This document shows positions 1 through 64,000 of a DNA stretch of 64,000 nucleotides, piece by piece. Positions within the stretch are counted from its first letter, which is position 1. Every line of letters starts with the position of its first letter. Origin of the DNA: Anaerolineales bacterium (lineage in GTDB: Bacteria > Chloroflexota > Anaerolineae > Anaerolineales > UBA6663); the NCBI GenBank assembly GCA_020850595.1, contig JADZEK010000031.1:1-64000 (forward strand), read 5' to 3'. The position numbers and the translations under genes are program-made. Below the pieces are notes generated by a model. That model was given only the letters and a program-made list of their open reading frames with translations, searched no databases and was not told where the DNA came from.

Positions 1-1456
1 CTAGACTTTATCCGTTCACGCCTGTCAGGGCGTGTAACACAAGGCTGAAAGCAGCCGATTTTGGATGCTGGCTGTCAATTTATGGTTGTCCGAGTGCGAA
101 CCCGCTATCGAAAAACATGCCTGCTGCCAGATTTGCTGGCGCACCAGCGCCAGGGCGTCGCTGAAGGTCGGCTGAGACTTGTGATACCAGGCCGCCTGAC
201 GGATGGGCAACTTGCGCCGCTTGGCATGCTTGTGTGCCAGCAGCGTCACCAGCGAGAACAGCGCCAGCAAAGTCGGCGTAGTGCGCACGATCGCCAGGTC
301 CGACCACTGGCGTTGGGTCTCGACACCCAAATGTTCGCGCACTTCATGGAAAGTCACTTCCAGTTGCCAGCGCAAGACGAACCACTTAATCATTTGCACG
401 GGCGTCACCTTCAGATCCGTCGACAGCAGGGCCTGGGTCTTGAACTTGCCTTTCGGATCGCGGATGAGGACCCACCGAATGGGCAAAGGCGGCTGACCGG
501 AGTGATACCAGACGGCAGTGTCCGAGACGATCTCCACCATGCGCCGCCCTTGACCATACCAGTCAGGGAGCACGACCCGCTTCCATTTCGTTTTGGTGTT
601 CTGCGCGACCTGCTCCAAGGTGGACAGGCGCTTGCCTTTCAAGCGCGGCCGGCCGCGTTGACCCGGACGCCGTTTGGGCGCCGGCGCATACAAGGCCGCG
701 TCCAAGCGGAAGCGCACGATCAGGCAGAGTTGCCCGGGCAACTGCGACAACTGAAACAGCCACAAAATCGCCGCAAAACTACTGTCGGCGACAATGACCA
801 GTTGGCGGTCGGGCAACCAGCGTCGCAGCTGCATCACCATTTGGCGGCCCCAATCGGTCAGCTTCTTGTGCGCGCGGGCCTTCTTCTGATAATAGCGTTC
901 CGACGGCGCCAAACAGGTCAAGAAGGGCAAGGCCCAGGTGCGCTTCGCCCAGGGGATCGGCGCCAACAGCATCAAGCTTAACCAGCGCAGCCCGCTGGCC
1001 TTGACGAAGTGACCATGACTGGAGCGCACTGGATCACGATAGATGCCTTTGGCCTTGATCTTGGCTCCGCGTCGGCGTTCAATCGTATCGTCCAAGCCGC
1101 AGATGATCGGCCCGTTAGGCGCGAACGCCTGCACCAGTATCTTCAGCAAGGTGCGGCTCAGCGCCCAACTCGACCAGGCCGCCCGATTGAGCACCCGATG
1201 GTAGGTCTGAAACTGGCGCTCCTCACTCAGACCCATCATCCGCAACACCGCCGCGACCGTGCGGCGGCCCGGCGCCAAGATCGCGCCGAGCAGCAGCGCT
1301 TGGGCGTGCTGCCAGACCAAGTTGGAAAAGTGCGGTGCAAAGATCTGAAGCAGGGTAAGATAGTCGTTGGGCAGGGTCGGCATCGGCAATCCTCTTGGCT
1401 GAGGGTTGCCGTAGCTTACCCTGCTCTTGCGCATCAGGCGAATGGATAAAGTCCAG
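1..1456 (-). mobile_element. IS701-like insertion sequence (left end at window edge)
   Basis: Imperfect terminal inverted repeats: left ctagactttatccgttcacgcctg (from 1) and right end, reverse-complemented from 1456, ctggactttatccattcgcctg. They flank a full-length transposase ORF. Target-site duplication cannot be checked because the left flank is outside the window. Confidence 0.85.
25..1383 (-). CDS. IS701-like (DDE) transposase
   Basis: ORF 25..1491, likely start MPTLPNDYLTLL at 1383. DDE-type transposase layout: CGLDDTIERRRG, VIVADSSFAA, WQLEVTFHEVREHLGVETQRQWSD. Confidence 0.85.
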   Translation of the reverse strand: MPTLPNDYLTLLQIFAPHFSNLVWQHAQALLLGAILAPGRRTVAAVLRMMGLSEERQFQTYHRVLNRAAWSSWALSRTLLKILVQAFAPNGPIICGLDDTIERRRGAKIKAKGIYRDPVRSSHGHFVKASGLRWLSLMLLAPIPWAKRTWALPFLTCLAPSERYYQKKARAHKKLTDWGRQMVMQLRRWLPDRQLVIVADSSFAAILWLFQLSQLPGQLCLIVRFRLDAALYAPAPKRRPGQRGRPRLKGKRLSTLEQVAQNTKTKWKRVVLPDWYGQGRRMVEIVSDTAVWYHSGQPPLPIRWVLIRDPKGKFKTQALLSTDLKVTPVQMIKWFVLRWQLEVTFHEVREHLGVETQRQWSDLAIVRTTPTLLALFSLVTLLAHKHAKRRKLPIRQAAWYHKSQPTFSDALALVRQQIWQQACFSIAGSHSDNHKLTASIQNRLLSALCYTP

Positions 1457-1503
1457 TTCAGGGTTGATACAAATATGTCACTCGAACACATTGGAACTTT
1501 GCC

Positions 1504-2091
1504 GTGAGTATTGGCGTATCCAAAAAGACTGGTGGCACACGTCGAGCTCTTTTGGTTTGGGGACTTGTGTTACTGTGCCCGGGTCTGTGCCTATTTCTGT
1601 ATTGGCAAAGGATTGCCCAACCACAGCGGTTAACTGAGCTTTACGGCGATGAGTATGTCTCTGTTGTTGGCGCTTTTGAAATGGTAGACGGGAGTTTGGA
1701 AGCACAGCTAAATCCCGACCTTATTCTCTCTGTTGCGACTGAGGAGTACCTGGCACTATACCGCAGCTCATCGACTCCACTCACCTGTGCTCAATGTGAT
1801 CAATTCTGGGTTACCACCTCAGCCATTGCCAGCAACATCTGTGTGCTAGAACGATCATCCTCTAGGAGCGTGGTCAGGGCGACTGTGACACGACGCGGCT
1901 ATTTGGTAGACGCCAAAACGTATCAACCGAAGCAGTCGGAACGTCAAGACTCGGATAGATCTACCTATCACTTGGTTATGCAGGAAGGCTACTGGAAGGT
2001 GGCAAGCCTGAGCGATTACGCCGTATTTTCTGAGGGATCAGCCGACCCGTTGCGATTAGAAAGTTTTATCCAAGAATTGGGTTGCCATTAG
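1504..2091 (+). CDS. hypothetical membrane-anchored protein
   Basis: 195-aa ORF with an N-terminal TM helix (ALLVWGLVLLCPGLCLFLYW) and a lower-GC composition than the surroundings. No family recognised with confidence. Confidence 0.55.
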   Translation: MSIGVSKKTGGTRRALLVWGLVLLCPGLCLFLYWQRIAQPQRLTELYGDEYVSVVGAFEMVDGSLEAQLNPDLILSVATEEYLALYRSSSTPLTCAQCDQFWVTTSAIASNICVLERSSSRSVVRATVTRRGYLVDAKTYQPKQSERQDSDRSTYHLVMQEGYWKVASLSDYAVFSEGSADPLRLESFIQELGCH

Positions 2092-2196
2092 CGCTCGAGA
2101 AGCATGATTCGTCGCATTCACAGGGCATGGGGCCGCAGAACTTCTTGCTAACGGTGAGTTTGTCGCATTGTAGACAGCGCAACGGAGAAAGCAGGC

Positions 2197-2224
2197 GGGC
2201 AGGACCTCGTGGGAAGTCCTGCCC
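2197..2224. terminator. hairpin gggcaggac-N10-gtcctgccc
   Basis: Perfect 9-bp inverted repeat between the converging ORFs 1504..2091 (+) and 2313..3833 (-). Confidence 0.45.
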
Positions 2225-2312
2225 GGTCGCGCTGTCGCCGTGCGGCGCTCAGGTTGCGCTCCCGCAGAGCCCTACGCGCAGCGTCCGCAGCGGCGGAAAA
2301 AGTGTAGCACAG

Positions 2313-3833
2313 CTACGGCGAAGCGGACTGGCCGTCCAGTATCTGGCGCAGCTGTTGCACCAGTTCCAAGCGCGCCGGCTGGCGCAGTTGGGGCTTGGCC
2401 AATTGCTGTGCCAGCTTCAACAGCTCGGCGCGCGTCTGTGTGTCACTTGGCCTGGGGGTGCAGGATAGGTCGTTCTCGATGCGGGCCATGGCCGAGTAGT
2501 AGTCGGTGGCCACCGTGTGATCGTGGACGCGGGCATAGATCAGCGTCGAACTGAGGTCGCGATGCCCCAGCAGCTTTTGGATGGACGTCACCGGGCAGCC
2601 GGCGTTGACGAGTTGGGTGCCGAAGGTGTGGCGCAGCATGTGCGGGCTGACCTTGACCCCGGCCCGCTCGCCGGCGGAGCGAATTCGGCTGCGCAGCAAG
2701 TCTTTTTCCACTGGTTCGGCCCGGTACAGAAAGACGTAGTCACTCGGCCCTGGCCCGCGCACGGCCAGGTAGGCCTGCAACGCCGAAACCGCGGAATCAG
2801 CCAGGAAAACGGCTCGATCCTTGCGCCCCTTGCCTTGCCGCACCATAAGCTTGCGCATGGGCAAGTCCAGGTCGTCTCGCCGCAGCTCTTCGACTTCGCC
2901 GAGGCGCAGGCCGCCCTGCCACATCACGTAGAAGGCCGCCCGATCCAACAGCGCATCCCGGCGCTGGGCGGCGGTCGGCGCTTGCGCGACATGCGCCTCG
3001 ACCACGGCGCGCAGCTTGACGATTTGTTCGTCCGTCAGGAAGCGGGGCAGGGCCGCCGGTTCCTTCAGCGCCGGTACGCGCAGCAACGCGCGCGGCACGT
3101 TCCAGTCCTGCTCTTGCAGGAACAGCATCAGGCCCTGGAAGGCGCGCAGGTCCTGGTTGATGCTCTTGGGGCTGTAGGCCGCGGCCAAGCGGTCGTCAGT
3201 ATAGTCAAACAGGTGCTGGCGCCGTACATCCGCCAGGCTGGTAATCGGATAGTGCGTCAGCACCCAACGCCACAGACGCGTCTGGTTGCTCCAAAAGTTG
3301 CGGATGGCCTCGCCCAAGCGGGCCGGCCGCCAGCTAGCCTGACGCAAATGCTGGTAGCGGGTGAGCGCCTCGATCAGCCAGGCCGGCAGGCCGGCTTGAT
3401 AGCGGCTCAGGTCCGGTTCGCGAAAGACGATCTGGCGCTGCCCGCGCTGCTGGTGGAGGAAGTGGCGAAACTTCTCCAGCGCGTTGTGCCGGATCTTGGT
3501 CGAAATGGCGCTCAGGCGCCGAGTGTGAATGTAGTCGAGGGCGCGCTGCAGATCCGTCTCAAGGTCCCATTCGGCCACCGGCTTGAGCGAAAGCCCAAGG
3601 GCGTAACCGGCAGTGGGCACGTAGATTTGATCGACCATCAGCGGGCCCGTGCCGCCGTCCAACAGCCAGGCGCGATAATCGTCCAGCAGGGCGATGTTCT
3701 CCTTGGGCCAGTCCGCGCTGTAACACGGGGTCGGGCGGTCGGGTGCTGTGCAGCGTTTACGGGCATGCTTGAGCGCATAATCGAAGCGAGCGGCGGCCGA
3801 ATCGGGACGGGTCATGGCAGCGGGCGCGGTCAT
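2313..3833 (-). CDS. tyrosine recombinase/integrase (long N-terminal region)
   Basis: Catalytic motifs GGLRLGE, GKGRKDRA, HMLRHTF, LGHRDLSSTLIYARVHDH. Start MTAPAAM at 3833 overlaps the stop of the upstream recombinase (ATGA). Confidence 0.9.
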   Translation of the reverse strand: MTAPAAMTRPDSAAARFDYALKHARKRCTAPDRPTPCYSADWPKENIALLDDYRAWLLDGGTGPLMVDQIYVPTAGYALGLSLKPVAEWDLETDLQRALDYIHTRRLSAISTKIRHNALEKFRHFLHQQRGQRQIVFREPDLSRYQAGLPAWLIEALTRYQHLRQASWRPARLGEAIRNFWSNQTRLWRWVLTHYPITSLADVRRQHLFDYTDDRLAAAYSPKSINQDLRAFQGLMLFLQEQDWNVPRALLRVPALKEPAALPRFLTDEQIVKLRAVVEAHVAQAPTAAQRRDALLDRAAFYVMWQGGLRLGEVEELRRDDLDLPMRKLMVRQGKGRKDRAVFLADSAVSALQAYLAVRGPGPSDYVFLYRAEPVEKDLLRSRIRSAGERAGVKVSPHMLRHTFGTQLVNAGCPVTSIQKLLGHRDLSSTLIYARVHDHTVATDYYSAMARIENDLSCTPRPSDTQTRAELLKLAQQLAKPQLRQPARLELVQQLRQILDGQSASP

Positions 3834-4690
3834 CGCCAGCCCTCCAGCTTCTCGCTCGCGGCGAAGTAATCCGCCTGGATGGCGTGGTCGTTGGCGGCCA
3901 CATAGGTTTGGGTGGTCTCCAGCCAGGCATGGCCCAGCAGTTTCTGGATGCTGGTCACCGGTACGTCGACGCTCACCAGGTCGTTGGCGAAGGTATGGCG
4001 CAAGCGGTGCGCACTGAGGGTCACGCCGGCCTGCCGGCGATAGAGCATGAGGCGCTTGTGGATCGCAGTGGTGGAGAGTCCATCGCCCAGATAGCTGAGG
4101 AAGACAAAGGCGCTGGCAACGGACGGGCGCTCGGCCAGGTAAGCGCGCAAGGCCCGTTCTGCTTGCGGCGAGAGGTAAGCCGAACGCTCCTTGCTGCCCT
4201 TGCCGCGCACCACCAGGCGCGGATGTTCTTCCTGCAAGTATAGGTCCGTGAGGCGCAGGCCGGCCACTTCGGCAATGCGGAGCCCGCACCTTAACATCAG
4301 CATAAACATCGCCCGGTCGCGCGCCTCGTCGATCACCGCAAAGAACTGGTCGAGTTGATCATGTTGCACGGGGCGCGGCAAGCGCTGTGGCTCGCGCAGC
4401 CAGTGCCGACGCGGCAACACCGGGCAGATGAGGCTCGGCGCTTCGTCCGCGAGGAAGGTGTACAGGGCGAGGATGGAGGCGAGGCGGCGGTTGATGGTGC
4501 TCGGCCCCATGCCGCGCGCCGCCTGCTGCACGATGAATTGATCTACCTCGTGGAGGGTAACCTCGCCGGGCGGCCGGTCGCCCACCAGGGCCGCGAACTG
4601 CTTGAGGTCATACTGATAGTCGCGCCAGGTACGAGCGGCGCTGTTGCGGCGGCGGATCCAGTTGATGAAGCGGTCGATCTCGGTTAGCAT
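3830..4690 (-). CDS. tyrosine recombinase XerC/XerD-like
   Basis: 286 aa. Motifs CGLRIAEVAGL, GKGSKER, HRLRHTF, LGHAWLETTQTYVAANDH. Confidence 0.92.
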   Translation of the reverse strand: MLTEIDRFINWIRRRNSAARTWRDYQYDLKQFAALVGDRPPGEVTLHEVDQFIVQQAARGMGPSTINRRLASILALYTFLADEAPSLICPVLPRRHWLREPQRLPRPVQHDQLDQFFAVIDEARDRAMFMLMLRCGLRIAEVAGLRLTDLYLQEEHPRLVVRGKGSKERSAYLSPQAERALRAYLAERPSVASAFVFLSYLGDGLSTTAIHKRLMLYRRQAGVTLSAHRLRHTFANDLVSVDVPVTSIQKLLGHAWLETTQTYVAANDHAIQADYFAASEKLEGWR

Positions 4691-4859
4691 GACAAAGCCT
4701 CCTGTGAAAGCGGGTGGGTTGGAGTGGCATCCACCATTCTACTTTCCAGGAGGCGCACGTCACCCGCCTGGGAAGCCCTGGCCGCCTTTAAGGTTGGTTA
4801 AGATAAGTGATCAGGCGTGGGACGGTTTGTGACGCGCGATACGTGGAAAGGGTTTGCCT

Positions 4860-5684
4860 CTACCCGACTATCAAAATCCAGAAGGCCACAGCGACCAGGC
4901 CGCCGGCTAAGGAACTGAGGAAGTTGACCCAGTCGTTGTCGAGCCAGGGCCAGCCACGGAGGCGGCGGGTGGGCGCGCCGCAGCGGTGGCGAGGGTGGCG
5001 CTCGGTCGCTTGAGCGCAGGCGTCGCAGAAGTAGCCGGCCTGGAGGGTGGCGCCGAGGAGCGAGTCGGCCAGCGCGCCGAGCAGGCCCGAGAACGCCCCA
5101 ATGAGCAGCAGTTGCATAGCGGCTAACGCGCCCTGCCCCTGGGCGAGGTGGAAGGCGGCAGCGACAAGGCCGATGAGGGCCGCGCCACCCAGGGCGGCGC
5201 TGACGCCGACAAGGGTCAGGCCGCCAGACGTTCCGACCGGGACGACGCGGCCGGTGGTGATGAGGCGCGGCGGGCGCAGGCTGAGGACGCCCAACTCGGT
5301 GGCCCAGGTGTCGGCATTGACGGTGGCGATGACGCCCACGAAGAGCGGCCACCAGAGCGGGTGCGGCCAGAGGGCGTGCGCGAGGGCGATGAGCGCGGCC
5401 GCGCCGCCGTTGGCGAGGGTCTGCGCCAGGTCGCGGCGGCTGCCCTTGCTGAACTTCTCGGCCAGCGCCTCTTTGCGGACGGCCTTGTAGTGCGAGAGCG
5501 CGCTGGACGAGACAAAGAAGACCACCAGTAGCGTAGCCCAGGCCCAACCCCCAAACCCCACAATGGCCGTGCCGACCAGCACCGCGCCCAGCACGCCGGA
5601 ACGCGCCAGCGAGCCGCGGCGATAGCCCAGCCAGCCGATGGCGGCGGCGAGGAGCAAACCAAGCAGCAGGCGCGAGATGCTCAC
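4860..5684 (-). CDS. DUF92 domain-containing membrane protein
   Basis: VNADTWATELGVLS, GRVVPVGTSGGLTLVG, GAFSGLLGALADSLLGATLQ are typical of DUF92. GTG start at 5684 inferred. Confidence 0.88.
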   Translation of the reverse strand: MSISRLLLGLLLAAAIGWLGYRRGSLARSGVLGAVLVGTAIVGFGGWAWATLLVVFFVSSSALSHYKAVRKEALAEKFSKGSRRDLAQTLANGGAAALIALAHALWPHPLWWPLFVGVIATVNADTWATELGVLSLRPPRLITTGRVVPVGTSGGLTLVGVSAALGGAALIGLVAAAFHLAQGQGALAAMQLLLIGAFSGLLGALADSLLGATLQAGYFCDACAQATERHPRHRCGAPTRRLRGWPWLDNDWVNFLSSLAGGLVAVAFWILIVG

Positions 5685-5688
5685 GCGA

Positions 5689-6759
5689 TCAGCGCACCAG
5701 CCCGCTGAGGAGCACATTGAGACCGAGCGGCACGACGACCGGCAGCGAGATGGTGATGACCAGCCGGGAGACAAACCACAGGTTCAGCGGCCACTCGGCC
5801 AGCCCGGCGCGCAGACGGTAGAGCTTGCGATAGGCGCGCAGCCGGTGGGCTGCTTGAGCCAGCAGCGTAGCGTGCCGCAGGTCATCGAGCAACTGGCCGT
5901 ATTCGGCCTCGAACAGGGCGGCAATGTCGCCCAGCAGCCGTTGCTTGACGGCGACCATTTGGCGATGCGCGGCCAGCAGCGGCCAGGCGACGAGCAGGGC
6001 CGCCAGGCCAAGATAGAGCAGCACCAGCGGGTAGAGCAGCGTCCCGGGCACGATCACCGCCGGCCCAGTGCGCAGCAACATGAAGCCCAAGAACAGCCCG
6101 GCCACAGCGGCTTCATAGGCCGCGGCATAGACATACCGGCCCAGCCGGCTGAGGCCGCCCGCGCCGTCGGGGTGCCGCGGTACGATCTGCAAGGGCACGC
6201 GAGCCAGCACGCGGCTGAGCGCCCGGCCGGCGTGCAACTGGCGGAGGCCGACCATCACGACCATGTAGAACGTCGGCCACCAGAGGAGCTGCTGAGCGGC
6301 CATCAGCACCCAGTTGTAAGACAGCCAGGTGAGGCCAAAGCGCGCCTGGTTCACCAGCAGGTTAGCCAGGCTGATAATGGTGGCGGCCTCGGCCGCCAGG
6401 GGTGGGCCTAGACGAGCCGAAAGCTGGGGCCGGGTGTCGCGCAGGGCCGTTGTCATGGCGGCCGGGTCTTGGGCGCACGCCACCAGGTCGCGATAAGTTT
6501 GTTCTAGCGCGCCAACCTGCCAGGCGTAGTAGGCCCACACAGCCGGCGTCACGAGCAAGAGCACGCCCAGGTACGCGGGGTCGGCGAGGGCCGGCGTCAC
6601 GCCGGGGCGCTCGAGCAGCACCCCAAAGGCCGCCGCCAGCAGCAGAAAGAGCACCGCCAGGCCAAGCGCCGCCAGGCCGGTGCGCCGCGGCGTGAGTTGC
6701 CCCCGGCGGCGCAGCCAGGCGGCCAGGGGATCACCGTGGAGCAAGTCAACGTCAGGCAT
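5689..6759 (-). CDS. multi-TM hypothetical membrane protein (paralog A)
   Basis: 356 aa, several TM helices. Shares DPLAAWLR, HPDGAGGL and AHRQM motifs with the neighbouring ORF. Confidence 0.75.
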   Translation of the reverse strand: MPDVDLLHGDPLAAWLRRRGQLTPRRTGLAALGLAVLFLLLAAAFGVLLERPGVTPALADPAYLGVLLLVTPAVWAYYAWQVGALEQTYRDLVACAQDPAAMTTALRDTRPQLSARLGPPLAAEAATIISLANLLVNQARFGLTWLSYNWVLMAAQQLLWWPTFYMVVMVGLRQLHAGRALSRVLARVPLQIVPRHPDGAGGLSRLGRYVYAAAYEAAVAGLFLGFMLLRTGPAVIVPGTLLYPLVLLYLGLAALLVAWPLLAAHRQMVAVKQRLLGDIAALFEAEYGQLLDDLRHATLLAQAAHRLRAYRKLYRLRAGLAEWPLNLWFVSRLVITISLPVVVPLGLNVLLSGLVR

Positions 6760-6760
6760 C

Positions 6761-7831
6761 TCAGCGCATCAGGACGTTGATGACCGCATCCACCGCAGCG
6801 GGCAACACGATGGGAAGGAGAATCACTCCAGCGAAGCGCCGGAGGGTCTCGGCGTCGAAGGGCCACACGGGGGCGGCCTCCGCCAGCGCGTAGAAGTCTT
6901 CGAGCGCTTCGAGATGCTCCATGGAAGCCTCGGCGGTTTCGCGGCGGGCGAGCCGGGTCATCAACTCGTGACCGTGGCGGTTAAGCTCGACGACGATGTC
7001 GCTCAACAAGGCCGTGCGCGCAGCCGCCATCTGGCGATGCGCTTCGACGAGGGGCAGAAAGAAGGCCGCGACGCCGCCCACCATCCAAACGGCCACCTCT
7101 ACGCCGAACTCAGGCCCGAGGGACGCGCCGCCCTGCCGCGCACCAATAGATTGCAGGCTCAACACCAGCCCGACCAGCATGACCAGCCCGGCGGAGTGCA
7201 ACGCGAAGCGGCCCATGATCCACAGGCCGCCGGCGCGGTCGGGGTGGAGCGGGTTGAGTTGGACCACTGCCTGCTGGAAGAGGCGATTGAGGTTGAGGAT
7301 CAAGATCAACTGGCGGACGAGACACATGAGGAGCACATAGATGGTCAGGCAGCGGATCAGCAAGCGCAGGGCCGCGACCACCCAGACGAGCAGCCCGGCC
7401 GCAGGCCCCGCCGCCGGCAGCACGCGCAGAGCCAGCGCCGCCGTGAAGACCAGCGTCAGGGCCAGCACCAGCCCGGTCCACCAGCGTACCTGGTGCTCAT
7501 CGGCCAGGAGGGCGGCCATGCGGGCGGGCGCACCGTCCGCTTCGCTGACACGCGCCAACAGGCCTTGATAGAGCGCCAACATCGCCGAGGGCTGCCAGGC
7601 ATACCAGCCCAAGATGAGGGGAACCAGCACGAGCATGACGAGCAGCGTGGGCCAGTCGGCCAGGCTGGCCGCCAGGACGCCGTTGATTTGGGGCAAGATG
7701 AGCGTGTAGAGCGCGCCTAGGGCAAGCCCAACAGCAGCAAAGAGGAGCGGATGGAGATAGGACCGCAGCCACGCGGCGAGGGGGTCGGTCGCGGTGATGG
7801 CCTGCAAGTTGAGCCGGATGGGGTCAGGCAT
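6761..7831 (-). CDS. multi-TM hypothetical membrane protein (paralog B)
   Basis: 356 aa, several TM helices. DPLAAWLR, HPDRAGGL, AHRQMAAARTALLSDI motifs parallel paralog A. Confidence 0.75.
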   Translation of the reverse strand: MPDPIRLNLQAITATDPLAAWLRSYLHPLLFAAVGLALGALYTLILPQINGVLAASLADWPTLLVMLVLVPLILGWYAWQPSAMLALYQGLLARVSEADGAPARMAALLADEHQVRWWTGLVLALTLVFTAALALRVLPAAGPAAGLLVWVVAALRLLIRCLTIYVLLMCLVRQLILILNLNRLFQQAVVQLNPLHPDRAGGLWIMGRFALHSAGLVMLVGLVLSLQSIGARQGGASLGPEFGVEVAVWMVGGVAAFFLPLVEAHRQMAAARTALLSDIVVELNRHGHELMTRLARRETAEASMEHLEALEDFYALAEAAPVWPFDAETLRRFAGVILLPIVLPAAVDAVINVLMR

Positions 7832-7927
7832 GGGTTGTCCGCGCCAGTCAGGCGGCCAAGCGGCGGTGTGGGTGGGGCGCGAAAAGTATACTCCTGTCTG
7901 GCGGGCGGGGGGGCCGGCCCGCGGCGC

Positions 7928-8950
7928 TCAGCCGGGCGGCTCGAGGGGCGGCGGCAAGCGGCGGGCGGCTTCGGCGGCGCGCGCTTGCGCCTGGTGCCAG
8001 GCGACGGCTTCGGGCAGGCACTCGGCGGCGGGGCGGGCCTGCCAGCCGAGGTCTTTCTGCGCTTTGAGCGGGCTGCCGACCGATGAGCCAGCGGCCCAGG
8101 CGCGCAACGCCTCGGCAGCGGCGGGGCGCAGCGGTTGGAGCGCGCCGGCGAGCAGGCGCACGAGCGCTTCGGGCACCCACACAGTTGGGGCGCGCCGGCC
8201 GGTGGCGCGCTGGGCTTCGGCGAGGAAGGCGCGCAGCGAGAGCGCGAGGCCGGGGAGGAAGTAGGTTTCGCCGGGGAGGCCGCGGACGGCGGCGAGGCGG
8301 TGGCCGCGCGCGGCGTCGGCGGCGGCGGTGAAGCTGAAGGCCCCGGCCCCGCCGAGGGCCACGGGCAGGCGGCCCAGGGCGCAGCGGCGCAGCAGGCGGC
8401 CCAAGCGGCCCTCGTCGCCGGGGCCGTAGAGCCAGCCGGGGCAGACGAGGGTAACGGGTAGGCCCTGCCGCGCCAGGGGCAGGACGACCTGGGCATGGGC
8501 GCGGTGCTTGCTCTGGGCGTAGGCGGAGGCGCCGGGCAGCGCGGCGGGCAGCGGCGTGGCTTCGTAGACGGGCTGCGAGCCGGGGCCGGTGTCGCCATAG
8601 ACGGCGAGGGTGGAGGTGTAGACGATGCGCTCGACGCCGGCCTCGCCCGCCAGGGTGAGCAGGGCGCGGGTGGCCTCCACGTTGGCGCGCTCCAGGCGGG
8701 CGTGGTCTTTGGGGGGCAGGCCCACGCGGGTGAGGGCGGCGGCGTGATAGAGCACGTCCACGCGGCGCAGGGCGGCGCGCAGGGGGCCGGGGCGGGTCAC
8801 ATCACCGGCGAGGGGGCGCACGGCGAGCGGCAGGGCGCGCGCGCGGTCAATGGTGCGCACGAGCGCGGTGACGTCGTCGCCCTCGGCCAGGAGCGCGGCG
8901 ATGAGGTGGCGGCCGAGGAAGCCGGTGCCGCCGGTGACGAGCGCTCTCAC
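7928..8950 (-). CDS. NAD-dependent epimerase/dehydratase (extended SDR)
   Basis: MRALVTGGTGFLGRHLIAALL Rossmann start, YTSTLAVYG, YAQSKHRA. Confidence 0.88.
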   Translation of the reverse strand: MRALVTGGTGFLGRHLIAALLAEGDDVTALVRTIDRARALPLAVRPLAGDVTRPGPLRAALRRVDVLYHAAALTRVGLPPKDHARLERANVEATRALLTLAGEAGVERIVYTSTLAVYGDTGPGSQPVYEATPLPAALPGASAYAQSKHRAHAQVVLPLARQGLPVTLVCPGWLYGPGDEGRLGRLLRRCALGRLPVALGGAGAFSFTAAADAARGHRLAAVRGLPGETYFLPGLALSLRAFLAEAQRATGRRAPTVWVPEALVRLLAGALQPLRPAAAEALRAWAAGSSVGSPLKAQKDLGWQARPAAECLPEAVAWHQAQARAAEAARRLPPPLEPPG

Positions 8951-11031
8951 GTGACGGTGATCTCGGAGCCGGCGGGCGTCTTGACGATGTCAATGCGGGC
9001 GGGGAACATGTCTTTAAGTTCGTCGAGGTGGGTGACGACGAGGATGCGCTCGAAGTCTTCGGAGGCGGCGTTGATGGCCTCGACGACGCGCTCGCGGCCG
9101 GCGGCGTCGAGCACGCCAAAGCCCTCGTCTATGATGAGGGTCTGGAGTTGCGCGCCGGCGCGGCGGGCGAGCAACTGGCTGAGGGCCACGCGGACGGCGA
9201 AGTTGACGCGAAATTGCTCGCCGCCGGAGAAGTTTTCGTAAGCGCGGGTGCCCAGCTCGTCGCCGATCTGAATATCGAGCGTCTCGCGCACGTCGCCGGC
9301 CTGGGTCTCGCGCTGGGTGTTGAAGCGGACGTGCATGCGGCCGCCGGTCATGCGGGCGAGGAGGGCGTTGGCGGAGGCTTCGATCTCGGGCACGGCGGCT
9401 TCGATCATCATGGCGGGCACGCCGCGCTTGCCGAAGGCGTCGCGCAGTTCTTCGTAGACGCCACGCTCGTCGGCCAGGGCCAGGCGCTCGGCGCGGCGCT
9501 GCTCGCGCTGCTTGGCCTGCCCGTCGAGCGCGGCCAGCTTTTGCTGGGCGCCGCCCAGGCGCGCCTTGGTGAGCGTGTCCTCGGTGCGCAGGGCGTCGAG
9601 GGCGCGCTGGCGGCCGGCGGAGTCTTGCAGGACGGCGCGGTGCTGGCCGGCCTCGTGATCGAGTTCGCGGCGCTGGGCCTGGTCGGCGTCCAGGCGGGCC
9701 TGCCAGGTGGCGCGGCGCTCGGTGAGGGCGGCCACGCGCTCGCGAGCTTCGTCGGCGCGGGTGAGGGCGGCCTGCAATTCGGCCACGCGCCGGATGACGG
9801 CGGGTTTGCTGCGCAGGTTTTGAGTGGTTTGGGTGAGGATTTTGTCGTAGTCTGTCTGGGCGTCGCCGAGCTTTTTGAGCTGGACCTGGTTTTCGCGGTA
9901 TTGGCTGCGACGCGCGTCTACTTCGGCGTTGAGCGAGGCCAGCAGCGCGGAGGGGTCAGCCAGCGGCCGGCCGCAGGTGGGGCAGGCCGGGTCGGTGGCG
10001 GCCTGAAGGGTTTCCAGGCGCTTCTTAAGCGCGTCGGCTTCGGCGCGGGCGGCCTCGTTCTGGCCGCGCAGGGTGGCGGCCTGCTCGCCGACGAGCGCGC
10101 GGGCGTTGGTGATCTGCTCGCGCTGGGCTTCCTGCTCTTCCAGGCTGGTCAGCGTGGCCTGGTTGAGGTCGAGCTCTTTATGGATGGCGGTCTTGTCGGC
10201 GCGCAGGGCGGCTTCGCGCAGCTCGGCCTCAAGCTGGGCCAGCTCTTTTTCGGCTTCCTTGAGGCGGCGGGTGAGGTCGTTGAGCTGGCGGTCGAGGGCG
10301 GCCAGGGCGGTGCGGGCGGTGTCAATTTGGGCCCAACCGGCCTCGGCGGCGCGCAGGCGCTCGCCCACGGCGATGACCTTGGCCTGGGCGTCGCGCAACT
10401 CGGCTTCGTATTCGGGGCGGCGGTTAAGCTCGGCCTCAATCTCGCTGAGCAGGGCCTCGACGGTGGCGAGGCGTAAATCTATGACCTTGATCTTCTCCTT
10501 GGCGCGGGCCTCGTAGACTTCCCATTCTTGCAGGCCTAGGATATCGGCCAGCACTTGCTTACGCTCGGTGGGGCGTTTGCCGGTGAACTCATCGGCCTGG
10601 CCCTGGACGAGGTAGGCCGAGTTGACGAAGGTGTCGTAGGTGAGGCGCAGGGCTTGAATGATCTTCTCCTGCGTCTTAGGGATGGTGGCTTCGCCGTGGC
10701 TGACGAACTGCCCGGCGGGGTTGCGGACTTGAAAGTCGAGCAGGCTGCCGGCGGCGCGGCCGGCCTTGCGGGCGCGGATGACGCGGTAGACCTGGTCGCG
10801 CAGGGCGAAGGTGAACTCCACGCGCATCTCGGCCTGGCCCTGGTGGACCAGCTCGGCGTCGGTCTTGGCGCGGGCCTTGCCCCACAGCGCCCAGGTGAGG
10901 GCGTCGAGCAGGGAGGACTTGCCGGCGCCGTTCTCGCCGCAGAGCACGGCGACGTGCAGGCCGGTGAAGTCGAGCGGGGCGGGCGAGCGATAGGCGAGGA
11001 AGTTGGAGAGTTCCAGGCGCAGCGGGATCAT
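8947..11031 (-). CDS. sbcC: SbcC/Rad50-type AAA ATPase
   Basis: MIPLRLELSNFLAYRSP, Walker A GENGAGKSSLLDAL, zinc hook CPTCGRPL, signature NFSGGEQFRVNFAVRVALS, Walker B LIIDEGFG. ATGA overlap with sbcD stop. Confidence 0.9.
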   Translation of the reverse strand: MIPLRLELSNFLAYRSPAPLDFTGLHVAVLCGENGAGKSSLLDALTWALWGKARAKTDAELVHQGQAEMRVEFTFALRDQVYRVIRARKAGRAAGSLLDFQVRNPAGQFVSHGEATIPKTQEKIIQALRLTYDTFVNSAYLVQGQADEFTGKRPTERKQVLADILGLQEWEVYEARAKEKIKVIDLRLATVEALLSEIEAELNRRPEYEAELRDAQAKVIAVGERLRAAEAGWAQIDTARTALAALDRQLNDLTRRLKEAEKELAQLEAELREAALRADKTAIHKELDLNQATLTSLEEQEAQREQITNARALVGEQAATLRGQNEAARAEADALKKRLETLQAATDPACPTCGRPLADPSALLASLNAEVDARRSQYRENQVQLKKLGDAQTDYDKILTQTTQNLRSKPAVIRRVAELQAALTRADEARERVAALTERRATWQARLDADQAQRRELDHEAGQHRAVLQDSAGRQRALDALRTEDTLTKARLGGAQQKLAALDGQAKQREQRRAERLALADERGVYEELRDAFGKRGVPAMMIEAAVPEIEASANALLARMTGGRMHVRFNTQRETQAGDVRETLDIQIGDELGTRAYENFSGGEQFRVNFAVRVALSQLLARRAGAQLQTLIIDEGFGVLDAAGRERVVEAINAASEDFERILVVTHLDELKDMFPARIDIVKTPAGSEITVT

Positions 11032-12293
11032 GCTCCGGTTCCTTGAAGCAGATCGGCGGCGGCGGCCAGGAGGCGCGCGGTGCGCTCGGGCGGCTTCTGG
11101 CGCACGGCACAGTAGCGCTCGACCCATTGCAGGGGGGTGAGGGCTTCGGCGTTGAGGCCGACACCCACCTGGCGCGTGGCGGTCTCGACTTGCACGATGA
11201 GGGTGGCGGGGCCGGCGGTGGCGGCGAGGGCGGCTTCGATCTCTTTGCGGCGCAGGGCGGCTTCTTGCCCGTCGCCGAGTTGAATTTGCAGGCGGACGAC
11301 GGCGCCGGCAAGCCGGCGCTCGGCCAGCGCGTTGAGGACGAGCGTGGTGGGGTCGGCGACGGCACGCGCGTCCACGCTCACGCTCCGGAAGGGGCGCGCG
11401 TTGACGGGGACGAACTGCCAATCGGTGGCGTTGCGCTCAAGGGTGACCCAGCAGAAGCCTTTGGCTTCGTGCTCTTCGCCGAAGTCTATGCGCTCGAGCG
11501 AGCCGGAGTAGACGATGGGGGGCAGGCGGCCGCCGGCGGGGAAGTCGGCGGGGGCGCCGCGCGGGCGGGCGGGGGTGAGGTTTTGGTGCTTGTGGATGTG
11601 GCCCAGGGCGACGTAGTCCCAGGCGGGGTCGGCCAAGGCGGACTTTTGGACGACGAGGTCGCGGCCGAGCATGACGCTGCGCTCGGAGCCGAAGGTGGCG
11701 CCGCCGACGGAGAAGTGGCCGACGAGCAGGCGCGGCATGGCGTGCTGGGCGGCTTCTTGCGCGAGGTCGCTGAGGAAGGTGGTGACGTGCTGCTCGACGG
11801 CGCGGTCGAGCGTCTCGACGGAGGCGCCGCGATGTTCTTCCTGGTTGAGCAGGCGGTTGCGGACGGGGAAGGGGACCCAGCCGAGGAAGACGGGGCCGTG
11901 GGCGGTGGCGATGACGCGCGAGCCGGGGGAGCGGCCGACGGTGACGTTGGGCACGTCGAGGGCGCGGAAGATGTCTATGGAGGTGGCGCGGGCGGCCATG
12001 CCGGGGATGTCGTGGTTGCCGACGAGCAGGAAGACGGGGGCGCGGTCGGCGAGCTGCTTGAGGCGGCGGGCGAATTCGCGCTGCTGGGTGGGGTCGGGGT
12101 CGCGGGTCTTGAAGGCGTCGCCGGCGAAGACGATGAGGTCGGCGGCGTGGGCCTGGGCGTAGGCGACGATTTCATCGAGGCGGTCGAGGAAGTCGCGGAG
12201 GCGGGTGGAGAGGCCGGTCTGCGGGTCGAACTTGCCGTAGTTTTCCATGCCGATGTGGAGGTCGGCGAAGTGGAGGACGTGAATGGGGGCCAT
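11028..12293 (-). CDS. sbcD: SbcD/Mre11-type exonuclease subunit
   Basis: HVLHFADLHIGMENYG, VFAGDAFKTRDP, LVGNHDIPG, ALGHIHKHQ phosphoesterase motifs. Start at 12293 inferred. Confidence 0.9.
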   Translation of the reverse strand: MAPIHVLHFADLHIGMENYGKFDPQTGLSTRLRDFLDRLDEIVAYAQAHAADLIVFAGDAFKTRDPDPTQQREFARRLKQLADRAPVFLLVGNHDIPGMAARATSIDIFRALDVPNVTVGRSPGSRVIATAHGPVFLGWVPFPVRNRLLNQEEHRGASVETLDRAVEQHVTTFLSDLAQEAAQHAMPRLLVGHFSVGGATFGSERSVMLGRDLVVQKSALADPAWDYVALGHIHKHQNLTPARPRGAPADFPAGGRLPPIVYSGSLERIDFGEEHEAKGFCWVTLERNATDWQFVPVNARPFRSVSVDARAVADPTTLVLNALAERRLAGAVVRLQIQLGDGQEAALRRKEIEAALAATAGPATLIVQVETATRQVGVGLNAEALTPLQWVERYCAVRQKPPERTARLLAAAADLLQGTGA

Positions 12294-12313
12294 GGGGGTT
12301 TGGGGGTCTGAAA

Positions 12314-12351
12314 GGATTTTTGCCACGAATTATCACGAATGGCGCGAATGG
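12314..12351 (+). repeat. CGAAT-type dispersed repeat, copy 1
   Basis: GGATTTTTGCCACGAATTATCACGAATGGCGCGAATGG; CGAAT cores 10 and 9 bp apart. Confidence 0.8.
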
Positions 12352-12552
12352 TGTGTTTGAGGCGTGGGCCGAGTGGCGGGCCGCTTCAGCAGGCATAATC
12401 GCACATTTGTACGGATTTGGGAAGTTGGGGGTAGGAGGGAGGGGGTCAGGATAGCGTGGGTGGGGGATGAGGGTGATGACACGGGGAGAGAAAGCGCGCC
12501 GCCGCTGAGGGCAGCGGCGGCGCGGGTGGTGAGCGCGGCGAGGGCGGCGGGT

Positions 12553-13008
12553 TTAGCCGACGGCTTTTTTGAGGAGGGCGGCGATCTTGGCTTCTTCGGC
12601 GGGGCCGAGGGCGGTGAGGGCAAAGGCGGTGGGCCACAGGACGCCGTCGTCGAGGTGGGCGGCGTCGTTGAAGCCGAGGGTGCCGTAGCGGGCGCCAAAC
12701 TTCTGGGCAGACTGGAAGAAGCAGACGACCTTGCCTTCGGCGTTGGCGTAGGCGGGCATGCCGTACCAGGTCTTGGCGGCCAGGCTGGGGGCGTGGGTCT
12801 TGATGAGGGCGTGCAGGCGCTTGGCCAGGCCGCGGTCTGGCTCTTGGAGGGCGGCGATGGCGGCCAGGGCGAGGCTCTCGCCGTCGGCCTTGGCGGCTTC
12901 GGCCTTAAGCTCGCGGGCGCGCTCTTTCATGGCGGCTTTTTCTTCGGCGGTGAAGCCGGCGGACTTCTTGGCGGCGGCGGGCTTGGCGGTGGTCTTGGCG
13001 GGGCTCAT
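12553..13008 (-). CDS. DUF1801/YdhG-like protein
   Basis: [53 protein letters not shown] resembles DUF1801-type proteins. Confidence 0.8.
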
Positions 13009-13163
13009 GGATCATTCTCCTTGGGGCGACAGGGCCGGCGGGCGGCTATGGTTTTCGCGTTCCAGCCATACGTCGCGCGAGCAGCGGCCTGGATGACAGC
13101 AGGATGGATTTCTCATCGGCACTCATTTTACTTGTTTTCGAGACGCGCAGGGCGGGCGGTGGT

Positions 13164-14081
13164 TTAGCCTTTCAGGCCGCTGGCGACCAGGCCCTGCACG
13201 AAGTAGCGCTGGAAGAGGAAGTAGACGGCCGCGGGGGGCCACATGGCGAGCATGAAGCGCATGAACATGCCGGGGCTGGGGGTCTCGCCGGCGATGTTGA
13301 CGATCTTGAAGGAGATGGGGTACCACTCTGGGCTGCCGGCGATGGTGAGGCTGGGCCAGAGGTAGTCGTTCCAATAGGTGAGGAAGGTGAGGATGGTGAG
13401 CGCGGCCAGGGCGGGGGCCAGCAGCGGGCCGTAGACGCGGAACAGGATGGTGAAGAGGCCCGCGCCGTCTACGCGGGCGGCGTCTTCGTACTCGGTGGGG
13501 AGCATGTCGAAGGTCTGTTTGAGCAAGAAGATGGCGAGGGGCGGGACCCAGCCAAACAGGAAGAGCGCGGGCCACTCGCCGGCGAAGCCGTGACCGCCCT
13601 GCCCCAGCCAGTTGTTGCCGCCGGCGAAGGGGAAGCGCGCCAGCAGGATGTACTGCGGCAGGATCATGAGGATGGGCGGCATGACGAGGCCGGAGAGCAG
13701 CAGCAGGAAGAGGGGGCCGCGGCCGGGGAAGCGCATTTTGGAGAAGAGGGAGCCGCCGGTGACGCCGACGCCGAGGGTCAGGGCCAGATAGAAGCCCACG
13801 CGCAGCAGGGTGACCAGGTAAGACCCGCTGACGGCGCGCCAGGTGCGCACCAGGCTGGGCCAGTTGAGGGTGTTGGGAATGGGCAGGAAGTTGAATTCGT
13901 AGAAGCGCTCGGGGGTGGTGAAGGCGCCGAGCACGACGTAGAGGATGGGGTAGATCATGAGGAAGCTGCTGACGGCTAAGAAAGCGTAGGTGAGCCAGCG
14001 AGGCCACGAGCGGCCTAACAGGCGCGCCTCCGATTGCCGGGCCAAAGGGCGGCCGCCGAGGCTAGTCATCGTCGTCGCCAT
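13164..14081 (-). CDS. carbohydrate ABC transporter permease (MalG-type)
   Basis: MIYPILYVVLGAFTTPERF and EAA loop YEDAARVDGAGLFTILFRVYGPLLAPALAAL. Confidence 0.88.
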   Translation of the reverse strand: MATTMTSLGGRPLARQSEARLLGRSWPRWLTYAFLAVSSFLMIYPILYVVLGAFTTPERFYEFNFLPIPNTLNWPSLVRTWRAVSGSYLVTLLRVGFYLALTLGVGVTGGSLFSKMRFPGRGPLFLLLLSGLVMPPILMILPQYILLARFPFAGGNNWLGQGGHGFAGEWPALFLFGWVPPLAIFLLKQTFDMLPTEYEDAARVDGAGLFTILFRVYGPLLAPALAALTILTFLTYWNDYLWPSLTIAGSPEWYPISFKIVNIAGETPSPGMFMRFMLAMWPPAAVYFLFQRYFVQGLVASGLKG

Positions 14082-15756
14082 AGAGGGCGCGCTTGGCGGC
14101 GGCGGTGTGGGCGCGGGCGGCGGCAGGCTCGAGGTAGCCGACGGCGGCGTAGAGGTCGGGGCCGTAGTCGCGGGTTTTGACGACGACGGGCATGGGGACG
14201 GCGTGGCCGAGGATGAGGGCTTGCTGTTGGGTGTCGAGACGGGCCAGGACTTCGCGCAGGTGGCCGGCGCCGCTGACGCCGGAGAAGACGGCTTTGATGT
14301 CGGCTTCGTTGTCGAGCAGGCAGGTGACGCGCGTGCCGATCTGGCTCATGACTTCTTCTTCGATGCCGCTGGGGCGCTGGTCTACGATGAGGAGGGTGAC
14401 GTTGTATTTGCGCAGTTCGCGGGCGATGGCGCCGAAGATGGTGTGGCCGGCGATCTCGGGGTCGAGGAATTTGTGGGCTTCTTCGATGGTGATGACGAGC
14501 GGGCGCGGCTCTTGGCCGGTCTGGCCGGCGGCCTTGTTTTTCTGCTCGACGTAGCGGGCGTGGATGCGGCGGGTGAGGTAGTTGGCGACGAGGACGTAGG
14601 CGGCCAGCGAGTTGCCGTAGACGCCGAACTCGAGCACGATGTGGATGCCACGGTTGAGGCAGTTGAAGATGTAGTCAACCGTGTCGTCGGGCGGCGGGCA
14701 CAGGCTGAGGAAGCCCAGCCGGTCGGGGCGGAACTGCTCGAACTTGCGTTGGATGGCGCGCAGGGTGCCTTTCTGGATCTTCTCTTCGTCTTCGAGTTGG
14801 TCAATCTCGCTGGTGTCGTTTTCGTCAAGTAACTTGACGATCCAATTCTTCTGGAGCTTGCGGCGCAGGTAGTAGAGGGCGCCCACCTGCACTTCGCTGA
14901 GGCCGATGATGCCGGCCAGCATTTCCACGTCTTCCGGCTCTATTTGGTCAAGCCCGATGTGCAGCTCGCCGTCGGTTTTGCTGCCGCGGTGGCGGGAGGT
15001 TTGGGGGTCGAGGGTGATGACTTGCACGCGGCCGTCGGGGAAGATCTGGCGCAGGCCCTTGAACTCCTGGCTGTGCTCGTTCTTGACGGACCAGCCGTAG
15101 TCGTTGTGCATGTCGAAGATGAGGTTGACGGCGGCGTCGGCTTTGATGATGCCGGCCAGGATGGTGCGGGTGATGAAGCTCTTGCCGGTGCCGCTCTTGC
15201 CGAACACGCCGGAGGAGCGCTCGACGAAGCGCGGCAGGTCGAGGTTGACTTTGACGTCGGCCATGTCGAGCGGGGCGCCGATGTGGAAGTGCTGGAGGTC
15301 TTCGGCGCCGAAGACCTGGTTGACGTCTGCTTCGCTGGCGGGGTAGACGAGGGCGAAGTGGGCGGGGACGGTCTTGACCGGCGCGGGTTTGCCGCCGCCC
15401 TGGGCGTCGAGCAGGAGCATGGGGGCGATGTTGAGGGTGCCGAAGGCCAGCTCACTGGCGTAAACGTCGGCGGTGAAGGCGTCGGCCGGGTCGGGCGGGG
15501 TCTTGAGCAGATCGGGGTTGGCGCTGTCGAGGGCGATGTCGGTGACGATGGCGAAGAATTTTTTGCCGGTGCGGCCTTCGACGACGACGTAGCGGCCGAC
15601 GGCCATGTCTTCGATGACGCCGCCGGGGACCTGGCCGGGGTCGAGCTTGACGAGGACGCCCTGGGAGAGGGAGCCGCCGACGACGAGGCCGAGGCGGGCG
15701 CGGGGCGGGGCGGAGTGGAAGAGGTCGTCGAGGTTAGAGGGAGGGTTGAGGGTCAT
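14062..15756 (-). CDS. HerA-like ATPase (HAS barrel + FtsK/HerA ATPase)
   Basis: HAS-barrel-like N-terminus (GVLVKLDPG...VGRYVVVEG), Walker A GVFGKSGTGKSF, VITIEEAHKFL, LLIVDQRPSGIEEEVMSQIGTRV. Confidence 0.88.
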   Translation of the reverse strand: MTLNPPSNLDDLFHSAPPRARLGLVVGGSLSQGVLVKLDPGQVPGGVIEDMAVGRYVVVEGRTGKKFFAIVTDIALDSANPDLLKTPPDPADAFTADVYASELAFGTLNIAPMLLLDAQGGGKPAPVKTVPAHFALVYPASEADVNQVFGAEDLQHFHIGAPLDMADVKVNLDLPRFVERSSGVFGKSGTGKSFITRTILAGIIKADAAVNLIFDMHNDYGWSVKNEHSQEFKGLRQIFPDGRVQVITLDPQTSRHRGSKTDGELHIGLDQIEPEDVEMLAGIIGLSEVQVGALYYLRRKLQKNWIVKLLDENDTSEIDQLEDEEKIQKGTLRAIQRKFEQFRPDRLGFLSLCPPPDDTVDYIFNCLNRGIHIVLEFGVYGNSLAAYVLVANYLTRRIHARYVEQKNKAAGQTGQEPRPLVITIEEAHKFLDPEIAGHTIFGAIARELRKYNVTLLIVDQRPSGIEEEVMSQIGTRVTCLLDNEADIKAVFSGVSGAGHLREVLARLDTQQQALILGHAVPMPVVVKTRDYGPDLYAAVGYLEPAAARAHTAAAKRALYGDDDD

Positions 15757-15777
15757 GGGAGGGCTTTAGGGATGGGA

Positions 15778-15820
15778 GGATTTTTGCCACGAATGAGCAC
15801 GAATGGAGAGCGACGAATGG
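15778..15820 (+). repeat. CGAAT-type dispersed repeat, copy 2
   Basis: GGATTTTTGCCACGAATGAGCACGAATGGAGAGCGACGAATGG. Confidence 0.8.
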
Positions 15821-15842
15821 GGCAGGAATGATGGGGGGTGGG

Positions 15843-16247
15843 TCATTGGACGATGCGCTTGGTTTCGAGGGCTTTGGCGCCGAAGTTGATGAGCAGGGCC
15901 AGGCGCAAACCGGTGGCGGATAGGTAATGCTGCGCCTGAGCAAAGTGGGCGGAGTGCAGAGAGGTCGTTGACTTGATTTCGATGATGATCTTGTCGTCCA
16001 CGACCAGATCGGCTTCGTATTGGCCGACGATTTGTTCCTTGTAACGGACGGGCAGCGCTTTCTCCGACTCGAAGGGCACACCGCGCAGGGAGAGCTCATG
16101 CGCCAGCGCGGTGTGGTAGACCGCTTCCAGAAAGCCCGGCCCCAGCACGTTGTGCACTTCCATGGCCGCGCCGACGATCTGGTAGGACAGCGCGGGGTAC
16201 AACACTTCCGCCGCCCGGCGCGCCTGCCTGCCCGTATTCATGTCCAT
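15843..16247 (-). CDS. GxxExxY family protein (putative PD-(D/E)XK-like nuclease)
   Basis: SYQIVGAAMEVHNVLGPGFLEAVYHTALAHEL contains GPGFLEAVY (GxxExxY). EADLVVDDKIIIEIKS gives a D...ExK motif. Confidence 0.9.
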   Translation of the reverse strand: MDMNTGRQARRAAEVLYPALSYQIVGAAMEVHNVLGPGFLEAVYHTALAHELSLRGVPFESEKALPVRYKEQIVGQYEADLVVDDKIIIEIKSTTSLHSAHFAQAQHYLSATGLRLALLINFGAKALETKRIVQ

Positions 16248-16277
16248 TCGTCCTAATTCGTGCCCATGCGTGGCAAA
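16241..16277 (-). repeat. CGAAT-type dispersed repeat, copy 3 (inverted)
   Basis: Reverse complement reads TTTGCCACGCATGGGCACGAATTAGGACGAATGGACA. It overlaps the start codon of the GxxExxY gene. Confidence 0.75.
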
Positions 16278-16284
16278 GTCTCGC

Positions 16285-16887
16285 CTAGCTCTGAATGCGC
16301 CGGAGCAGGTTTTCCAGGCGCGGCAGGTCGCGGGAGAGCAGGCGGGCCAGTTCGCGGCCGGCGGCGCGGCGGAAGGGGCGCTGGTCTTCGGGCGGGCGGG
16401 CGGTGGCGGCGTTGCGCAGGGCGACGACGATCAACTCGTCGGCGGGCACGTCGGGGGCGTTGAGCACCAGGCGCAAGAAATCGAATTGGGCGGTGCAGTC
16501 GCGCCACTCGGCGGGCGAGCAGGCTTCGATGCGGTCGAGGGTGACGGGCGGCTGAGGCGGCAGTGCGCACACGAGGGAGCCGGTGAGGCTGTAGTAGCCG
16601 ATGGAGAGCACGGCCACTTCGAGCGGCACCTGGCGGTTCTCGCGCTGGTCGAGGATGTAGGCTTCGTCCAGGTCGGGCGCGGCGATCATCTGGCGCACGA
16701 ACGGGTCGTCTTCGATGACGATGTCGTAGATCAGGCCGAGCACCTGGCTGCGGCCGCGCTGGGCGGGGGCCTTCACCAGGTCGCCAAAGCGGGGCACTTC
16801 CGGTTCGGGCACCGAGCAGCCGAAGACAAAGCCGGTGGTGGCGCTGCGCAACAGGCGCCCAATCGCCAGGTTCAATCCGTCTGCCAT
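16285..16887 (-). CDS. hypothetical protein with HAS-barrel-like N-terminus, HerA/NurA-associated
   Basis: 200 aa; GDLVKAPAQRGRSQVLGLIYDIVIEDDPFVRQ resembles a HAS-barrel strand pattern. Sits between nurA and herA in the same orientation. Confidence 0.6.
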   Translation of the reverse strand: MADGLNLAIGRLLRSATTGFVFGCSVPEPEVPRFGDLVKAPAQRGRSQVLGLIYDIVIEDDPFVRQMIAAPDLDEAYILDQRENRQVPLEVAVLSIGYYSLTGSLVCALPPQPPVTLDRIEACSPAEWRDCTAQFDFLRLVLNAPDVPADELIVVALRNAATARPPEDQRPFRRAAGRELARLLSRDLPRLENLLRRIQS

Positions 16888-16896
16888 GTGTCGCTC

Positions 16897-18093
16897 CTAG
16901 CGCCCAAAGCGCCGCCGGGCGGCGCCCGTCCAGGCTTTGCCTTGGGCCTTGTGCGAGAGGCCGGGGGCCAACTGCCGGCGGATCATCGCGCCCATGACCA
17001 TCTCATCGAACGTCCGGCGCTCGCCCTGGGTGACGACGGCCAGTTCGTGGGCGCGCACGAGGACATAGGGGAAACCAGCGCTGACCTGCGATTGCGAGAC
17101 TAGCGCGGCGTGGGTGAGGTTGAGCCGGGCGGGGTCGTTGGCGACCCATTCGGGGACTTCCACGCGCAACAAGCCGGGCTGGCCGGGCCGCCCGGCGTTG
17201 AGGTAGAAGAAGTAGATGGTGTGGCCGCGGTCGCGGTAGTAAAGCTCATTGTTGGGGGAGGCGTTGACGAACAGGGCGCTGCGCTGGCCGGGGGCCAGGA
17301 AATTGAAGAGCAGCCCGTCGGTCAGGCCGGTGTAGGCGGGGCCGAGGTCGCGCAGAGTTTCTTCGCGGACTTGGTCGAGGGCCAGGCCGTGCAGGTGCAG
17401 CAGGCGCACGACATTGGCGGCGCGCGGCCGGTCCACGACGCCGGCGACGGCCGCGCCGGTGTCGCGCAGCTGGTCGAGCTGGTCGAGGTATTCGCCGATC
17501 TTTTGGCGGATGAGGTGCTGGTCGTTGATTTGGAGGGAGAGGTAGAGCAGGAGGCCGTTGTCGAGCACGGCCAGGGTGGGCGCGGAGGCGGCCTCGGGCG
17601 CGGCCAGGCGGGCCAGCTCGGCCAACTCGCGGCGGTCACGCTCGGCGTCTATGAGCACGGCGGGCTTCTGGCCGCCGTCTACTTCGTATAAGTCGGCGTC
17701 TTCGTAGAAGACCTGCGGGGTGGAGGCGGTGCTGGGGGCGCGCTCCAGCCCGGCGCGGAAGACGATGCTGCCGATGTTGATGAGGTAATAGAGGGCGACG
17801 CCGTGCCGGTCGGGGTAGATTTGCGAACCGTCGGCGGCGATGACGGTGTGGCGGGCGGCGAGGTCGGGCGGCGGGAAGGCGGCGTCAACGGCTTCGGCGG
17901 TGGGGATGGCGCCGGCCCAGCGCAGGTGGAGGGCGGCCTCCACCTTGCGGCGCAGGTCGGCAGCGGGGTCGGCGATGGCGCGCAGGGCGGCCTGGGCGAT
18001 CGGCAAGCGCGCCTCCAGGTCAGTCAGCTTGGCGGCCAAGGTGAGGCTGAGCTGGTTGACGGCCTGCGTGAGTTTGTTGAGTTCGAGGGCCAT
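16897..18093 (-). CDS. NurA domain 5'-3' nuclease-like protein
   Basis: VIAADGSQIYPDRHG near the N-terminus, followed by LAVLDNGLLLYLSL and VAGVVDRPRA. HerA-like gene is downstream. Confidence 0.82.
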   Translation of the reverse strand: MALELNKLTQAVNQLSLTLAAKLTDLEARLPIAQAALRAIADPAADLRRKVEAALHLRWAGAIPTAEAVDAAFPPPDLAARHTVIAADGSQIYPDRHGVALYYLINIGSIVFRAGLERAPSTASTPQVFYEDADLYEVDGGQKPAVLIDAERDRRELAELARLAAPEAASAPTLAVLDNGLLLYLSLQINDQHLIRQKIGEYLDQLDQLRDTGAAVAGVVDRPRAANVVRLLHLHGLALDQVREETLRDLGPAYTGLTDGLLFNFLAPGQRSALFVNASPNNELYYRDRGHTIYFFYLNAGRPGQPGLLRVEVPEWVANDPARLNLTHAALVSQSQVSAGFPYVLVRAHELAVVTQGERRTFDEMVMGAMIRRQLAPGLSHKAQGKAWTGAARRRFGR

Positions 18094-18158
18094 GTGCGCG
18101 AATTGTAGCACGTCCGTTCGGGGGTGAAAAGACAGAGAGCGCAGACGGGCGGCCCGGC

Positions 18159-19514
18159 TCAGAGGGTCTGCTCGCCAAACAGGTCGGCCACGAGGGTTTG
18201 CAGGCGGCGGTCGAGCATGGAGTAGGAATAGTGCCGGCGCGCCAGGTTGTAATTGGTGTCGGCCATCTCGGCGGCCAGGCTGGGCGTGGTGAACAGGCGG
18301 CGCGTCTGCTGGAGGGTTTCTTCGGCAATGTAGCCGTCGAACTCGATGACCTGAAAGCCCTTGGGCTTGATGTCTACCTCGAAGATGGAGTAGTTATTCA
18401 CGACGAGCGGGCGGCGATAGTAAACCGCTTCGAGGAAGGCGTTGCCGAAGCCTTCCAGGGCGGAGGGGTAAGTGACCAAGTCAGCGTGAGGGTAGAGGTC
18501 GGCCAGGGCGTAGACCGGGCGGCCCGCGGGGGTCAGGCCGCGCTGATCACCGATGAGGCCGGAGACGAAGCTGACGGGGACATCGAGCAGGGCGGCGAAG
18601 CTGCGGAGATGGCGCTCATAGCCGGAGCCTTCGTCGCCGGAGGCGTGCGAGATGACGAGGCGGGCGGGCAGGCCGAGGCGCTTGACCAGTTCGATGGCGT
18701 GCTCGATGCCTTTGCGCTGCACGATGCGGGTGGGCTGGAGGATGAAGTACTCGCCGGGCAGCAGCCCCAGATCGGCGCGCAGGTGCTGGGTGTAGGCGTC
18801 GGGCGGGGAGGGCAGGTGATCGAAGTCCATGACGTTGGGGATGATGAAGGGGGTGACGGCCACGCGCCGGCTAAGCTCGGCGGCGGCGACGGAGTTGATG
18901 ACGACATGGCGGATAGTGGGCAGCGCGGGCGGGAAGGCCAGGCGCAGCAGGTCGTCTACGCAGTTGACCGTGAAGCGCTGGCGCTCCCAGGCGAAATCGT
19001 GGTGGTGGGCGATGATGGGCAGGCCGGTTTCGGCGATGAACTCGGTCAGGGCGATGCCCAGGGGCAGGTTCATGGGGATGGCCAGCGCGTTCTCGATGAT
19101 GAGCAACTCCAGCTCGAAGTCGTGGATGAACTGGTAGAGCTGCGCTTCCAGGTAGAGGGCCAGTTCGCGGATGCGGGCGGACAGGGCGGGAGGCCGCACC
19201 CGGTGGTGGACAGCGCGGGGGAGGCCGGCCAGTTTGGGATTGGAGAAGATTTCCAGGTCGGGGGCGCTCAGATCGCTGTCGAAGGCGGCGTTGCCAATGG
19301 CGGCGATGGCGGGGTGGCGGAAGTGCGCCTCGGGCACGATGCGGCTGCGTTCGGCCGGCCGGTCGCATTCGCCGGCGAAATAGCAGCAGATGTGGCCCTG
19401 CCGTTCCAGGACGGTTGCCCATTTTTCGGTTTCAAGCGAGACGCCATCGGTGCCGGCCAGCCGGGTTGACACGAAGCCGATTCGGCGGCCGGGCAGGCGC
19501 TGCGGTGCTGTCAT
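18159..19514 (-). CDS. glycosyltransferase family 4 (GT-B)
   Basis: ILQPTRIVQRKGIEHAIELVKRLG, LVTYPSALEGFGNAFLEAVYYRRPLVVNN. Confidence 0.88.
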   Translation of the reverse strand: MTAPQRLPGRRIGFVSTRLAGTDGVSLETEKWATVLERQGHICCYFAGECDRPAERSRIVPEAHFRHPAIAAIGNAAFDSDLSAPDLEIFSNPKLAGLPRAVHHRVRPPALSARIRELALYLEAQLYQFIHDFELELLIIENALAIPMNLPLGIALTEFIAETGLPIIAHHHDFAWERQRFTVNCVDDLLRLAFPPALPTIRHVVINSVAAAELSRRVAVTPFIIPNVMDFDHLPSPPDAYTQHLRADLGLLPGEYFILQPTRIVQRKGIEHAIELVKRLGLPARLVISHASGDEGSGYERHLRSFAALLDVPVSFVSGLIGDQRGLTPAGRPVYALADLYPHADLVTYPSALEGFGNAFLEAVYYRRPLVVNNYSIFEVDIKPKGFQVIEFDGYIAEETLQQTRRLFTTPSLAAEMADTNYNLARRHYSYSMLDRRLQTLVADLFGEQTL

Positions 19515-19709
19515 GGCTTCACCTCGCAAGGTTGGGTGCGCCGGCGGGGTTTTGACACCCGGGCCGGCGGCGTGACGATTGTAGCACGCCCGTTCGGGGC
19601 GCGGAAGCATGAGCCGGGTGAGGGTGGCTGGGTTGTGGCCGGCGGGAGTTGGAGGCCGCCGGCCTGGGGGGGAACGGCTCTAACCGGCATTTGCCAAAGT
19701 TAGGACATG

Positions 19710-19728
19710 GTGTTAGACTTTCTAACAC
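19710..19728. promoter_or_regulatory. perfect inverted repeat GTGTTAGA-ctt-TCTAACAC upstream of response regulator
   Basis: 8-bp perfect arms, 3-nt spacer, about 30 nt upstream of the ATG at 19758. Confidence 0.55.
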
Positions 19729-19757
19729 TTTTCATACCTACGCTGGACGGGACTGCC

Positions 19758-20444
19758 ATGTCTGAGAAGATCCTGGTCGTAGACGATGATGAAAACACGC
19801 TGTGGCTGATCGGCACGCTGTTGCAGCATCACGGCTTTGAGGTGGTCAAGACCGCCGCGGCGAGTGAGGCGCTGGAGTTGATTCGCACCCAGCCGGTAGA
19901 CCTGGTGCTGCTGGACGTGATGATGCCCGAAATGGACGGCTGGGAAGTGTGCCGGCGCATCCGCGAGACCACGCAGGTGCCGATTATCTTCATCACCGCC
20001 AAGAGTTCAGTGAAGGATGTGGTCAAGGGCCTGGAGATCGGCGGCGATGACTACGTGGTCAAACCGTTCGATAACCACGAACTGCTGGCGCGCATCCGCA
20101 CGCAACTGCGGCGGGGCACCACCGAGCGCGGGGCCGACGAGCTGAACTTCGCCGAGGGCAACCTGCGCATCAACTTCCACACGCGCGAGGTGAGCGTGTA
20201 TGGCAAGGCGGTGGAGCTGACGCCCAAGGAGTTTACGCTGCTGTCGGTGCTGGCGCGCAACGCCGGGCGGGTGCTGACGCGCAGCGAGTTGATCACGCAG
20301 ACGTGGGGGCCGGAGTACGGCGAGGCCAATGAGAGCCTGAAGCTGTACATCCACTACCTGCGCAAGAAGATCGAGCGCGACGCTAACCGGCCGGAGTTCA
20401 TCCTGACTTCGCGCGGGATCGGCTACCGCTTCGCCAACAAGTAG
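19758..20444 (+). CDS. OmpR/PhoB-family response regulator
   Basis: MSEKILVVDDDENTLWLIGTLL, LVLLDVMMPEMDGWEV, FITAKSSVKDVVKGLEIGGDDYVVKPF, winged helix C-terminus VHYLRKKIE-type. Confidence 0.93.
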   Translation: MSEKILVVDDDENTLWLIGTLLQHHGFEVVKTAAASEALELIRTQPVDLVLLDVMMPEMDGWEVCRRIRETTQVPIIFITAKSSVKDVVKGLEIGGDDYVVKPFDNHELLARIRTQLRRGTTERGADELNFAEGNLRINFHTREVSVYGKAVELTPKEFTLLSVLARNAGRVLTRSELITQTWGPEYGEANESLKLYIHYLRKKIERDANRPEFILTSRGIGYRFANK

Positions 20445-20498
20445 GCGAGGATCGCGGTCGCGGCGGTTCCGCGCGCCACTCGTTAGGGCCTCTCAGCT

Positions 20499-21734
20499 TT
20501 AGGCCCCCAACCACTCGACAATCGTCGTCTCGCCCTGGCCGACGCCGACGCACAGGCTGACGAGGCCGTAATAGGGACGCGCCTCCGCCGCGGCGCGGCG
20601 GCCCATCTCGTGGAGGAGGGTGACCATGAGGCGGGCGCCGGAAGCGCCGAGGGGGTGGCCGAGGGCAATCGCGCCGCCGTTGACGTTGGTGAGGGCGGGG
20701 TCGAGGCCCAGCGCACGCATGACGGCCAGGGCCTGGGCGGCGAAGGCTTCGTTTAGCTCGATGAGGCGGATGTCTTTTAGCTCCAGCCCGGCGCGCAACA
20801 AGGCTTTGCGGGTGGCGGGGATCGGCCCGAGGCCCATGGTGCGCGGAGCCACGCCGGCGGCGGCCGAGGCGACCACGCGGGCCAGCGGCTGGAGGCCAAG
20901 CTGAATGGCCTTGCGGTCGCTCATGAGCACCAGCGCGGCGGCACCGTCGTTGAGGCCGGACGAGTTGCCGGCGGTGACCGTGCCGCCATCGCGGAAGGCG
21001 GGTTTGAGGCGGGCGAGGGCGGCGGCGGAGGTGTCGGGGCGCGGGTGCTCGTCACGGTCTACCAGGAGGGGGTCGCCCTTGCGCTGCGGGACGGGCACGG
21101 GCACGATCTCGGCCTGGAAGCGGCCGCTGTCTTGGGCGGCGGCGGCGCGGCGCTGGCTTTCGAGCGCGAAGGCGTCTTGCTCTTCGCGGGTGATGGGCCG
21201 GCCCGCGGCCAGGGTGTCGGCGACGATGTTCTCGGCGGTCTCGCCCATGGAGTCGTGGCCGTGCAGGGCCTTGAGCCGGGGGTTCGGGAAGCGCCAGCCG
21301 AGGGTGGTGTCCCACAGGGTGGCGTTGCCGAACGACCATTCGGGGCTGGTCTTGGCGAGGGCGTAGGGGGCGCGGGTCATGCTTTCGACGCCGCCGGCGA
21401 GGTAGATTTCGCCTTCGCCGGCTTTGAGGGCGCGGGCGGCGGCGTTGACGGCGGTGAGACCGGAGGCGCACAAGCGGTTGAAGGTGACGGCGGCGACGGA
21501 GGCGGGGAAGCCCGCCAGCAGGGCGGCCATGCGGGCGACGTTGCGGTTGTCTTCGCCGGCCTGGTTGGCGCAGCCCAGGTAGACTTCTTCGATAAGGGCG
21601 GGGTCGAGGCCGACGCGCTCAACGGCGGCGCGCAGGGTCAGCGCGGCCAGGTCGTCGGGGCGCACGTCTTTGAGCGCGCCGCCATGACGGCCAATGGGCG
21701 TGCGCACGGCGGAGACGATGACGGCTTCGGGCAT
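20499..21734 (-). CDS. acetyl-CoA acetyltransferase / thiolase
   Basis: [80 protein letters not shown]. Confidence 0.95.
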
Positions 21735-21949
21735 GGGGGGCATCCTTTCAACAGGCGCGGGCCAGCGGAGAGGATTGTAACACCCGCCGCCGGGCGCATG
21801 AAGCGCGGCGGGGCGGCGACAGGCAGGCGCGATGGCCGCTGGAAACAGGTATTGCCAGTTCCGCGGGGGAGGGGTAGAATCAAGCTTATAGGCGGCGCGC
21901 CAATCACCGGCGCGTCGTCTCATTTTGAGCGCTGTGGTAAAGGACCAGA

Positions 21950-22162
21950 ATGCGGTACACGATTGCCCACATAAAGATTGATGACAACCTGCCCGAGTGC
22001 CCCAACTGTGGGGCGACCACTGTCTTTGCCAATGCGGCCGATATGGGCAAGGATGGCCGCGTTTACTTGATCTTCCGCTGCACGAATTGCTCGGCGGGCG
22101 AAACCAAGGTTTGGAAGCCGGAATACCAGGCCATGTCGGACCTGATTGCCTCGGACGACTAG
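21950..22162 (+). CDS. small zinc-ribbon protein, hypothetical
   Basis: 70 aa with CPNCG...CTNCS. Confidence 0.6.
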
Positions 22163-22194
22163 GAGCGGCGTCTGACAATCCAACAGTTTGGCCT

Positions 22195-22219
22195 GGCCCG
22201 GTTCGACCGGGCTTTTTGT
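22195..22219 (+). terminator. rho-independent terminator
   Basis: gcccggttcgaccgggc followed by ttttt, downstream of ORF 21950..22162. Confidence 0.7.
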
Positions 22220-22296
22220 TTGGGCGGACGCCGGCCGCCGGGCGCGCGGCACGGCTCTTGCTAGAATAGGCGCGTCGCTCACGAGGAGGCACCGCG

Positions 22297-23223
22297 ATGT
22301 CGTCTTGCTTTCGCCGGTTGGCGCGCCTGGGCTGGGCCGCGCTGGCGCTGGCGCTGCTGCTTGGCGGCTTGCCCGTTCGGCCCGCCGCCGCCCAGCCCGC
22401 CCGAGACCAGATCACCCACACCGTGCAGGCGGGTGAGAACCTGTATCGCATCGGCCTGCGCTACGGTGTGAGCTGGACGGATATTTTGGAGGCCAACCAC
22501 CTGGCGAGCAGCGCGATCTTCGCCGGGCAGGTACTCATCATCCCGGCACATGCATCGGTGAGCGATGTGCCCCCGGCCGGACCGCCGGACCCCGGCCAGA
22601 CGCCCGCTCCCAGCGGCTCAAGGACGACCTACGTGGTGCAGCCGGGCGACATTCTGGCGCGCATCGCGCAGCGCTACGGGGTCACGGTGTCGCAGATCGC
22701 GGCGGCCAACAGCATCGCGAATCCGTCGCTGATCTTCGCCGGGCAGGCGCTGATCATTCCGGCGGGGGGGAGCGACGCGGGAGACAGCAACGGAGACGGC
22801 ACGGACAACAGCAGCCCGAACGACCCGCCGCCGCCGTTGATCGGCAACCGGGAAATTCGGGTCAACCTGTCGCTGCAGCGCATGTACGTGTACCAGGACG
22901 GCGCGCTGCTGTGGGATTGGGTGGTCTCGACGGGCGAGCCGGGGCGCGAGACGGTGCCGGGGAACTTCAGCGTGCTGAACAAGATTCCCAACGCGTATGG
23001 CGCGACGTGGGATTTGTGGATGCCGAACTGGCTGGGGATTTATTGGGCCGGGTCGCTGCAAAACGGGATTCATGCGCTGCCAATTCTGTCGGACGGCTCG
23101 CGGCTGTGGGCGGGGCTGCTGGGCCAGCGGGTGTCGTTTGGGTGCGTGATCCTGGGCATTGCCGAGGCGCAGACGCTGTATGACTGGGCCGAGGTGGGCA
23201 CGCCGGTGAATATCAGCTATTAA
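22297..23223 (+). CDS. LysM x2 + YkuD L,D-transpeptidase, secreted
   Basis: Signal peptide; [29 protein letters not shown] and [27 protein letters not shown] LysM repeats; [26 protein letters not shown] active-site region. Confidence 0.9.
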
Positions 23224-23317
23224 GGGAAGAGGGGTGGAGGCGCAGGACCTCCAGGGACCGGCCAGACTGACCGAGGGGTGGTCGGGCGGGTGGTTGGCAG
23301 CGGGGCACGAACGACCC

Positions 23318-23341
23318 AGGGCGCTCACCTGAGCGCCCTGG
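23318..23341. terminator. palindromic hairpin cagggcgctcacctgagcgccctg
   Basis: Perfect 11-bp arms between the converging ORFs 22297..23223 (+) and 23414..23779 (-), followed by gttatttt. Confidence 0.6.
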
Positions 23342-23413
23342 TTATTTTGAGCCTGAAAGTCGGCCTGAGCCAGACGGCTTTTGAGGCCCTGGCGGCCCCT
23401 GGCCGGGTGTGTT

Positions 23414-23779
23414 TCAGCGGCCGGGTGGCCGGCGCTGGTCGTGCTTCAGCGCCTGCTTCACGTAATAGCGCACCTGTCCCGGCTTGATCTCGTCCACGGC
23501 CTGGAACTGGAGGTTCATGGCGTGCTTGCCCGAGCCGCGCAGCAGGCCGTACTTGTCCTCGAACGCGCGGCCGTGGGTGAAGCCGAGCGAGATGTGGGCC
23601 TTAGCGGCGCTGATCCAGGCCAGGTAGCCCGCGCCTTTCCACATGGGCGCGCCGTAATACAGGCCGAGCGTGGCCTGGGGGGCCAACTCGGCCATCAACG
23701 CGAACAGGCGGTCCACCACCGGCCGCAGGTCCGGCGACACCTTGTCGGCCAGGTAGGCGTCAACCGAGGCGTAGGGCAT
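23414..23779 (-). CDS. DUF1801 domain protein
   Basis: LGLYYGAPMWKGAGYLAWISAAKAHISLGFTHGRAF. Confidence 0.75.
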   Translation of the reverse strand: MPYASVDAYLADKVSPDLRPVVDRLFALMAELAPQATLGLYYGAPMWKGAGYLAWISAAKAHISLGFTHGRAFEDKYGLLRGSGKHAMNLQFQAVDEIKPGQVRYYVKQALKHDQRRPPGR

Positions 23780-23785
23780 GGGCGG

Positions 23786-24265
23786 CTAGCCGGAATACTT
23801 GAACCCGGCCTCGGCAATCGTCAACGGCGCGCCGGGGCGGTGCTGGCCGGCTTCGATCACCTCGGCGATGAACAGCACGTGGTCGCCGGAGGGCGTGGCG
23901 CTCTGCACGCGGCACTCGACCCAGGCGAGGGCGGCTGCGAGGATGGGGCTGCCGGTGGCCGGGCCGGGGGTCCAGGCCGCGCCGGTGATCTTGTCGGGGT
24001 GCTTGGCGAAGGTGCGGCCGAGCGAGCCGGCCAACTCGCGCTGCCCGCTCTCGTAGATGTTCACGGCAAACGCGCCGGCCGCTTCGATGACCTGGCGGCT
24101 GTGGCTGTCGTGCTCCACGGCCAGCGCCACGAGGGGCGGGTCAAACGAGCTTTGCACGATCCAGTTGACGGTCATGGCGCTCAATTCGTCGCCGTGGCGG
24201 GCCGTCACGGCATACAGGCCATAGGTGAATAGCCGCAGGGCCGCTTTCTTCACAGCAGGGTCCAT
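23786..24265 (-). CDS. flavin reductase family protein
   Basis: FTYGLYAVTARHGDELSAMTVNWIVQSSFDPPLVALAVEHDSHS, FAVNIYESGQRELA. Confidence 0.82.
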   Translation of the reverse strand: MDPAVKKAALRLFTYGLYAVTARHGDELSAMTVNWIVQSSFDPPLVALAVEHDSHSRQVIEAAGAFAVNIYESGQRELAGSLGRTFAKHPDKITGAAWTPGPATGSPILAAALAWVECRVQSATPSGDHVLFIAEVIEAGQHRPGAPLTIAEAGFKYSG

Positions 24266-24275
24266 CGCACTCTCC

Positions 24276-25013
24276 TTAATACTCAAAGAAACCGCGCCCG
24301 GTCTTCTGGCCCAGCCGCCCGGCCTGCACGTAGCGGGTGAGCAGCGGGCAGGGCCGATAGCGGTCCTCGCCAAATTCCTCGTGCAGGCCGCGCATGACGC
24401 CCAGCACCAGGTCAAGCCCCAGCCGGTCGCCCCAATCGAGCGGGCCGTAGGGGTAGTTCATGCCCAGTTTCATCGCCACATCTATCTCGCGGGCGGAGGC
24501 GACGCCCTCGGCCAGCGCTGTGGCGGCCTCGTTGACCAGGGCGCAGACCACGCGCGCCCGCACCAGGCCGGGGCCGTCGGCCACGCGGGTGGCGGTGAGG
24601 CCCAGGCCGGCCCAGAACGCTTCGGCGAGGGCCAGGGCGGCCGGCGCGGCTTGCAGCGGCGCGGCCAGCTCGACCGTGCCGCCGGGGGCCAGCGGCGGCA
24701 GCGCCCCCCACCCCACGGCGCGGGCCGGGTCGGGCAGCCAAGCGGCTGCCTCGGTGGCCGAGCAGGCCAGCGCAGAGACGCACACGGCGGGCGCAGCAGC
24801 CAGCAGGTGGAGCACGCGGCGCTTGCCGGCTTTGCTCTCGTTGTGGCATTCCACGGCCAAGTCGGCGGCGCGGGCGGCTTCGGCCAGGGCGGCGGCGGCC
24901 TGGGCGTCGGCCAGCGACTCGACCAAGAAGAGCGTGGCGGCGTGGCCGGCCGCGAGGCACAGGGTGAGCACGTTCTCCGCCAGCGGCAATTCGCCGGCGA
25001 TGACGACCTTCAT
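24276..25013 (-). CDS. 3-hydroxyacyl-CoA dehydrogenase-like protein (C-terminal domain conserved)
   Basis: NEAATALAEGVASAREIDVAMKLGMNYPYGPLDWGDRLGLDLVLGVMRGL...QKTGRGFFEY. Confidence 0.82.
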   Translation of the reverse strand: MKVVIAGELPLAENVLTLCLAAGHAATLFLVESLADAQAAAALAEAARAADLAVECHNESKAGKRRVLHLLAAAPAVCVSALACSATEAAAWLPDPARAVGWGALPPLAPGGTVELAAPLQAAPAALALAEAFWAGLGLTATRVADGPGLVRARVVCALVNEAATALAEGVASAREIDVAMKLGMNYPYGPLDWGDRLGLDLVLGVMRGLHEEFGEDRYRPCPLLTRYVQAGRLGQKTGRGFFEY

Positions 25014-25639
25014 ATGGTCAGGCCTTCGGCCTGGCAGCGGTCCACGGCCTGTTCTAGCACGCTGAGGGGCTGCGCGCCGGAGACGAGGTAGCGCTCGCCG
25101 AGGATGAAGGCGGGCACGCCGCTGAGGCCGTTGGCGTTGGCCCAGGCCTCGTCGTCTTTCACGGCGGCGTTGAGGTTCGGGTCGTCCAGCGCGGCGCGGA
25201 AGGCGGCTTCGTCTAGCCCGACGCCGCGCGCGAGGTCGGCCAGCACATCCACGGCGCTGATGTCGCGGAGTTCCTGCCAGTGGGCGCGGAAGACGGCGCG
25301 GTGGAAGGCTTCGCCCTGCGCGGCACTCTGGCTGAGCACATATTTGGTGGCGATGTGGGCCAGCCGCGTGGGCGTGAGTGAGCCGTCTTCGGGCCGGTTC
25401 AACTCCAGCCCAAAGCGTTCGAGGGCGAGGCGCTGCACGCGCGGCCAGCCATCGCGCACGTGCCGGCGGAAGGCGGCCTCCTGCGCGGGCGGGAGCGGCG
25501 GCGTGCCGGCCGGGCGCAGTTCGTAGGCGCGGATTTCTAGTTCAACATTGCGCGAGACTTGCAGTTGGGCCAGGGCGGCTTCGCCCATGGCGCACCAGGG
25601 GCAGACATAGTCGCTGAAACGCATAACGGCAACGGTCAT
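25010..25639 (-). CDS. DsbA family oxidoreductase (FrnE-like)
   Basis: MRFSDYVCPWCAMGEAAL, ...GLSGVPAFILGERYLVSGAQP. Confidence 0.88.
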   Translation of the reverse strand: MTVAVMRFSDYVCPWCAMGEAALAQLQVSRNVELEIRAYELRPAGTPPLPPAQEAAFRRHVRDGWPRVQRLALERFGLELNRPEDGSLTPTRLAHIATKYVLSQSAAQGEAFHRAVFRAHWQELRDISAVDVLADLARGVGLDEAAFRAALDDPNLNAAVKDDEAWANANGLSGVPAFILGERYLVSGAQPLSVLEQAVDRCQAEGLTI

Positions 25640-25693
25640 AGGGCCATCGTAAACGGAAGGCGGCGGCTGGTCAACTGGACGTGCGGGCAGGCG

Positions 25694-27709
25694 CTAAGGG
25701 GCGGCATTCACGCGCCACAGGGTGACGGTGGCGTTGCGCGAGCCGCCGCCGACGAAGTAGACGGGAACGTTGAGCGCGGCCACGGCGGTGACGCCATAGG
25801 CGGCGCGCACGGCGGCCAGCGGGGCGTCTAGCTCGGCGCTGTCCATGAGCAGATACAGCGGGCGGCCCTGGGCGCGCAGGGCGGCGGCGAAGGTGAGCCA
25901 CTGGGCCTCGGTCCAACTGGCGCCGGGCTGAAGCTGGTGGCCGGGGCGCACGGCCGGCCGGCCGCCGTAAAGCTCAACGGCGCCGCTGTTGAGCGAGGCG
26001 GCAATGACGGCGTTGGGTTCGGTGAGGGCGGCCAGGTGTTCCAGGCCGGCGCGCTGCTCGGGGCGCAGATAGCCGAAGGTGTAGTAGCCGCTATCCCAAC
26101 TTTGCAGCAGGCGCAAGCGCCAGCCCGCGCCGAGGAGCGCGACGAGGACGACGGTCACGCGCACGACGGTCCAGGCCGCGCCGCGCCGCCGCCAGAGCCA
26201 GACGACGGCGACCACCGCGCCCAGCCCGGCCAGCGCGGCCAGCGGGGCGTAGAGCGCCAGCAGGTCGCGCAAGCGCACGAACGGATACCAGATGTGAAAG
26301 GCGAAGAGCGGCCCATAGGCGGCGGCCAGCGCGCCGAGCGCGAGGCGGTGGCGGCGATAGGCGCAGGCCGCGCCGAGGAGGGCGAACGGCCACAGCCAGC
26401 CGAACTCGCCGGGGGCGAGGAACTCGGGCGCGAGGCGGCGGAGGGCCTCGGGCAGGGCCTGCCAGGAGAAAAGGGCCAACTCGCCAGTGCCGAAACGGAA
26501 GGGCGAGCCGTAGAGGTTGACGCGATAGAGTACATCCGGCAAGGCGACGAGGGCGGCGGCAGCGGCGAACGGGATGAGGAAGGCCAACCGGGGACGCGGC
26601 CGCCGGAGGCCTAGCCACGCCGCCAGCGCCAGCCCGGGCATTATCAGCACCTGGGTATAGCGCACGGCATAGGCCGCGCCTACGGCCGCGCCTGCCAGCG
26701 CGCCCCAGGCGGCGAGGCGGCCGAGCAAGGCAGCTGGCCCGCGCCGCGCGGCGGCCAGCGTGGCGACGACGGCCAGCGCGGTGAAGACCAGCGCCGCGCC
26801 GTCGGCCAACGGGATGGAGAGGCGCAGGAACATCTCGGCGGAGGTCGCGAGGGCGAAGACGGCCAAGGCAGCGGCGGCGCGAGACAGTTGTTTCGAGCCG
26901 GGCGGCAGCAATTGACAGGCCAGCGCCCAGGTGAGCGTGGCCGCAGCGAGCGCGACCGGGACGCTGGAGTACAGCAGGGCCGGCTCGCCAAACAAGCGAT
27001 AGGCGGCGGCCAGCAGGACGGAGTAGCCGGGCGGCCAGACGGTGGGCGCGAGGCCGTGGGCGTTGGGGAGGACGTAGCCGACGTGCGTGGCGGGCAGGGT
27101 GGGCAGACCCAACTGCTCGGCCAACACTGCTAGTGGGAAGCTGTGGCGCAGTGTGCCGTGCTGAACAAGGTCAACTGCCATTTGCACATAGGCGTATGGG
27201 TCGCTGCCGGTGACGCCGGCCGGGGCGAGCCGCCAGAGCTGTCCCGCCCATCCCCATAGGGCCAGCGCACCGGCTCCGAGCGCCGCCGCCGGCAGAAGAT
27301 GCACGCCACGCAGCAGGATGAAGGTAATCCACGCGGCCGCCAGCCCGACGGCGCCGGTGTAGCCGAGGCTCGGCGGCACTTCACGGTGGAGGCCGTAGAT
27401 AAAGAACAGCCGGACGACCACAACCAGATAGAGGCCAAAGAGTGGCGCGAGCGCTTCGGCGCCGCGCGCGGGCCAGCCGCGCCGCCACACCAGCAGCGCC
27501 AGGCCGGCCCCGACCCACAGGGCGGGGATGGCCCAGAACGGCCAATGCGCCAGCCGCGCCATGGCGGCCAACGCAAGCGCGTGGAAGGCCAGCAGCGCGG
27601 TGTTGGGGAGACCGGTGAGGCGCAGGGCGCCCGGCTCCAGCGCCAGGACGCGCAGGTGGGCGGCCAGCACGCGGCGGGCGGCTAGGGGCGCGCGGGCCAC
27701 GTTTGCCAC
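25694..27709 (-). CDS. GT39/PMT-like multi-TM membrane glycosyltransferase-like protein
   Basis: 671 aa, many TM segments; SDPYAYVQMAVDLVQHG, WPPGYSVLLAAAYRLFGEP. Confidence 0.7.
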   Translation of the reverse strand: MANVARAPLAARRVLAAHLRVLALEPGALRLTGLPNTALLAFHALALAAMARLAHWPFWAIPALWVGAGLALLVWRRGWPARGAEALAPLFGLYLVVVVRLFFIYGLHREVPPSLGYTGAVGLAAAWITFILLRGVHLLPAAALGAGALALWGWAGQLWRLAPAGVTGSDPYAYVQMAVDLVQHGTLRHSFPLAVLAEQLGLPTLPATHVGYVLPNAHGLAPTVWPPGYSVLLAAAYRLFGEPALLYSSVPVALAAATLTWALACQLLPPGSKQLSRAAAALAVFALATSAEMFLRLSIPLADGAALVFTALAVVATLAAARRGPAALLGRLAAWGALAGAAVGAAYAVRYTQVLIMPGLALAAWLGLRRPRPRLAFLIPFAAAAALVALPDVLYRVNLYGSPFRFGTGELALFSWQALPEALRRLAPEFLAPGEFGWLWPFALLGAACAYRRHRLALGALAAAYGPLFAFHIWYPFVRLRDLLALYAPLAALAGLGAVVAVVWLWRRRGAAWTVVRVTVVLVALLGAGWRLRLLQSWDSGYYTFGYLRPEQRAGLEHLAALTEPNAVIAASLNSGAVELYGGRPAVRPGHQLQPGASWTEAQWLTFAAALRAQGRPLYLLMDSAELDAPLAAVRAAYGVTAVAALNVPVYFVGGGSRNATVTLWRVNAAP

Positions 27710-28269
27710 AGGCCGACGGTGTGGGCCACCATGCCGGGGCCACCGCGCAGCAGTTCGCCGGCGCTGGGGTCGAACTCGGCGGGGGTCTGGGCGACGATTT
27801 GAGTGCGGATGGTGTAGAGCAGGCGGCCGTAGTCGGCGTCGCGGGCGAGTAGGTAGCGGGCCTCGGGCGTCTCGAGCGCCACATACGCGCCGCGGCGCTC
27901 ACACTCACGACGCACGGCTTCCCACGAGTCCACCCGGCGCACGCTGCCGGCCGCCACCCACTCGGGCGGCACGCGCGCGGCAAAGGGCACGCCGTGTAGG
28001 TGGGCATGCGGCACTTCTTGGCGAGCCGCGCCGTTCTCCAGGAAGGTGGCGGAACCAAACACATCGAAGAGGAAGCGGCGCACGAGGGCCTGCGCGGCCT
28101 CAAACTCGGCGGCCCAGGCCTCGGGCGCGTGCATGTGGCTGGCGTAGTGGTCGTTGGTGACCAGGAGCACATGGCCGGCCGTGCGCGGGTAGGCGTCGGC
28201 CAGCACGCTGTAGTGCAGGCTGGACCAAAGCACCAGGGCAGGGTCGCGGTCGCAGAAGGGGCAAGGCAT
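27682..28269 (-). CDS. HIT-like family protein
   Basis: CPFCDRDPALVLWSSLHYSVLADAYPRTAGHVLLVTNDHYASH, VPHAHLHGVPF (HxHxH). Confidence 0.8.
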   Translation of the reverse strand: MPCPFCDRDPALVLWSSLHYSVLADAYPRTAGHVLLVTNDHYASHMHAPEAWAAEFEAAQALVRRFLFDVFGSATFLENGAARQEVPHAHLHGVPFAARVPPEWVAAGSVRRVDSWEAVRRECERRGAYVALETPEARYLLARDADYGRLLYTIRTQIVAQTPAEFDPSAGELLRGGPGMVAHTVGLWQTWPARP

Positions 28270-28302
28270 TAGGGATTTCTGATTACGGCACCCTACGGGT
28301 GC

Positions 28303-29163
28303 TTAAGGATACTCGTAAAAGCCGCGCTTGGTTTTACGGCCGAGGAGGCCGGCTTCCACGCGGCGCTGCTGGAGGGGGTGCGGGCGGTAGCGCGGGTCTT
28401 CAAAGTAGGCGTGGTAGATGGACTGGGTGACGGCGAAGTTCACGTCTAGGCCGATCAGGTCGAGCAGTTCGAACGGCCCCATCTTGAAGCCGAGCGAGCG
28501 CAGCAGGGCGTCTATGGTGGCGGGGTCGGCGGCCTGCTCGCCCAGGAGACGCAGGGCTTCACCGGAGTAGGGGCGGGCCACGCGGTTGGCGATGAAGCCG
28601 GGCACGTCCTGACAGACCACGGGGGTCTTGCCGAGGGCGCGCGCGAAGGCCACGCCCGCGGCCAGCGTTTCGGGGGCGGTGCGCTCGCCGCGCACGACCT
28701 CGACCAGGGCCATGAGGTGCGGCGGGTTGAAGAAGTGCAGGCCGAGCACCTGCGCGGGCCGCTGCACGGCGGCGGCGAGGCGCGTGATGGAGAGCGAGGA
28801 GGTGTTGCTGGCGAGCAGCGCGCCGGGCGGCAGGAGGGCATCGAGGCGGGCGAACAGGTCGCGCTTGAGGGCTTCGTCTTCGGGCACGGCTTCGAGGGCG
28901 AGATCGGCGGCGGCGCAGTCGGCCAGGTCGGCGGTGGGGCGCAGGCGGGCCAGGGCGGACTGGGCGGCGTCGGGCGCGGTCTTGCCGAGGGTGACGCCCT
29001 TCTGGAGCGAGGCGCGCACGCGGTCGAGGCCGGCGGCGGCGAACGCTTCGGTCACGTCGTAGAGCACGGTGGCGAAGCCGCGCAGGGCGCACACCTGGGC
29101 GATGCCGCCGCCCATGGTGCCCGCGCCGAGGACGGCCACGGTGCGAATGGGGGGAGTGGTCAT
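28303..29163 (-). CDS. 3-hydroxybutyryl-CoA / 3-hydroxyacyl-CoA dehydrogenase
   Basis: VAVLGAGTMGGGIAQVCALRGFATVLYDV, GLHFFNPPHLMALVEVVRG, DVPGFIANRVARPY. Confidence 0.95.
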   Translation of the reverse strand: MTTPPIRTVAVLGAGTMGGGIAQVCALRGFATVLYDVTEAFAAAGLDRVRASLQKGVTLGKTAPDAAQSALARLRPTADLADCAAADLALEAVPEDEALKRDLFARLDALLPPGALLASNTSSLSITRLAAAVQRPAQVLGLHFFNPPHLMALVEVVRGERTAPETLAAGVAFARALGKTPVVCQDVPGFIANRVARPYSGEALRLLGEQAADPATIDALLRSLGFKMGPFELLDLIGLDVNFAVTQSIYHAYFEDPRYRPHPLQQRRVEAGLLGRKTKRGFYEYP

Positions 29164-29843
29164 GCTTCACCTCCGGGCAAGCGCCAGTCAAGCGCGGCCT
29201 CGCCGTGGGCGATTAGGGCGGCGTTGATCTGGGAGAAGGGATGACTGCCGAAGAAGCCCTGGTGGGCCGAGAGCGGCGAGGGGTGCGCGGAGGCGATGAC
29301 GGTGTGGCGCGCGGGGTCGAGCAGGGCGGCTTTGCGGCGGGCGTAGGCGCCCCACAGCACGAAGACCACCGGTTGGGCGCGGGCGGCCAGGGCGCGCAGC
29401 ACGGCGTCGGTGAACTGCTCCCAGCCGCGGCCGTGGTGCGAGTTGGCGTGGTGGGCGCGCACGGTGAGCACGGCGTTGAGGAGCAGCACGCCCTGCGCGG
29501 CCCAGGGCGCCAGATAGCCCGTGCGCGGCAGGGGCAGGCCCAGGTCGCTGTGGAGTTCCTTGAATATGTTGCGCAGCGAGGGGGGCGGCGCGACGCCGGG
29601 CGGCACGGAGAAGGCCAGCCCGTGCGCCTGGCCGTCGGCGTGGTAGGGGTCCTGGCCGAGAAGGAGGACTTTGGTGTCGGCGTAGGCGGTGAGGGCGAGG
29701 GCGGAGAAGACTTCATCGTCGGGCGGGAAGACGGTGTGGGCGGCGCGCTCGGCGGCGACGAAGGCCAGGAGCTTGGGCCAGTAGGCTTGCCGGGTTTCGG
29801 CGGCGAGTTGGTCGCGCCAGCCGGGCGGGATCGGAGGGGTCAT
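29160..29843 (-). CDS. ung: uracil-DNA glycosylase
   Basis: VLLLGQDPYHADGQAHGLAFSVP, LLLNAVLTVRAHHANSH, SAHPSPLSAHQGFFGSHPFSQIN. Start MTPPIPPGW inferred. Confidence 0.95.
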   Translation of the reverse strand: MTPPIPPGWRDQLAAETRQAYWPKLLAFVAAERAAHTVFPPDDEVFSALALTAYADTKVLLLGQDPYHADGQAHGLAFSVPPGVAPPPSLRNIFKELHSDLGLPLPRTGYLAPWAAQGVLLLNAVLTVRAHHANSHHGRGWEQFTDAVLRALAARAQPVVFVLWGAYARRKAALLDPARHTVIASAHPSPLSAHQGFFGSHPFSQINAALIAHGEAALDWRLPGGEA

Positions 29844-29865
29844 AGGGTTGGGTCTGTCAGGCGAA

Positions 29866-29905
29866 AGGCATTTGCCACGAATTATCACGAATTACACGAA
29901 TGAAA
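29866..29905 (+). repeat. CGAAT-type dispersed repeat, copy 4
   Basis: GGCATTTGCCACGAATTATCACGAATTACACGAATGAAAATCG. Confidence 0.78.
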
Positions 29906-29952
29906 ATCGGCTTCGCAATATGGCCATCCCCGCCGCCGCGCTTCCCAACGTT

Positions 29953-29974
29953 GGGGCGTAGCGTGCTACGCCCC
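29953..29974. repeat. palindromic repeat GGGGCGTAGCGTGCTACGCCCC
   Basis: Perfect 10-bp arms, 2-nt centre. A related copy lies at 46443..46464. Confidence 0.7.
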
Positions 29975-30055
29975 GCGCTCGCTACTGACCGGATCACCTA
30001 TTTCAACTGGGCGTCCGATCGAGGGCCAGGGTATCCCGCGGGCGGGTCGCCGCCG

Positions 30056-30841
30056 TTATTCGCCCCTGAAGGCGGGGGGGCGCTTGGCGAGGAAGGCGGC
30101 TACGCCTTCGTGGTAGTCGGCGGTGCGGCCGGCGATTTCTTGCAGTTGGGCTTCGTAGGCCAGGGCTTCGTCCAGGGTGAGGTGGGCGGCCTGGTTGAAG
30201 GCGCGCTTGGTGAGGCCGAGGGCTTTGGTGGGCGCGGCGGCCAGTTGTTCGGCCACGGCGCGCACGGCGGCGGCCAGTTCTTCGGCGGGGTAGACGCCGT
30301 TGACGAGGCCCCAGGCCAAGGCTCGCTCGGCGGTGAGTGGGGCGTTGGTGGCGGCCAACTCGAAGGCGCGGGCGGGGCCGATAAGGCGCGGGAGGAAGAA
30401 GCTCGTGCCTGAATCGGGGGCGAGGCCGATGCCGCTGAAGGCCAGGCGGAGTTTGGCGCCGGCGGCGGCGTAGCGCAGGTCGCAGGCGAGGGCGAGGCCC
30501 AGGCCAGCGCCCGCGGCGGGGCCGTTGATTTGAGCGATGACGGGCTTTTCTAGGGCGCGCAGGCGGCTGATGAGCGGGTTGTAGGTGCGCTCCAAATGGG
30601 CGCGAAATGAGCCGGCGGCGGCGCGGGCGCGCAGGGCCTGGAGGTCTTGCCCGGCACAGAAGCCTTTGCCCGCGCCGGTGAGGACGAGGCATCGCACGGC
30701 GGGGTCGCGCTCGGCGGTTTTCACCGCAGTTAGGGCTTCGGCCGCCATTTCGTCGTTGAAGGCGTTGAGGACTTCGGGCCGGTTGAGCGTGAGGGTGGCC
30801 ACGCCGCCGGTGAGGTCGTAGAGGAGGGTGGTATAGGTCAT
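30056..30841 (-). CDS. enoyl-CoA hydratase/isomerase (crotonase)
   Basis: VATLTLNRPEVLNAFNDEM, GAGKGFCAGQDLQAL, AQINGPAAGAGLGLALACDLRYAA. Confidence 0.93.
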   Translation of the reverse strand: MTYTTLLYDLTGGVATLTLNRPEVLNAFNDEMAAEALTAVKTAERDPAVRCLVLTGAGKGFCAGQDLQALRARAAAGSFRAHLERTYNPLISRLRALEKPVIAQINGPAAGAGLGLALACDLRYAAAGAKLRLAFSGIGLAPDSGTSFFLPRLIGPARAFELAATNAPLTAERALAWGLVNGVYPAEELAAAVRAVAEQLAAAPTKALGLTKRAFNQAAHLTLDEALAYEAQLQEIAGRTADYHEGVAAFLAKRPPAFRGE

Positions 30842-30873
30842 GGCAAGGTCTCCCGGCCGAGGCTATCTTTGAA

Positions 30874-31000
30874 AATGCTCTAATGCGCTCGCGACCGGCG
30901 TGGCGGCGAGGGGCGGGCGGTGGCGCGCTAAAGCGCACTGGAGCGGGCGAGGTTGACGGTTAAAGGCATGGGGTCAGCATGACGGTTGGATGCGGATGAG
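30874..31000 (+). repeat. CTAAT-type dispersed intergenic repeat, copy A
   Basis: GCTCTAATGCGCTCGCGACCGG...GCGAGGGGCGGGCGGTGGCGCGCTAA...GTCAGCATGACGGTTGGATGCGG; matches 58332..58440 in order. Confidence 0.6.
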
Positions 31001-31014
31001 GCTTCTCGCTCCAG

Positions 31015-31914
31015 TCAATCGGCGGTGGGCTTCGGCGCGCCAAGTCGCTGGGCTTCTTCTTCTACAAGCTCGAGCGTGCCCTGGATGGTTGGGTCGCGCG
31101 GCACGGTCGGGTCACAAGGGATGAGGCGGCCGCTATAGGCATTGAGCGCGCCGGCGTCGTCCACGTCCAGGTCGAGCCGGCCGAGCCATTGGCCGAAGCA
31201 GCCCGCCTGCACGATCACGGTCTGGAGGGAGCGCTGCGGCTGGTGCAGCTCGGTGTGGGTATGCGCGCCAACGATCACAGGCAGGTCGGGGAAGGCGGCG
31301 GCCACGTCGTCGTCGTGCCAGGCGCCGGGCGGCTCGGAGGCCGCGCCGAAGGGCGTGCGGGTCAGGCCGAGGTGCGAGAGCAGGATGACCAGCCGCGCCC
31401 CCTGCCCGCGCAGTTGGCCCAGCTCGCGGCGCAGCACGGCGGCCGGGTCGAGCAGGCCATAGCCGGCGGGGCCGTAGACCGCGGGATAGGCTTGCGTCAG
31501 GCCGAGGACGCCGATGGAGAAACCGTCCAGGTCGAGGCGGGTGGAGGCTAACAGCCCGGGCACGGCGGGCTGCGACGAGTCGGCTCCGTCTACCAGATTG
31601 GCGGCCAGGACGGGGAACGCGGCGGACTGGACGAGGCGGGCGAGGGCGGGGCGGCCCCAAGACAATTCGGCGTTGCCGAGCACGGCGGCCTGCACGCCCA
31701 TGGCGGCCAGCAGGCTGTAGTTGGCGCGGCCGTGCGTGGCAGCGCTGGCCCACTGCCGCCGGTCGGAGGAGTCGCCGGCGTCGAGCAGCAGCACGCGGCG
31801 CCCGGCGGCCTGGGCGCGCTCGCGCTCCCGGCGGGTGAGGGTGAACAGGCGCGGGAGCTGGTCGAGGTGGGCGTGCAGGTCGTTGAGGTGGAGGATCGTC
31901 AGCGGCGTGGGCAT
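31015..31914 (-). CDS. metallophosphoesterase / 5'-nucleotidase-like protein
   Basis: LTILHLNDLHAHLDQLPRL, LLLDAGDSSDRRQW, AVLGNAELSWG, VIVGAHTHTELH. Confidence 0.88.
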   Translation of the reverse strand: MPTPLTILHLNDLHAHLDQLPRLFTLTRRERERAQAAGRRVLLLDAGDSSDRRQWASAATHGRANYSLLAAMGVQAAVLGNAELSWGRPALARLVQSAAFPVLAANLVDGADSSQPAVPGLLASTRLDLDGFSIGVLGLTQAYPAVYGPAGYGLLDPAAVLRRELGQLRGQGARLVILLSHLGLTRTPFGAASEPPGAWHDDDVAAAFPDLPVIVGAHTHTELHQPQRSLQTVIVQAGCFGQWLGRLDLDVDDAGALNAYSGRLIPCDPTVPRDPTIQGTLELVEEEAQRLGAPKPTAD

Positions 31915-31998
31915 GGCGTTAAACGAACTGAGCCGCCTACACCGCGCAACGTGGCGCACGGTCGGGGCGGCCCAGCCAGGCTGTCACGGGCGGCTCGG

Positions 31999-32307
31999 TC
32001 AGTTGATGCGCAGGTAGAGCAGGAGCATGTGGCCTTCGGGCACTTCGACGTAGCGCGCGGCCAGGACTTCGGCTTCCTGGCGCTCGCCCTGTTCGTCGCG
32101 GTACTCGAGGAAGACGGGGCGATGCTCGTCCCAGGCCTTCCAGCAGCGCTCGACCATGGACGGGCCGTTGAAGGTGCGCAGGCGGGTGAGCACGAGGGTG
32201 GGCAGCGCGGGGCCTTCGGCCAGCGACGGCAGCCAGGTTTCGGGCGTCTGCTCGAAGACGGGCGTCGGGCCTTCAATGATCGTGATTTTCTCGGCTTCCT
32301 TATCCAT
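31999..32307 (-). CDS. hypothetical protein (about 102 aa)
   Basis: MDKEAEKITIIEGPTPVFEQTPETWLPSLAEGPALPTLVLTRLRTFNG; coherent ORF, family not recognised. Confidence 0.6.
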   Translation of the reverse strand: MDKEAEKITIIEGPTPVFEQTPETWLPSLAEGPALPTLVLTRLRTFNGPSMVERCWKAWDEHRPVFLEYRDEQGERQEAEVLAARYVEVPEGHMLLLYLRIN

Positions 32308-32523
32308 GCAGGCTCCCCGGCGCGAGCGGCAACAATGACGAAGTGGTGCACGGGATGGGGGTAAAGCTCGCGCGGAGCTAATGATACCACGAGTCGAAAT
32401 TGCTCGAACAGGTGTTTGAGTAAAGAAGACCTTAAAAGTTCGGGCCAGGCTGACAGCCGCGCGGCGCTGGCTGACGCGCACGGCGGCCGGGCTGACGTTT
32501 GGCCCGCAAAGGCCGCACCGGGC

Positions 32524-32551
32524 TTGAAATACGCGAAACTAGGTATAAAAT
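32524..32551 (+). promoter_or_regulatory. putative sigma70-like promoter
   Basis: TTGAAA-N16-TAAAAT followed by an AAGGAGAAG RBS and ATG at 32584. Confidence 0.5.
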
Positions 32552-32583
32552 ATCTGTAATTCGCCCACCTAAGGAGAAGCGCC

Positions 32584-33000
32584 ATGGCCGCGCCCAAGAA
32601 TTTCGACCCGAAGTTTTGGAAAGCGAACGTGCCCAAGGATTTGGTGGTGGACCCCAGGACGCAGGTGAACATGCTGTTCCTGCACAACCACTACATCCAC
32701 TACCCCACGCTGAACATCAACTCCAAGGTGGACAAGGTCATGTACGACCGGGTGAACGACATCCGGCAGCTAACCACCGGCATCAAGAAGACCAGCGCCT
32801 CCATCAAGCTGGCCCTCAAGAACTGCAAAAGCCCCAAGCACGACAAGTTCAAGGCGATGCTGGACGCCTATCTGGAGCTGCTGCGCGAGGCAGAGCGCAA
32901 GCGCCAAAACTGGATCAAGATTGAGCGCGGCGTGGGCAACACCAAGCACCTGCAAGAGTTGGTCATCGGCCCCGGCCTGGACGATGTGATCCGCATTTAG
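32584..33000 (+). CDS. hypothetical Lys-rich protein
   Basis: 138-aa ORF with strong RBS and downstream hairpin; no recognised family. Confidence 0.75.
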   Translation: MAAPKNFDPKFWKANVPKDLVVDPRTQVNMLFLHNHYIHYPTLNINSKVDKVMYDRVNDIRQLTTGIKKTSASIKLALKNCKSPKHDKFKAMLDAYLELLREAERKRQNWIKIERGVGNTKHLQELVIGPGLDDVIRI

Positions 33001-33030
33001 CGCGGCCTCCCCGCCCCTGCCACCCTTCCC

Positions 33031-33056
33031 GCCGCCGGTCAGCGCTGACCGGCGGC
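33031..33056. terminator. perfect palindrome gccgccggtcagcgctgaccggcggc
   Basis: 26-bp palindrome about 30 nt downstream of ORF 32584..33000. Confidence 0.55.
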
Positions 33057-33105
33057 GGGCGTTAACGGGGCTGCCCCTGCCCCCAAGTTGGTGTATGCTC
33101 GACCT

Positions 33106-35445
33106 ATGCCCACACCTACCTACCGCCCCTTCGGCCCCTTTGAGACGCTAGCCGAGACGCCCGAGCGCGCGCTGGTGCACACCGGACGCGGCCTGCTAGA
33201 GCTGACCCCCGCCGCGCCCGGCGTGCTGCGGGTGCGCACCAGCCGCAAGCGCCGCCTGCCGGCCTATGCTTCGGCGGCGGTGGCGGCGCTGGGGGACGCG
33301 CCGGCGAGCAAGCTGGAGCCAACGGAGGGGGGCGCGCGCCTAAGCTTTGACGGGCTGGCGCTGGAGATCGGCGTTGACCCGCTGCGCCTGCGGCTGCTGC
33401 GGCCAGACGGGGCCGCGGCGGCGGAGGTGGAGTTCGGGCAGCGCGGCGAGACGCTGACGGCGCGGGCCGCGCTGGACCCGGCGGCGGCGGTGTACGGCCT
33501 GGGCGAGAAGACGGGCTGGCTGGACAAGCGCGGGCGGCGCTACGTGATGCGCAACAGCGACGCGCTGCTGGACCGGCCGGAGGGCATCGGCATCGCCAGC
33601 GACCCGCTGTATGCCAGCTTCCCGGTGTTCATGGTGCATACGGTTACCGGCAGCTACGGCGTCTACCTGGACCAGCCGGAGTTCACCACGTTTGACCTGA
33701 CCGGCGACGATTGGGAGTGCGGCGCGCCGGTGGAGACGGCCACGGTGTATCTATTGGCGGGGCCGACGCTGGCGGAGGTGGTGGCGCAGTACACAGGGCT
33801 GACGGGGCGGGCGCCGCTGCCGCCGCTGTGGGCGCTGGGTTATCACCAGTGCCGCTGGGGCTACCGCAGCGAGGCCGACATGCGCGCCATCGCGGGGGAG
33901 CTGCGGACGCGGAAGTTCCCGGCCGACGCGCTGTGGTTCGACATTGACTATATGGACGGCTACCGGGTCTTCACCTGGGACAAGCGGCGCTTTGCCCGGC
34001 CCGCGCACCTGATCGCGGACTTGAAGAAGCAGGGGCTGCGCGCGGTGACGATTGTGGACCCCGGCGTGAAGGTGGACCCGGACTACGCGCTCTACCAGGA
34101 GGGCCAGGCAGGCGGGCATTTTGTGACGCACGGCGACGGGCGCGAGTATCAGGCGAACGTGTGGCCGGGGCTGAGCGCTTTCCCCGACTTTCACGCCGCC
34201 GAGGCGCGCGCGTGGTGGGGTAAACACGTAGCCGACTGGGTGGCCCAAACGGGGGTGGCGGGCATTTGGAACGACATGAACGAACCGGCCGGCACCGACG
34301 TGAGCGGCCCGGTGCTGGAGGCGCGCCACGCGGGCGGGACGCTGCCCCACGCCAGCGCCCGCAACACTTACGGCTTGTACATGGCGCGCGCCACGCACGC
34401 CGGGCTGCTGGCCCAGGCGCCCAACACGCGGCCGTTCATCCTGACGCGCGCGGCCTTCTCGGGCGCGCAGGCGGTGACGGCGCTGTGGGGCGGCGATAAC
34501 TCGCCGCTGTGGGAGCACCTCTCGGGCAGCCTGCCGCTGCTGATGAATTTGGGGCTGTCGGGCATGAGCTTTGTGGGGGTGGACATCGGCGGGTTCGCGG
34601 GGGACGTGACGGCGGAGCTGCTGGCGCGCTGGTTCGAGGCGGGGGCGCTCTACCCGTTCTGCCGCAATCACGCGATGATGGGCACCAACCCGCATGAGCC
34701 GTGGGCGTTTGGGCCGGAGGTGGAGGCCATGGCCCGCGCGGCGTTGGAGCGGCGCTATCAACTGCTGCCGTATCTGTACAACCTGTTCTATGAGAACAGC
34801 CAGACCGGCGCGCCGGTGATGCGGCCACTGGTGTGGCACTACCCGGACGACGCTGTGACTTTTAACGTGAGCGATCAGTTCCTGCTGGGCCGCGACCTGC
34901 TGGCCGCGCCGGTGATGGCGCCGGGCCAGCGCGCGCGGGCGGTGTACCTGCCGGAGGGCCGGTGGTACACCTGGGGGTCTGACGCCGTGCAGGAGGGCGC
35001 GGGCTACGTGATCGCCGAGGCGCCGCTGGGCGCGCTGCCGCTGTATGTGCGCGGCGGGGCGATTGTGCCGATGTGGCCTGCAGCGGCGCACACGGGGGCC
35101 ATCCAGCGCGGCGAGCTGCGGCTGCACCTGTGGCCGGGGACGGGCCAGCTCGACTACTACGAGGACGACGGGGCGAGCCTGGATTACACACGCGGGGCGA
35201 GCCGCCAGACGCACTTTAGCTGGAAGGCGGGCGGCGCGGGGGCGACGCTAAAGTGGGGGCGCAGCCAGGGCGAGTATCGCGAGGCGCGGGATGAATGGAC
35301 GTTCGTGTTTCACGCGCTGCCGGGGATGAAGGCGGAGCTGGACGGGAGGCCGGCGCGGTGGCGGCGCGAGGCGAACGTGATGCTGGTGAGCGCGCCGGAT
35401 GACGGGGAGGCGCACACGCTGCGGCTGGTGCAGCGGGGGCGGTGA
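33106..35445 (+). CDS. glycoside hydrolase family 31 (alpha-glucosidase-like)
   Basis: PLPPLWALGYHQCRWGYRSEADM, DALWFDIDYMDGYRVFTWD, GIWNDMNEP, FVGVDIGGFAGD. Start at 33088 or 33106. Confidence 0.95.
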   Translation: MPTPTYRPFGPFETLAETPERALVHTGRGLLELTPAAPGVLRVRTSRKRRLPAYASAAVAALGDAPASKLEPTEGGARLSFDGLALEIGVDPLRLRLLRPDGAAAAEVEFGQRGETLTARAALDPAAAVYGLGEKTGWLDKRGRRYVMRNSDALLDRPEGIGIASDPLYASFPVFMVHTVTGSYGVYLDQPEFTTFDLTGDDWECGAPVETATVYLLAGPTLAEVVAQYTGLTGRAPLPPLWALGYHQCRWGYRSEADMRAIAGELRTRKFPADALWFDIDYMDGYRVFTWDKRRFARPAHLIADLKKQGLRAVTIVDPGVKVDPDYALYQEGQAGGHFVTHGDGREYQANVWPGLSAFPDFHAAEARAWWGKHVADWVAQTGVAGIWNDMNEPAGTDVSGPVLEARHAGGTLPHASARNTYGLYMARATHAGLLAQAPNTRPFILTRAAFSGAQAVTALWGGDNSPLWEHLSGSLPLLMNLGLSGMSFVGVDIGGFAGDVTAELLARWFEAGALYPFCRNHAMMGTNPHEPWAFGPEVEAMARAALERRYQLLPYLYNLFYENSQTGAPVMRPLVWHYPDDAVTFNVSDQFLLGRDLLAAPVMAPGQRARAVYLPEGRWYTWGSDAVQEGAGYVIAEAPLGALPLYVRGGAIVPMWPAAAHTGAIQRGELRLHLWPGTGQLDYYEDDGASLDYTRGASRQTHFSWKAGGAGATLKWGRSQGEYREARDEWTFVFHALPGMKAELDGRPARWRREANVMLVSAPDDGEAHTLRLVQRGR

Positions 35446-35455
35446 GGGCACAAGA

Positions 35456-35502
35456 GGATTTTTCCACGAATTGACACGAATGGGCAGGCGAATGAGCACG
35501 AA
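35456..35502 (+). repeat. CGAAT-type dispersed repeat, copy 5
   Basis: GGATTTTTCCACGAATTGACACGAATGGGCAGGCGAATGAGCACGAAGG. Confidence 0.78.
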
Positions 35503-35608
35503 GGGGGGAAGGTGAGGAAAAGCAGCGCGGAGGCGAGGGGTGGGCTTCCGCGCTTTGGGTTGCAGCCGCCGGCGGGGGTGGGGTCGCCGCGACTACACAG
35601 CGGGCCGG

Positions 35609-36016
35609 TCAGTTGATCTGACGGCTTCGCTGTTCTGCGTGCCACAGCAAGATCGCCAGATGGCGCGGCACGACGCGCTGGGTGGACAGGTCGCTGAGCC
35701 GCCAGAAAGCCTAGCGCTGCCCCTCGCGTAGTTGCGCCTGCCCGAGGTCGGGCAGGGCCGCGCAGTGGAAGATGTGCGCCCCGATGTCTCCGTCTACATA
35801 GAGCCTGAGATAGCGCAGTTGGGCTTCCAGCAGCGTCAAACCGAGTTCTTCGTTGATCTCGCGCTGAAGGCATTGCAGCGGCGTCTCGCCTGGCTCGCTC
35901 CACCCGCCGAACAGCCCCCAGTGGCGGGCGTAGGCCACGTCTGGCCGGTCGTCGCGCAGTTGCAGGGCGTAGCGTCCGGCGGCGTCTTGCAGCAGGAGCA
36001 CCGCGCCAGAGCGCAT
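35609..36016 (-). pseudogene. NUDIX hydrolase interrupted by an in-frame TAG
   Basis: GLFGGWSEPGETPLQCLQREINEELGLTL NUDIX box. TAG at 35713..35711, but the same frame continues AFWRLSDLSTQRVVPRHLAILLWHAEQRSRQIN to TGA at 35611..35609, giving a normal NUDIX length. Confidence 0.75.
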
Positions 36017-36027
36017 GGTCGGGCGCG

Positions 36028-36837
36028 CTAGGCCAACTGCGCAGTGAGGAGGCCGCGCACGTCGGCGCAGCGCTCGCAGCCGGGGCGGCGGCAGAGCAGG
36101 GCTTCGGGTTCGCGGCGCAGGAGGGCGACGGCGGCGTCTATCAGCTCGGCCAGCGGCAGGCGCTCGACGCGGGCCGCGCCGATCTGCGTTACACGGTGCA
36201 GCGGGCGGACGAGGGGCGCGGCGGCGTGGAAGCCATCTGGGCAGCCGGGGCAGGCCACGCACTCGACGATGCCGCCGGGGGTGAGCGCCCAGCGGATGAA
36301 CTGCTTGCGCCCGGCGCGGGCCTCGGCGGAGTGCCGCGCCAGGTTGGCGCTCGGCTCCGCGCCGATGAGGAGCAACTCGCCGCCGCGCCCGGGCTGGGCC
36401 AGGTGGGCCAGCGGCCCCAGCGGTTCGGCCAGGCTCTGTGCGGCGAGGGTGAGCGCGGCGTCGGCGCCGACGGCCACGAAGGAGTACAGCGGGTGGGTGG
36501 AGCGCTGCGCGCCGGGCGCGTGGCGCAGGGCCTCGCCCAGGCCGGTGGTGGGGGTGTGGGGCCGGAAGAATTCGGCGGCGGCGTTGTCGGCGGCGTGGTC
36601 GGCGTAGCGCGCGCCGTTGCGTTCTGGGCCGACGAGGGGCCAGACCTGGCATTGCGGCGTGAAGGCGGGCGCGACGACCAGGGCCGTGCCGGCGGCCAGC
36701 GCGCCGATGACGGTTTCGGCGCCGCCGCGCACCGGGCCGAGCGCGGCCAGGTCGCCCACGGCCAGCAGGCGGCTGTCGCGCGTTAGCCCCAGCGCCTGCA
36801 AGCCTTTCTGGATGTCGCGAAACGTGACGTCGGCCAC
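36028..36837 (-). CDS. AAC(3)/YokD-like N-acetyltransferase family protein
   Basis: RGGAETVIGALAAGTALVVAPAFT, FRPHTPTTGLGEALRHAPGAQRSTHPLYSFVAVG, GGELLLIGAEPSANLARHSAEARAG follow the AAC(3) pattern. GTG start with taggagcc upstream. Confidence 0.72.
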   Translation of the reverse strand: MADVTFRDIQKGLQALGLTRDSRLLAVGDLAALGPVRGGAETVIGALAAGTALVVAPAFTPQCQVWPLVGPERNGARYADHAADNAAAEFFRPHTPTTGLGEALRHAPGAQRSTHPLYSFVAVGADAALTLAAQSLAEPLGPLAHLAQPGRGGELLLIGAEPSANLARHSAEARAGRKQFIRWALTPGGIVECVACPGCPDGFHAAAPLVRPLHRVTQIGAARVERLPLAELIDAAVALLRREPEALLCRRPGCERCADVRGLLTAQLA

Positions 36838-36848
36838 GGCGTTGGCTC

Positions 36849-37628
36849 CTATTGGCCCTGCCACTGCGGCGGGCGCTTGGCGAGGAAGGCCGCCATGCCT
36901 TCCTTTTGGTCGGCGGTGCTGAACAGGAAGTAAAAGGCGCGGCGCTCGTCGGCCAGCCCGTCGGCCAGGTCGGTCTCGAAGGCGTTGTTGACGGACTCCT
37001 TGGCCAGCCGCACGGCCAGCGGGGCGCGGGCGGCGATCTCGGCGGCGAGGGCCAGCGCCTCGTCCAGGTAGCTTTCGACCGGGGCGACGCGGTTGACCAG
37101 GCCGAAGCGCACTGCCTCGGCGGCGGTGAGCGCGCGGCCGTTGAGCACCATCTCCATCGCCACGGCCTTGCCGACGGCGCGGGTGAGGCGCTGCGTGCCG
37201 CCCGCGCCGGGCATGACGCCCAGGTTGATCTCCGGCTGGCCGAAGCGGGCCGTCTCCGAGGCCACAATCAAATCGCAGGCCAGGGCCAGCTCGCAACCGC
37301 CGCCGAGGCAGAAGCCGGAGACGGCGGCGAGGAGGGGCTTTTTGAGCATGCGCAGGCGGTCCCAGCGGGCGATGTTGTCGCGCAGGAGCATGTCCACGGC
37401 GGAGGCGTCGGCCATCTCTTTGATGTCGGCCCCGGCGGCGAAGGCGCGGGCGCTGCCGGTGACGACGAGACAGCCAATGGCCGGGTCGCGGTCGAAGGCT
37501 TCGAGCGCGGTGACGAGCTGCTCCATGAGGGCGGCGTTGAGGGCGTTCAGTTCCTTGGGCCGGTTGAAGCGGACGAGGCCGACGCGGCCGTGGGTTTCGG
37601 CGAGGACAAGTTGGTCGTCAGTCGTCAT
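36849..37628 (-). CDS. enoyl-CoA hydratase
   Basis: LVRFNRPKELNALNAALM, AFAAGADIKEM, AAVSGFCLGGGCELALACDLIVA, FGQPEINLGVMPGAGGTQRL. Confidence 0.95.
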   Translation of the reverse strand: MTTDDQLVLAETHGRVGLVRFNRPKELNALNAALMEQLVTALEAFDRDPAIGCLVVTGSARAFAAGADIKEMADASAVDMLLRDNIARWDRLRMLKKPLLAAVSGFCLGGGCELALACDLIVASETARFGQPEINLGVMPGAGGTQRLTRAVGKAVAMEMVLNGRALTAAEAVRFGLVNRVAPVESYLDEALALAAEIAARAPLAVRLAKESVNNAFETDLADGLADERRAFYFLFSTADQKEGMAAFLAKRPPQWQGQ

Positions 37629-37708
37629 GGGCGGCCTCGGCTAGGGCGGGCGGCAGGTGGTTGCAGCGCATTCGGTTGGGGACGGCCGCACGGTGACGCG
37701 CCACGGCT

Positions 37709-38200
37709 TCAGGCCGCCTGCTGGATGGCCACAAGGTGGCCTTGGGCGTGAAGGTAGGCGCGTTCGACCCACCACTGCACGGTGCGCTTGCCGCTGGGGG
37801 GGTGAAAGCCCAGCCGCCCCCAGCCCGCGGGCGGCAGCGGCCGCAGGCAGGCCAGCAGTTCGGTGCGCGCCTGCGACCAGGTCATCAGGATGGCGGTCAT
37901 CGGTTCAGCGGGGTCATAGCCGGCCGCCGACCAGTTGTGGTGCCAGGCGGCCGTGAGGGTGGGCAGGTCTTCGGCGAGGATTTGGCGCACGTGCGGCAGG
38001 TAGGCCAGGGCTTCCAGGTCGCGCAGGTGGGCGACGGCGAGGTGCACGGTGCGGCCGTCGGGCGTGTGGGCCAAGCGCCAGCGCGCGGCCGGGATGGGAG
38101 CCAGGGCGGCGGCCAGGGCAGCGGGCTGCTGCTCCAGCCGCGCCAGCAGTTCGGCCCGATATTCGAGGACGAGGTCTGTGGGGGGCGGGAGCGGGGTCAT
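37709..38200 (-). CDS. DinB family protein
   Basis: VHLAVAHLRDLEALAYLPHVRQIL..WHHNWSAAGYDP four-helix pattern. Confidence 0.68.
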   Translation of the reverse strand: MTPLPPPTDLVLEYRAELLARLEQQPAALAAALAPIPAARWRLAHTPDGRTVHLAVAHLRDLEALAYLPHVRQILAEDLPTLTAAWHHNWSAAGYDPAEPMTAILMTWSQARTELLACLRPLPPAGWGRLGFHPPSGKRTVQWWVERAYLHAQGHLVAIQQAA

Positions 38201-38219
38201 GGGCGGGCCGAGGGGCAGG

Positions 38220-38705
38220 CTAGGCCGGCGGAGCGGCGCGCAGGACGTAGCTCAGGCGCACGCGCAGCATCTGGCTGAGGTGTTCCCAGGTGTGGCCCAG
38301 GGCGTATTGGGCGATCCACCCGGCGCTGATCGGGCCGCGGCTCGGGTGCGTGCCGGTCTTGTCCCAAGCGAGCGCGCCGAGTAGTTCGATTTCGGCCGCA
38401 CGGTCGGCCTGAAAGGCGGCCAACAGGTCGGCGCGGGGGGTGGCCGGGTTCCACTTTTCTTTTTGGTAAGCGACCTCGTCCACCAGCGGGAGGCGGGGCT
38501 GGTCGTGGGCGGCGATGGCCTGGAGGCGCGGCAGGAAGATGAAGTGTTCGGCGATCCAGAGGTGGGTCAGCACTTCGTGCTGGCTCCAATCGTGGTCGCT
38601 GGGCTTCCAGAGCGTGGCGCTCTCGGGCAGGCGGGCCATCTCGCGGGCCAGGTCATCGGCCGCGCCGCGGAGGTCGGCGAGGAGGGTGTCTTGGTCAGTG
38701 GTCAT
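38220..38705 (-). CDS. DinB family protein
   Basis: HDWSQHEVLTHLWIAEHFIFLPRLQAI, WIAQYALGHTWEHLSQM. Confidence 0.8.
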   Translation of the reverse strand: MTTDQDTLLADLRGAADDLAREMARLPESATLWKPSDHDWSQHEVLTHLWIAEHFIFLPRLQAIAAHDQPRLPLVDEVAYQKEKWNPATPRADLLAAFQADRAAEIELLGALAWDKTGTHPSRGPISAGWIAQYALGHTWEHLSQMLRVRLSYVLRAAPPA

Positions 38706-38709
38706 GGAT

Positions 38710-39534
38710 TCAGTCCTTCGGCTCCAGAGTCTGCGCCACCGCGTCCAATCCCTGCTTGCCGTGCAGGGCCGCAACGAGCGCGGGCAACTGCGGCAGGGCG
38801 CGGGTACGCTTCTCCATGAGCATGAATTGGTCGGCCGCGTCTGGCCCTTCGGCGGCGCGCAGGAAGAGCACGGCGGCGGCCAGCCCCAGCGGCGCGGCTT
38901 GCGCGGCGAGGGCCGGATGGCCGGCGGCGCGGGCGAACAGGGCGGCGGCCAGCGCCTCGGCCGCGGCCGCCAGGACCTCGTCGGGCCGGTCGGTGTAGCG
39001 CCACGGGGGCGAGGCGCCCCAGGCGGGCGGCGGCGGCAGGGTGAGCAACAGGCCGCCCGGCAGGCCTGACACGACGCGCTCGCGGCCGGGGTAGAGCAGG
39101 TGCGGGTAGGCGCACAGCACGGGCAGGGGCGGGCCGAACAGCTCGGCCAGGAACGCGCCCAGGTCGGCCCGCGCCAAGACCGCCGCCAGCTCGGTCTCGG
39201 CGGCCTGCCAGTCGGCGGCGGCGGCTGGTTCCAGCGCGGCGACTTCGGGCTGCTGCATGAAGTCGGCGACCTCGGCGGTCGCGGTGTGGGACCACGCGCC
39301 CTGCCCTACCGCGAAGAGCGCCGCCGCGCCGCCGGGGCCGAGCGCCACGGCCTGCGCTGAGAGGACGGCCGGGTGCGAGCGCAGTCCGCTGAGCGCCCGC
39401 CGGGCCGCCTCGGCCGCGCGATGCGGCTTGTAGGGCTTGCGGGCCTGCTCGGCCGCGGGCCAGCCGCCGGCCGCCAGCAGCAGCCCCGCCTGCCGGGCTT
39501 GGGCAAAGGGCCGCACCGCAATCACCGTCACCAC
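38710..39534 (-). CDS. hypothetical protein
   Basis: In-frame Ala-rich ORF overlapping the SDR stop (39528); composition coherent with neighbours. GTG start near 39534 inferred. Confidence 0.6.
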   Translation of the reverse strand: MVTVIAVRPFAQARQAGLLLAAGGWPAAEQARKPYKPHRAAEAARRALSGLRSHPAVLSAQAVALGPGGAAALFAVGQGAWSHTATAEVADFMQQPEVAALEPAAAADWQAAETELAAVLARADLGAFLAELFGPPLPVLCAYPHLLYPGRERVVSGLPGGLLLTLPPPPAWGASPPWRYTDRPDEVLAAAAEALAAALFARAAGHPALAAQAAPLGLAAAVLFLRAAEGPDAADQFMLMEKRTRALPQLPALVAALHGKQGLDAVAQTLEPKD

Positions 39535-40118
39535 GGCTCCTGGAGCCAGGCCACGGTGAGCGGCCCGGCCTCGGCGGCGGGAGCCAGCCGCACGCGCACG
39601 CGCCACTGGCCCCACTCGGCGGCCAGGGCGTCGGTGAGGCCAAGCAGGCCCGCCTCGGCGGCCCAGACCGCGGCGTGCGGGGCGACGGGCTGCGGCCGCT
39701 GCACGTTCACGATCAGCCCGCCGTCGGTTTCTTTCATGGCGCGGGCGACGGTCTGGCTCATGAGGAACACGCCCTTCAGGTTGACATCGAGGGTGCGGTT
39801 CCATTCCCACTCGTCCAGCTTAAGGGCCAACCCGGCCGGGGCCACGTGCGCGGCGTTCACCAGGGCGGCGAGGCGCGCGCCGCCCTCCAGCAGGCCGTAG
39901 AGCAGCGTTTGGGCGCTCAGCTTGTTCGAGACGTCGGCGGTGACGGCCCGCGCCTGCCCACCCGCGGCGCGAATGGACTCGGCGGTGCGCTCGGCGCTGT
40001 CGGGGTTGACGTCAATGGCCACGACGTGCGCGCCGGACGCGCCCAGGGCCAGCGCGGCGGCCTCGCCCGCGCCGCGGCCCGCGCCGGTGACGAGCACCAG
40101 GGCCGGCTCAGCGCTCAT
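39528..40118 (-). CDS. SDR-fold protein, probably catalytically degenerate
   Basis: LVLVTGAGRGAGEAAALALGASGAHVVAIDV and DVNLKGVFLMSQTVARAM, but the YxxxK site reads AAVWAAEAGLLGLTDAL. Confidence 0.78.
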   Translation of the reverse strand: MSAEPALVLVTGAGRGAGEAAALALGASGAHVVAIDVNPDSAERTAESIRAAGGQARAVTADVSNKLSAQTLLYGLLEGGARLAALVNAAHVAPAGLALKLDEWEWNRTLDVNLKGVFLMSQTVARAMKETDGGLIVNVQRPQPVAPHAAVWAAEAGLLGLTDALAAEWGQWRVRVRLAPAAEAGPLTVAWLQEPW

Positions 40119-40975
40119 GCCCGCCCCTCGGCCGCGCGCGCGCCCGACCACCAGATGAGGCCCAGGCCGAGCGCGAAGTACACGCCGAAGAGCGCCAGCC
40201 ACAGCCACACGCCCGGGTTGGTCCAGGCCACGGTGTGGCGGCTCGCGTTCACGATGACCAGGCCAAAGACCGCCAGCAGCCCCAGCGCCGCCGCCGACAG
40301 GCCCAGCGCCAGCCGCTCGGCGGGGTCGGCCTCCTGCGCCAGGCCGAGGAGCGCGACGGCGGAGGCGGTGAAGATGGCGCTGTAGGCGCGGGCGTGGAAG
40401 GCATCGAGCGGCCAGGGCCAATGGGCGCTGACGAACGCGGGGAAGAGGAACAGCCCCGCGCCGTAGAGCAGGTAGAACGCGCCCAGCGCCAGCAGCAGGC
40501 TGCGCCAGGCGCCGGGGGTGAGCTGGTCGGTCGGCGCGGGCCAGGTGCGGTAGCGCAGCAGCGACACGCCGGAGGCCAGCGGCAGGCCGAGGAAGATGAC
40601 GAACCAGGCGTAGGTCAGCCCATGGGCGAAGTTGAAGCGGGCTAGCTCGAGCAGCGTGACCAGCAGGACGGTGGCGGTGAAGACGAACATCATGGGGGTG
40701 ACGATGCGGGCGGGGAACCAGCGCCCGCCCCAGGCGGCGAGGGTGAGGCCGGCGGCGCTCGCCAGGTAGAACGCGCCGAGGAAGGCGGCGTTGAAGGGGC
40801 TGATGTCCCACGGCCAGAGCGGGCGGACCGAGGCGGGCGCGAAGAACAGGCCGCCGCCGGAGAGCAGCAGCACGGGCACGACGACGATGAGCGTTACGCG
40901 TAATAGCGCGCCGACGCGGGGGTTGCGGTCTGGTGAGGTTTTCAATTTTGGACTGCGCGCCGCCATGCCGGGCAT
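40115..40975 (-). CDS. multi-TM membrane protein, hypothetical
   Basis: 286 aa with about 8 TM segments; ATGA overlap with downstream SDR. Confidence 0.7.
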   Translation of the reverse strand: MPGMAARSPKLKTSPDRNPRVGALLRVTLIVVVPVLLLSGGGLFFAPASVRPLWPWDISPFNAAFLGAFYLASAAGLTLAAWGGRWFPARIVTPMMFVFTATVLLVTLLELARFNFAHGLTYAWFVIFLGLPLASGVSLLRYRTWPAPTDQLTPGAWRSLLLALGAFYLLYGAGLFLFPAFVSAHWPWPLDAFHARAYSAIFTASAVALLGLAQEADPAERLALGLSAAALGLLAVFGLVIVNASRHTVAWTNPGVWLWLALFGVYFALGLGLIWWSGARAAEGRA

Positions 40976-41095
40976 CGCCTTCCGTGGCAGTAGGTGGGGC
41001 GCACTTTAGCACCGATTGGGCGGGAGGGGAAAGGCGCGTGACGGACGGGGAGTGGGGACGGTGTGGAGACGGCACACGTCAATCAGAAAGGCGCT

Positions 41096-41247
41096 CTAAT
41101 CCGCTGGCGACCGTGATCGTGACGTTGGGCGGTGGCCTGCCAAATGCGGCCTCCGGGGAGGCCGGGAGCGGCTAATCCGCTGGCGACCGTGATCGTGACG
41201 TTGGGCGGTGGCCTGCCAAATGCGGCCTCCGGGGAGGCCGGGAGCGG
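41096..41247. repeat. perfect 76-bp tandem duplication
   Basis: ctaatccgctggcgaccgtgatcgtgacgttgggcggtggcctgccaaatgcggcctccggggaggccgggagcgg at 41096..41171, repeated at 41172..41247. Confidence 0.95.
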
Positions 41248-41254
41248 CAGGCCC

Positions 41255-42466
41255 TCAGCCTCGCACGAGCTGCCAGATCATCTTGGGCGAAAGGCCCTGG
41301 CCGGGGTCTACGTTGCCGAGGCAGACGTTGACGAGCGTGGCGCAGAAATCGGGGTGGCGGCGCGCGGCGCGGCCCGCCCGGTTGAGCAGCCACGGCTTGA
41401 AGTAGAAGTCGCGCACCTGGCCGATGGTCAGGAAGGCTTTTTGGAAGCGCGCCCGCATCTGGGTGGTGTAGCGAGTTTCGGTCTGCGAGGGCGAAGAGTC
41501 GGCCTGGAGGGCGGCGATGAGCACCTGGGCGGCTACCTCGGCCGATTCTAGGGCGTAGTCTATGCCTTCGCCGGTGAGCGGGTTCACCAGGCCCGCCGCC
41601 TCGCCGATGACGACCAGGCCTGGGTAGGCCAGGCGCGTGGTGGGGAAATCGAAGCGCAGCGGGTAGCCCTTGATGGCGCCCACCACGCGGGCACGGGCTA
41701 CGCGCTCCTTCATCAGCGGGTTGGCGATGAACTCATCGAGCACGCGGCGCGGGGAGCTGGGCCGCGCCTGCCCCGGGCGCACGAAGTAGCCGGCGCCGAC
41801 GTTGGCGGCCGTGGCCGAGATGGGGAAGACCCAGCCGTAGCCGGGGAGCGGCACCGACTCGAGGTGAAACTCGATGTAGTCGCTGACCTGGCCCAGCCCC
41901 TCGTAATAACCGCGGGCGGCGCGGCCATACTGCGGCGCGGCGGCGAGCAGGCCCGCTTTGTCGAGCAGGCCGGCGGCCGCCCCGGTGGCGAGGACGGTCT
42001 GACGGGCGCGCAGCGTGACCGGCCCGGTGGGGCTCTTGGCATGCGCGCCCGCCACAGTGTCGCCGTCGCGGAGCAGTTCGAGCGCCTCGACCTGGCCCAG
42101 GAAGCGCGCCCCGGCCGCCACGGCGTGTGCCCGCAGGGCGTCGTCGAGCTGGTAGCGCGGCAGGACGACCACATGGCGCGGCAGGTCGCCGTGGGGCGGG
42201 ATGGGCGAGGACACGCAGCGGCCGTCGGGCGTGAAGAGGTGAATGCCCGCGATGCGGCAACCCAGGTCGGTGATGCGCTCAAGCAGGCCCAGATGACGCA
42301 GCACGCCGAGGGCACGGGGGGTCAGGCCGTCGCCGCAGGTTTTGTCACGCGGAAACTCGGCCTTGTCAATGAGCAGCACGTCGCGGCCGGCCTGGGCCAA
42401 GAAGTAGGCCAGGGCCGAGCCGGCGGGGCCGGCGCCAATAATCAGCACTTCCGCGGGCTGGGACAT
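41255..42466 (-). CDS. geranylgeranyl reductase family FAD-dependent oxidoreductase
   Basis: EVLIIGAGPAGSALAYFLAQAGRDVLLIDKAEFPRDKTCGDGLTPRAL, YGWVFPISATAANVGAGYF, GEAAGLVNPLTGEGIDYALESA. Confidence 0.93.
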   Translation of the reverse strand: MSQPAEVLIIGAGPAGSALAYFLAQAGRDVLLIDKAEFPRDKTCGDGLTPRALGVLRHLGLLERITDLGCRIAGIHLFTPDGRCVSSPIPPHGDLPRHVVVLPRYQLDDALRAHAVAAGARFLGQVEALELLRDGDTVAGAHAKSPTGPVTLRARQTVLATGAAAGLLDKAGLLAAAPQYGRAARGYYEGLGQVSDYIEFHLESVPLPGYGWVFPISATAANVGAGYFVRPGQARPSSPRRVLDEFIANPLMKERVARARVVGAIKGYPLRFDFPTTRLAYPGLVVIGEAAGLVNPLTGEGIDYALESAEVAAQVLIAALQADSSPSQTETRYTTQMRARFQKAFLTIGQVRDFYFKPWLLNRAGRAARRHPDFCATLVNVCLGNVDPGQGLSPKMIWQLVRG

Positions 42467-42544
42467 CCAATCACTCCACTCGGGCGGAGGCATGCGGTGA
42501 GACGGCGACTCTAGCGCGGCGCGGCGGAAGGCGCAAGCGCTTTG

Positions 42545-43267
42545 TCACTGACTGGCGCAGCGCGGCGGCGCGGACCAATCGGCGGCGCGGTTGGCGCTCA
42601 GGCCCAGGTAGGGCGAGGGGTCGAGCGTGTTGGCGATGTTCAGCTCGTTGAGAAAGTGCCCCTGCCCATCGTCGCGGACGATGGAGAAGTGCAGGTGGAT
42701 GCCGACGGGGTTGGCCGGGTCGCCGCTGTAATTGCCCTGGTAGCCCAGCAGCGCGCCCGCGGCCACGGGCGCGTCGGTCGTGCCAGGCGGGAAGTCCGCG
42801 CTGATGAAGGACGCGCCGGTGGGGCCGGCCAGGTGCGTGTAGTAGGCCCAGATTTGGCGGGTGGGGTCGAGCGGATCGCGCGGGATGCGGATGATGACGG
42901 TGCTGACCCAGCCGGGCAGGCGCGTGAGGTAGCCCGCGGAGACGGCATAAACGAGGGTGGCGTCCAGCCCATCCGGCCCGAAGATGTCGAGGCCCTGGTG
43001 ACGCTCGCCGAAATTGAAGCTGTCGCCGTAGCCGTAGCCCACCAGGCCGCTGGTGGGCAGGAGGAAGGGCGCGCCGGGGCACTGTGTGCCGCCAGCAATC
43101 TGCCAGTCGGCGTGGGCGGCGGGGTCCGGCAAATAGGCCAACAGCCGCGCGGTGTGGGCGCGCGTGCTCACCCACGGCTGGACATACGTGAACCACCCCC
43201 AGGCCGCGGCCGCAGCGGAAGCCAAGACCAGCATTCCGGCCAGCCATAGAAAGCGCCGCCGCCGCAC
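42545..43267 (-). CDS. M23-family peptidase (LytM-like), membrane anchored
   Basis: N-terminal TM; RHQGLDIFGPDG (HxxxD) and GIHLHFSIV (HxH). Confidence 0.82.
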   Translation of the reverse strand: MRRRRFLWLAGMLVLASAAAAAWGWFTYVQPWVSTRAHTARLLAYLPDPAAHADWQIAGGTQCPGAPFLLPTSGLVGYGYGDSFNFGERHQGLDIFGPDGLDATLVYAVSAGYLTRLPGWVSTVIIRIPRDPLDPTRQIWAYYTHLAGPTGASFISADFPPGTTDAPVAAGALLGYQGNYSGDPANPVGIHLHFSIVRDDGQGHFLNELNIANTLDPSPYLGLSANRAADWSAPPRCASQ

Positions 43268-43301
43268 CTTAGCGAAGCATCCCTTTCTCTGTCTCTTTTC
43301 T

Positions 43302-44264
43302 TTAGGCTTTCAGCTCGGCCCCGCAGCGCCCGCAGAACTGGAAGGCGTTGGGCAGGTGCTCGGCCCCGCAGGCGGCGCACACGGCCAGCGGCGCGCCCCA
43401 GAAGTACTCGGGGTGCTCATCGGCGGCGTAGGCCTGGCGCAGCGCGGCATAGGGCGGCGGCTGCTTGGCGGCGAAGGCGCGCTCGGCCAGGTGGGTTTCG
43501 GGGGCAAGGTTGTGAACGGCGAGCCAGTCGCGGGCGTGGCCGATGGTCATGCTCCAGATGAAGTCGCGCCAGGCGTTGAGTTGCTGCTTGGTGTAGCGCG
43601 TGGCCTCGGGCAGCTTGCGGTAGAGCCGGGCGCACAAGGCTTCGGTGGCGGCGTCGAGCGCGGCGCGCGGGACGACTTGATTGACCAGGCCCCACTCGAG
43701 CGCCTTCGCCGCCGGGATTTCTTCGTTGAGGAAGAGGATCTCGCGGGCGCGGCGGTCGCCGACCACCAGCGGCAGGAACTGGGTGGCGCCGGCCGCCGCG
43801 ACGCTGCCGTGGCTGGCCCCCACCTGCCGGATGTAGATGTCGTCGGCGGCAACGGCCAGGTCGCAGGAGAGGTTGAACTCGTTGCCACCGCCGACGACGA
43901 TGCCGTTCAGCCGGGCCACGGTGGGCTTGCCCAGGTTGCGCAGGCGGTCGTGGCACTCGATGAAGTCGGCCATCCACTTGTAGTAGTCGCGCGGGCGCTC
44001 GAGGAAGGTCTGCTGCTCGTGGAGGTCGGCGCCGGTGCAGAAGGCGCGCTCGCCCGCGCCGGTGAGCACCAGCACGGCGATGGCGTCGTCGTAGCCGACG
44101 TCGCGCAGGGCGATGCTGATCTCGCGCAGCATGGGGCCGTTGACGCAGTTGAGCACCGCCGGGCGGTTGAAGGTGAGCGTGGCGGTGTAGCCGTGCTTGG
44201 CGTAGGTGATGTACTGGAACCCGAACGACTCGGCCGGCTGCCCGGCGTACAGACGATTGGTCAT
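43302..44264 (-). CDS. crotonase-fold enzyme with C-terminal zinc ribbon
   Basis: FNRPAVLNCVNGPMLREI, NGIVVGGGNEFNLSCDLAVAADD, HGSVAAAGATQFLPLVVGDRRAREIL; C-terminus CAACGAEHLPNAFQFCGRCG. Confidence 0.9.
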   Translation of the reverse strand: MTNRLYAGQPAESFGFQYITYAKHGYTATLTFNRPAVLNCVNGPMLREISIALRDVGYDDAIAVLVLTGAGERAFCTGADLHEQQTFLERPRDYYKWMADFIECHDRLRNLGKPTVARLNGIVVGGGNEFNLSCDLAVAADDIYIRQVGASHGSVAAAGATQFLPLVVGDRRAREILFLNEEIPAAKALEWGLVNQVVPRAALDAATEALCARLYRKLPEATRYTKQQLNAWRDFIWSMTIGHARDWLAVHNLAPETHLAERAFAAKQPPPYAALRQAYAADEHPEYFWGAPLAVCAACGAEHLPNAFQFCGRCGAELKA

Positions 44265-44279
44265 GGGCGGCCTCGCAGG

Positions 44280-45275
44280 TCAGGCGGGTTTGGCATCCGG
44301 CGCGGGCGGTGTCAGCGGCCCGGTTTGGCCGGGCGCGGCTGGAGCGGGCGGGCTGGGAGCGGCGGACGCGACAACGACGGCTGCACCAGCGGCCTGGCCG
44401 CCGCCGGCTGGGGCAGGCTGGCCGGCGACGCTGGACCGGCGGCGCGGGCTGACCAGCTGCATGTTGACGGCCTGCACACCGTTCTCGCGGCCTTCGGCGC
44501 GGGTCAGCTCAAACTCAAAGATCATGCTGCGGCTGGGCAAATCTTCGGGGCGCACGTCGGTGGGCAGTTGGGAGTTGTGGAAGAACACGCTGTCGTAGGG
44601 CGACTCGGGCTGGCGCGGGTCAATCTTCCACAGCTCGGGCGAGACGACCTTCAGGTAGCGCAGGAAGCCGTAGCCCTTGCCGGTGTGGTTGTAGCACATG
44701 CCGCGCACGCGCGAGCCGAACTCGCCCCAGGCCGGGCCGCCGCGGGGCGCGCCGGTGGGCAGCAGGTGCGGGATGAGGTAGCCCGACATGTACAGGTCGG
44801 CCTCGCGCCGCAGGTCGGCGGAGACGTTCTCAAAGGCGATGACTTCCACGCGGCAGCCTTTGTTTTGCAGGGCACGCACTACCTGCACAAAGTCGCCGTC
44901 GCCGGTGGCGAGCAGCACGCGGTCAATGTTCTCGGATTGGAGCAGCGCGTCCACGGCCAGGTCGAGGTCGGCGTTGGCTTTGCCAAAGCGGTTGCCGGCT
45001 TCGTCGGCGTACCACTTGACGTTCTTCTGAATGACCTTGTAGCCAAAGTCGCGCAGCAGCGAGTAGAAGCCGTACTGGGCGTCGCGATAGACGTTATCGG
45101 ACTCGGAGCGGTCGGCGTCGAAGCTGACGTAGGCGTTGAGGCGCACCGGCTCGGCGCTGCCACGGCAGGCAAACTCGCGCAGCACTTCGTAGCGCATGCC
45201 ATAGCCGCCGTTGCGCGTGAGATTGGCGACATCCACATACACCCCTACCCGCGTGTTTGGTCGTGTGCCGGTCAT
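44280..45275 (-). CDS. NYN (LabA/PIN-like) domain protein with cold-shock-like C-terminal domain
   Basis: VGVYVDVANLTRNGG, ADLDLAVDAL, DRVLLATGDGDFVQVVRALQNKGCRVEVIAF; then GKGYGFLRYL...DSVFFHNSQL...SRSMIFEFELTRAEGRENGVQAVNMQLV. Confidence 0.85.
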   Translation of the reverse strand: MTGTRPNTRVGVYVDVANLTRNGGYGMRYEVLREFACRGSAEPVRLNAYVSFDADRSESDNVYRDAQYGFYSLLRDFGYKVIQKNVKWYADEAGNRFGKANADLDLAVDALLQSENIDRVLLATGDGDFVQVVRALQNKGCRVEVIAFENVSADLRREADLYMSGYLIPHLLPTGAPRGGPAWGEFGSRVRGMCYNHTGKGYGFLRYLKVVSPELWKIDPRQPESPYDSVFFHNSQLPTDVRPEDLPSRSMIFEFELTRAEGRENGVQAVNMQLVSPRRRSSVAGQPAPAGGGQAAGAAVVVASAAPSPPAPAAPGQTGPLTPPAPDAKPA

Positions 45276-45380
45276 ATTGATTTGGCTTTCAGGCGCATCC
45301 CGTGGTGAATTAATGTAGGCCCCCTCGACCAGTCGTCAGTGTGACAGCAGCAGCATCCCTCGCCCGGCGGCGGTGTTCGG

Positions 45381-45875
45381 CTAAGCCGGCGCGGGGCGCT
45401 CGGCCAGCGGCTCGGCGGCGGTGGCGCGCACAATCTCGCTGGGGGTCAGGCGCAGCAGGGCATCTACCGCGCCGCCCCCGGCGTAGACTTCGGGTTGGGC
45501 CAGCACGGCGGGGTCAATCAGCGTGCGGAGCCGCGTGCGGTGGCCCAGCGGCGGCACACCGCCGACCGGGTAGCCGGTGTGGGCCAGGACTTCGTCCGGG
45601 CCGGCCAGCTTCAGCTTGCGGCGCGAGACGCCCAGGTGCGCGGCCACGCGGCGGTCATCCACGCGCGCCAGGCCGTTGGCGATGACGAGCACCGGCACGG
45701 GCGCGGTTTCCTCCGGCCCGGCCAACAGGAACAGCACGGACTTGACGATGCGGTCTACGGTCGTGCCCATGACCTGCGCGGCGGCCTCGACGGTGGGCGT
45801 GTGGGCGTCCAGCCGCACCAGTTCGGCGGCGAGGCCGTGGGCGGCGAGGTAGGCTTGCAAGTCATCCGGGTTCAT
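45381..45875 (-). CDS. YbaK/EbsC (aminoacyl-tRNA deacylase-like) protein
   Basis: TPTVEAAAQVMGTTVDRIVKSVLFLL, LKLAGPDEVLAHTGYPVGGVPPLGH, VYAGGGAVDALLRLTPSEI. Confidence 0.9.
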   Translation of the reverse strand: MNPDDLQAYLAAHGLAAELVRLDAHTPTVEAAAQVMGTTVDRIVKSVLFLLAGPEETAPVPVLVIANGLARVDDRRVAAHLGVSRRKLKLAGPDEVLAHTGYPVGGVPPLGHRTRLRTLIDPAVLAQPEVYAGGGAVDALLRLTPSEIVRATAAEPLAERPAPA

Positions 45876-46284
45876 GGCGCGGGCCTTTGGGCAGCAGCGC
45901 GGCCTTGGGCGGCGTGGGCACCGGCGGCGGCGGCGCGGGTGGTTTTGGCGGGTCGCGGCGGGTGGGCGTGTCTTCCATGTGCTCGGCAAAGAGCAGGGTG
46001 GCGCGGCCCTTGGGGGCTAGCCGCACCAGGGTCTGCCCGGTCTGGATGCCGAGGGCGCAGCTCATGGCGGCCTTCAGGGCGGGCAGGCTGTTGAAGTGCA
46101 GTTCGTGCACGAGGTAGATTTCTACCGGCCCAGCAGGACCGCCGTGGGTGTGCGCCACGACGACGCGCTGCAAGCCGGGCAACTGCTCGGTGAGCGGCAC
46201 GAACTCTTCCGACCAGCGGCGCTCGAAATCGGCCGGGTCCTCCGGCTGCTTGAACAGGATGATCAGTTTGTAGGTGGCCGACAT
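45862..46284 (-). CDS. EthD-like domain protein with Pro-rich C-terminal tail
   Basis: YKLIILFKQPEDPADFERRWSEEFVPLTEQLPGLQRVVVAH; tail RRDPPKPPAPPPPVPTPPK. Confidence 0.72.
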   Translation of the reverse strand: MSATYKLIILFKQPEDPADFERRWSEEFVPLTEQLPGLQRVVVAHTHGGPAGPVEIYLVHELHFNSLPALKAAMSCALGIQTGQTLVRLAPKGRATLLFAEHMEDTPTRRDPPKPPAPPPPVPTPPKAALLPKGPRHEPG

Positions 46285-46442
46285 TCTCTGACAGACCCTT
46301 CGACAAGACAGACAGCGCCCCCAGACTGGGGCCTATTAAAACAGAGATTTGGATTTTGGGATGGGGGGGCCGGATAGGGCTATCAGGCCACGGAGAGCAG
46401 CCGGGCTGATGGATGGTCAAGCATGTCGTTGGGAGCGGGCGC

Positions 46443-46464
46443 GGGGCGGAGCACGCTACGCCCC
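46443..46464. repeat. palindromic repeat GGGGCGGAGCACGCTACGCCCC
   Basis: Near-perfect counterpart of the 29953..29974 palindrome. Confidence 0.65.
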
Positions 46465-46523
46465 TACCCGAGACAGGGCAGCGGCCGGCAGGTGTTGTGG
46501 GTCTGGGGGACGCGAGGTGGGGG

Positions 46524-48314
46524 CTAGTTGCCGGCGGTGATTTGCCAATCGCCGCCCGCGGCCTCGGTGAGGGTGAGCGTTTCGAGCGTGGGCCAGGCGC
46601 GGATGGCGCTGACCAGGGCGGTGGGGCCGTCGAGCCGCAGCGCCTGCACCTCGTAGCCCGCGGCAGCAAGCTGCTCGACCACGCGCAGGTAGTCGGCGGC
46701 CAGCGGCGCGGCGTGGAGGTCATCGGCGTCGAGGGCGGCGTTCACGGCGGCGAGCAAGTCGGCGGCCGGGGCGTACTCGCCGGCGTGCAGGTGCATGCCG
46801 GCCGCGTCGAGCATGGCCTCCAGCGCAATGTTGTCGGGCGCGAGCGGGTGGCGCACAAAGTCGCCCACGATGTTGCGGCGGCGCGCCTCGCGGCCATCCG
46901 GCAGCCAGGCCGAGAGGAAGTAGGCGGCCGGGTCTTTCAACTGCTGGTAGCGCCGCAGCGTGTCGAACAGCGCCACGGTCAGGCGCAGGTCTTCCACCTG
47001 GGCGGGGTCGGCCGGCTGGGCGCGCAGGTAGGCCAGCCACTCGGCCTCCAGGTCGGCCAGCGTCACGCCGTAGTGGGCGCGCAGCGCCGCGTCGAGCATG
47101 GCCGCGTCGGTCGGCGCGGACTGGAACGTGGCATACATGCCCTTGAACGTCTCCCAGCCGTCGCGCTCCACGAGGTAGTTGATGAACGCGCCCGCCTCCA
47201 GGTAGCCGATCTCGTGCTGGGCGGGGTAGAAGCCGTTAGCCAGGTCGGCCAGCGGGATGTAGCGGTCGAGCGCCAGCACGGCGGCGGCGCGGGCGTCGAG
47301 CGGCTCGGTCTTGAAGTGCCCGCCCGCCACGTACACCGCCAGCCCTTCCACCATCATGGTCGGCCGCACCGTGGCGATCTGCCGGTCGAGGAGGTGCGTG
47401 CCCTCGTGCGCGAAGACACTGAACAGCTCGGTGACGGCCGGGTTGCGGTCGAGGTAGCTGAGCGAGATTTCGCTGGAGGCAAAGCCGCCGTGCCCCAGCA
47501 GCCGGCTGACCAGCGTAAAGCCCACCTTCTGCTCGCTAGTGACGCCCAGCGTGGCGGCCACGTGCGCGAAGGCGGCGTCGGCCTGCGCGCGGATCACGTC
47601 AATGTCGCGGGCGGCGGCCGTGCCGGTGAGGTAATGGAAGAGGCAGCAGGCGCTCTCGGCCTCGGCCCACTGCGCCTCCGGCTCGGGCTGCGGGCGCGCC
47701 TCGCTCGGCAGCAGGTTCACGCTCAGGGTCAGTTCCTGCTCGGGCGGCGTGGTCTCGCCCGCCACCGGGCCGGGGCTGACGACGAGGATGACGGTTTGCG
47801 GGCCGCTGCGCCCGGCGGTGTCCCACACCCAGGTGAAGGTAGCTTGCAGCCGCCCGCCCAGCCCGTAGCGCGTGAAGTTGACGCGCGCCAGCGGCTCTTC
47901 GCCGCGCTCGCCGATGTACAGCCGCACGGCCGCGCCGCTCCAGTTTTGGGGCGCGTCGTCGGCCACGACCTCTATGCTAACAATGTCGCCGCTGTAGAGC
48001 TGCGGGTCCGGGTGGAAGTGGACGCTGGCGGGCGAGAGTTGGTAGCCCACCGACGGCGCAACCGCCTGCCCTAGCTCTGTTGGGGTGGCGGCGAGCGTGG
48101 GGGTTTCGGTCGGCGCGGCGGTGGCAGTGGCCGGCAGGGCCGTGGCCGTGGGCGAGGGCAACGCCGTGACCGCGGTAGCGGCCGGCCCCAGTTCGGTGGG
48201 CGTAGCTGCTGCGCGCGTCGGCGCGGCCGGCGTGGGCGCGAGGGTGTTGCACGCCAACGTCGCCGCCAACAAAATGGGCAGCCAGCGCCAGATTGGTTTA
48301 GGCTTCACCAGCAT
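46524..48314 (-). CDS. putative lipoprotein zinc metallopeptidase (gluzincin-like)
   Basis: Lipobox-like LAATLAC; Thr/Pro/Ala linker; FAHEGTHLLDRQIA (HExxH) followed by MVEGLAVYVAGG (downstream E). Confidence 0.75.
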   Translation of the reverse strand: MLVKPKPIWRWLPILLAATLACNTLAPTPAAPTRAAATPTELGPAATAVTALPSPTATALPATATAAPTETPTLAATPTELGQAVAPSVGYQLSPASVHFHPDPQLYSGDIVSIEVVADDAPQNWSGAAVRLYIGERGEEPLARVNFTRYGLGGRLQATFTWVWDTAGRSGPQTVILVVSPGPVAGETTPPEQELTLSVNLLPSEARPQPEPEAQWAEAESACCLFHYLTGTAAARDIDVIRAQADAAFAHVAATLGVTSEQKVGFTLVSRLLGHGGFASSEISLSYLDRNPAVTELFSVFAHEGTHLLDRQIATVRPTMMVEGLAVYVAGGHFKTEPLDARAAAVLALDRYIPLADLANGFYPAQHEIGYLEAGAFINYLVERDGWETFKGMYATFQSAPTDAAMLDAALRAHYGVTLADLEAEWLAYLRAQPADPAQVEDLRLTVALFDTLRRYQQLKDPAAYFLSAWLPDGREARRRNIVGDFVRHPLAPDNIALEAMLDAAGMHLHAGEYAPAADLLAAVNAALDADDLHAAPLAADYLRVVEQLAAAGYEVQALRLDGPTALVSAIRAWPTLETLTLTEAAGGDWQITAGN

Positions 48315-48507
48315 GGCGCGGGATTGTACACCCGACGCGTTAGGGGCCGGCGCAGAAACCGCCGCGGATGGCAAAGCGGCGGGATGCCGTCAGTTTGCGG
48401 GGCGACTGCTGGGCGTGAGTAATATGTCGCGCGACGTCGTCAGCGCGCCTGCCCTTGCCAAGTAAGCGGCATCGGCCGCCTGCCGGGCTGGACGGTGACT
48501 CGATGAA

Positions 48508-49377
48508 CTATTGGTGCATGCGCCAACCACCACCTACGTAAATCAGCTGGCCTGTCACCCACCTTGCCTGCTCCGATGCCAGGAATACCGCCACATCCGC
48601 GATATCTTCTGGTTCACCAACACGGCGAAGCGGTGTTTGGGAAGTAATCTCTTCCACAGCTTTCGGCGGGAGATAGCCGGTTTGGATTGGCCCCGGGGCC
48701 ACGATATTCACCGTGATGTTGTACTTGCCGAGTTCGGCGGCAGCGGAACGGCTATACGACTCAATCGCGTGTTTACTCGCCGCATAACTGACATTGGCCG
48801 TGTGGGCATGGGCCGCGTCGGTGCTGATATTGATGATCCGCCCCGAGGTAACGTCACGCTTCAAATAGCGCTTGAGATACTCCGCCATGAGGAGTGCGTA
48901 GGCGCGCGCATTGACCGCCAGATGAGCGTCAATCCCAGCCGCTGTAATGAGTTGCACACCGCCACCTTCGTCCGTGACACGCGCTGGGTCAAAGGTTTCG
49001 AGTACACAAAGCGTATGATTGTTTACCAGTATATCCACGGGGCCAAGCTGAGACTCGCACAGGTTGAACAGGGGCGGGATGTTACCGGGATTGGCGAGGT
49101 CAACTTCGTGAGCCATCGCCGCACCGCCCTGAGCGCGGATGGTTTCCAGCAGTGGATCGGCAGACTGCTGCTGCATCGCTCGATAGAGCACATCTCCGCC
49201 GACACCGCCGGCTTTGGCGCCTTGCAATTCTGCTTCGGAATAGCGAGAGGCCTCCCGGTAATAAGTGACAAACACTTTGGCCCCTTGTGCGGCAAACGCT
49301 TTGGCGATGGCGGCCCCGATGCCGTGATTTGCGCCTGTGACCAGAACAACCTTGTTTTCGAGCTGTGGGTTAATCAT
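48508..49377 (-). CDS. SDR family oxidoreductase (FabG-like)
   Basis: KVVLVTGANHGIGAAIAKAFAAQGAKVFV, DILVNNHTL, VSYAASKHAIESYSRSAAAELG, GPIQTGYLPPKAVEEI. Confidence 0.93.
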   Translation of the reverse strand: MINPQLENKVVLVTGANHGIGAAIAKAFAAQGAKVFVTYYREASRYSEAELQGAKAGGVGGDVLYRAMQQQSADPLLETIRAQGGAAMAHEVDLANPGNIPPLFNLCESQLGPVDILVNNHTLCVLETFDPARVTDEGGGVQLITAAGIDAHLAVNARAYALLMAEYLKRYLKRDVTSGRIINISTDAAHAHTANVSYAASKHAIESYSRSAAAELGKYNITVNIVAPGPIQTGYLPPKAVEEITSQTPLRRVGEPEDIADVAVFLASEQARWVTGQLIYVGGGWRMHQ

Positions 49378-49624
49378 GTGCGTTCCCAGGTACGATGATA
49401 GTCACCCCACTACTGATTACTTCGCAAATCCGCTTCATAGTACCCCATACCGAGAGACTTTGGAGCAGGTGGTGACCATCTAACGAGACAGAGATGAGGC
49501 ATTCCGCCTGCCCAGCCCCATCGCCGGCTACCGATCACCAACCCAGCCGTAGCTGACACCACCTCTATTCCCCGTCAGGCGACTGCCGCTCCTTTTTCTC
49601 TTTCTTTGTCTTTTTTCTCTGCCC

Positions 49625-50977
49625 CTAAGCGCAGTGCTTCACCACCACCTCATACAGCACCCGCACCCCCCACCCCAGCCCGTCCACGGGGGCGCGCTCG
49701 TCGTGGGCGTGGAACATCTCCATGAACTTCATGTCGGGCGGGAGCTTGAGCGGCGCGAAGCCGTAGGTGGGCACGCCCAGCGGCGCGAGGTACTTGGCGT
49801 CAGTCGCGCCGGACATCATGTAGGGGATGACGGCGGTGGCCGAGGGGTCGTGCGCGCGCAGGGCATCGGCCATGAGGGCAAACAGCGGCGTGTGGTGGGG
49901 TGTCTCCAGCGGCGGCGAGTCGAGCGTCACTTCGTATTCCAGGTGGTCGCCCATTACGGCGCGCAGCTCGGCCAGGAAGGCGGCGGTGTCGAAGCCGGGC
50001 AGGTTGCGGCCGTCGAGGACGACCTCGGCCACGCCGGGGATGACGTTGGTCTTCAGGCCCGCCGTGAGGCCGGTGGGCGTGGCGGTGTTGTGCAGCATGG
50101 CGTAGAGGAACGGCCCCAAATCCGGCCCAAGCGCGCCGGAGGCGAAGACCTGGGCCGCGCCGGCTTCTGTCTTCAGGGCCAGCAGCGCCCGGCCGAGCGG
50201 CGAGTCGCCTGCGCTCGCGGCGGCGGCGGCGAGGAAACCGGAGGCCGCGTTGGTCAGGTGGTAGGGCAAGCCCTGCGCCGCCAGCCGGTCAATGGCCTGG
50301 GCCAGGTGCACCACGGCGTTGTCGCCGTGCGGCACCGAGCCGTGGCCGGGCTTGCCGCGCGCGCGCACCTTGAGCCAGACCGTGCCCTTCTCGGCCACCT
50401 GCACCATGTACACCGGCCGGCCCGCGAAATTCATGTTGTAGCCGCCGACCTCGCTCAGCGCGAACTCGGCGGCGATCAGGCCGGGGTGATGTTTGACGAG
50501 CCACGGCACGCCGAAGCCGTCGGCGCCGCCGATCTCTTCGTCGGCGGCGGCGGCGAAGATCACATCGCGCTCCAGCCGCACGCCCTGGCGCTTGAGCAAG
50601 AGCATCACCATGAGCTGCTCGGCCACGGTGTCTTTCATGTCGGCCGCGCCGCGCCCCCACACATAGCCGTCGGCGATCTCGCCCGCGAAGGGCGGGTGGG
50701 TCCAGTGCTCTGGCTCGGCGGGCACCACGTCGGTGTGGCTGTAGAGCAGGAGGGGCGGCTTTTGGCCGTTGCCCATCAGGCGCACGACCAGGTTGCCGCG
50801 GCCCGGCGCCGAGACGAGCACCTGCGGCTCGAGGCCCTCGGCGCGCAGGACGCCGGCCAGGTACTCGGCGGCCAGCAGTTCGTTGCCGGGCGGGTTGGTG
50901 GTGTCGAGCCGCAGCAGCGCCTGGAGGTGGCGCACCACCTCGGCGGTGACGGCGGGCCAGTGGATTGAGTCGGTCAT
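49625..50977 (-). CDS. M20-family peptidase (ArgE/DapE-like)
   Basis: LLYSHTDVVPAEPEHWTHPPFAGEIADGYVWGRGAADMKDTVAEQL, FAAAADEEIGGADGFG, GKPGHGSVPHGDNAVVHLAQAI. Confidence 0.93.
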   Translation of the reverse strand: MTDSIHWPAVTAEVVRHLQALLRLDTTNPPGNELLAAEYLAGVLRAEGLEPQVLVSAPGRGNLVVRLMGNGQKPPLLLYSHTDVVPAEPEHWTHPPFAGEIADGYVWGRGAADMKDTVAEQLMVMLLLKRQGVRLERDVIFAAAADEEIGGADGFGVPWLVKHHPGLIAAEFALSEVGGYNMNFAGRPVYMVQVAEKGTVWLKVRARGKPGHGSVPHGDNAVVHLAQAIDRLAAQGLPYHLTNAASGFLAAAAASAGDSPLGRALLALKTEAGAAQVFASGALGPDLGPFLYAMLHNTATPTGLTAGLKTNVIPGVAEVVLDGRNLPGFDTAAFLAELRAVMGDHLEYEVTLDSPPLETPHHTPLFALMADALRAHDPSATAVIPYMMSGATDAKYLAPLGVPTYGFAPLKLPPDMKFMEMFHAHDERAPVDGLGWGVRVLYEVVVKHCA

Positions 50978-51300
50978 GGGGAGGCCTCCGCGGGGCATTG
51001 TAGCACCGGTAGGTGGGGACTCAGGGGCAGTGGCCAGCCAAGCTCCCCGAGGTCTTCTCACTGGGAGATTTCTCACCCCCGACAAGTATGCGTTAGGGCC
51101 ACCGCGCGGCGGGGGTTCGAAATGACATTGAAAGGCATTGATGGCGTCGCTACTCCTGATCCGCTATGCCAACGCGAAGGCCGCATGGCGCTGCGCGCCA
51201 GCCCTCCACGGCAGAAACTCGCTGTGACCGCACCCAACCACGTGACATGTCACTTCGAACCCGGCCTCAGGTCGGTGGCCCTCACCAAACATCGTGGCCG

Positions 51301-51520
51301 GTGACGCGCAGCGTCTCGGGTGGTGGCAAGCTGGCCCTATGCCTGTCCAGTTTAGTTTCTGAGCAAGCCCCCTCAGGCCGCTGGACATTCTTCGGCAGTG
51401 GGGGAGGTGACGCGCAGGGTCTCAACTTGATATCAGAGTTCTCCGCTAGTTTCTGAGCACCCCCCTCAGGCCGCCAGACGCCCCCTACCCTGGTGAGGGG
51501 TGACGCACAGCGTCTTCCAG
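51301..51520. repeat. degenerate about 94-106-bp tandem-type intergenic repeat
   Basis: gtgacgcgcagcgtct at 51301, 51407 and 51500; tagtttctgagca...ccctcaggccgc at 51353 and 51447. Confidence 0.65.
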
Positions 51521-51560
51521 CGACAAAACAGCGAGGCGGCCATGCCCATCGCCTCCGCAT

Positions 51561-51616
51561 CCCCATTCGTGTCCATTCGTTCTCAATTCGTGCGCATTCG
51601 TGGCAAAAATCCTCCC
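51561..51616 (-). repeat. CGAAT-type dispersed repeat, copy 6 (inverted)
   Basis: Reverse complement: GGAGGATTTTTGCCACGAATGCGCACGAATTGAGAACGAATGGACACGAATGGGG. Confidence 0.8.
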
Positions 51617-51674
51617 GGCTCTCATCCGCGTTATACTTGTTCCCATCTATGCGCCTTACGCCCACGCCCGCCCC

Positions 51675-53384
51675 ATGAAGCATCCCTGGATCGCCGCCGC
51701 CCTGGTGGGCGCACTGCTGCTGCTTGGGGTGGTCTCCACGCAGCGCGCCGCCGTGCACGACCAGCTCTTCGCGCTGACCGGCGAGGAAAACACCTTCGCG
51801 CAAATGCGCGGCGTGGGCCAACTGCTTTCGGACCTGATCCGCCCGCCGCTGAAGCTGGAGGCGGAGACGCCGATCGCCCACAACGGCGTGAACCCGTTCG
51901 GCATCAACACCTTCTTGCAGCAGGAGGTCGAGCCTGCCAAGCGCGAGCGGCAGGTGCAGCTCATCGCCGAGGCGGGCTTCCACTGGCTGCGGCAAGAGTT
52001 CCCCTGGGCCGACATCGAGATCAGCGGCAAGGGCAACTTCGACGACTGCCGCAACCCGCCCGGCTGCGTCTCGGCCTGGGAGAAGTACGACCAGATCGTG
52101 GGCCTGGCCGAGCAATATGGCCTGGAGATTTTGGTGCGGCTGTCCGCCCCGCCCAACTGGGCGCGCGCCGCCGGCGACCAACTGGGGCCGTTCGCCCCGC
52201 CCGACAATGCCAGCGACTTCGCCGACTACGCCGCCGCCGTCGCCACGCGCTACCAGGGCCGGCTGCGCTACTACCAGGTGTGGAACGAGCCGAACATCTA
52301 CAACGAATGGGGCAACCAGCCGGTGGACCCGGAGCGCTACACGGAGCTGCTGTGCGCTGCCTATGCCCGCCTGAAGCAGGTAGACCCGCGCAGCGTGGTC
52401 GTCTCGGGGGTGCTGGCCCCGACGGCTGAGCTGGGCGCGCTGAACGAGGCGGGCGGCAACAACCTGAACGACTACGTTTATTTGCAGCGCATGTACGCGG
52501 CGGGGGCCGGGCCGTGTTTCGACGTGCTCGCGGTGCAGGGCTACGGCCTGTGGAGCGGCCCCGGCGACCACCGCCGCCGCCCGCTGATCGTCAATTTTGG
52601 GCGCAACCAGTTTATCCGCGACCTGATGGTCGCCAACGGCGACGCGCACAAGGCCATCTGGATCGCCGAGATGAACTGGAACGTCGTCCCGGACGACCCG
52701 CTGTTCCTGGGCAACTTTGGCCGGGTGACGGTGGAACAGCAGGCGCGCTACGCCCCGCTGGCCTACCAGCGCGCGCAGGAGGAGTGGCCGTGGGTGGGCA
52801 TGACGGCCTTCTGGTTCTTCAAGCGCGCCGACGACTCGGAGCGCAACGCCGATTGGTATTACTTCCGCATGGCCGAGCCAGACTTCACGCTGCTGCCGGT
52901 GTACGAGAGCATGCGCGCCTACATGCACCAGCCGCCAGTGATGTATCCGGGCTGGTTCCAGGAAGACCACTGGGCCGTTACGTGGAGCGCAGGCTGGGCG
53001 GACGCGACTGACCCGGCCTATGTGCTGGGCGCGGCGCGGCAGGCCCGCGGCCCCGGTGCGCGGCTGAGCCTTACCTTCGCCGGGACCGACCTGCTGCTGA
53101 GCACCGTGCGCGGGCCGCAGGGCGGGCGCATCAGCGTGACGATTGACGACGGCCTGGCCAGGGTGTACGACCTGAGCGCGGGCACGGCGCAGGCCGAGCA
53201 GTTGGCGCTGGCGGGCGGGCTGCCCGACGGGCCGCATACGGTCACAATCACCAGCCAGTCGGGCGCGAACGTGGTGGATGGTTTCATCGTGCGGGCCGTC
53301 TCGACGCGCACGCCGGCGCTGCTGCTGCTCGTGGGCGGCGCGCTGCTGGGCGTGTGGGCGCTGGCGCGCCGCCGCCCCGGCTGA
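51675..53384 (+). CDS. cellulase/GH39-like glycoside hydrolase, membrane-anchored
   Basis: N-terminal TM; GFHWLRQEFPWADIE, YYQVWNEPNIYNEWG (acid/base E), IWIAEMNWN (nucleophile E), C-terminal TM. Confidence 0.8.
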   Translation: MKHPWIAAALVGALLLLGVVSTQRAAVHDQLFALTGEENTFAQMRGVGQLLSDLIRPPLKLEAETPIAHNGVNPFGINTFLQQEVEPAKRERQVQLIAEAGFHWLRQEFPWADIEISGKGNFDDCRNPPGCVSAWEKYDQIVGLAEQYGLEILVRLSAPPNWARAAGDQLGPFAPPDNASDFADYAAAVATRYQGRLRYYQVWNEPNIYNEWGNQPVDPERYTELLCAAYARLKQVDPRSVVVSGVLAPTAELGALNEAGGNNLNDYVYLQRMYAAGAGPCFDVLAVQGYGLWSGPGDHRRRPLIVNFGRNQFIRDLMVANGDAHKAIWIAEMNWNVVPDDPLFLGNFGRVTVEQQARYAPLAYQRAQEEWPWVGMTAFWFFKRADDSERNADWYYFRMAEPDFTLLPVYESMRAYMHQPPVMYPGWFQEDHWAVTWSAGWADATDPAYVLGAARQARGPGARLSLTFAGTDLLLSTVRGPQGGRISVTIDDGLARVYDLSAGTAQAEQLALAGGLPDGPHTVTITSQSGANVVDGFIVRAVSTRTPALLLLVGGALLGVWALARRRPG

Positions 53385-53403
53385 GGCCGCCCCGCGCCGC
53401 CCC

Positions 53404-55341
53404 ATGCGCCCACGCCCGCTGTACCTGCTGGCGGTACTCATTACCCTGGCCCTGGCTACCTGGCTGCGTTTCTTCCGGCTCGACGCGCAAAGCTACTGGA
53501 ACGACGAAGGCAACTCACTGCGGCTGGCCGAGCGCGCCCCGGCCGAGATCGTGGCAGCGGCGGCGGCTGACATCCACCCGCCCGGCTACTACCTGGCCCT
53601 GAGCGGCTGGCGCGCCCTCACCGGCCCGAGCGAGTTTGCGCTGCGGGGCTTCTCGGCGCTGGTGGGCGTGGCGCTCGTGGCGCTGGTCTATCGGCTGGGG
53701 CAGCAATACTTCGACCGCGCCACGGGGCTGGGCGCGGCGCTGCTGGCCGCCCTGCACCCTTTCCTGATTTACTACAGCCAGGAAGCGCGCATGTACGCGC
53801 TGCTGGCGGCGCTGAGCGCGGCCTCTTTTTTGCTGTTCTCGCGCTGGCTCAAGTCGTCGCGCCCGCCCGCCCCGGCGTGGGGTCAGCCCGCTTGGGCGGC
53901 GGCCTATGTGTTGGTGACCGCCGCCGGGCTGTACACCCACTACGCTTTTGGCTTCGTGGTCATCGCCGAGAACCTGGCGGCTTTCGGCGGGCTGGCGGCG
54001 CACCGGGGGCGCGGCGGCGGGGGGCGGCTGGCGGCGTGGCTGGGGTTGCAGGCGGCGGCGCTGCTGCTGTTCCTGCCCTGGCTGCCCACCGCGCTGCGCC
54101 AGCTCACAACCTGGCCCGCGGACCGGGCCGCCCAACCGTTCGTGGCCGCCCTGCTCGACCTGGCGCGCTACCTGACCTTTGGGCGCACGCTGCCCACGGC
54201 CGCGGCGGGGCTGGGGCTGCTGGGCGCGCTGGGGCTGCTGGCGTTTGGGCTGGCGCGGCGCGGCCAAACCGTGACGCCTGCCCTGTGGCTGTTCGTGCCC
54301 GCCGCGCTGACGCTGAGCTTCGGCCTGCTGACCGAGGCGTTCGCCAAGTTCCTGCTGGTGGCCGTGCCGCCGTTGCTGCTGCTGCTGGGCAACGGGCTGG
54401 CCGCCATCCCGCCGGGACCGTTCGAACCAGGGTGGAAGCGCACGCGGCAGCGGGCGGGCGAGTACGCGGCGCTGGCGGTGTGGCTGGCGGCCGTCACGGC
54501 CTACGGCGCGGCCACGTTCGCCAGCCTGAACAACCTGTACTTCAACCCGGCCGACGCCCGCGACGACTACCGCGCCATTGCGCGCGACCTGGCCGCCGCT
54601 TACCAGCCGGGCGATGCGATCATCCTCATCTCGCCCAACCAATACGAAGTCTTCACTGTCTATCACCCAGATCACGCCGAAGGCACGGCCGCCTTGTTCC
54701 CACTCCCGGCCACGCGCCCGCTGGACCCGGCCGCGACCACCGCTGCGCTGGAGCAAATCGCGGCGGCGCACCCGCGCCTGTTCGTGCTGTTCTGGGGTGA
54801 AGGGCAGGCCGACCCGGCGGGCGTGGTGGAGGGCTGGCTGAACACGCACGCCTTCAAGGCGGGCGACCGCTGGTACGGCCAGGTGCGACTGGCGACCTAC
54901 GCCGCCGCCCAGCCCGCCACGCAGCCACAGGTGACGCTGGCGGCGCGCTTTGGTGAGCACATCGCCCTCACCGGCTACGCGCTGCAACCGGCCCAGCCGC
55001 GGCCCGGCGGCAGCGTGCAACTAACGCTGTTCTGGCGAACGGACGCGGCCCTCGAAGCGCGCTATAAGGTCTTCGTCCACATTTACGCCGACGAGAACGC
55101 CCCGCCCGTCGCCCAGCAGGACGGCGAGCCGGGGGGCGGGCTGGCCCTGACGTCTGGCTGGACGCCGGGAGTCGTCATCGCCGACAATCATGGGGTGCTG
55201 CTGCCCGACGAGTTGGCGCCTGGGCGCTATGTGGTCTATGTGGGGTTGACTGAGCTGTTCAGCGGCGAGCGATTGCCCGTGGCGCTGGACGGGGCGGCGG
55301 CCGGCGACCGGCTGCGGCTGACGGAGGTAGAGATCCCCTAG
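53404..55341 (+). CDS. glycosyltransferase family 39-like membrane protein
   Basis: ATWLRFFRLDAQSYWNDEGNSLRLAERAP, DIHPPGYYLALSGW, LHPFLIYYSQEARMYALLAALS. Confidence 0.87.
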   Translation: MRPRPLYLLAVLITLALATWLRFFRLDAQSYWNDEGNSLRLAERAPAEIVAAAAADIHPPGYYLALSGWRALTGPSEFALRGFSALVGVALVALVYRLGQQYFDRATGLGAALLAALHPFLIYYSQEARMYALLAALSAASFLLFSRWLKSSRPPAPAWGQPAWAAAYVLVTAAGLYTHYAFGFVVIAENLAAFGGLAAHRGRGGGGRLAAWLGLQAAALLLFLPWLPTALRQLTTWPADRAAQPFVAALLDLARYLTFGRTLPTAAAGLGLLGALGLLAFGLARRGQTVTPALWLFVPAALTLSFGLLTEAFAKFLLVAVPPLLLLLGNGLAAIPPGPFEPGWKRTRQRAGEYAALAVWLAAVTAYGAATFASLNNLYFNPADARDDYRAIARDLAAAYQPGDAIILISPNQYEVFTVYHPDHAEGTAALFPLPATRPLDPAATTAALEQIAAAHPRLFVLFWGEGQADPAGVVEGWLNTHAFKAGDRWYGQVRLATYAAAQPATQPQVTLAARFGEHIALTGYALQPAQPRPGGSVQLTLFWRTDAALEARYKVFVHIYADENAPPVAQQDGEPGGGLALTSGWTPGVVIADNHGVLLPDELAPGRYVVYVGLTELFSGERLPVALDGAAAGDRLRLTEVEIP

Positions 55342-55385
55342 CGGGCGAGCGCCCGGCTGCTCGGCGCGGGCGCAGGAGGACGGTC

Positions 55386-56324
55386 ATGCGCGTCATCATT
55401 ACGGGTGGAACCGGCCATGTGGGCAGCCGCCTGACCCAGAGCCTGGCGGCCGAGGGGCACGAGGTAATTCAGCTAAGTCGGGACCCGGCGGCCAGGGCGA
55501 AGCCGGACCTGCCGGCCGGCGCGCGCGTGGAGCGCTGGGACGGCCGCACCGCCGAAGGCTGGGGCCGCCTGATCGAAGGAACCGACGTTGTCGTCAACCT
55601 GGCGGGCGAGAGCATCGCGGGCAAGGGGCTGATTCCGGCGCGCTGGACGCCGGAGCGCAAGCGCCGGATTTTGGAAAGCCGCGTGAGCGCCGGGCAGGCC
55701 GTGACGCAGGCGATAACGGCCGCGAGCCAGAAGCCGAAGCTGCTCATTCAGCAGTCGGCGGTGGGCCACTATGGCTTTCGGGGGGACGAGCGGCTGACTG
55801 AATCCGCTTCGGCTGGGGATGACTTTCTGGCGCGGGTGACGGTGGAGTGGGAGGCCTCCACGCAGCCGGTGGAGGCGCTGGGCGTGCGCCGGGTGATTAC
55901 GCGCACGGGGCTGCGCCTGCTGAAGGAGCCGGGCGGCTTCTTGCGGCCGCTGCTGCTGATCTTCAACCTGATGGCGGGCGGGCCGATGGGCAGCGGGAAA
56001 CAGTATTGGCCCTGGATTCACCCCGACGACGAGGTGCGGGCGCTGCGCTTCTTGATGGCCGACGAGCGGGCGGCGGGCGTGTATAACATGACCGGCCCGG
56101 AGCCGGTGACCAACCGCGAGTTCGTGCGCACGTTTGGGAAGGTGCTGGGCCGGTCAGCCTTCATGCCCGCCCCCGGTTTCGCGCTGCGCCTGGTGCTGGG
56201 CGAGCTGGCCGAGGCGCTGATCCTCAACGGCCAGCGCGCCGTGCCGCAGCACCTGCTCGACAGCGGCTTTAAGTTCAACTACCTGACGTTCGAGGCGGCC
56301 ATCCGGAACGTGCTGGGCAAGTAG
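55386..56324 (+). CDS. TIGR01777-type NAD-dependent epimerase
   Basis: MRVIITGGTGHVGSRLTQSLAAEGHEV, VVNLAGESIAGK.RWTPERKRRILESRV, SAVGHYGFRGD. Confidence 0.93.
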   Translation: MRVIITGGTGHVGSRLTQSLAAEGHEVIQLSRDPAARAKPDLPAGARVERWDGRTAEGWGRLIEGTDVVVNLAGESIAGKGLIPARWTPERKRRILESRVSAGQAVTQAITAASQKPKLLIQQSAVGHYGFRGDERLTESASAGDDFLARVTVEWEASTQPVEALGVRRVITRTGLRLLKEPGGFLRPLLLIFNLMAGGPMGSGKQYWPWIHPDDEVRALRFLMADERAAGVYNMTGPEPVTNREFVRTFGKVLGRSAFMPAPGFALRLVLGELAEALILNGQRAVPQHLLDSGFKFNYLTFEAAIRNVLGK

Positions 56325-56346
56325 CCGCTGACTCAGATACACAACA

Positions 56347-56386
56347 AGCGGGGCGCTGACGACACGTCGCCAGCGCCCCGCTGCTG
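56347..56386. terminator. hairpin agcggggcgctg-N12-cagcgccccgct
   Basis: Perfect 12-bp arms between convergent genes 55386..56324 (+) and pepF (-). Confidence 0.75.
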
Positions 56387-56419
56387 TTTAATGCAACCGC
56401 CCTTGGGCCGGCCGCGGCG

Positions 56420-58225
56420 TTAAGGGAACAGCGCTTCCAGCCGGTCCACCATGCCCGCCAGGACCCGGAAGGCTGCCTCCACCGCGTCGGGCTGGGTCAT
56501 GTCCACGCCCGCGAGCTTGAGCGCTTCCAGCGGGTAGACGGAGCTGCCCGCGCTGAGGAACTTGAGATAGTCTTCGGCGGCGTTGGGCACGCCCGCCAAA
56601 ATGCGCCCGGCCAGAGCGTGCGCGCCGGAGATGCCGGTGGCGTATTGGTAGACGTAGTAGTCGGCGTACAGGTGGCCGAAGGTCGCCCAGGTGATGCCGA
56701 CCCGGTCGCGGTCCACGTGCACGGCGTCGCCGTAGCCTTCGGCGAACAGATCGGCCATGAGGCTGTTGAGGTCGGCGGCGGTCAGGCCCTGGCCCTGTTC
56801 GACGCGCTGGTGGGTCTCCAACTCAAAGCGCGCCAGGGTGGGCATGATGAAAAAGTAGCGGTGGAAGTTCGCCAGGGCCTCTTCGAGCAGCGCGACCTGA
56901 AAGTCGCGGTCGGGGTGGTGGGCGAGCAGGTGCGCGCGCACCATGGCCTGGTGGAAGTTGGAGGCCACTTCGGCCACGAACAGCGAGTAGTCGCTATAGA
57001 GGAACGGCTGGTGCTGCCAGGTGAGGTAGGAGTGCATGGAGTGGCCCAGCTCGTGGGCCAAGACGGACAGCCCGAGCAGGTCGTCGCTGTAGCTGGTGAG
57101 GATGAACGGGTGCGTGCCGGGCACGCCGGCGGAGAACGCGCCCTCGGTCTTGCCCAGGTTGGGATAAATATCCACCCAGCGGTCGTGCAGGCAGCCGCGC
57201 CGCAGCACGTCGGTGTAGGCTTTACCCAGCGGGGCGAGGCCGGCGCTGATCCAGTCCACGGCCTGGAGGTAGGGGACTACGGGCCGCGTGGCGCTGAGCG
57301 GCGCCCAGAGGTCGTAGGGGTTCAGCGTTTCGACGCCCAGCGCGCGGCGGCGCACGGCCCAATAGCGATGCCAGGTGGGCACGTTCTGGCGGAAGGTCGC
57401 GATCAGATTGTGGAAGACGGCTTCGGGCACGTTGTTCTCGAACAGCGACCCGGCGAGCGTACTGGTGTAGCCGCGCGCGCGCGTCAGGTAGACGTTCTGC
57501 TTGATGGAGGTGATGAGGTTGCTGGCGAGGGTGTTCTTGTAGGTCAGGTGGGCGTCCATGTAGCTCTCCCACCCGGTGCGGCGCGCCTCGCGGTCGGGGT
57601 TGGCGCGCAGCTTGTCCCAGGCGGCCTGGCTCATGGCGATCTGGGCGCCTGCGCTGTCTTGGGCCGGGCGGAACTGCAAATCGGCGCTGGTGAGGAAGTT
57701 GGCGGTGGCGCGGGTGCTGCCGAACGGGTCGGCCAACATGCCCAGCAACTGCTCCACCTCGGCCGAGCGCACGTGCTGCTGGCGGCGGAAGAGGTTGTCC
57801 AGGTATGGCCCGAGCAGGGTGAGCCGCGGCTCTTGCGCCAGCCAGCCGTTCAGCGTGTCGCGGCCGATGGCGAGCAATTCGGGGTCGAGGAAGCCCAGCG
57901 CGCCGAGCAGGCGGCCGTACAGCCCCTGGGCCATGCCGAAGTGGCGGACGCCGGCCTGGTCGGTAGTGTCTACGTTGTGCTCCATGAGCGCGTAGGCAAA
58001 GACCTTGAGCACGCGGCGCATGACGGCCTCGAGGGTATCGAGCGCGGCGGCAAGCTGGGCCGGCCCTTCGGCCAGATGCCCGGCGTGCGCCGCGACCGTG
58101 GCGATGGCGGCGGGCAGGGCTTGCGCTTCGGCCTCCCAATCGGCGGGAGTGGCGAAGACGCTCTCGGCGTTCCAGGTGTGCGCGTGGGCGATGGCGCTGC
58201 GGGGTTGAACGGCGGCTTCAGTCAC
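56420..58225 (-). CDS. pepF: oligoendopeptidase F (M3 family)
   Basis: VLAHELGHSMHSYLTWQHQPFLYSDYSLFVAEVASNFHQAM. Start GTG at about 58225 (ORF reaches 58255). Confidence 0.93.
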   Translation of the reverse strand: MTEAAVQPRSAIAHAHTWNAESVFATPADWEAEAQALPAAIATVAAHAGHLAEGPAQLAAALDTLEAVMRRVLKVFAYALMEHNVDTTDQAGVRHFGMAQGLYGRLLGALGFLDPELLAIGRDTLNGWLAQEPRLTLLGPYLDNLFRRQQHVRSAEVEQLLGMLADPFGSTRATANFLTSADLQFRPAQDSAGAQIAMSQAAWDKLRANPDREARRTGWESYMDAHLTYKNTLASNLITSIKQNVYLTRARGYTSTLAGSLFENNVPEAVFHNLIATFRQNVPTWHRYWAVRRRALGVETLNPYDLWAPLSATRPVVPYLQAVDWISAGLAPLGKAYTDVLRRGCLHDRWVDIYPNLGKTEGAFSAGVPGTHPFILTSYSDDLLGLSVLAHELGHSMHSYLTWQHQPFLYSDYSLFVAEVASNFHQAMVRAHLLAHHPDRDFQVALLEEALANFHRYFFIMPTLARFELETHQRVEQGQGLTAADLNSLMADLFAEGYGDAVHVDRDRVGITWATFGHLYADYYVYQYATGISGAHALAGRILAGVPNAAEDYLKFLSAGSSVYPLEALKLAGVDMTQPDAVEAAFRVLAGMVDRLEALFP

Positions 58226-58299
58226 GGCTGGCTCCTCGAAGGCTGCGCGACGCAAGGTATCGGCCCTAATTATAGCGGGAGCGCCGCGGCCGGCAGGTG

Positions 58300-58440
58300 C
58301 GGAGACGGCCTACGGCAATCAGGAACAGGTACGCTCTAATCCGCCGGCGGCCGTTGGCGGGGCGAGGGGCGGTGGCGCGCTAAGAAGCCCTGGATCGGTC
58401 GGCAGTGATGGGAGGACGCCCGAGGTCAGCACGATGGTTG
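58300..58440 (+). repeat. CTAAT-type dispersed intergenic repeat, copy C
   Basis: ggagacggcctacggcaatcaggaacaggtacGCTCTAATCCGCCGGCGGCCG... related to 41061..41171 and 30874..31000. Confidence 0.6.
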
Positions 58441-58458
58441 GGCGCGGTTTGGAGCGGC

Positions 58459-59853
58459 TTAGCGCGTCTCGAAACTCACCTCGGGGTAGCCCGGCAGGTC
58501 TACGGCGCCCTGCCCCTTCAGGTAAGAGTCAAAGAAGGCGACGAGGTAGTTCGTGGTGATCGGCAGGACGCGCTCGGCGCTGAGCGGGCCTTTGAACCCT
58601 AGCGCCGGGGCCAGCGGCGTGAGCAGCGGCAAGAGGGTGAAGTCGAAGTGGCGCGTTCCGGCGAGGACGAGGCGATAGTTGTCGCCCGTACCGGCCGCTT
58701 GCAGGGTGTCGAGGCGCGCCGTGTTCTCGGGGGTTGACCAGTCGGCGCTCATCATCGCCAGGAAGGGCTGGGACAACCCGGCGGCGATCACGTCGGCGGG
58801 CACGGGACCAACCCAGGGGTCTTGCCCAAAGGCGGCGGCGCAGCGCTCGTCGGCAGCGCAGAACACCACCGTGGCGCCGCCGCCGGTGGAGTGGCCGTAG
58901 ACGCCCACGCGGCTGAGGTCGAGCCGGCCGGCCAGCGGGCTGGCGATCTCGCCGCTGTTCACGCGCGCCAACTGGTCGAGCGCAAAGGCCAGGTCGGCGG
59001 CGTAGGTGGCTTCTAGCTGTTGGGTGGCGCGCTGATACTCGGCATCGCCGACGACGGCGCGGCTGGGCAGCGCGGCCGGGTTGTTCAGCGCCACCTGCCC
59101 GTCGGCGAACACCGTCACCATTGAGCCGTAGGTGTGATCCACGGCCACCGCAATGTAGCCCTGGCTCGCCAGCGCTTCACTTTGGTTGAGGTTGATGGTG
59201 CGGAAGCCGTTCCAGCCGTGCGAGTAGATGACGACCGGGTACGGCGCGCCGCCGGCCTCGGCGGGGGCATCGGCGTAGCTGTGCGTCTGCACCAGCGCCA
59301 CGTGGTCGAGGAAGAAGCTCGGCAGGTTGAGGAAGCGGGCGATGATCGGCCCGGCCACGTCTAGCCGGCTCATCCACGGCGCGGGTTTGGCGCCAGTGGC
59401 GGGCGCGGCGGGGTACCAGATCTGCGTCATGATGGTGCGCTGGTCATCGGGCGCGGCGGTGTAGGCTTCCAGCCGGGCCGGGTCGGTCCATTGGAACGAC
59501 AGCGTGCCAATGTGGTGCGGCCCGCCGGGCGGGGGCAGCACGGGCACCGGGAAGAGCACCGGCGGAGCGCCGAAGGCCAGCAGCGCGACCAGCCCCACGG
59601 CGCGCAGCGCCAGCGCCCGCCCCTTGACGCGCGTAGTTGGCGTCGTGCGGGTGATAAGCTGCACCGCGCAGCCGGCGGCGAGCACGGCTACCAGGGCGTA
59701 CAGCGGCACCATCTGCCAACGGTAGCCTTCCAAAATGAGGTGCGCCACGCCGGCCACGGCCGCCAGGATGGGAATCCACGGCCGCCAGAACAGGTTCGGC
59801 GCGACCAGGTAGCAGGCCATCAGCACGACGATGAGGTACTCAATGGGCCGCAT
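58459..59853 (-). CDS. alpha/beta hydrolase (PAF-acetylhydrolase/dienelactone hydrolase-like)
   Basis: YPVVIYSHGWNGFRTINLNQSEALASQGYIAVAVDHTYGS, VGVYGHSTGGGATVVFC; N-terminal TM helices. Confidence 0.88.
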   Translation of the reverse strand: MRPIEYLIVVLMACYLVAPNLFWRPWIPILAAVAGVAHLILEGYRWQMVPLYALVAVLAAGCAVQLITRTTPTTRVKGRALALRAVGLVALLAFGAPPVLFPVPVLPPPGGPHHIGTLSFQWTDPARLEAYTAAPDDQRTIMTQIWYPAAPATGAKPAPWMSRLDVAGPIIARFLNLPSFFLDHVALVQTHSYADAPAEAGGAPYPVVIYSHGWNGFRTINLNQSEALASQGYIAVAVDHTYGSMVTVFADGQVALNNPAALPSRAVVGDAEYQRATQQLEATYAADLAFALDQLARVNSGEIASPLAGRLDLSRVGVYGHSTGGGATVVFCAADERCAAAFGQDPWVGPVPADVIAAGLSQPFLAMMSADWSTPENTARLDTLQAAGTGDNYRLVLAGTRHFDFTLLPLLTPLAPALGFKGPLSAERVLPITTNYLVAFFDSYLKGQGAVDLPGYPEVSFETR

Positions 59854-59928
59854 GGAGTCTCTCCACTGCCATCTTCACGCCGTTCCTCCAATAAGAAGCA
59901 GCGACACCGGCCCCACCAACGGTGTGGG

Positions 59929-60915
59929 TCACAAATCAGCCCTCCGCCGGCGCCCGCCGCTCACCCGCCACCAGACGCCGACGGGATAGCCGGCCAGCTT
60001 CGCCACATCGCCCACCAAACGGATGAGCGGCAGGTAGGCCAGGGCCAGCAGACGCGCGGGCCAGCTCAGCCCGGCCAGGCGCGGCCACAGGCGGCGCAAC
60101 GGTAGGCGCAGGTAGGCCAGCCCGGCCAGCAGGCCGACGAGCCATAGCCACGGGCTGACGGTCAGCGCGGCGTAGACCAGCAGGGGCGCGACCACCAGGT
60201 AGGTGAAGTAGCGGACCGCGTGCTGCCGGGGGAACAGGTTGGCCTTGCCGTCGCCGCGCGCGTATTGGTAATACTGCCGGGCCAGCGCCCGCAGGCTGCC
60301 GCGGGGCCGGAACAGCACGCGGGCCTCCGGCACGAACGCAAAACGGCCGAACTGCGCGCGCAGGGTCAAATCAAAGAGCACATCTTCCGAGAAGTCGAGC
60401 CACTCTGGATAGCCGCCGACGGCCGCCCAGGCCGCCTTGCGGAAGGCCACGCTGCGACTGCTGGGCAGGAAGGTGGCCGGGTTCACGTCGCGCAGGTCAG
60501 GCAGCACCGTGGCGCCCATGGCCGTCTCCAGCACCGTGTGCGGGTCGGCCTCGAAGAAACCGGCGACAACGTTGACGCCCGGGTCGGCGAAGGGGGCGGT
60601 CAGGCGGGCCAGCCAGTCGGGCGGGAGGCGCACGCCCGCGTCGGAGGCGGCGATGACGTCGGCGGTGGCGGCGGCGATGGCGCGGTTGCGGCCCTGGGCG
60701 ATGTTGGCGCCCGGCGCGGCCACCACGCGCAGCGCCAGCCCCTGCGCGGCGAACTGCCGGGCGTAGGCGGCCAGCACGGCGGGCGTGGCGTCGCGGCTGC
60801 CGCCCTCGGCCACCACAACTTCGTCTGGCGGGCGCGTTTGGGCGGCCAGGCTCGCGAGCAGGCGCGGCAGGGACTCGGCCTCGTTCAACACGGTGAGGAT
60901 GACGGCAACGGACAT
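59929..60915 (-). CDS. glycosyltransferase family 2
   Basis: MSVAVILTVLNEAESLPRLLASLAAQTRPPDEVVVAEGGSRDATPAVL, AASDAGVRLPPDWLARL. Confidence 0.92.
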   Translation of the reverse strand: MSVAVILTVLNEAESLPRLLASLAAQTRPPDEVVVAEGGSRDATPAVLAAYARQFAAQGLALRVVAAPGANIAQGRNRAIAAATADVIAASDAGVRLPPDWLARLTAPFADPGVNVVAGFFEADPHTVLETAMGATVLPDLRDVNPATFLPSSRSVAFRKAAWAAVGGYPEWLDFSEDVLFDLTLRAQFGRFAFVPEARVLFRPRGSLRALARQYYQYARGDGKANLFPRQHAVRYFTYLVVAPLLVYAALTVSPWLWLVGLLAGLAYLRLPLRRLWPRLAGLSWPARLLALAYLPLIRLVGDVAKLAGYPVGVWWRVSGGRRRRADL

Positions 60916-61193
60916 GACGCGCGGATTATGCCATAGAGCGCCCAAAGGCAGGGGACTCAGGGGAGGTTGTGGCCCGGCGTGGTAATCCGTCTGGGCCTGA
61001 ATCATTTGTTCTAATTCTTGTTCTATTTTCCGTCTCCTGGACCCATCATGCCGTCTTGCACACCTGGGCCTGGTGCTCAGGCGGCTGGCCGCGACGCCCG
61101 ATATCCCACCAATTGCCGATAATATGGCCTGATTGCGCGTCAATTGTGGATAGAACACAAATGCTAATCAATTGCCTTCTCGAAAGAAAGTGC

Positions 61194-61222
61194 TTGACAT
61201 ACTAGAACATGTGTACTATGAT
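61194..61222 (+). promoter_or_regulatory. strong sigma70-like promoter with LexA-like palindrome in the spacer
   Basis: TTGACA-N17-TATGAT. Spacer contains TAGAACATGTGTACTA (61203..61218). Confidence 0.7.
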
Positions 61223-61297
61223 CTTGTTTGCCGCTCCCCTGGGAGGTGGTAGTTCCGCAAATGGCGTGGATACGCGCGCACAGCTCGGAGGTTATGA

Positions 61298-62260
61298 ATG
61301 CATAACGGACGAACGGCCCAGCAGTATTCCTCCCCCTCCTTGATGGGCGGCCTGGAGGATAACCGAATGAAACGCGGTCTCTTCTTCGGGGGCATCATCA
61401 TCGCGGCCATGCTCGCCTTCGAGCTGTTTAACTACACCACCACCGACTACGCTCTCACCAACCTGCTGGGTGACCTGCGCTTTGCCGGCCTGCGCTGGGC
61501 GACGATCCTGGCCGTGGCCTTTTGCGGCATGGACTTCGCCGGAATCGCGCGACTGTTCACGCCGGAGAAGGCGCGCAGCGAGCGCACCGAGACGTGGTAC
61601 CTGCTGGCGGCCTGGTTCCTGGCGGCCACCATGAACGCCATGCTCACCTGGTGGGGCGTGTCGCTGGCCTTGCTGACCCATGCAGGGCTGGGCAACGAGA
61701 TCCTCAGCCGCGAGACGCTGCTGTCGGTCGTGCCGGTCTTCGTCGCCATCCTGGTCTGGCTGATCCGCATTCTGCTGATCGGCCTGCTCTCCATGGCCGG
61801 CGAGCGCCTGTTCAACTTCGTGGAGCAGAGCCTGCGTGAGGGAGAAGCCCCGCGCACCGCGGCCCAGCCCGCGCGCTCGGCTAACCCGGCCCCGGCGCGC
61901 CTGCCGACCGCGGAGTGGGCCGGCAGCGGCCACAGCCAGAGCCACCGCCAGCAGCCCGTCACGCCGCCGGTGATGAAGAGCAACGCCGGCAGCGCCCGCA
62001 TCATCGGCAGCGCCGACGACAGCCCGCGCCCCGCCACGGTGGCCGAGCGGCACGGCTACGGCCGCCTGGCCCAGACCCAAACACAGCCGGCCCGGCCCGC
62101 GGCCGGCAGCCCGGTGCGCCCGGCGCCGAAACCCTCGGCCGCGCCGTCGCTCTCGAACGCCAACGCCAACGGCGTCCGGCCTATCCCGACGCGGGTGCCG
62201 GTGGCGGGCGGGAACGGCAACGGCCTGCACCGCACCAGCGACTACGACTTCGACGACTGA
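61298..62260 (+). CDS. hypothetical multi-TM membrane protein
   Basis: 320 aa; MKRGLFFGGIIIAAMLAFELFNY and 3-4 further TM segments, low-complexity cytoplasmic tail. Promoter and ggagg upstream. Confidence 0.8.
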   Translation: MHNGRTAQQYSSPSLMGGLEDNRMKRGLFFGGIIIAAMLAFELFNYTTTDYALTNLLGDLRFAGLRWATILAVAFCGMDFAGIARLFTPEKARSERTETWYLLAAWFLAATMNAMLTWWGVSLALLTHAGLGNEILSRETLLSVVPVFVAILVWLIRILLIGLLSMAGERLFNFVEQSLREGEAPRTAAQPARSANPAPARLPTAEWAGSGHSQSHRQQPVTPPVMKSNAGSARIIGSADDSPRPATVAERHGYGRLAQTQTQPARPAAGSPVRPAPKPSAAPSLSNANANGVRPIPTRVPVAGGNGNGLHRTSDYDFDD

Positions 62261-62297
62261 GGCGCTACGCCCGGCTAGCCGGGCCGCACGACACACG

Positions 62298-62353
62298 GTC
62301 AGGGCGCTCCGGGCGCTCCTCCCTCCTGGCGCTTCCGCCGGGGCGCCCTGACC
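62298..62353. promoter_or_regulatory. long-range inverted repeat ggtcagggcgc...gcgccctgacc
   Basis: 11-bp perfect arms in the gap between ORF 61298..62260 and 62480..63187. Confidence 0.45.
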
Positions 62354-62479
62354 AACCGACAAGCAGCACGAGCGACCGGCACAACTCACCGACGAGCACT
62401 CCCGGCGGCCCCACGGCGGGGCCGGCCAGGACTGATCTTGCCCAACAACCAGTAACGGTAGAACACCCGAGGCCAACCC

Positions 62480-63187
62480 ATGACTCAGCGCATTGTCATC
62501 CACCTACTCCCCATCGAAATTTTCCTGCTGTGCCTGGGCGCGGGCTGGCTGGCCGTCATGGGGGTACGCGGCCTGGACTTGAGCGCCGGCGCGTACCTGC
62601 CCGCGGCCCAGCTCGCGCAGGCCGCCGCCGGGGCGCTCGCCCGGCCCGGCGCAGCGGGCAGTGCGCCCAGCGCTCCGGCCTTGTCGCCAGTCTTCACGCC
62701 GGAGGTGCAGCATTGGGCGCCGCAGATCGAGGCCTGGGCCGCGCTCTTCCAGCTCGACCCGAACCTGATCGCCACGGTCATGCAGATTGAGTCGTGCGGC
62801 GCGCCGGGCGTGGTGTCTGGCTCGGGGGCGCAGGGCCTGTTCCAGGTCATGCCGTTCCACTTCACAGCGGGCGAGGACATGCAAGACCCCGACACCAATG
62901 CCGCGCGCGGCCTGGCCTACCTGGCGCTCGGCCTGCAACGCTCGGCGGGCAACGTGGGGCTGGCGCTGGCGGGCTACAACGGCGGGCACAGCCAGATTGG
63001 GAAGGACAGCTCGCTGTGGCCCGACCAGACCCAGCGCTATTGGTACTGGGGCACCGGCATCTACGCCGAGGCTTCCAGCGGGGCGGCCGACTCCACCCGG
63101 CTACAGGAGTGGTTGAGCGCGGGGGGCGCGAGTCTGTGCCGCACCGCCGCCGCGCAGGTGGGCCTGGCGCCGGCCGCCGCGCAGTAG
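62480..63187 (+). CDS. lytic transglycosylase (SLT domain)
   Basis: FQLDPNLIATVMQIESCGAPGVVSGSGAQGLFQVMPFHFTAGEDMQDPDTNAARGLAYLALGL, LALAGYNGGHSQIGK. Confidence 0.93.
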   Translation: MTQRIVIHLLPIEIFLLCLGAGWLAVMGVRGLDLSAGAYLPAAQLAQAAAGALARPGAAGSAPSAPALSPVFTPEVQHWAPQIEAWAALFQLDPNLIATVMQIESCGAPGVVSGSGAQGLFQVMPFHFTAGEDMQDPDTNAARGLAYLALGLQRSAGNVGLALAGYNGGHSQIGKDSSLWPDQTQRYWYWGTGIYAEASSGAADSTRLQEWLSAGGASLCRTAAAQVGLAPAAAQ

Positions 63188-63203
63188 ACTCGGCAGAACA
63201 CAC

Positions 63204-63240
63204 ACGGCCGGTCGTCCCGCGTGGACGACCGGCCGTTTTG
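63204..63240. terminator. rho-independent terminator acggccggtcgtcc-cgcgt-ggacgaccggccgtttt
   Basis: 14-bp perfect stem followed by a T tract. Confidence 0.9.
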
Positions 63241-63267
63241 TTGCCGCCGCGACGCGCCGCCGCCGCG

Positions 63268-64000
63268 CTAGCCGCTGGGCGTCGCCGCCGCGGGAGCGCC
63301 TACCAGGTCTTCCAGCAGCCGCATCGGCAGCGCCGCCAGCCCGACGATGCCGGGGCCGGTGTGCACGCCCAACACCGGCGAGATGCGCGCCGTCTCGAGC
63401 CGCGCCACGTTCAGCCGCTGACCGGCCTCGCGCGCCAAAGCTTCCGCCTTCTCGGCGAAGCGCCCGTGCAGCACCGTCACCCAGAGCGGGGTCTGGGCGT
63501 ATACGGCCTGCAAGTGGTCCACCATGGAGGCAATGGCGCGGGCAATCGTCCGCGCGCGCCCGAGCGTGCTGTACTTGCCGTCGGTGTGATCCACGGTGAT
63601 GACGGGCTTAAGGTTCAGCAGCGCCCCGGCCAGGGCCTGCACGCGCCCAATGCGTCCGCCGCGCGCCAGGTATTCGAGGGTGTCCAGGGTGTAGACGACC
63701 TCGCCGTGGGCCTGAATTTCGCGCAGCCGTGCTTCCAGGCGCGCCCAGGCCCAGCCGGCCCGCGCGGCCCAGGCCGCGGCCAGCACCTGAAAGCGCTGCC
63801 CGCCCGAAAGGGTCAGGGTGTCCCAGACCGTCACCTGGGCGGCGGCGGCCTGCGCCTGGCCCAGCCGCGCCGAGTTGACCGTGCCGCTCAGCCCGCTGGA
63901 GATGTGCAGCGACAAGATTTGGGGGTCGGCCGCGGCCAGGTTCTGATAGATGGCGGCGAAGTCGCCGGGGGCGGGCTGGGCTGTGGTGGGCACCGCCGGG
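63268..64000 (-). CDS. DegV family protein (5' end beyond window)
   Basis: QILSLHISSGLSGTVNSARLGQ, VVYTLDTLEYLARGGRIGRVQALAGALLNLKPVITV. The N-terminal start lies outside the window. Confidence 0.93.
   Translation of the reverse strand, partial: PAVPTTAQPAPGDFAAIYQNLAAADPQILSLHISSGLSGTVNSARLGQAQAAAAQVTVWDTLTLSGGQRFQVLAAAWAARAGWAWARLEARLREIQAHGEVVYTLDTLEYLARGGRIGRVQALAGALLNLKPVITVDHTDGKYSTLGRARTIARAIASMVDHLQAVYAQTPLWVTVLHGRFAEKAEALAREAGQRLNVARLETARISPVLGVHTGPGIVGLAALPMRLLEDLVGAPAAATPSG

Follow-up and report, generated by a model that had tools for sequence, protein, structure and literature searches.

GxxExxY nucleases and their private flanking repeat arrays look like co-evolving, probably self-spreading pairs

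Results

A GxxExxY nuclease gene enclosed by inverted repeat arrays

We analyzed a stretch of 64,000 nucleotides from an Anaerolineales bacterium of the phylum Chloroflexota (assembly GCA_020850595.1, contig JADZEK010000031.1, positions 1 to 64,000), referred to below as the window. Close to Rad50- and Mre11-like genes, the window contains a small gene of the GxxExxY family with an array of short repeat units on either side, and further arrays of the same type elsewhere:

12323..12355, plus strand: solo array of the same flavor (unit sequence) as that of the GxxExxY gene, upstream of an mre11-like gene (pattern scan)
14062..15756, minus strand: gene for a HerA-like ATPase, adjoining the cassette (PF01935, E=5e-31)
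15778..15829, plus strand: 3'-side array, with the outer flank GGATTTTTGCC followed by the units (sequence and pattern scan)
15843..16247, minus strand: GxxExxY (PDDEXK_3) nuclease gene, 134 aa plus stop (profile matches, residue conservation, AlphaFold2 model)
16236..16279, minus strand: 5'-side inverted array, with the outer flank TTTGCC and four units exactly 10 bp apart (sequence, pattern scan, array detection)
16285..16887, minus strand: conserved gene of 200 aa between the cassette and NurA, without a Pfam match (synteny in relatives)
16897..18111, minus strand: gene for a NurA-like nuclease (PF09376, E=6e-20)
29866..29902, plus strand: three-unit solo array, with a uracil-DNA glycosylase-like ORF on one side and a hydratase-like ORF on the other
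35455..35505, plus strand: solo array about 10 nt past a stop codon
51560..51610, minus strand: solo array of four units (pattern scan)

The protein matches both the GxxExxY profile TIGR04256 (E=1e-42, 144.7 bits against a curated cut-off of 35) and PF13366, PDDEXK_3 (E=2e-40, 138.5 bits against a cut-off of 22). The first-pass annotation of this DNA had placed the gene between herA-like and nurA-side genes, had described it as bracketed by inverted repeats, and had noted that the 5' copy runs into the start codon; ORF positions, profile matches and pattern scans bear out all three statements. CACGAAT arrays with a spacing of about 10 bp are present on both sides. The 3'-side array comprises CACGAAT at 15788-15794 and 15798-15804, GACGAAT at 15812-15818 and a weak unit at 15823-15829, and the 5'-side array consists of CACGCAT (16266-16272), CACGAAT (16256-16262), GACGAAT (16246-16252) and CATGAAT (16236-16242), of which the last two overlap the annotated start (ATGGACATGAAT, encoding MDMN).

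The PDDEXK_3 gene is the sole gene between the arrays, and no DDE, HUH, serine or tyrosine transposase is encoded there. The cassette lies between ORFs and not within an intron or intein of a conserved gene, the location expected of a homing endonuclease gene. A search of Rfam with the locus yielded no match.

The CACGAAT repeat is not tied to the GxxExxY site, given the four further arrays in the window (12323, 29875, 35464 and 51565-51603), all of them intergenic as far as checked. Unit pairs of the form CCACGAATnnnCACGAAT, with up to 3 mismatches allowed, occur 9 times in the window compared to 0.67 expected from shuffles, and the genome from which the window derives contains 84 exact unit pairs, with none in the reversed-pattern control. 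Most of the dispersed arrays in this genome are one-armed, and many begin shortly past a stop codon. This genome also contains a second GxxExxY gene, which has CACGGAT arrays on its two sides instead.

A predicted nuclease of the Cas4/RecB type

The protein had been described as consistent with a PD-(D/E)XK nuclease on account of a D-x(8)-ExK pattern. The assignment to this nuclease family holds, on the strength of the PF13366 match, the fold and the conserved residues, but the actual spacing is D80-x9-E90-x-K92. Among 146 homologues, E41, D80, E90, K92, Q104 and Y108 are 96-99% conserved, with 98-99% conservation of the catalytic residues E41, D80, E90 and K92. The best fold matches of the AlphaFold2 model (pLDDT 91) in the PDB are Cas4 SSO0001, which ranks first (E=3e-4, TM 0.57 on query length), LHK-Exo and human MGME1. 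The E...D...ExK...QxxxY set of the window protein, with Q104xxxY108 as its last element, corresponds to the residue set of RecB/Cas4-type nucleases. Judging by the modeled structure and the sequence, GxxExxY is a member of the Cas4/RecB-like clade of the PD-(D/E)XK nuclease superfamily and meets the criteria for membership. The fold and the residue set are shared with Cas4, the AddB nuclease domain, LHK-Exo and MGME1; unlike these, the window protein is a stand-alone domain of 134 aa that is linked to repeats of its own and not to CRISPR arrays or helicases. The window protein fails the criteria for Cas4 itself: it contains no cysteine, and therefore no Cas4-type Fe-S cluster, and its neighbors are HerA and NurA rather than cas genes.

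Inverted arrays of many flavors flank GxxExxY genes across phyla

The first-pass annotation had proposed testing whether CACGAAT repeats are enriched next to GxxExxY genes in related genomes. We collected 80 relatives, drawn from Chloroflexi, Bacteroidetes, Planctomycetes and further phyla. In this sample, the upstream flank resembles the reverse complement of the downstream flank much more closely than do random positions (median 15.4 versus 9.2, p=4e-24), and 6-mers recurring at 9-12 bp are about five times more common in GxxExxY flanks than at random positions. Upstream and downstream flanks cannot be compared as cleanly in direct orientation, since two-armed elements are present in some of them.

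We then scored a gene as positive when at least two repeat units of the same flavor were found on each side in inverted orientation. Among 141 genes with both flanks available, including many paralogues (the 50 host genomes searched contain 1-15 GxxExxY genes each), 85 were positive, compared to 3 of 600 random placements. In a fresh held-out set from Chloroflexota, 40 of 57 genes were positive, and in a last set 7 of 14, so that altogether 132 of 212 GxxExxY genes in about 80 bacterial genomes are flanked by matched inverted arrays. These rates are lower bounds because the test is strict and some of the loci that fail it show imperfect arrays by eye; the roughly 38% of genes that are negative may include genes with decayed arrays as well as unrelated subfamilies.

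The arrays consist of units of 7 bp with the consensus C[AG]CN[AG]A[T/G/A], spaced 9 bp (149 cases), 10 bp (115) or 11 bp (25) apart. Their flavors include CACGAAT, CACAGAT, CACAGAG, CACAAAG, CGCAGAT, CGCTGAT, CGTAAAT and CATGAAT; hence the proposed test gives a clearly positive outcome, with the qualification that it is the architecture, with units one helical turn apart, that is conserved beside GxxExxY genes, and not the CACGAAT sequence that the annotation had singled out. An array on one side of a gene is far more similar to its counterpart on the other side (median 16.8) than to the arrays of other GxxExxY paralogues in the same genome (9.6; p=2.5e-34), and therefore the flavor belongs to the gene copy and not to the genome.

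In favor of an artefact of sampling, of shared low-complexity sequence or of phylogeny, one could cite the selection of the first 80 loci for their similarity to a single protein and the origin of many of them in metagenome assemblies. We regard this explanation as scarcely tenable, for the controls already contradict it: reversed patterns are near zero, matched gene families are negative, and the held-out sets agree with contrasts that are independent of the tree. The possibility that such arrays are shared by other small, mobile-looking genes was rejected for two families, with 1 of 28 genes of TIGR02436 (also small and multi-copy) and 0 of 18 DUF559 genes from the same genomes scoring positive. 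The TIGR02436 genes, which encode four-helix bundles, are themselves highly multi-copy in the surveyed genomes (up to 31) without carrying these arrays.

A single residue co-varies with the repeat unit

Protein similarity tracks unit similarity among 85 training genes (Mantel rho 0.34, 0 of 500 permutations), and in the same set the alignment column most strongly associated with unit base 5 is that of Ser21 of the window protein. A rule, Thr predicting G and any other residue A, was fixed in writing before new loci were analyzed. It proved correct for 37 of 40 held-out genes (p=2e-8) and for all of 7 more new genes. When only downstream arrays were considered, so that the coding sequence cannot contribute to the match, the rule held in 119 of 131 cases: Thr was found with 52 G and 1 A, Val, Ala, Cys and Ile almost always with A, and Ser was mixed. 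Ser at this position accompanies A in 17 cases and G in 7.

A tree that was built without the key columns implies 18 changes of unit base 5. The 18 path-disjoint contrasting pairs comprise 13 that are concordant with the rule, none that are discordant and 5 ties (p=1e-4), and in these tree-independent pairs the column of residue 21 is by far the best of all columns for base 5. A link between residue 47 and unit base 7, strong in the raw counts, could not be resolved from phylogeny (4 independent pairs, 1 concordant and 3 ties) and is not claimed. At one locus (G141:C14:59130-65850), three GxxExxY paralogues lie within 6 kb, with the flavors CACAGAT, CACGAAT and CTCGAAT and with T, S and S, respectively, at position 21, in agreement with their flavors (L307, L305 and L301), which makes them a ready-made set for comparing specificities.

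The covariation strongly supports the inferences that each GxxExxY protein recognizes the 7-bp units of its own array and that the residue equivalent to Ser21, at the N-terminal end of helix 1, helps to set the purine at unit position 5. The earlier suggestion that the nuclease may act on the repeat gains support from the same covariation, albeit only indirectly.

This relationship bears on the possibility that the arrays are merely the ends of an element moved by another enzyme, a transposase or RAYT, with GxxExxY as cargo. Inverted ends and MITE-like derivatives are typical of elements mobilized in trans; cargo, however, should not co-vary with the bases of the ends, as residue 21 does in all 13 informative independent pairs, nor should it predict new cases as this residue does, and we consider this explanation very improbable.

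Dispersed arrays accompany the gene

We tested co-occurrence in 151 Chloroflexota genomes with the pattern CCACRRATn(2-3)CACRRAT and a threshold of two or more pairs; gaps of 2-3 were used in the later searches because a fixed 3-base gap misses arrays with 9-bp spacing. At least two pairs were found in 22 of the 34 genomes with GxxExxY and in 3 of the 117 without it (p=6e-15), and at least ten pairs in 11 of the 34 and in none of those without. Reversed-pattern controls in these counts of dispersed repeats are near zero.

The association extends to individual flavors. CACGAAT pairs are more common where a gene with the CACGAAT unit is known (p=0.001), and the same applies to CACAGAT (p=1e-5). 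For CGTAAAT, the counts are 13, 13 and 2 pairs in the three genomes that have a gene flanked by this unit (loci L065, L072 and L063; the first, in genome G069, was identified as CGTAAAT-flanked by sequence), a single pair in one of the remaining 47 genomes and none in the other 46. In several genomes, a dispersed flavor was found without a matching gene, although not all paralogues were covered. Genome G165 contains nine dispersed pairs and no detected GxxExxY gene, which could be a relic or reflect a gene missing from the draft assembly. In genome G059 (C102:7560-7862), CACAGAT pairs occur in tandem every 57 bp or so, as opposed to the usual dispersed form.

Could the arrays be operators, bound by the protein for control of its own gene, with the dispersed copies being decayed or captured control sites? 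The overlap of the 5' array with the start codon in the window would suit such autoregulation, and the covariation of protein and repeat requires no more than binding. We nevertheless find it improbable, considering that the gene is enclosed by inverted arrays and not merely preceded by one, that the majority of dispersed copies are remote from any GxxExxY gene and many start right after a stop codon, and that the predicted fold is that of a nuclease with conserved catalytic residues.

Occupied, empty and varying sites

Empty sites at orthologous nurA-herA loci, which the first-pass annotation had suggested looking for, do exist: three relatives (L085, L088 and L093) have an empty junction where the HerA gene meets its upstream neighbor. 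In a fourth (L084; G004:C143, about 3324-3656), the junction is occupied by a GxxExxY gene with CACGAAT arrays; this copy is apparently frameshifted, and therefore cassettes also decay. The empty junctions are too diverged to define a target-site duplication. At the same upstream junction of herA in L094 (G001:C39), we observed a gene-less inverted array of the CACTGAGG/GCGCTGAGG type, that is, of another flavor.

In four congeneric genomes, one orthologous gene retains CACGAAG/CGCGAAG arrays on both sides, with varying spacers and numbers of units. At another junction of the congeneric set, an intact cassette with CGCAGAG arms is present in a single genome, and its sisters have only arrays of other flavors. 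More generally, the array content of orthologous intergenic sites differs between sister species. No clean empty sites for solo arrays could be read in the four congeneric genomes, where intergenic sites are too rearranged for insertion ends to be recognized, and direct evidence of insertion, target-site duplication or cleavage was not obtained. One intergenic position in four congeneric genomes (L233-L252) carries flavors that differ by species (CACGAAT versus CACAGAT), as if replaced or converted.

Genome G125 contains an element of 150-160 bp with two inverted arms that recurs in dispersed form with unrelated flanks; one copy (L253) keeps a single arm. In this genome (L253-L269), the element has a further motif on the outer side of the arrays, which is partly inverted (CTCCCGTTTCTGGCGGGA ... 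TTTCCCGTTAAAAACGG).

Among close orthologues within one genus, dN/dS is 0.035-0.07, which indicates purifying selection and, therefore, that the function of GxxExxY is maintained. Selection of this strength is compatible with a host function as much as with a selfish one, and because of it a host-serving role remains a serious rival, even if we consider it unlikely. Under this explanation, the dispersed arrays would be genome-wide binding or processing sites, comparable to Chi/RecBCD or competence uptake signals, and the gene would be kept for repair, recombination or defense, with spreading incidental. The retention of one orthologous gene and its arrays at a single site in the congeneric genomes and the location of the window copy among rad50, mre11, herA and nurA genes also speak for it. 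It is harder to reconcile with the different private repeats of paralogues in one genome, with a repeat copy number that ranges from 0 to about 400 among genomes having the gene, with the divergent array content of orthologous sites in sister species, and with the lack of any PADLOC match to GxxExxY.

Discussion

Because the repeats are private to the gene copy, dispersed in the genome and co-varying with one amino acid, enzyme and repeat look like a co-evolving, probably self-spreading pair, in which cleavage and copying are inferred. The explanation that we favor, with some confidence, is that GxxExxY genes and their flanking arrays are the two parts of an element for repeat dissemination, which resembles a REPtron in its way of working but is built on a Cas4/RecB-type PD-(D/E)XK nuclease. 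The covariation strongly supports recognition by the protein of the 7-bp units of its own array, with the residue equivalent to Ser21 helping to set the base-5 purine. Several monomers may then sit side by side on the same face of the helix, covering 2-5 units, an arrangement inferred from the 9-11 bp spacing, and the conserved catalytic set suggests that the bound nuclease would nick or trim DNA at the array. Repair of the ends by recombination or template switching, again an inference, could copy the array or the whole cassette to other intergenic sites. Such a process would be expected to leave behind cassettes, two-armed MITE-like elements and one-armed solo arrays, all of which are present in the genomes. 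Points that weigh against this explanation are the genes that fail the strict array test, the lack of any directly seen insertion or cleavage, the strong purifying selection, the ambiguity of Ser at position 21 and the genomes whose dispersed repeats have no matching gene. In the window, a CACGAAT-type cassette would have come to occupy the intergenic gap between the HerA gene and the neighbor on the NurA side.

The closest known parallel is with RAYT/REP pairs, which are defined by inverted flanking repeats, matched abundance and co-evolution (Nunvar et al. 2010, PMC2817692), and with the REPtron (RAYT plus REP) systems (Corneloup et al. 2021, PMC8266576). GxxExxY meets the same criteria: the gene lies between two inverted copies of its cognate repeat, the repeat is dispersed in intergenic DNA and abundant only with the gene, enzyme and repeat co-evolve, and two-armed non-autonomous derivatives occur. 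The enzymes, however, are unrelated. RAYTs are HUH tyrosine transposases that act on single-stranded hairpins, whereas GxxExxY is a PD-(D/E)XK nuclease without an HUH domain; the window protein matches PF13366 only and thus fails the HUH (Y1) criterion. Furthermore, the GxxExxY repeats are helically phased arrays of 7-bp units and REP is a single hairpin, and a genome can contain up to 15 GxxExxY paralogues, many with different flavors. With the RAYT/REP features present and the HUH enzyme absent, the system would therefore work like a REPtron without being one. The REP/RAYT-like cassette of the first-pass annotation stands as an analogy in flanks, abundance and co-evolution; it does not extend to the enzyme, and mobility was not directly observed.

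Two other kinds of nucleases invite comparison. Rpn (YhgA-like) proteins are also multi-copy, mobile-looking PD-(D/E)XK proteins; a role of the nuclease in driving template switching has been proposed for them, and RpnA cut DNA with little or no sequence specificity (Kingston et al. 2017, PMC5350276). The abstract of that study, in contrast to what we find for GxxExxY, mentions no cognate repeat. Homing endonucleases, too, are small and are proposed to insert a copy of the gene that encodes them at a site that they recognize, but the GxxExxY gene is intergenic, not in an intron or intein, and has recognition arrays on both sides.

In the open papers of PubMed Central, which do not cover bioRxiv, GxxExxY appears only in two incidental mentions, the repeat strings occur in no paper with a bacterial context, and the pairing of nuclease and repeat is undescribed; reports elsewhere are not excluded. 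Whether GxxExxY and its repeats constitute a previously undescribed, phylum-spanning class of self-spreading nuclease-repeat systems, with a modular, partly decipherable one-face code and with many genomes seeded with phased intergenic arrays, is a question on which we are evenly divided. The pairing gives a testable role to a nuclease family of many bacterial phyla that is almost absent from the searchable literature, and offers a way to account for a set of short intergenic repeats, among them CACGAAT, CACAGAT, CACAGAG and CGTAAAT, which on their own would seem to be unrelated, genome-specific curiosities. The RAYT/REP arrangement would have arisen a second time in evolution, independently. 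GxxExxY genes also provide a natural collection of nucleases with their matched targets, for which one protein-base contact is already predicted, and this could make the DNA recognition rules of a small nuclease directly testable.

Searches of plasmids and phages yielded few GxxExxY copies (8 plasmids and one phage in two records). In several genomes (G096, G100:C20, G117:C5, G133:C1, G134 and G141), a number of GxxExxY matches lie within open frames of 445-1015 aa, which may be fusions or merely long frames.
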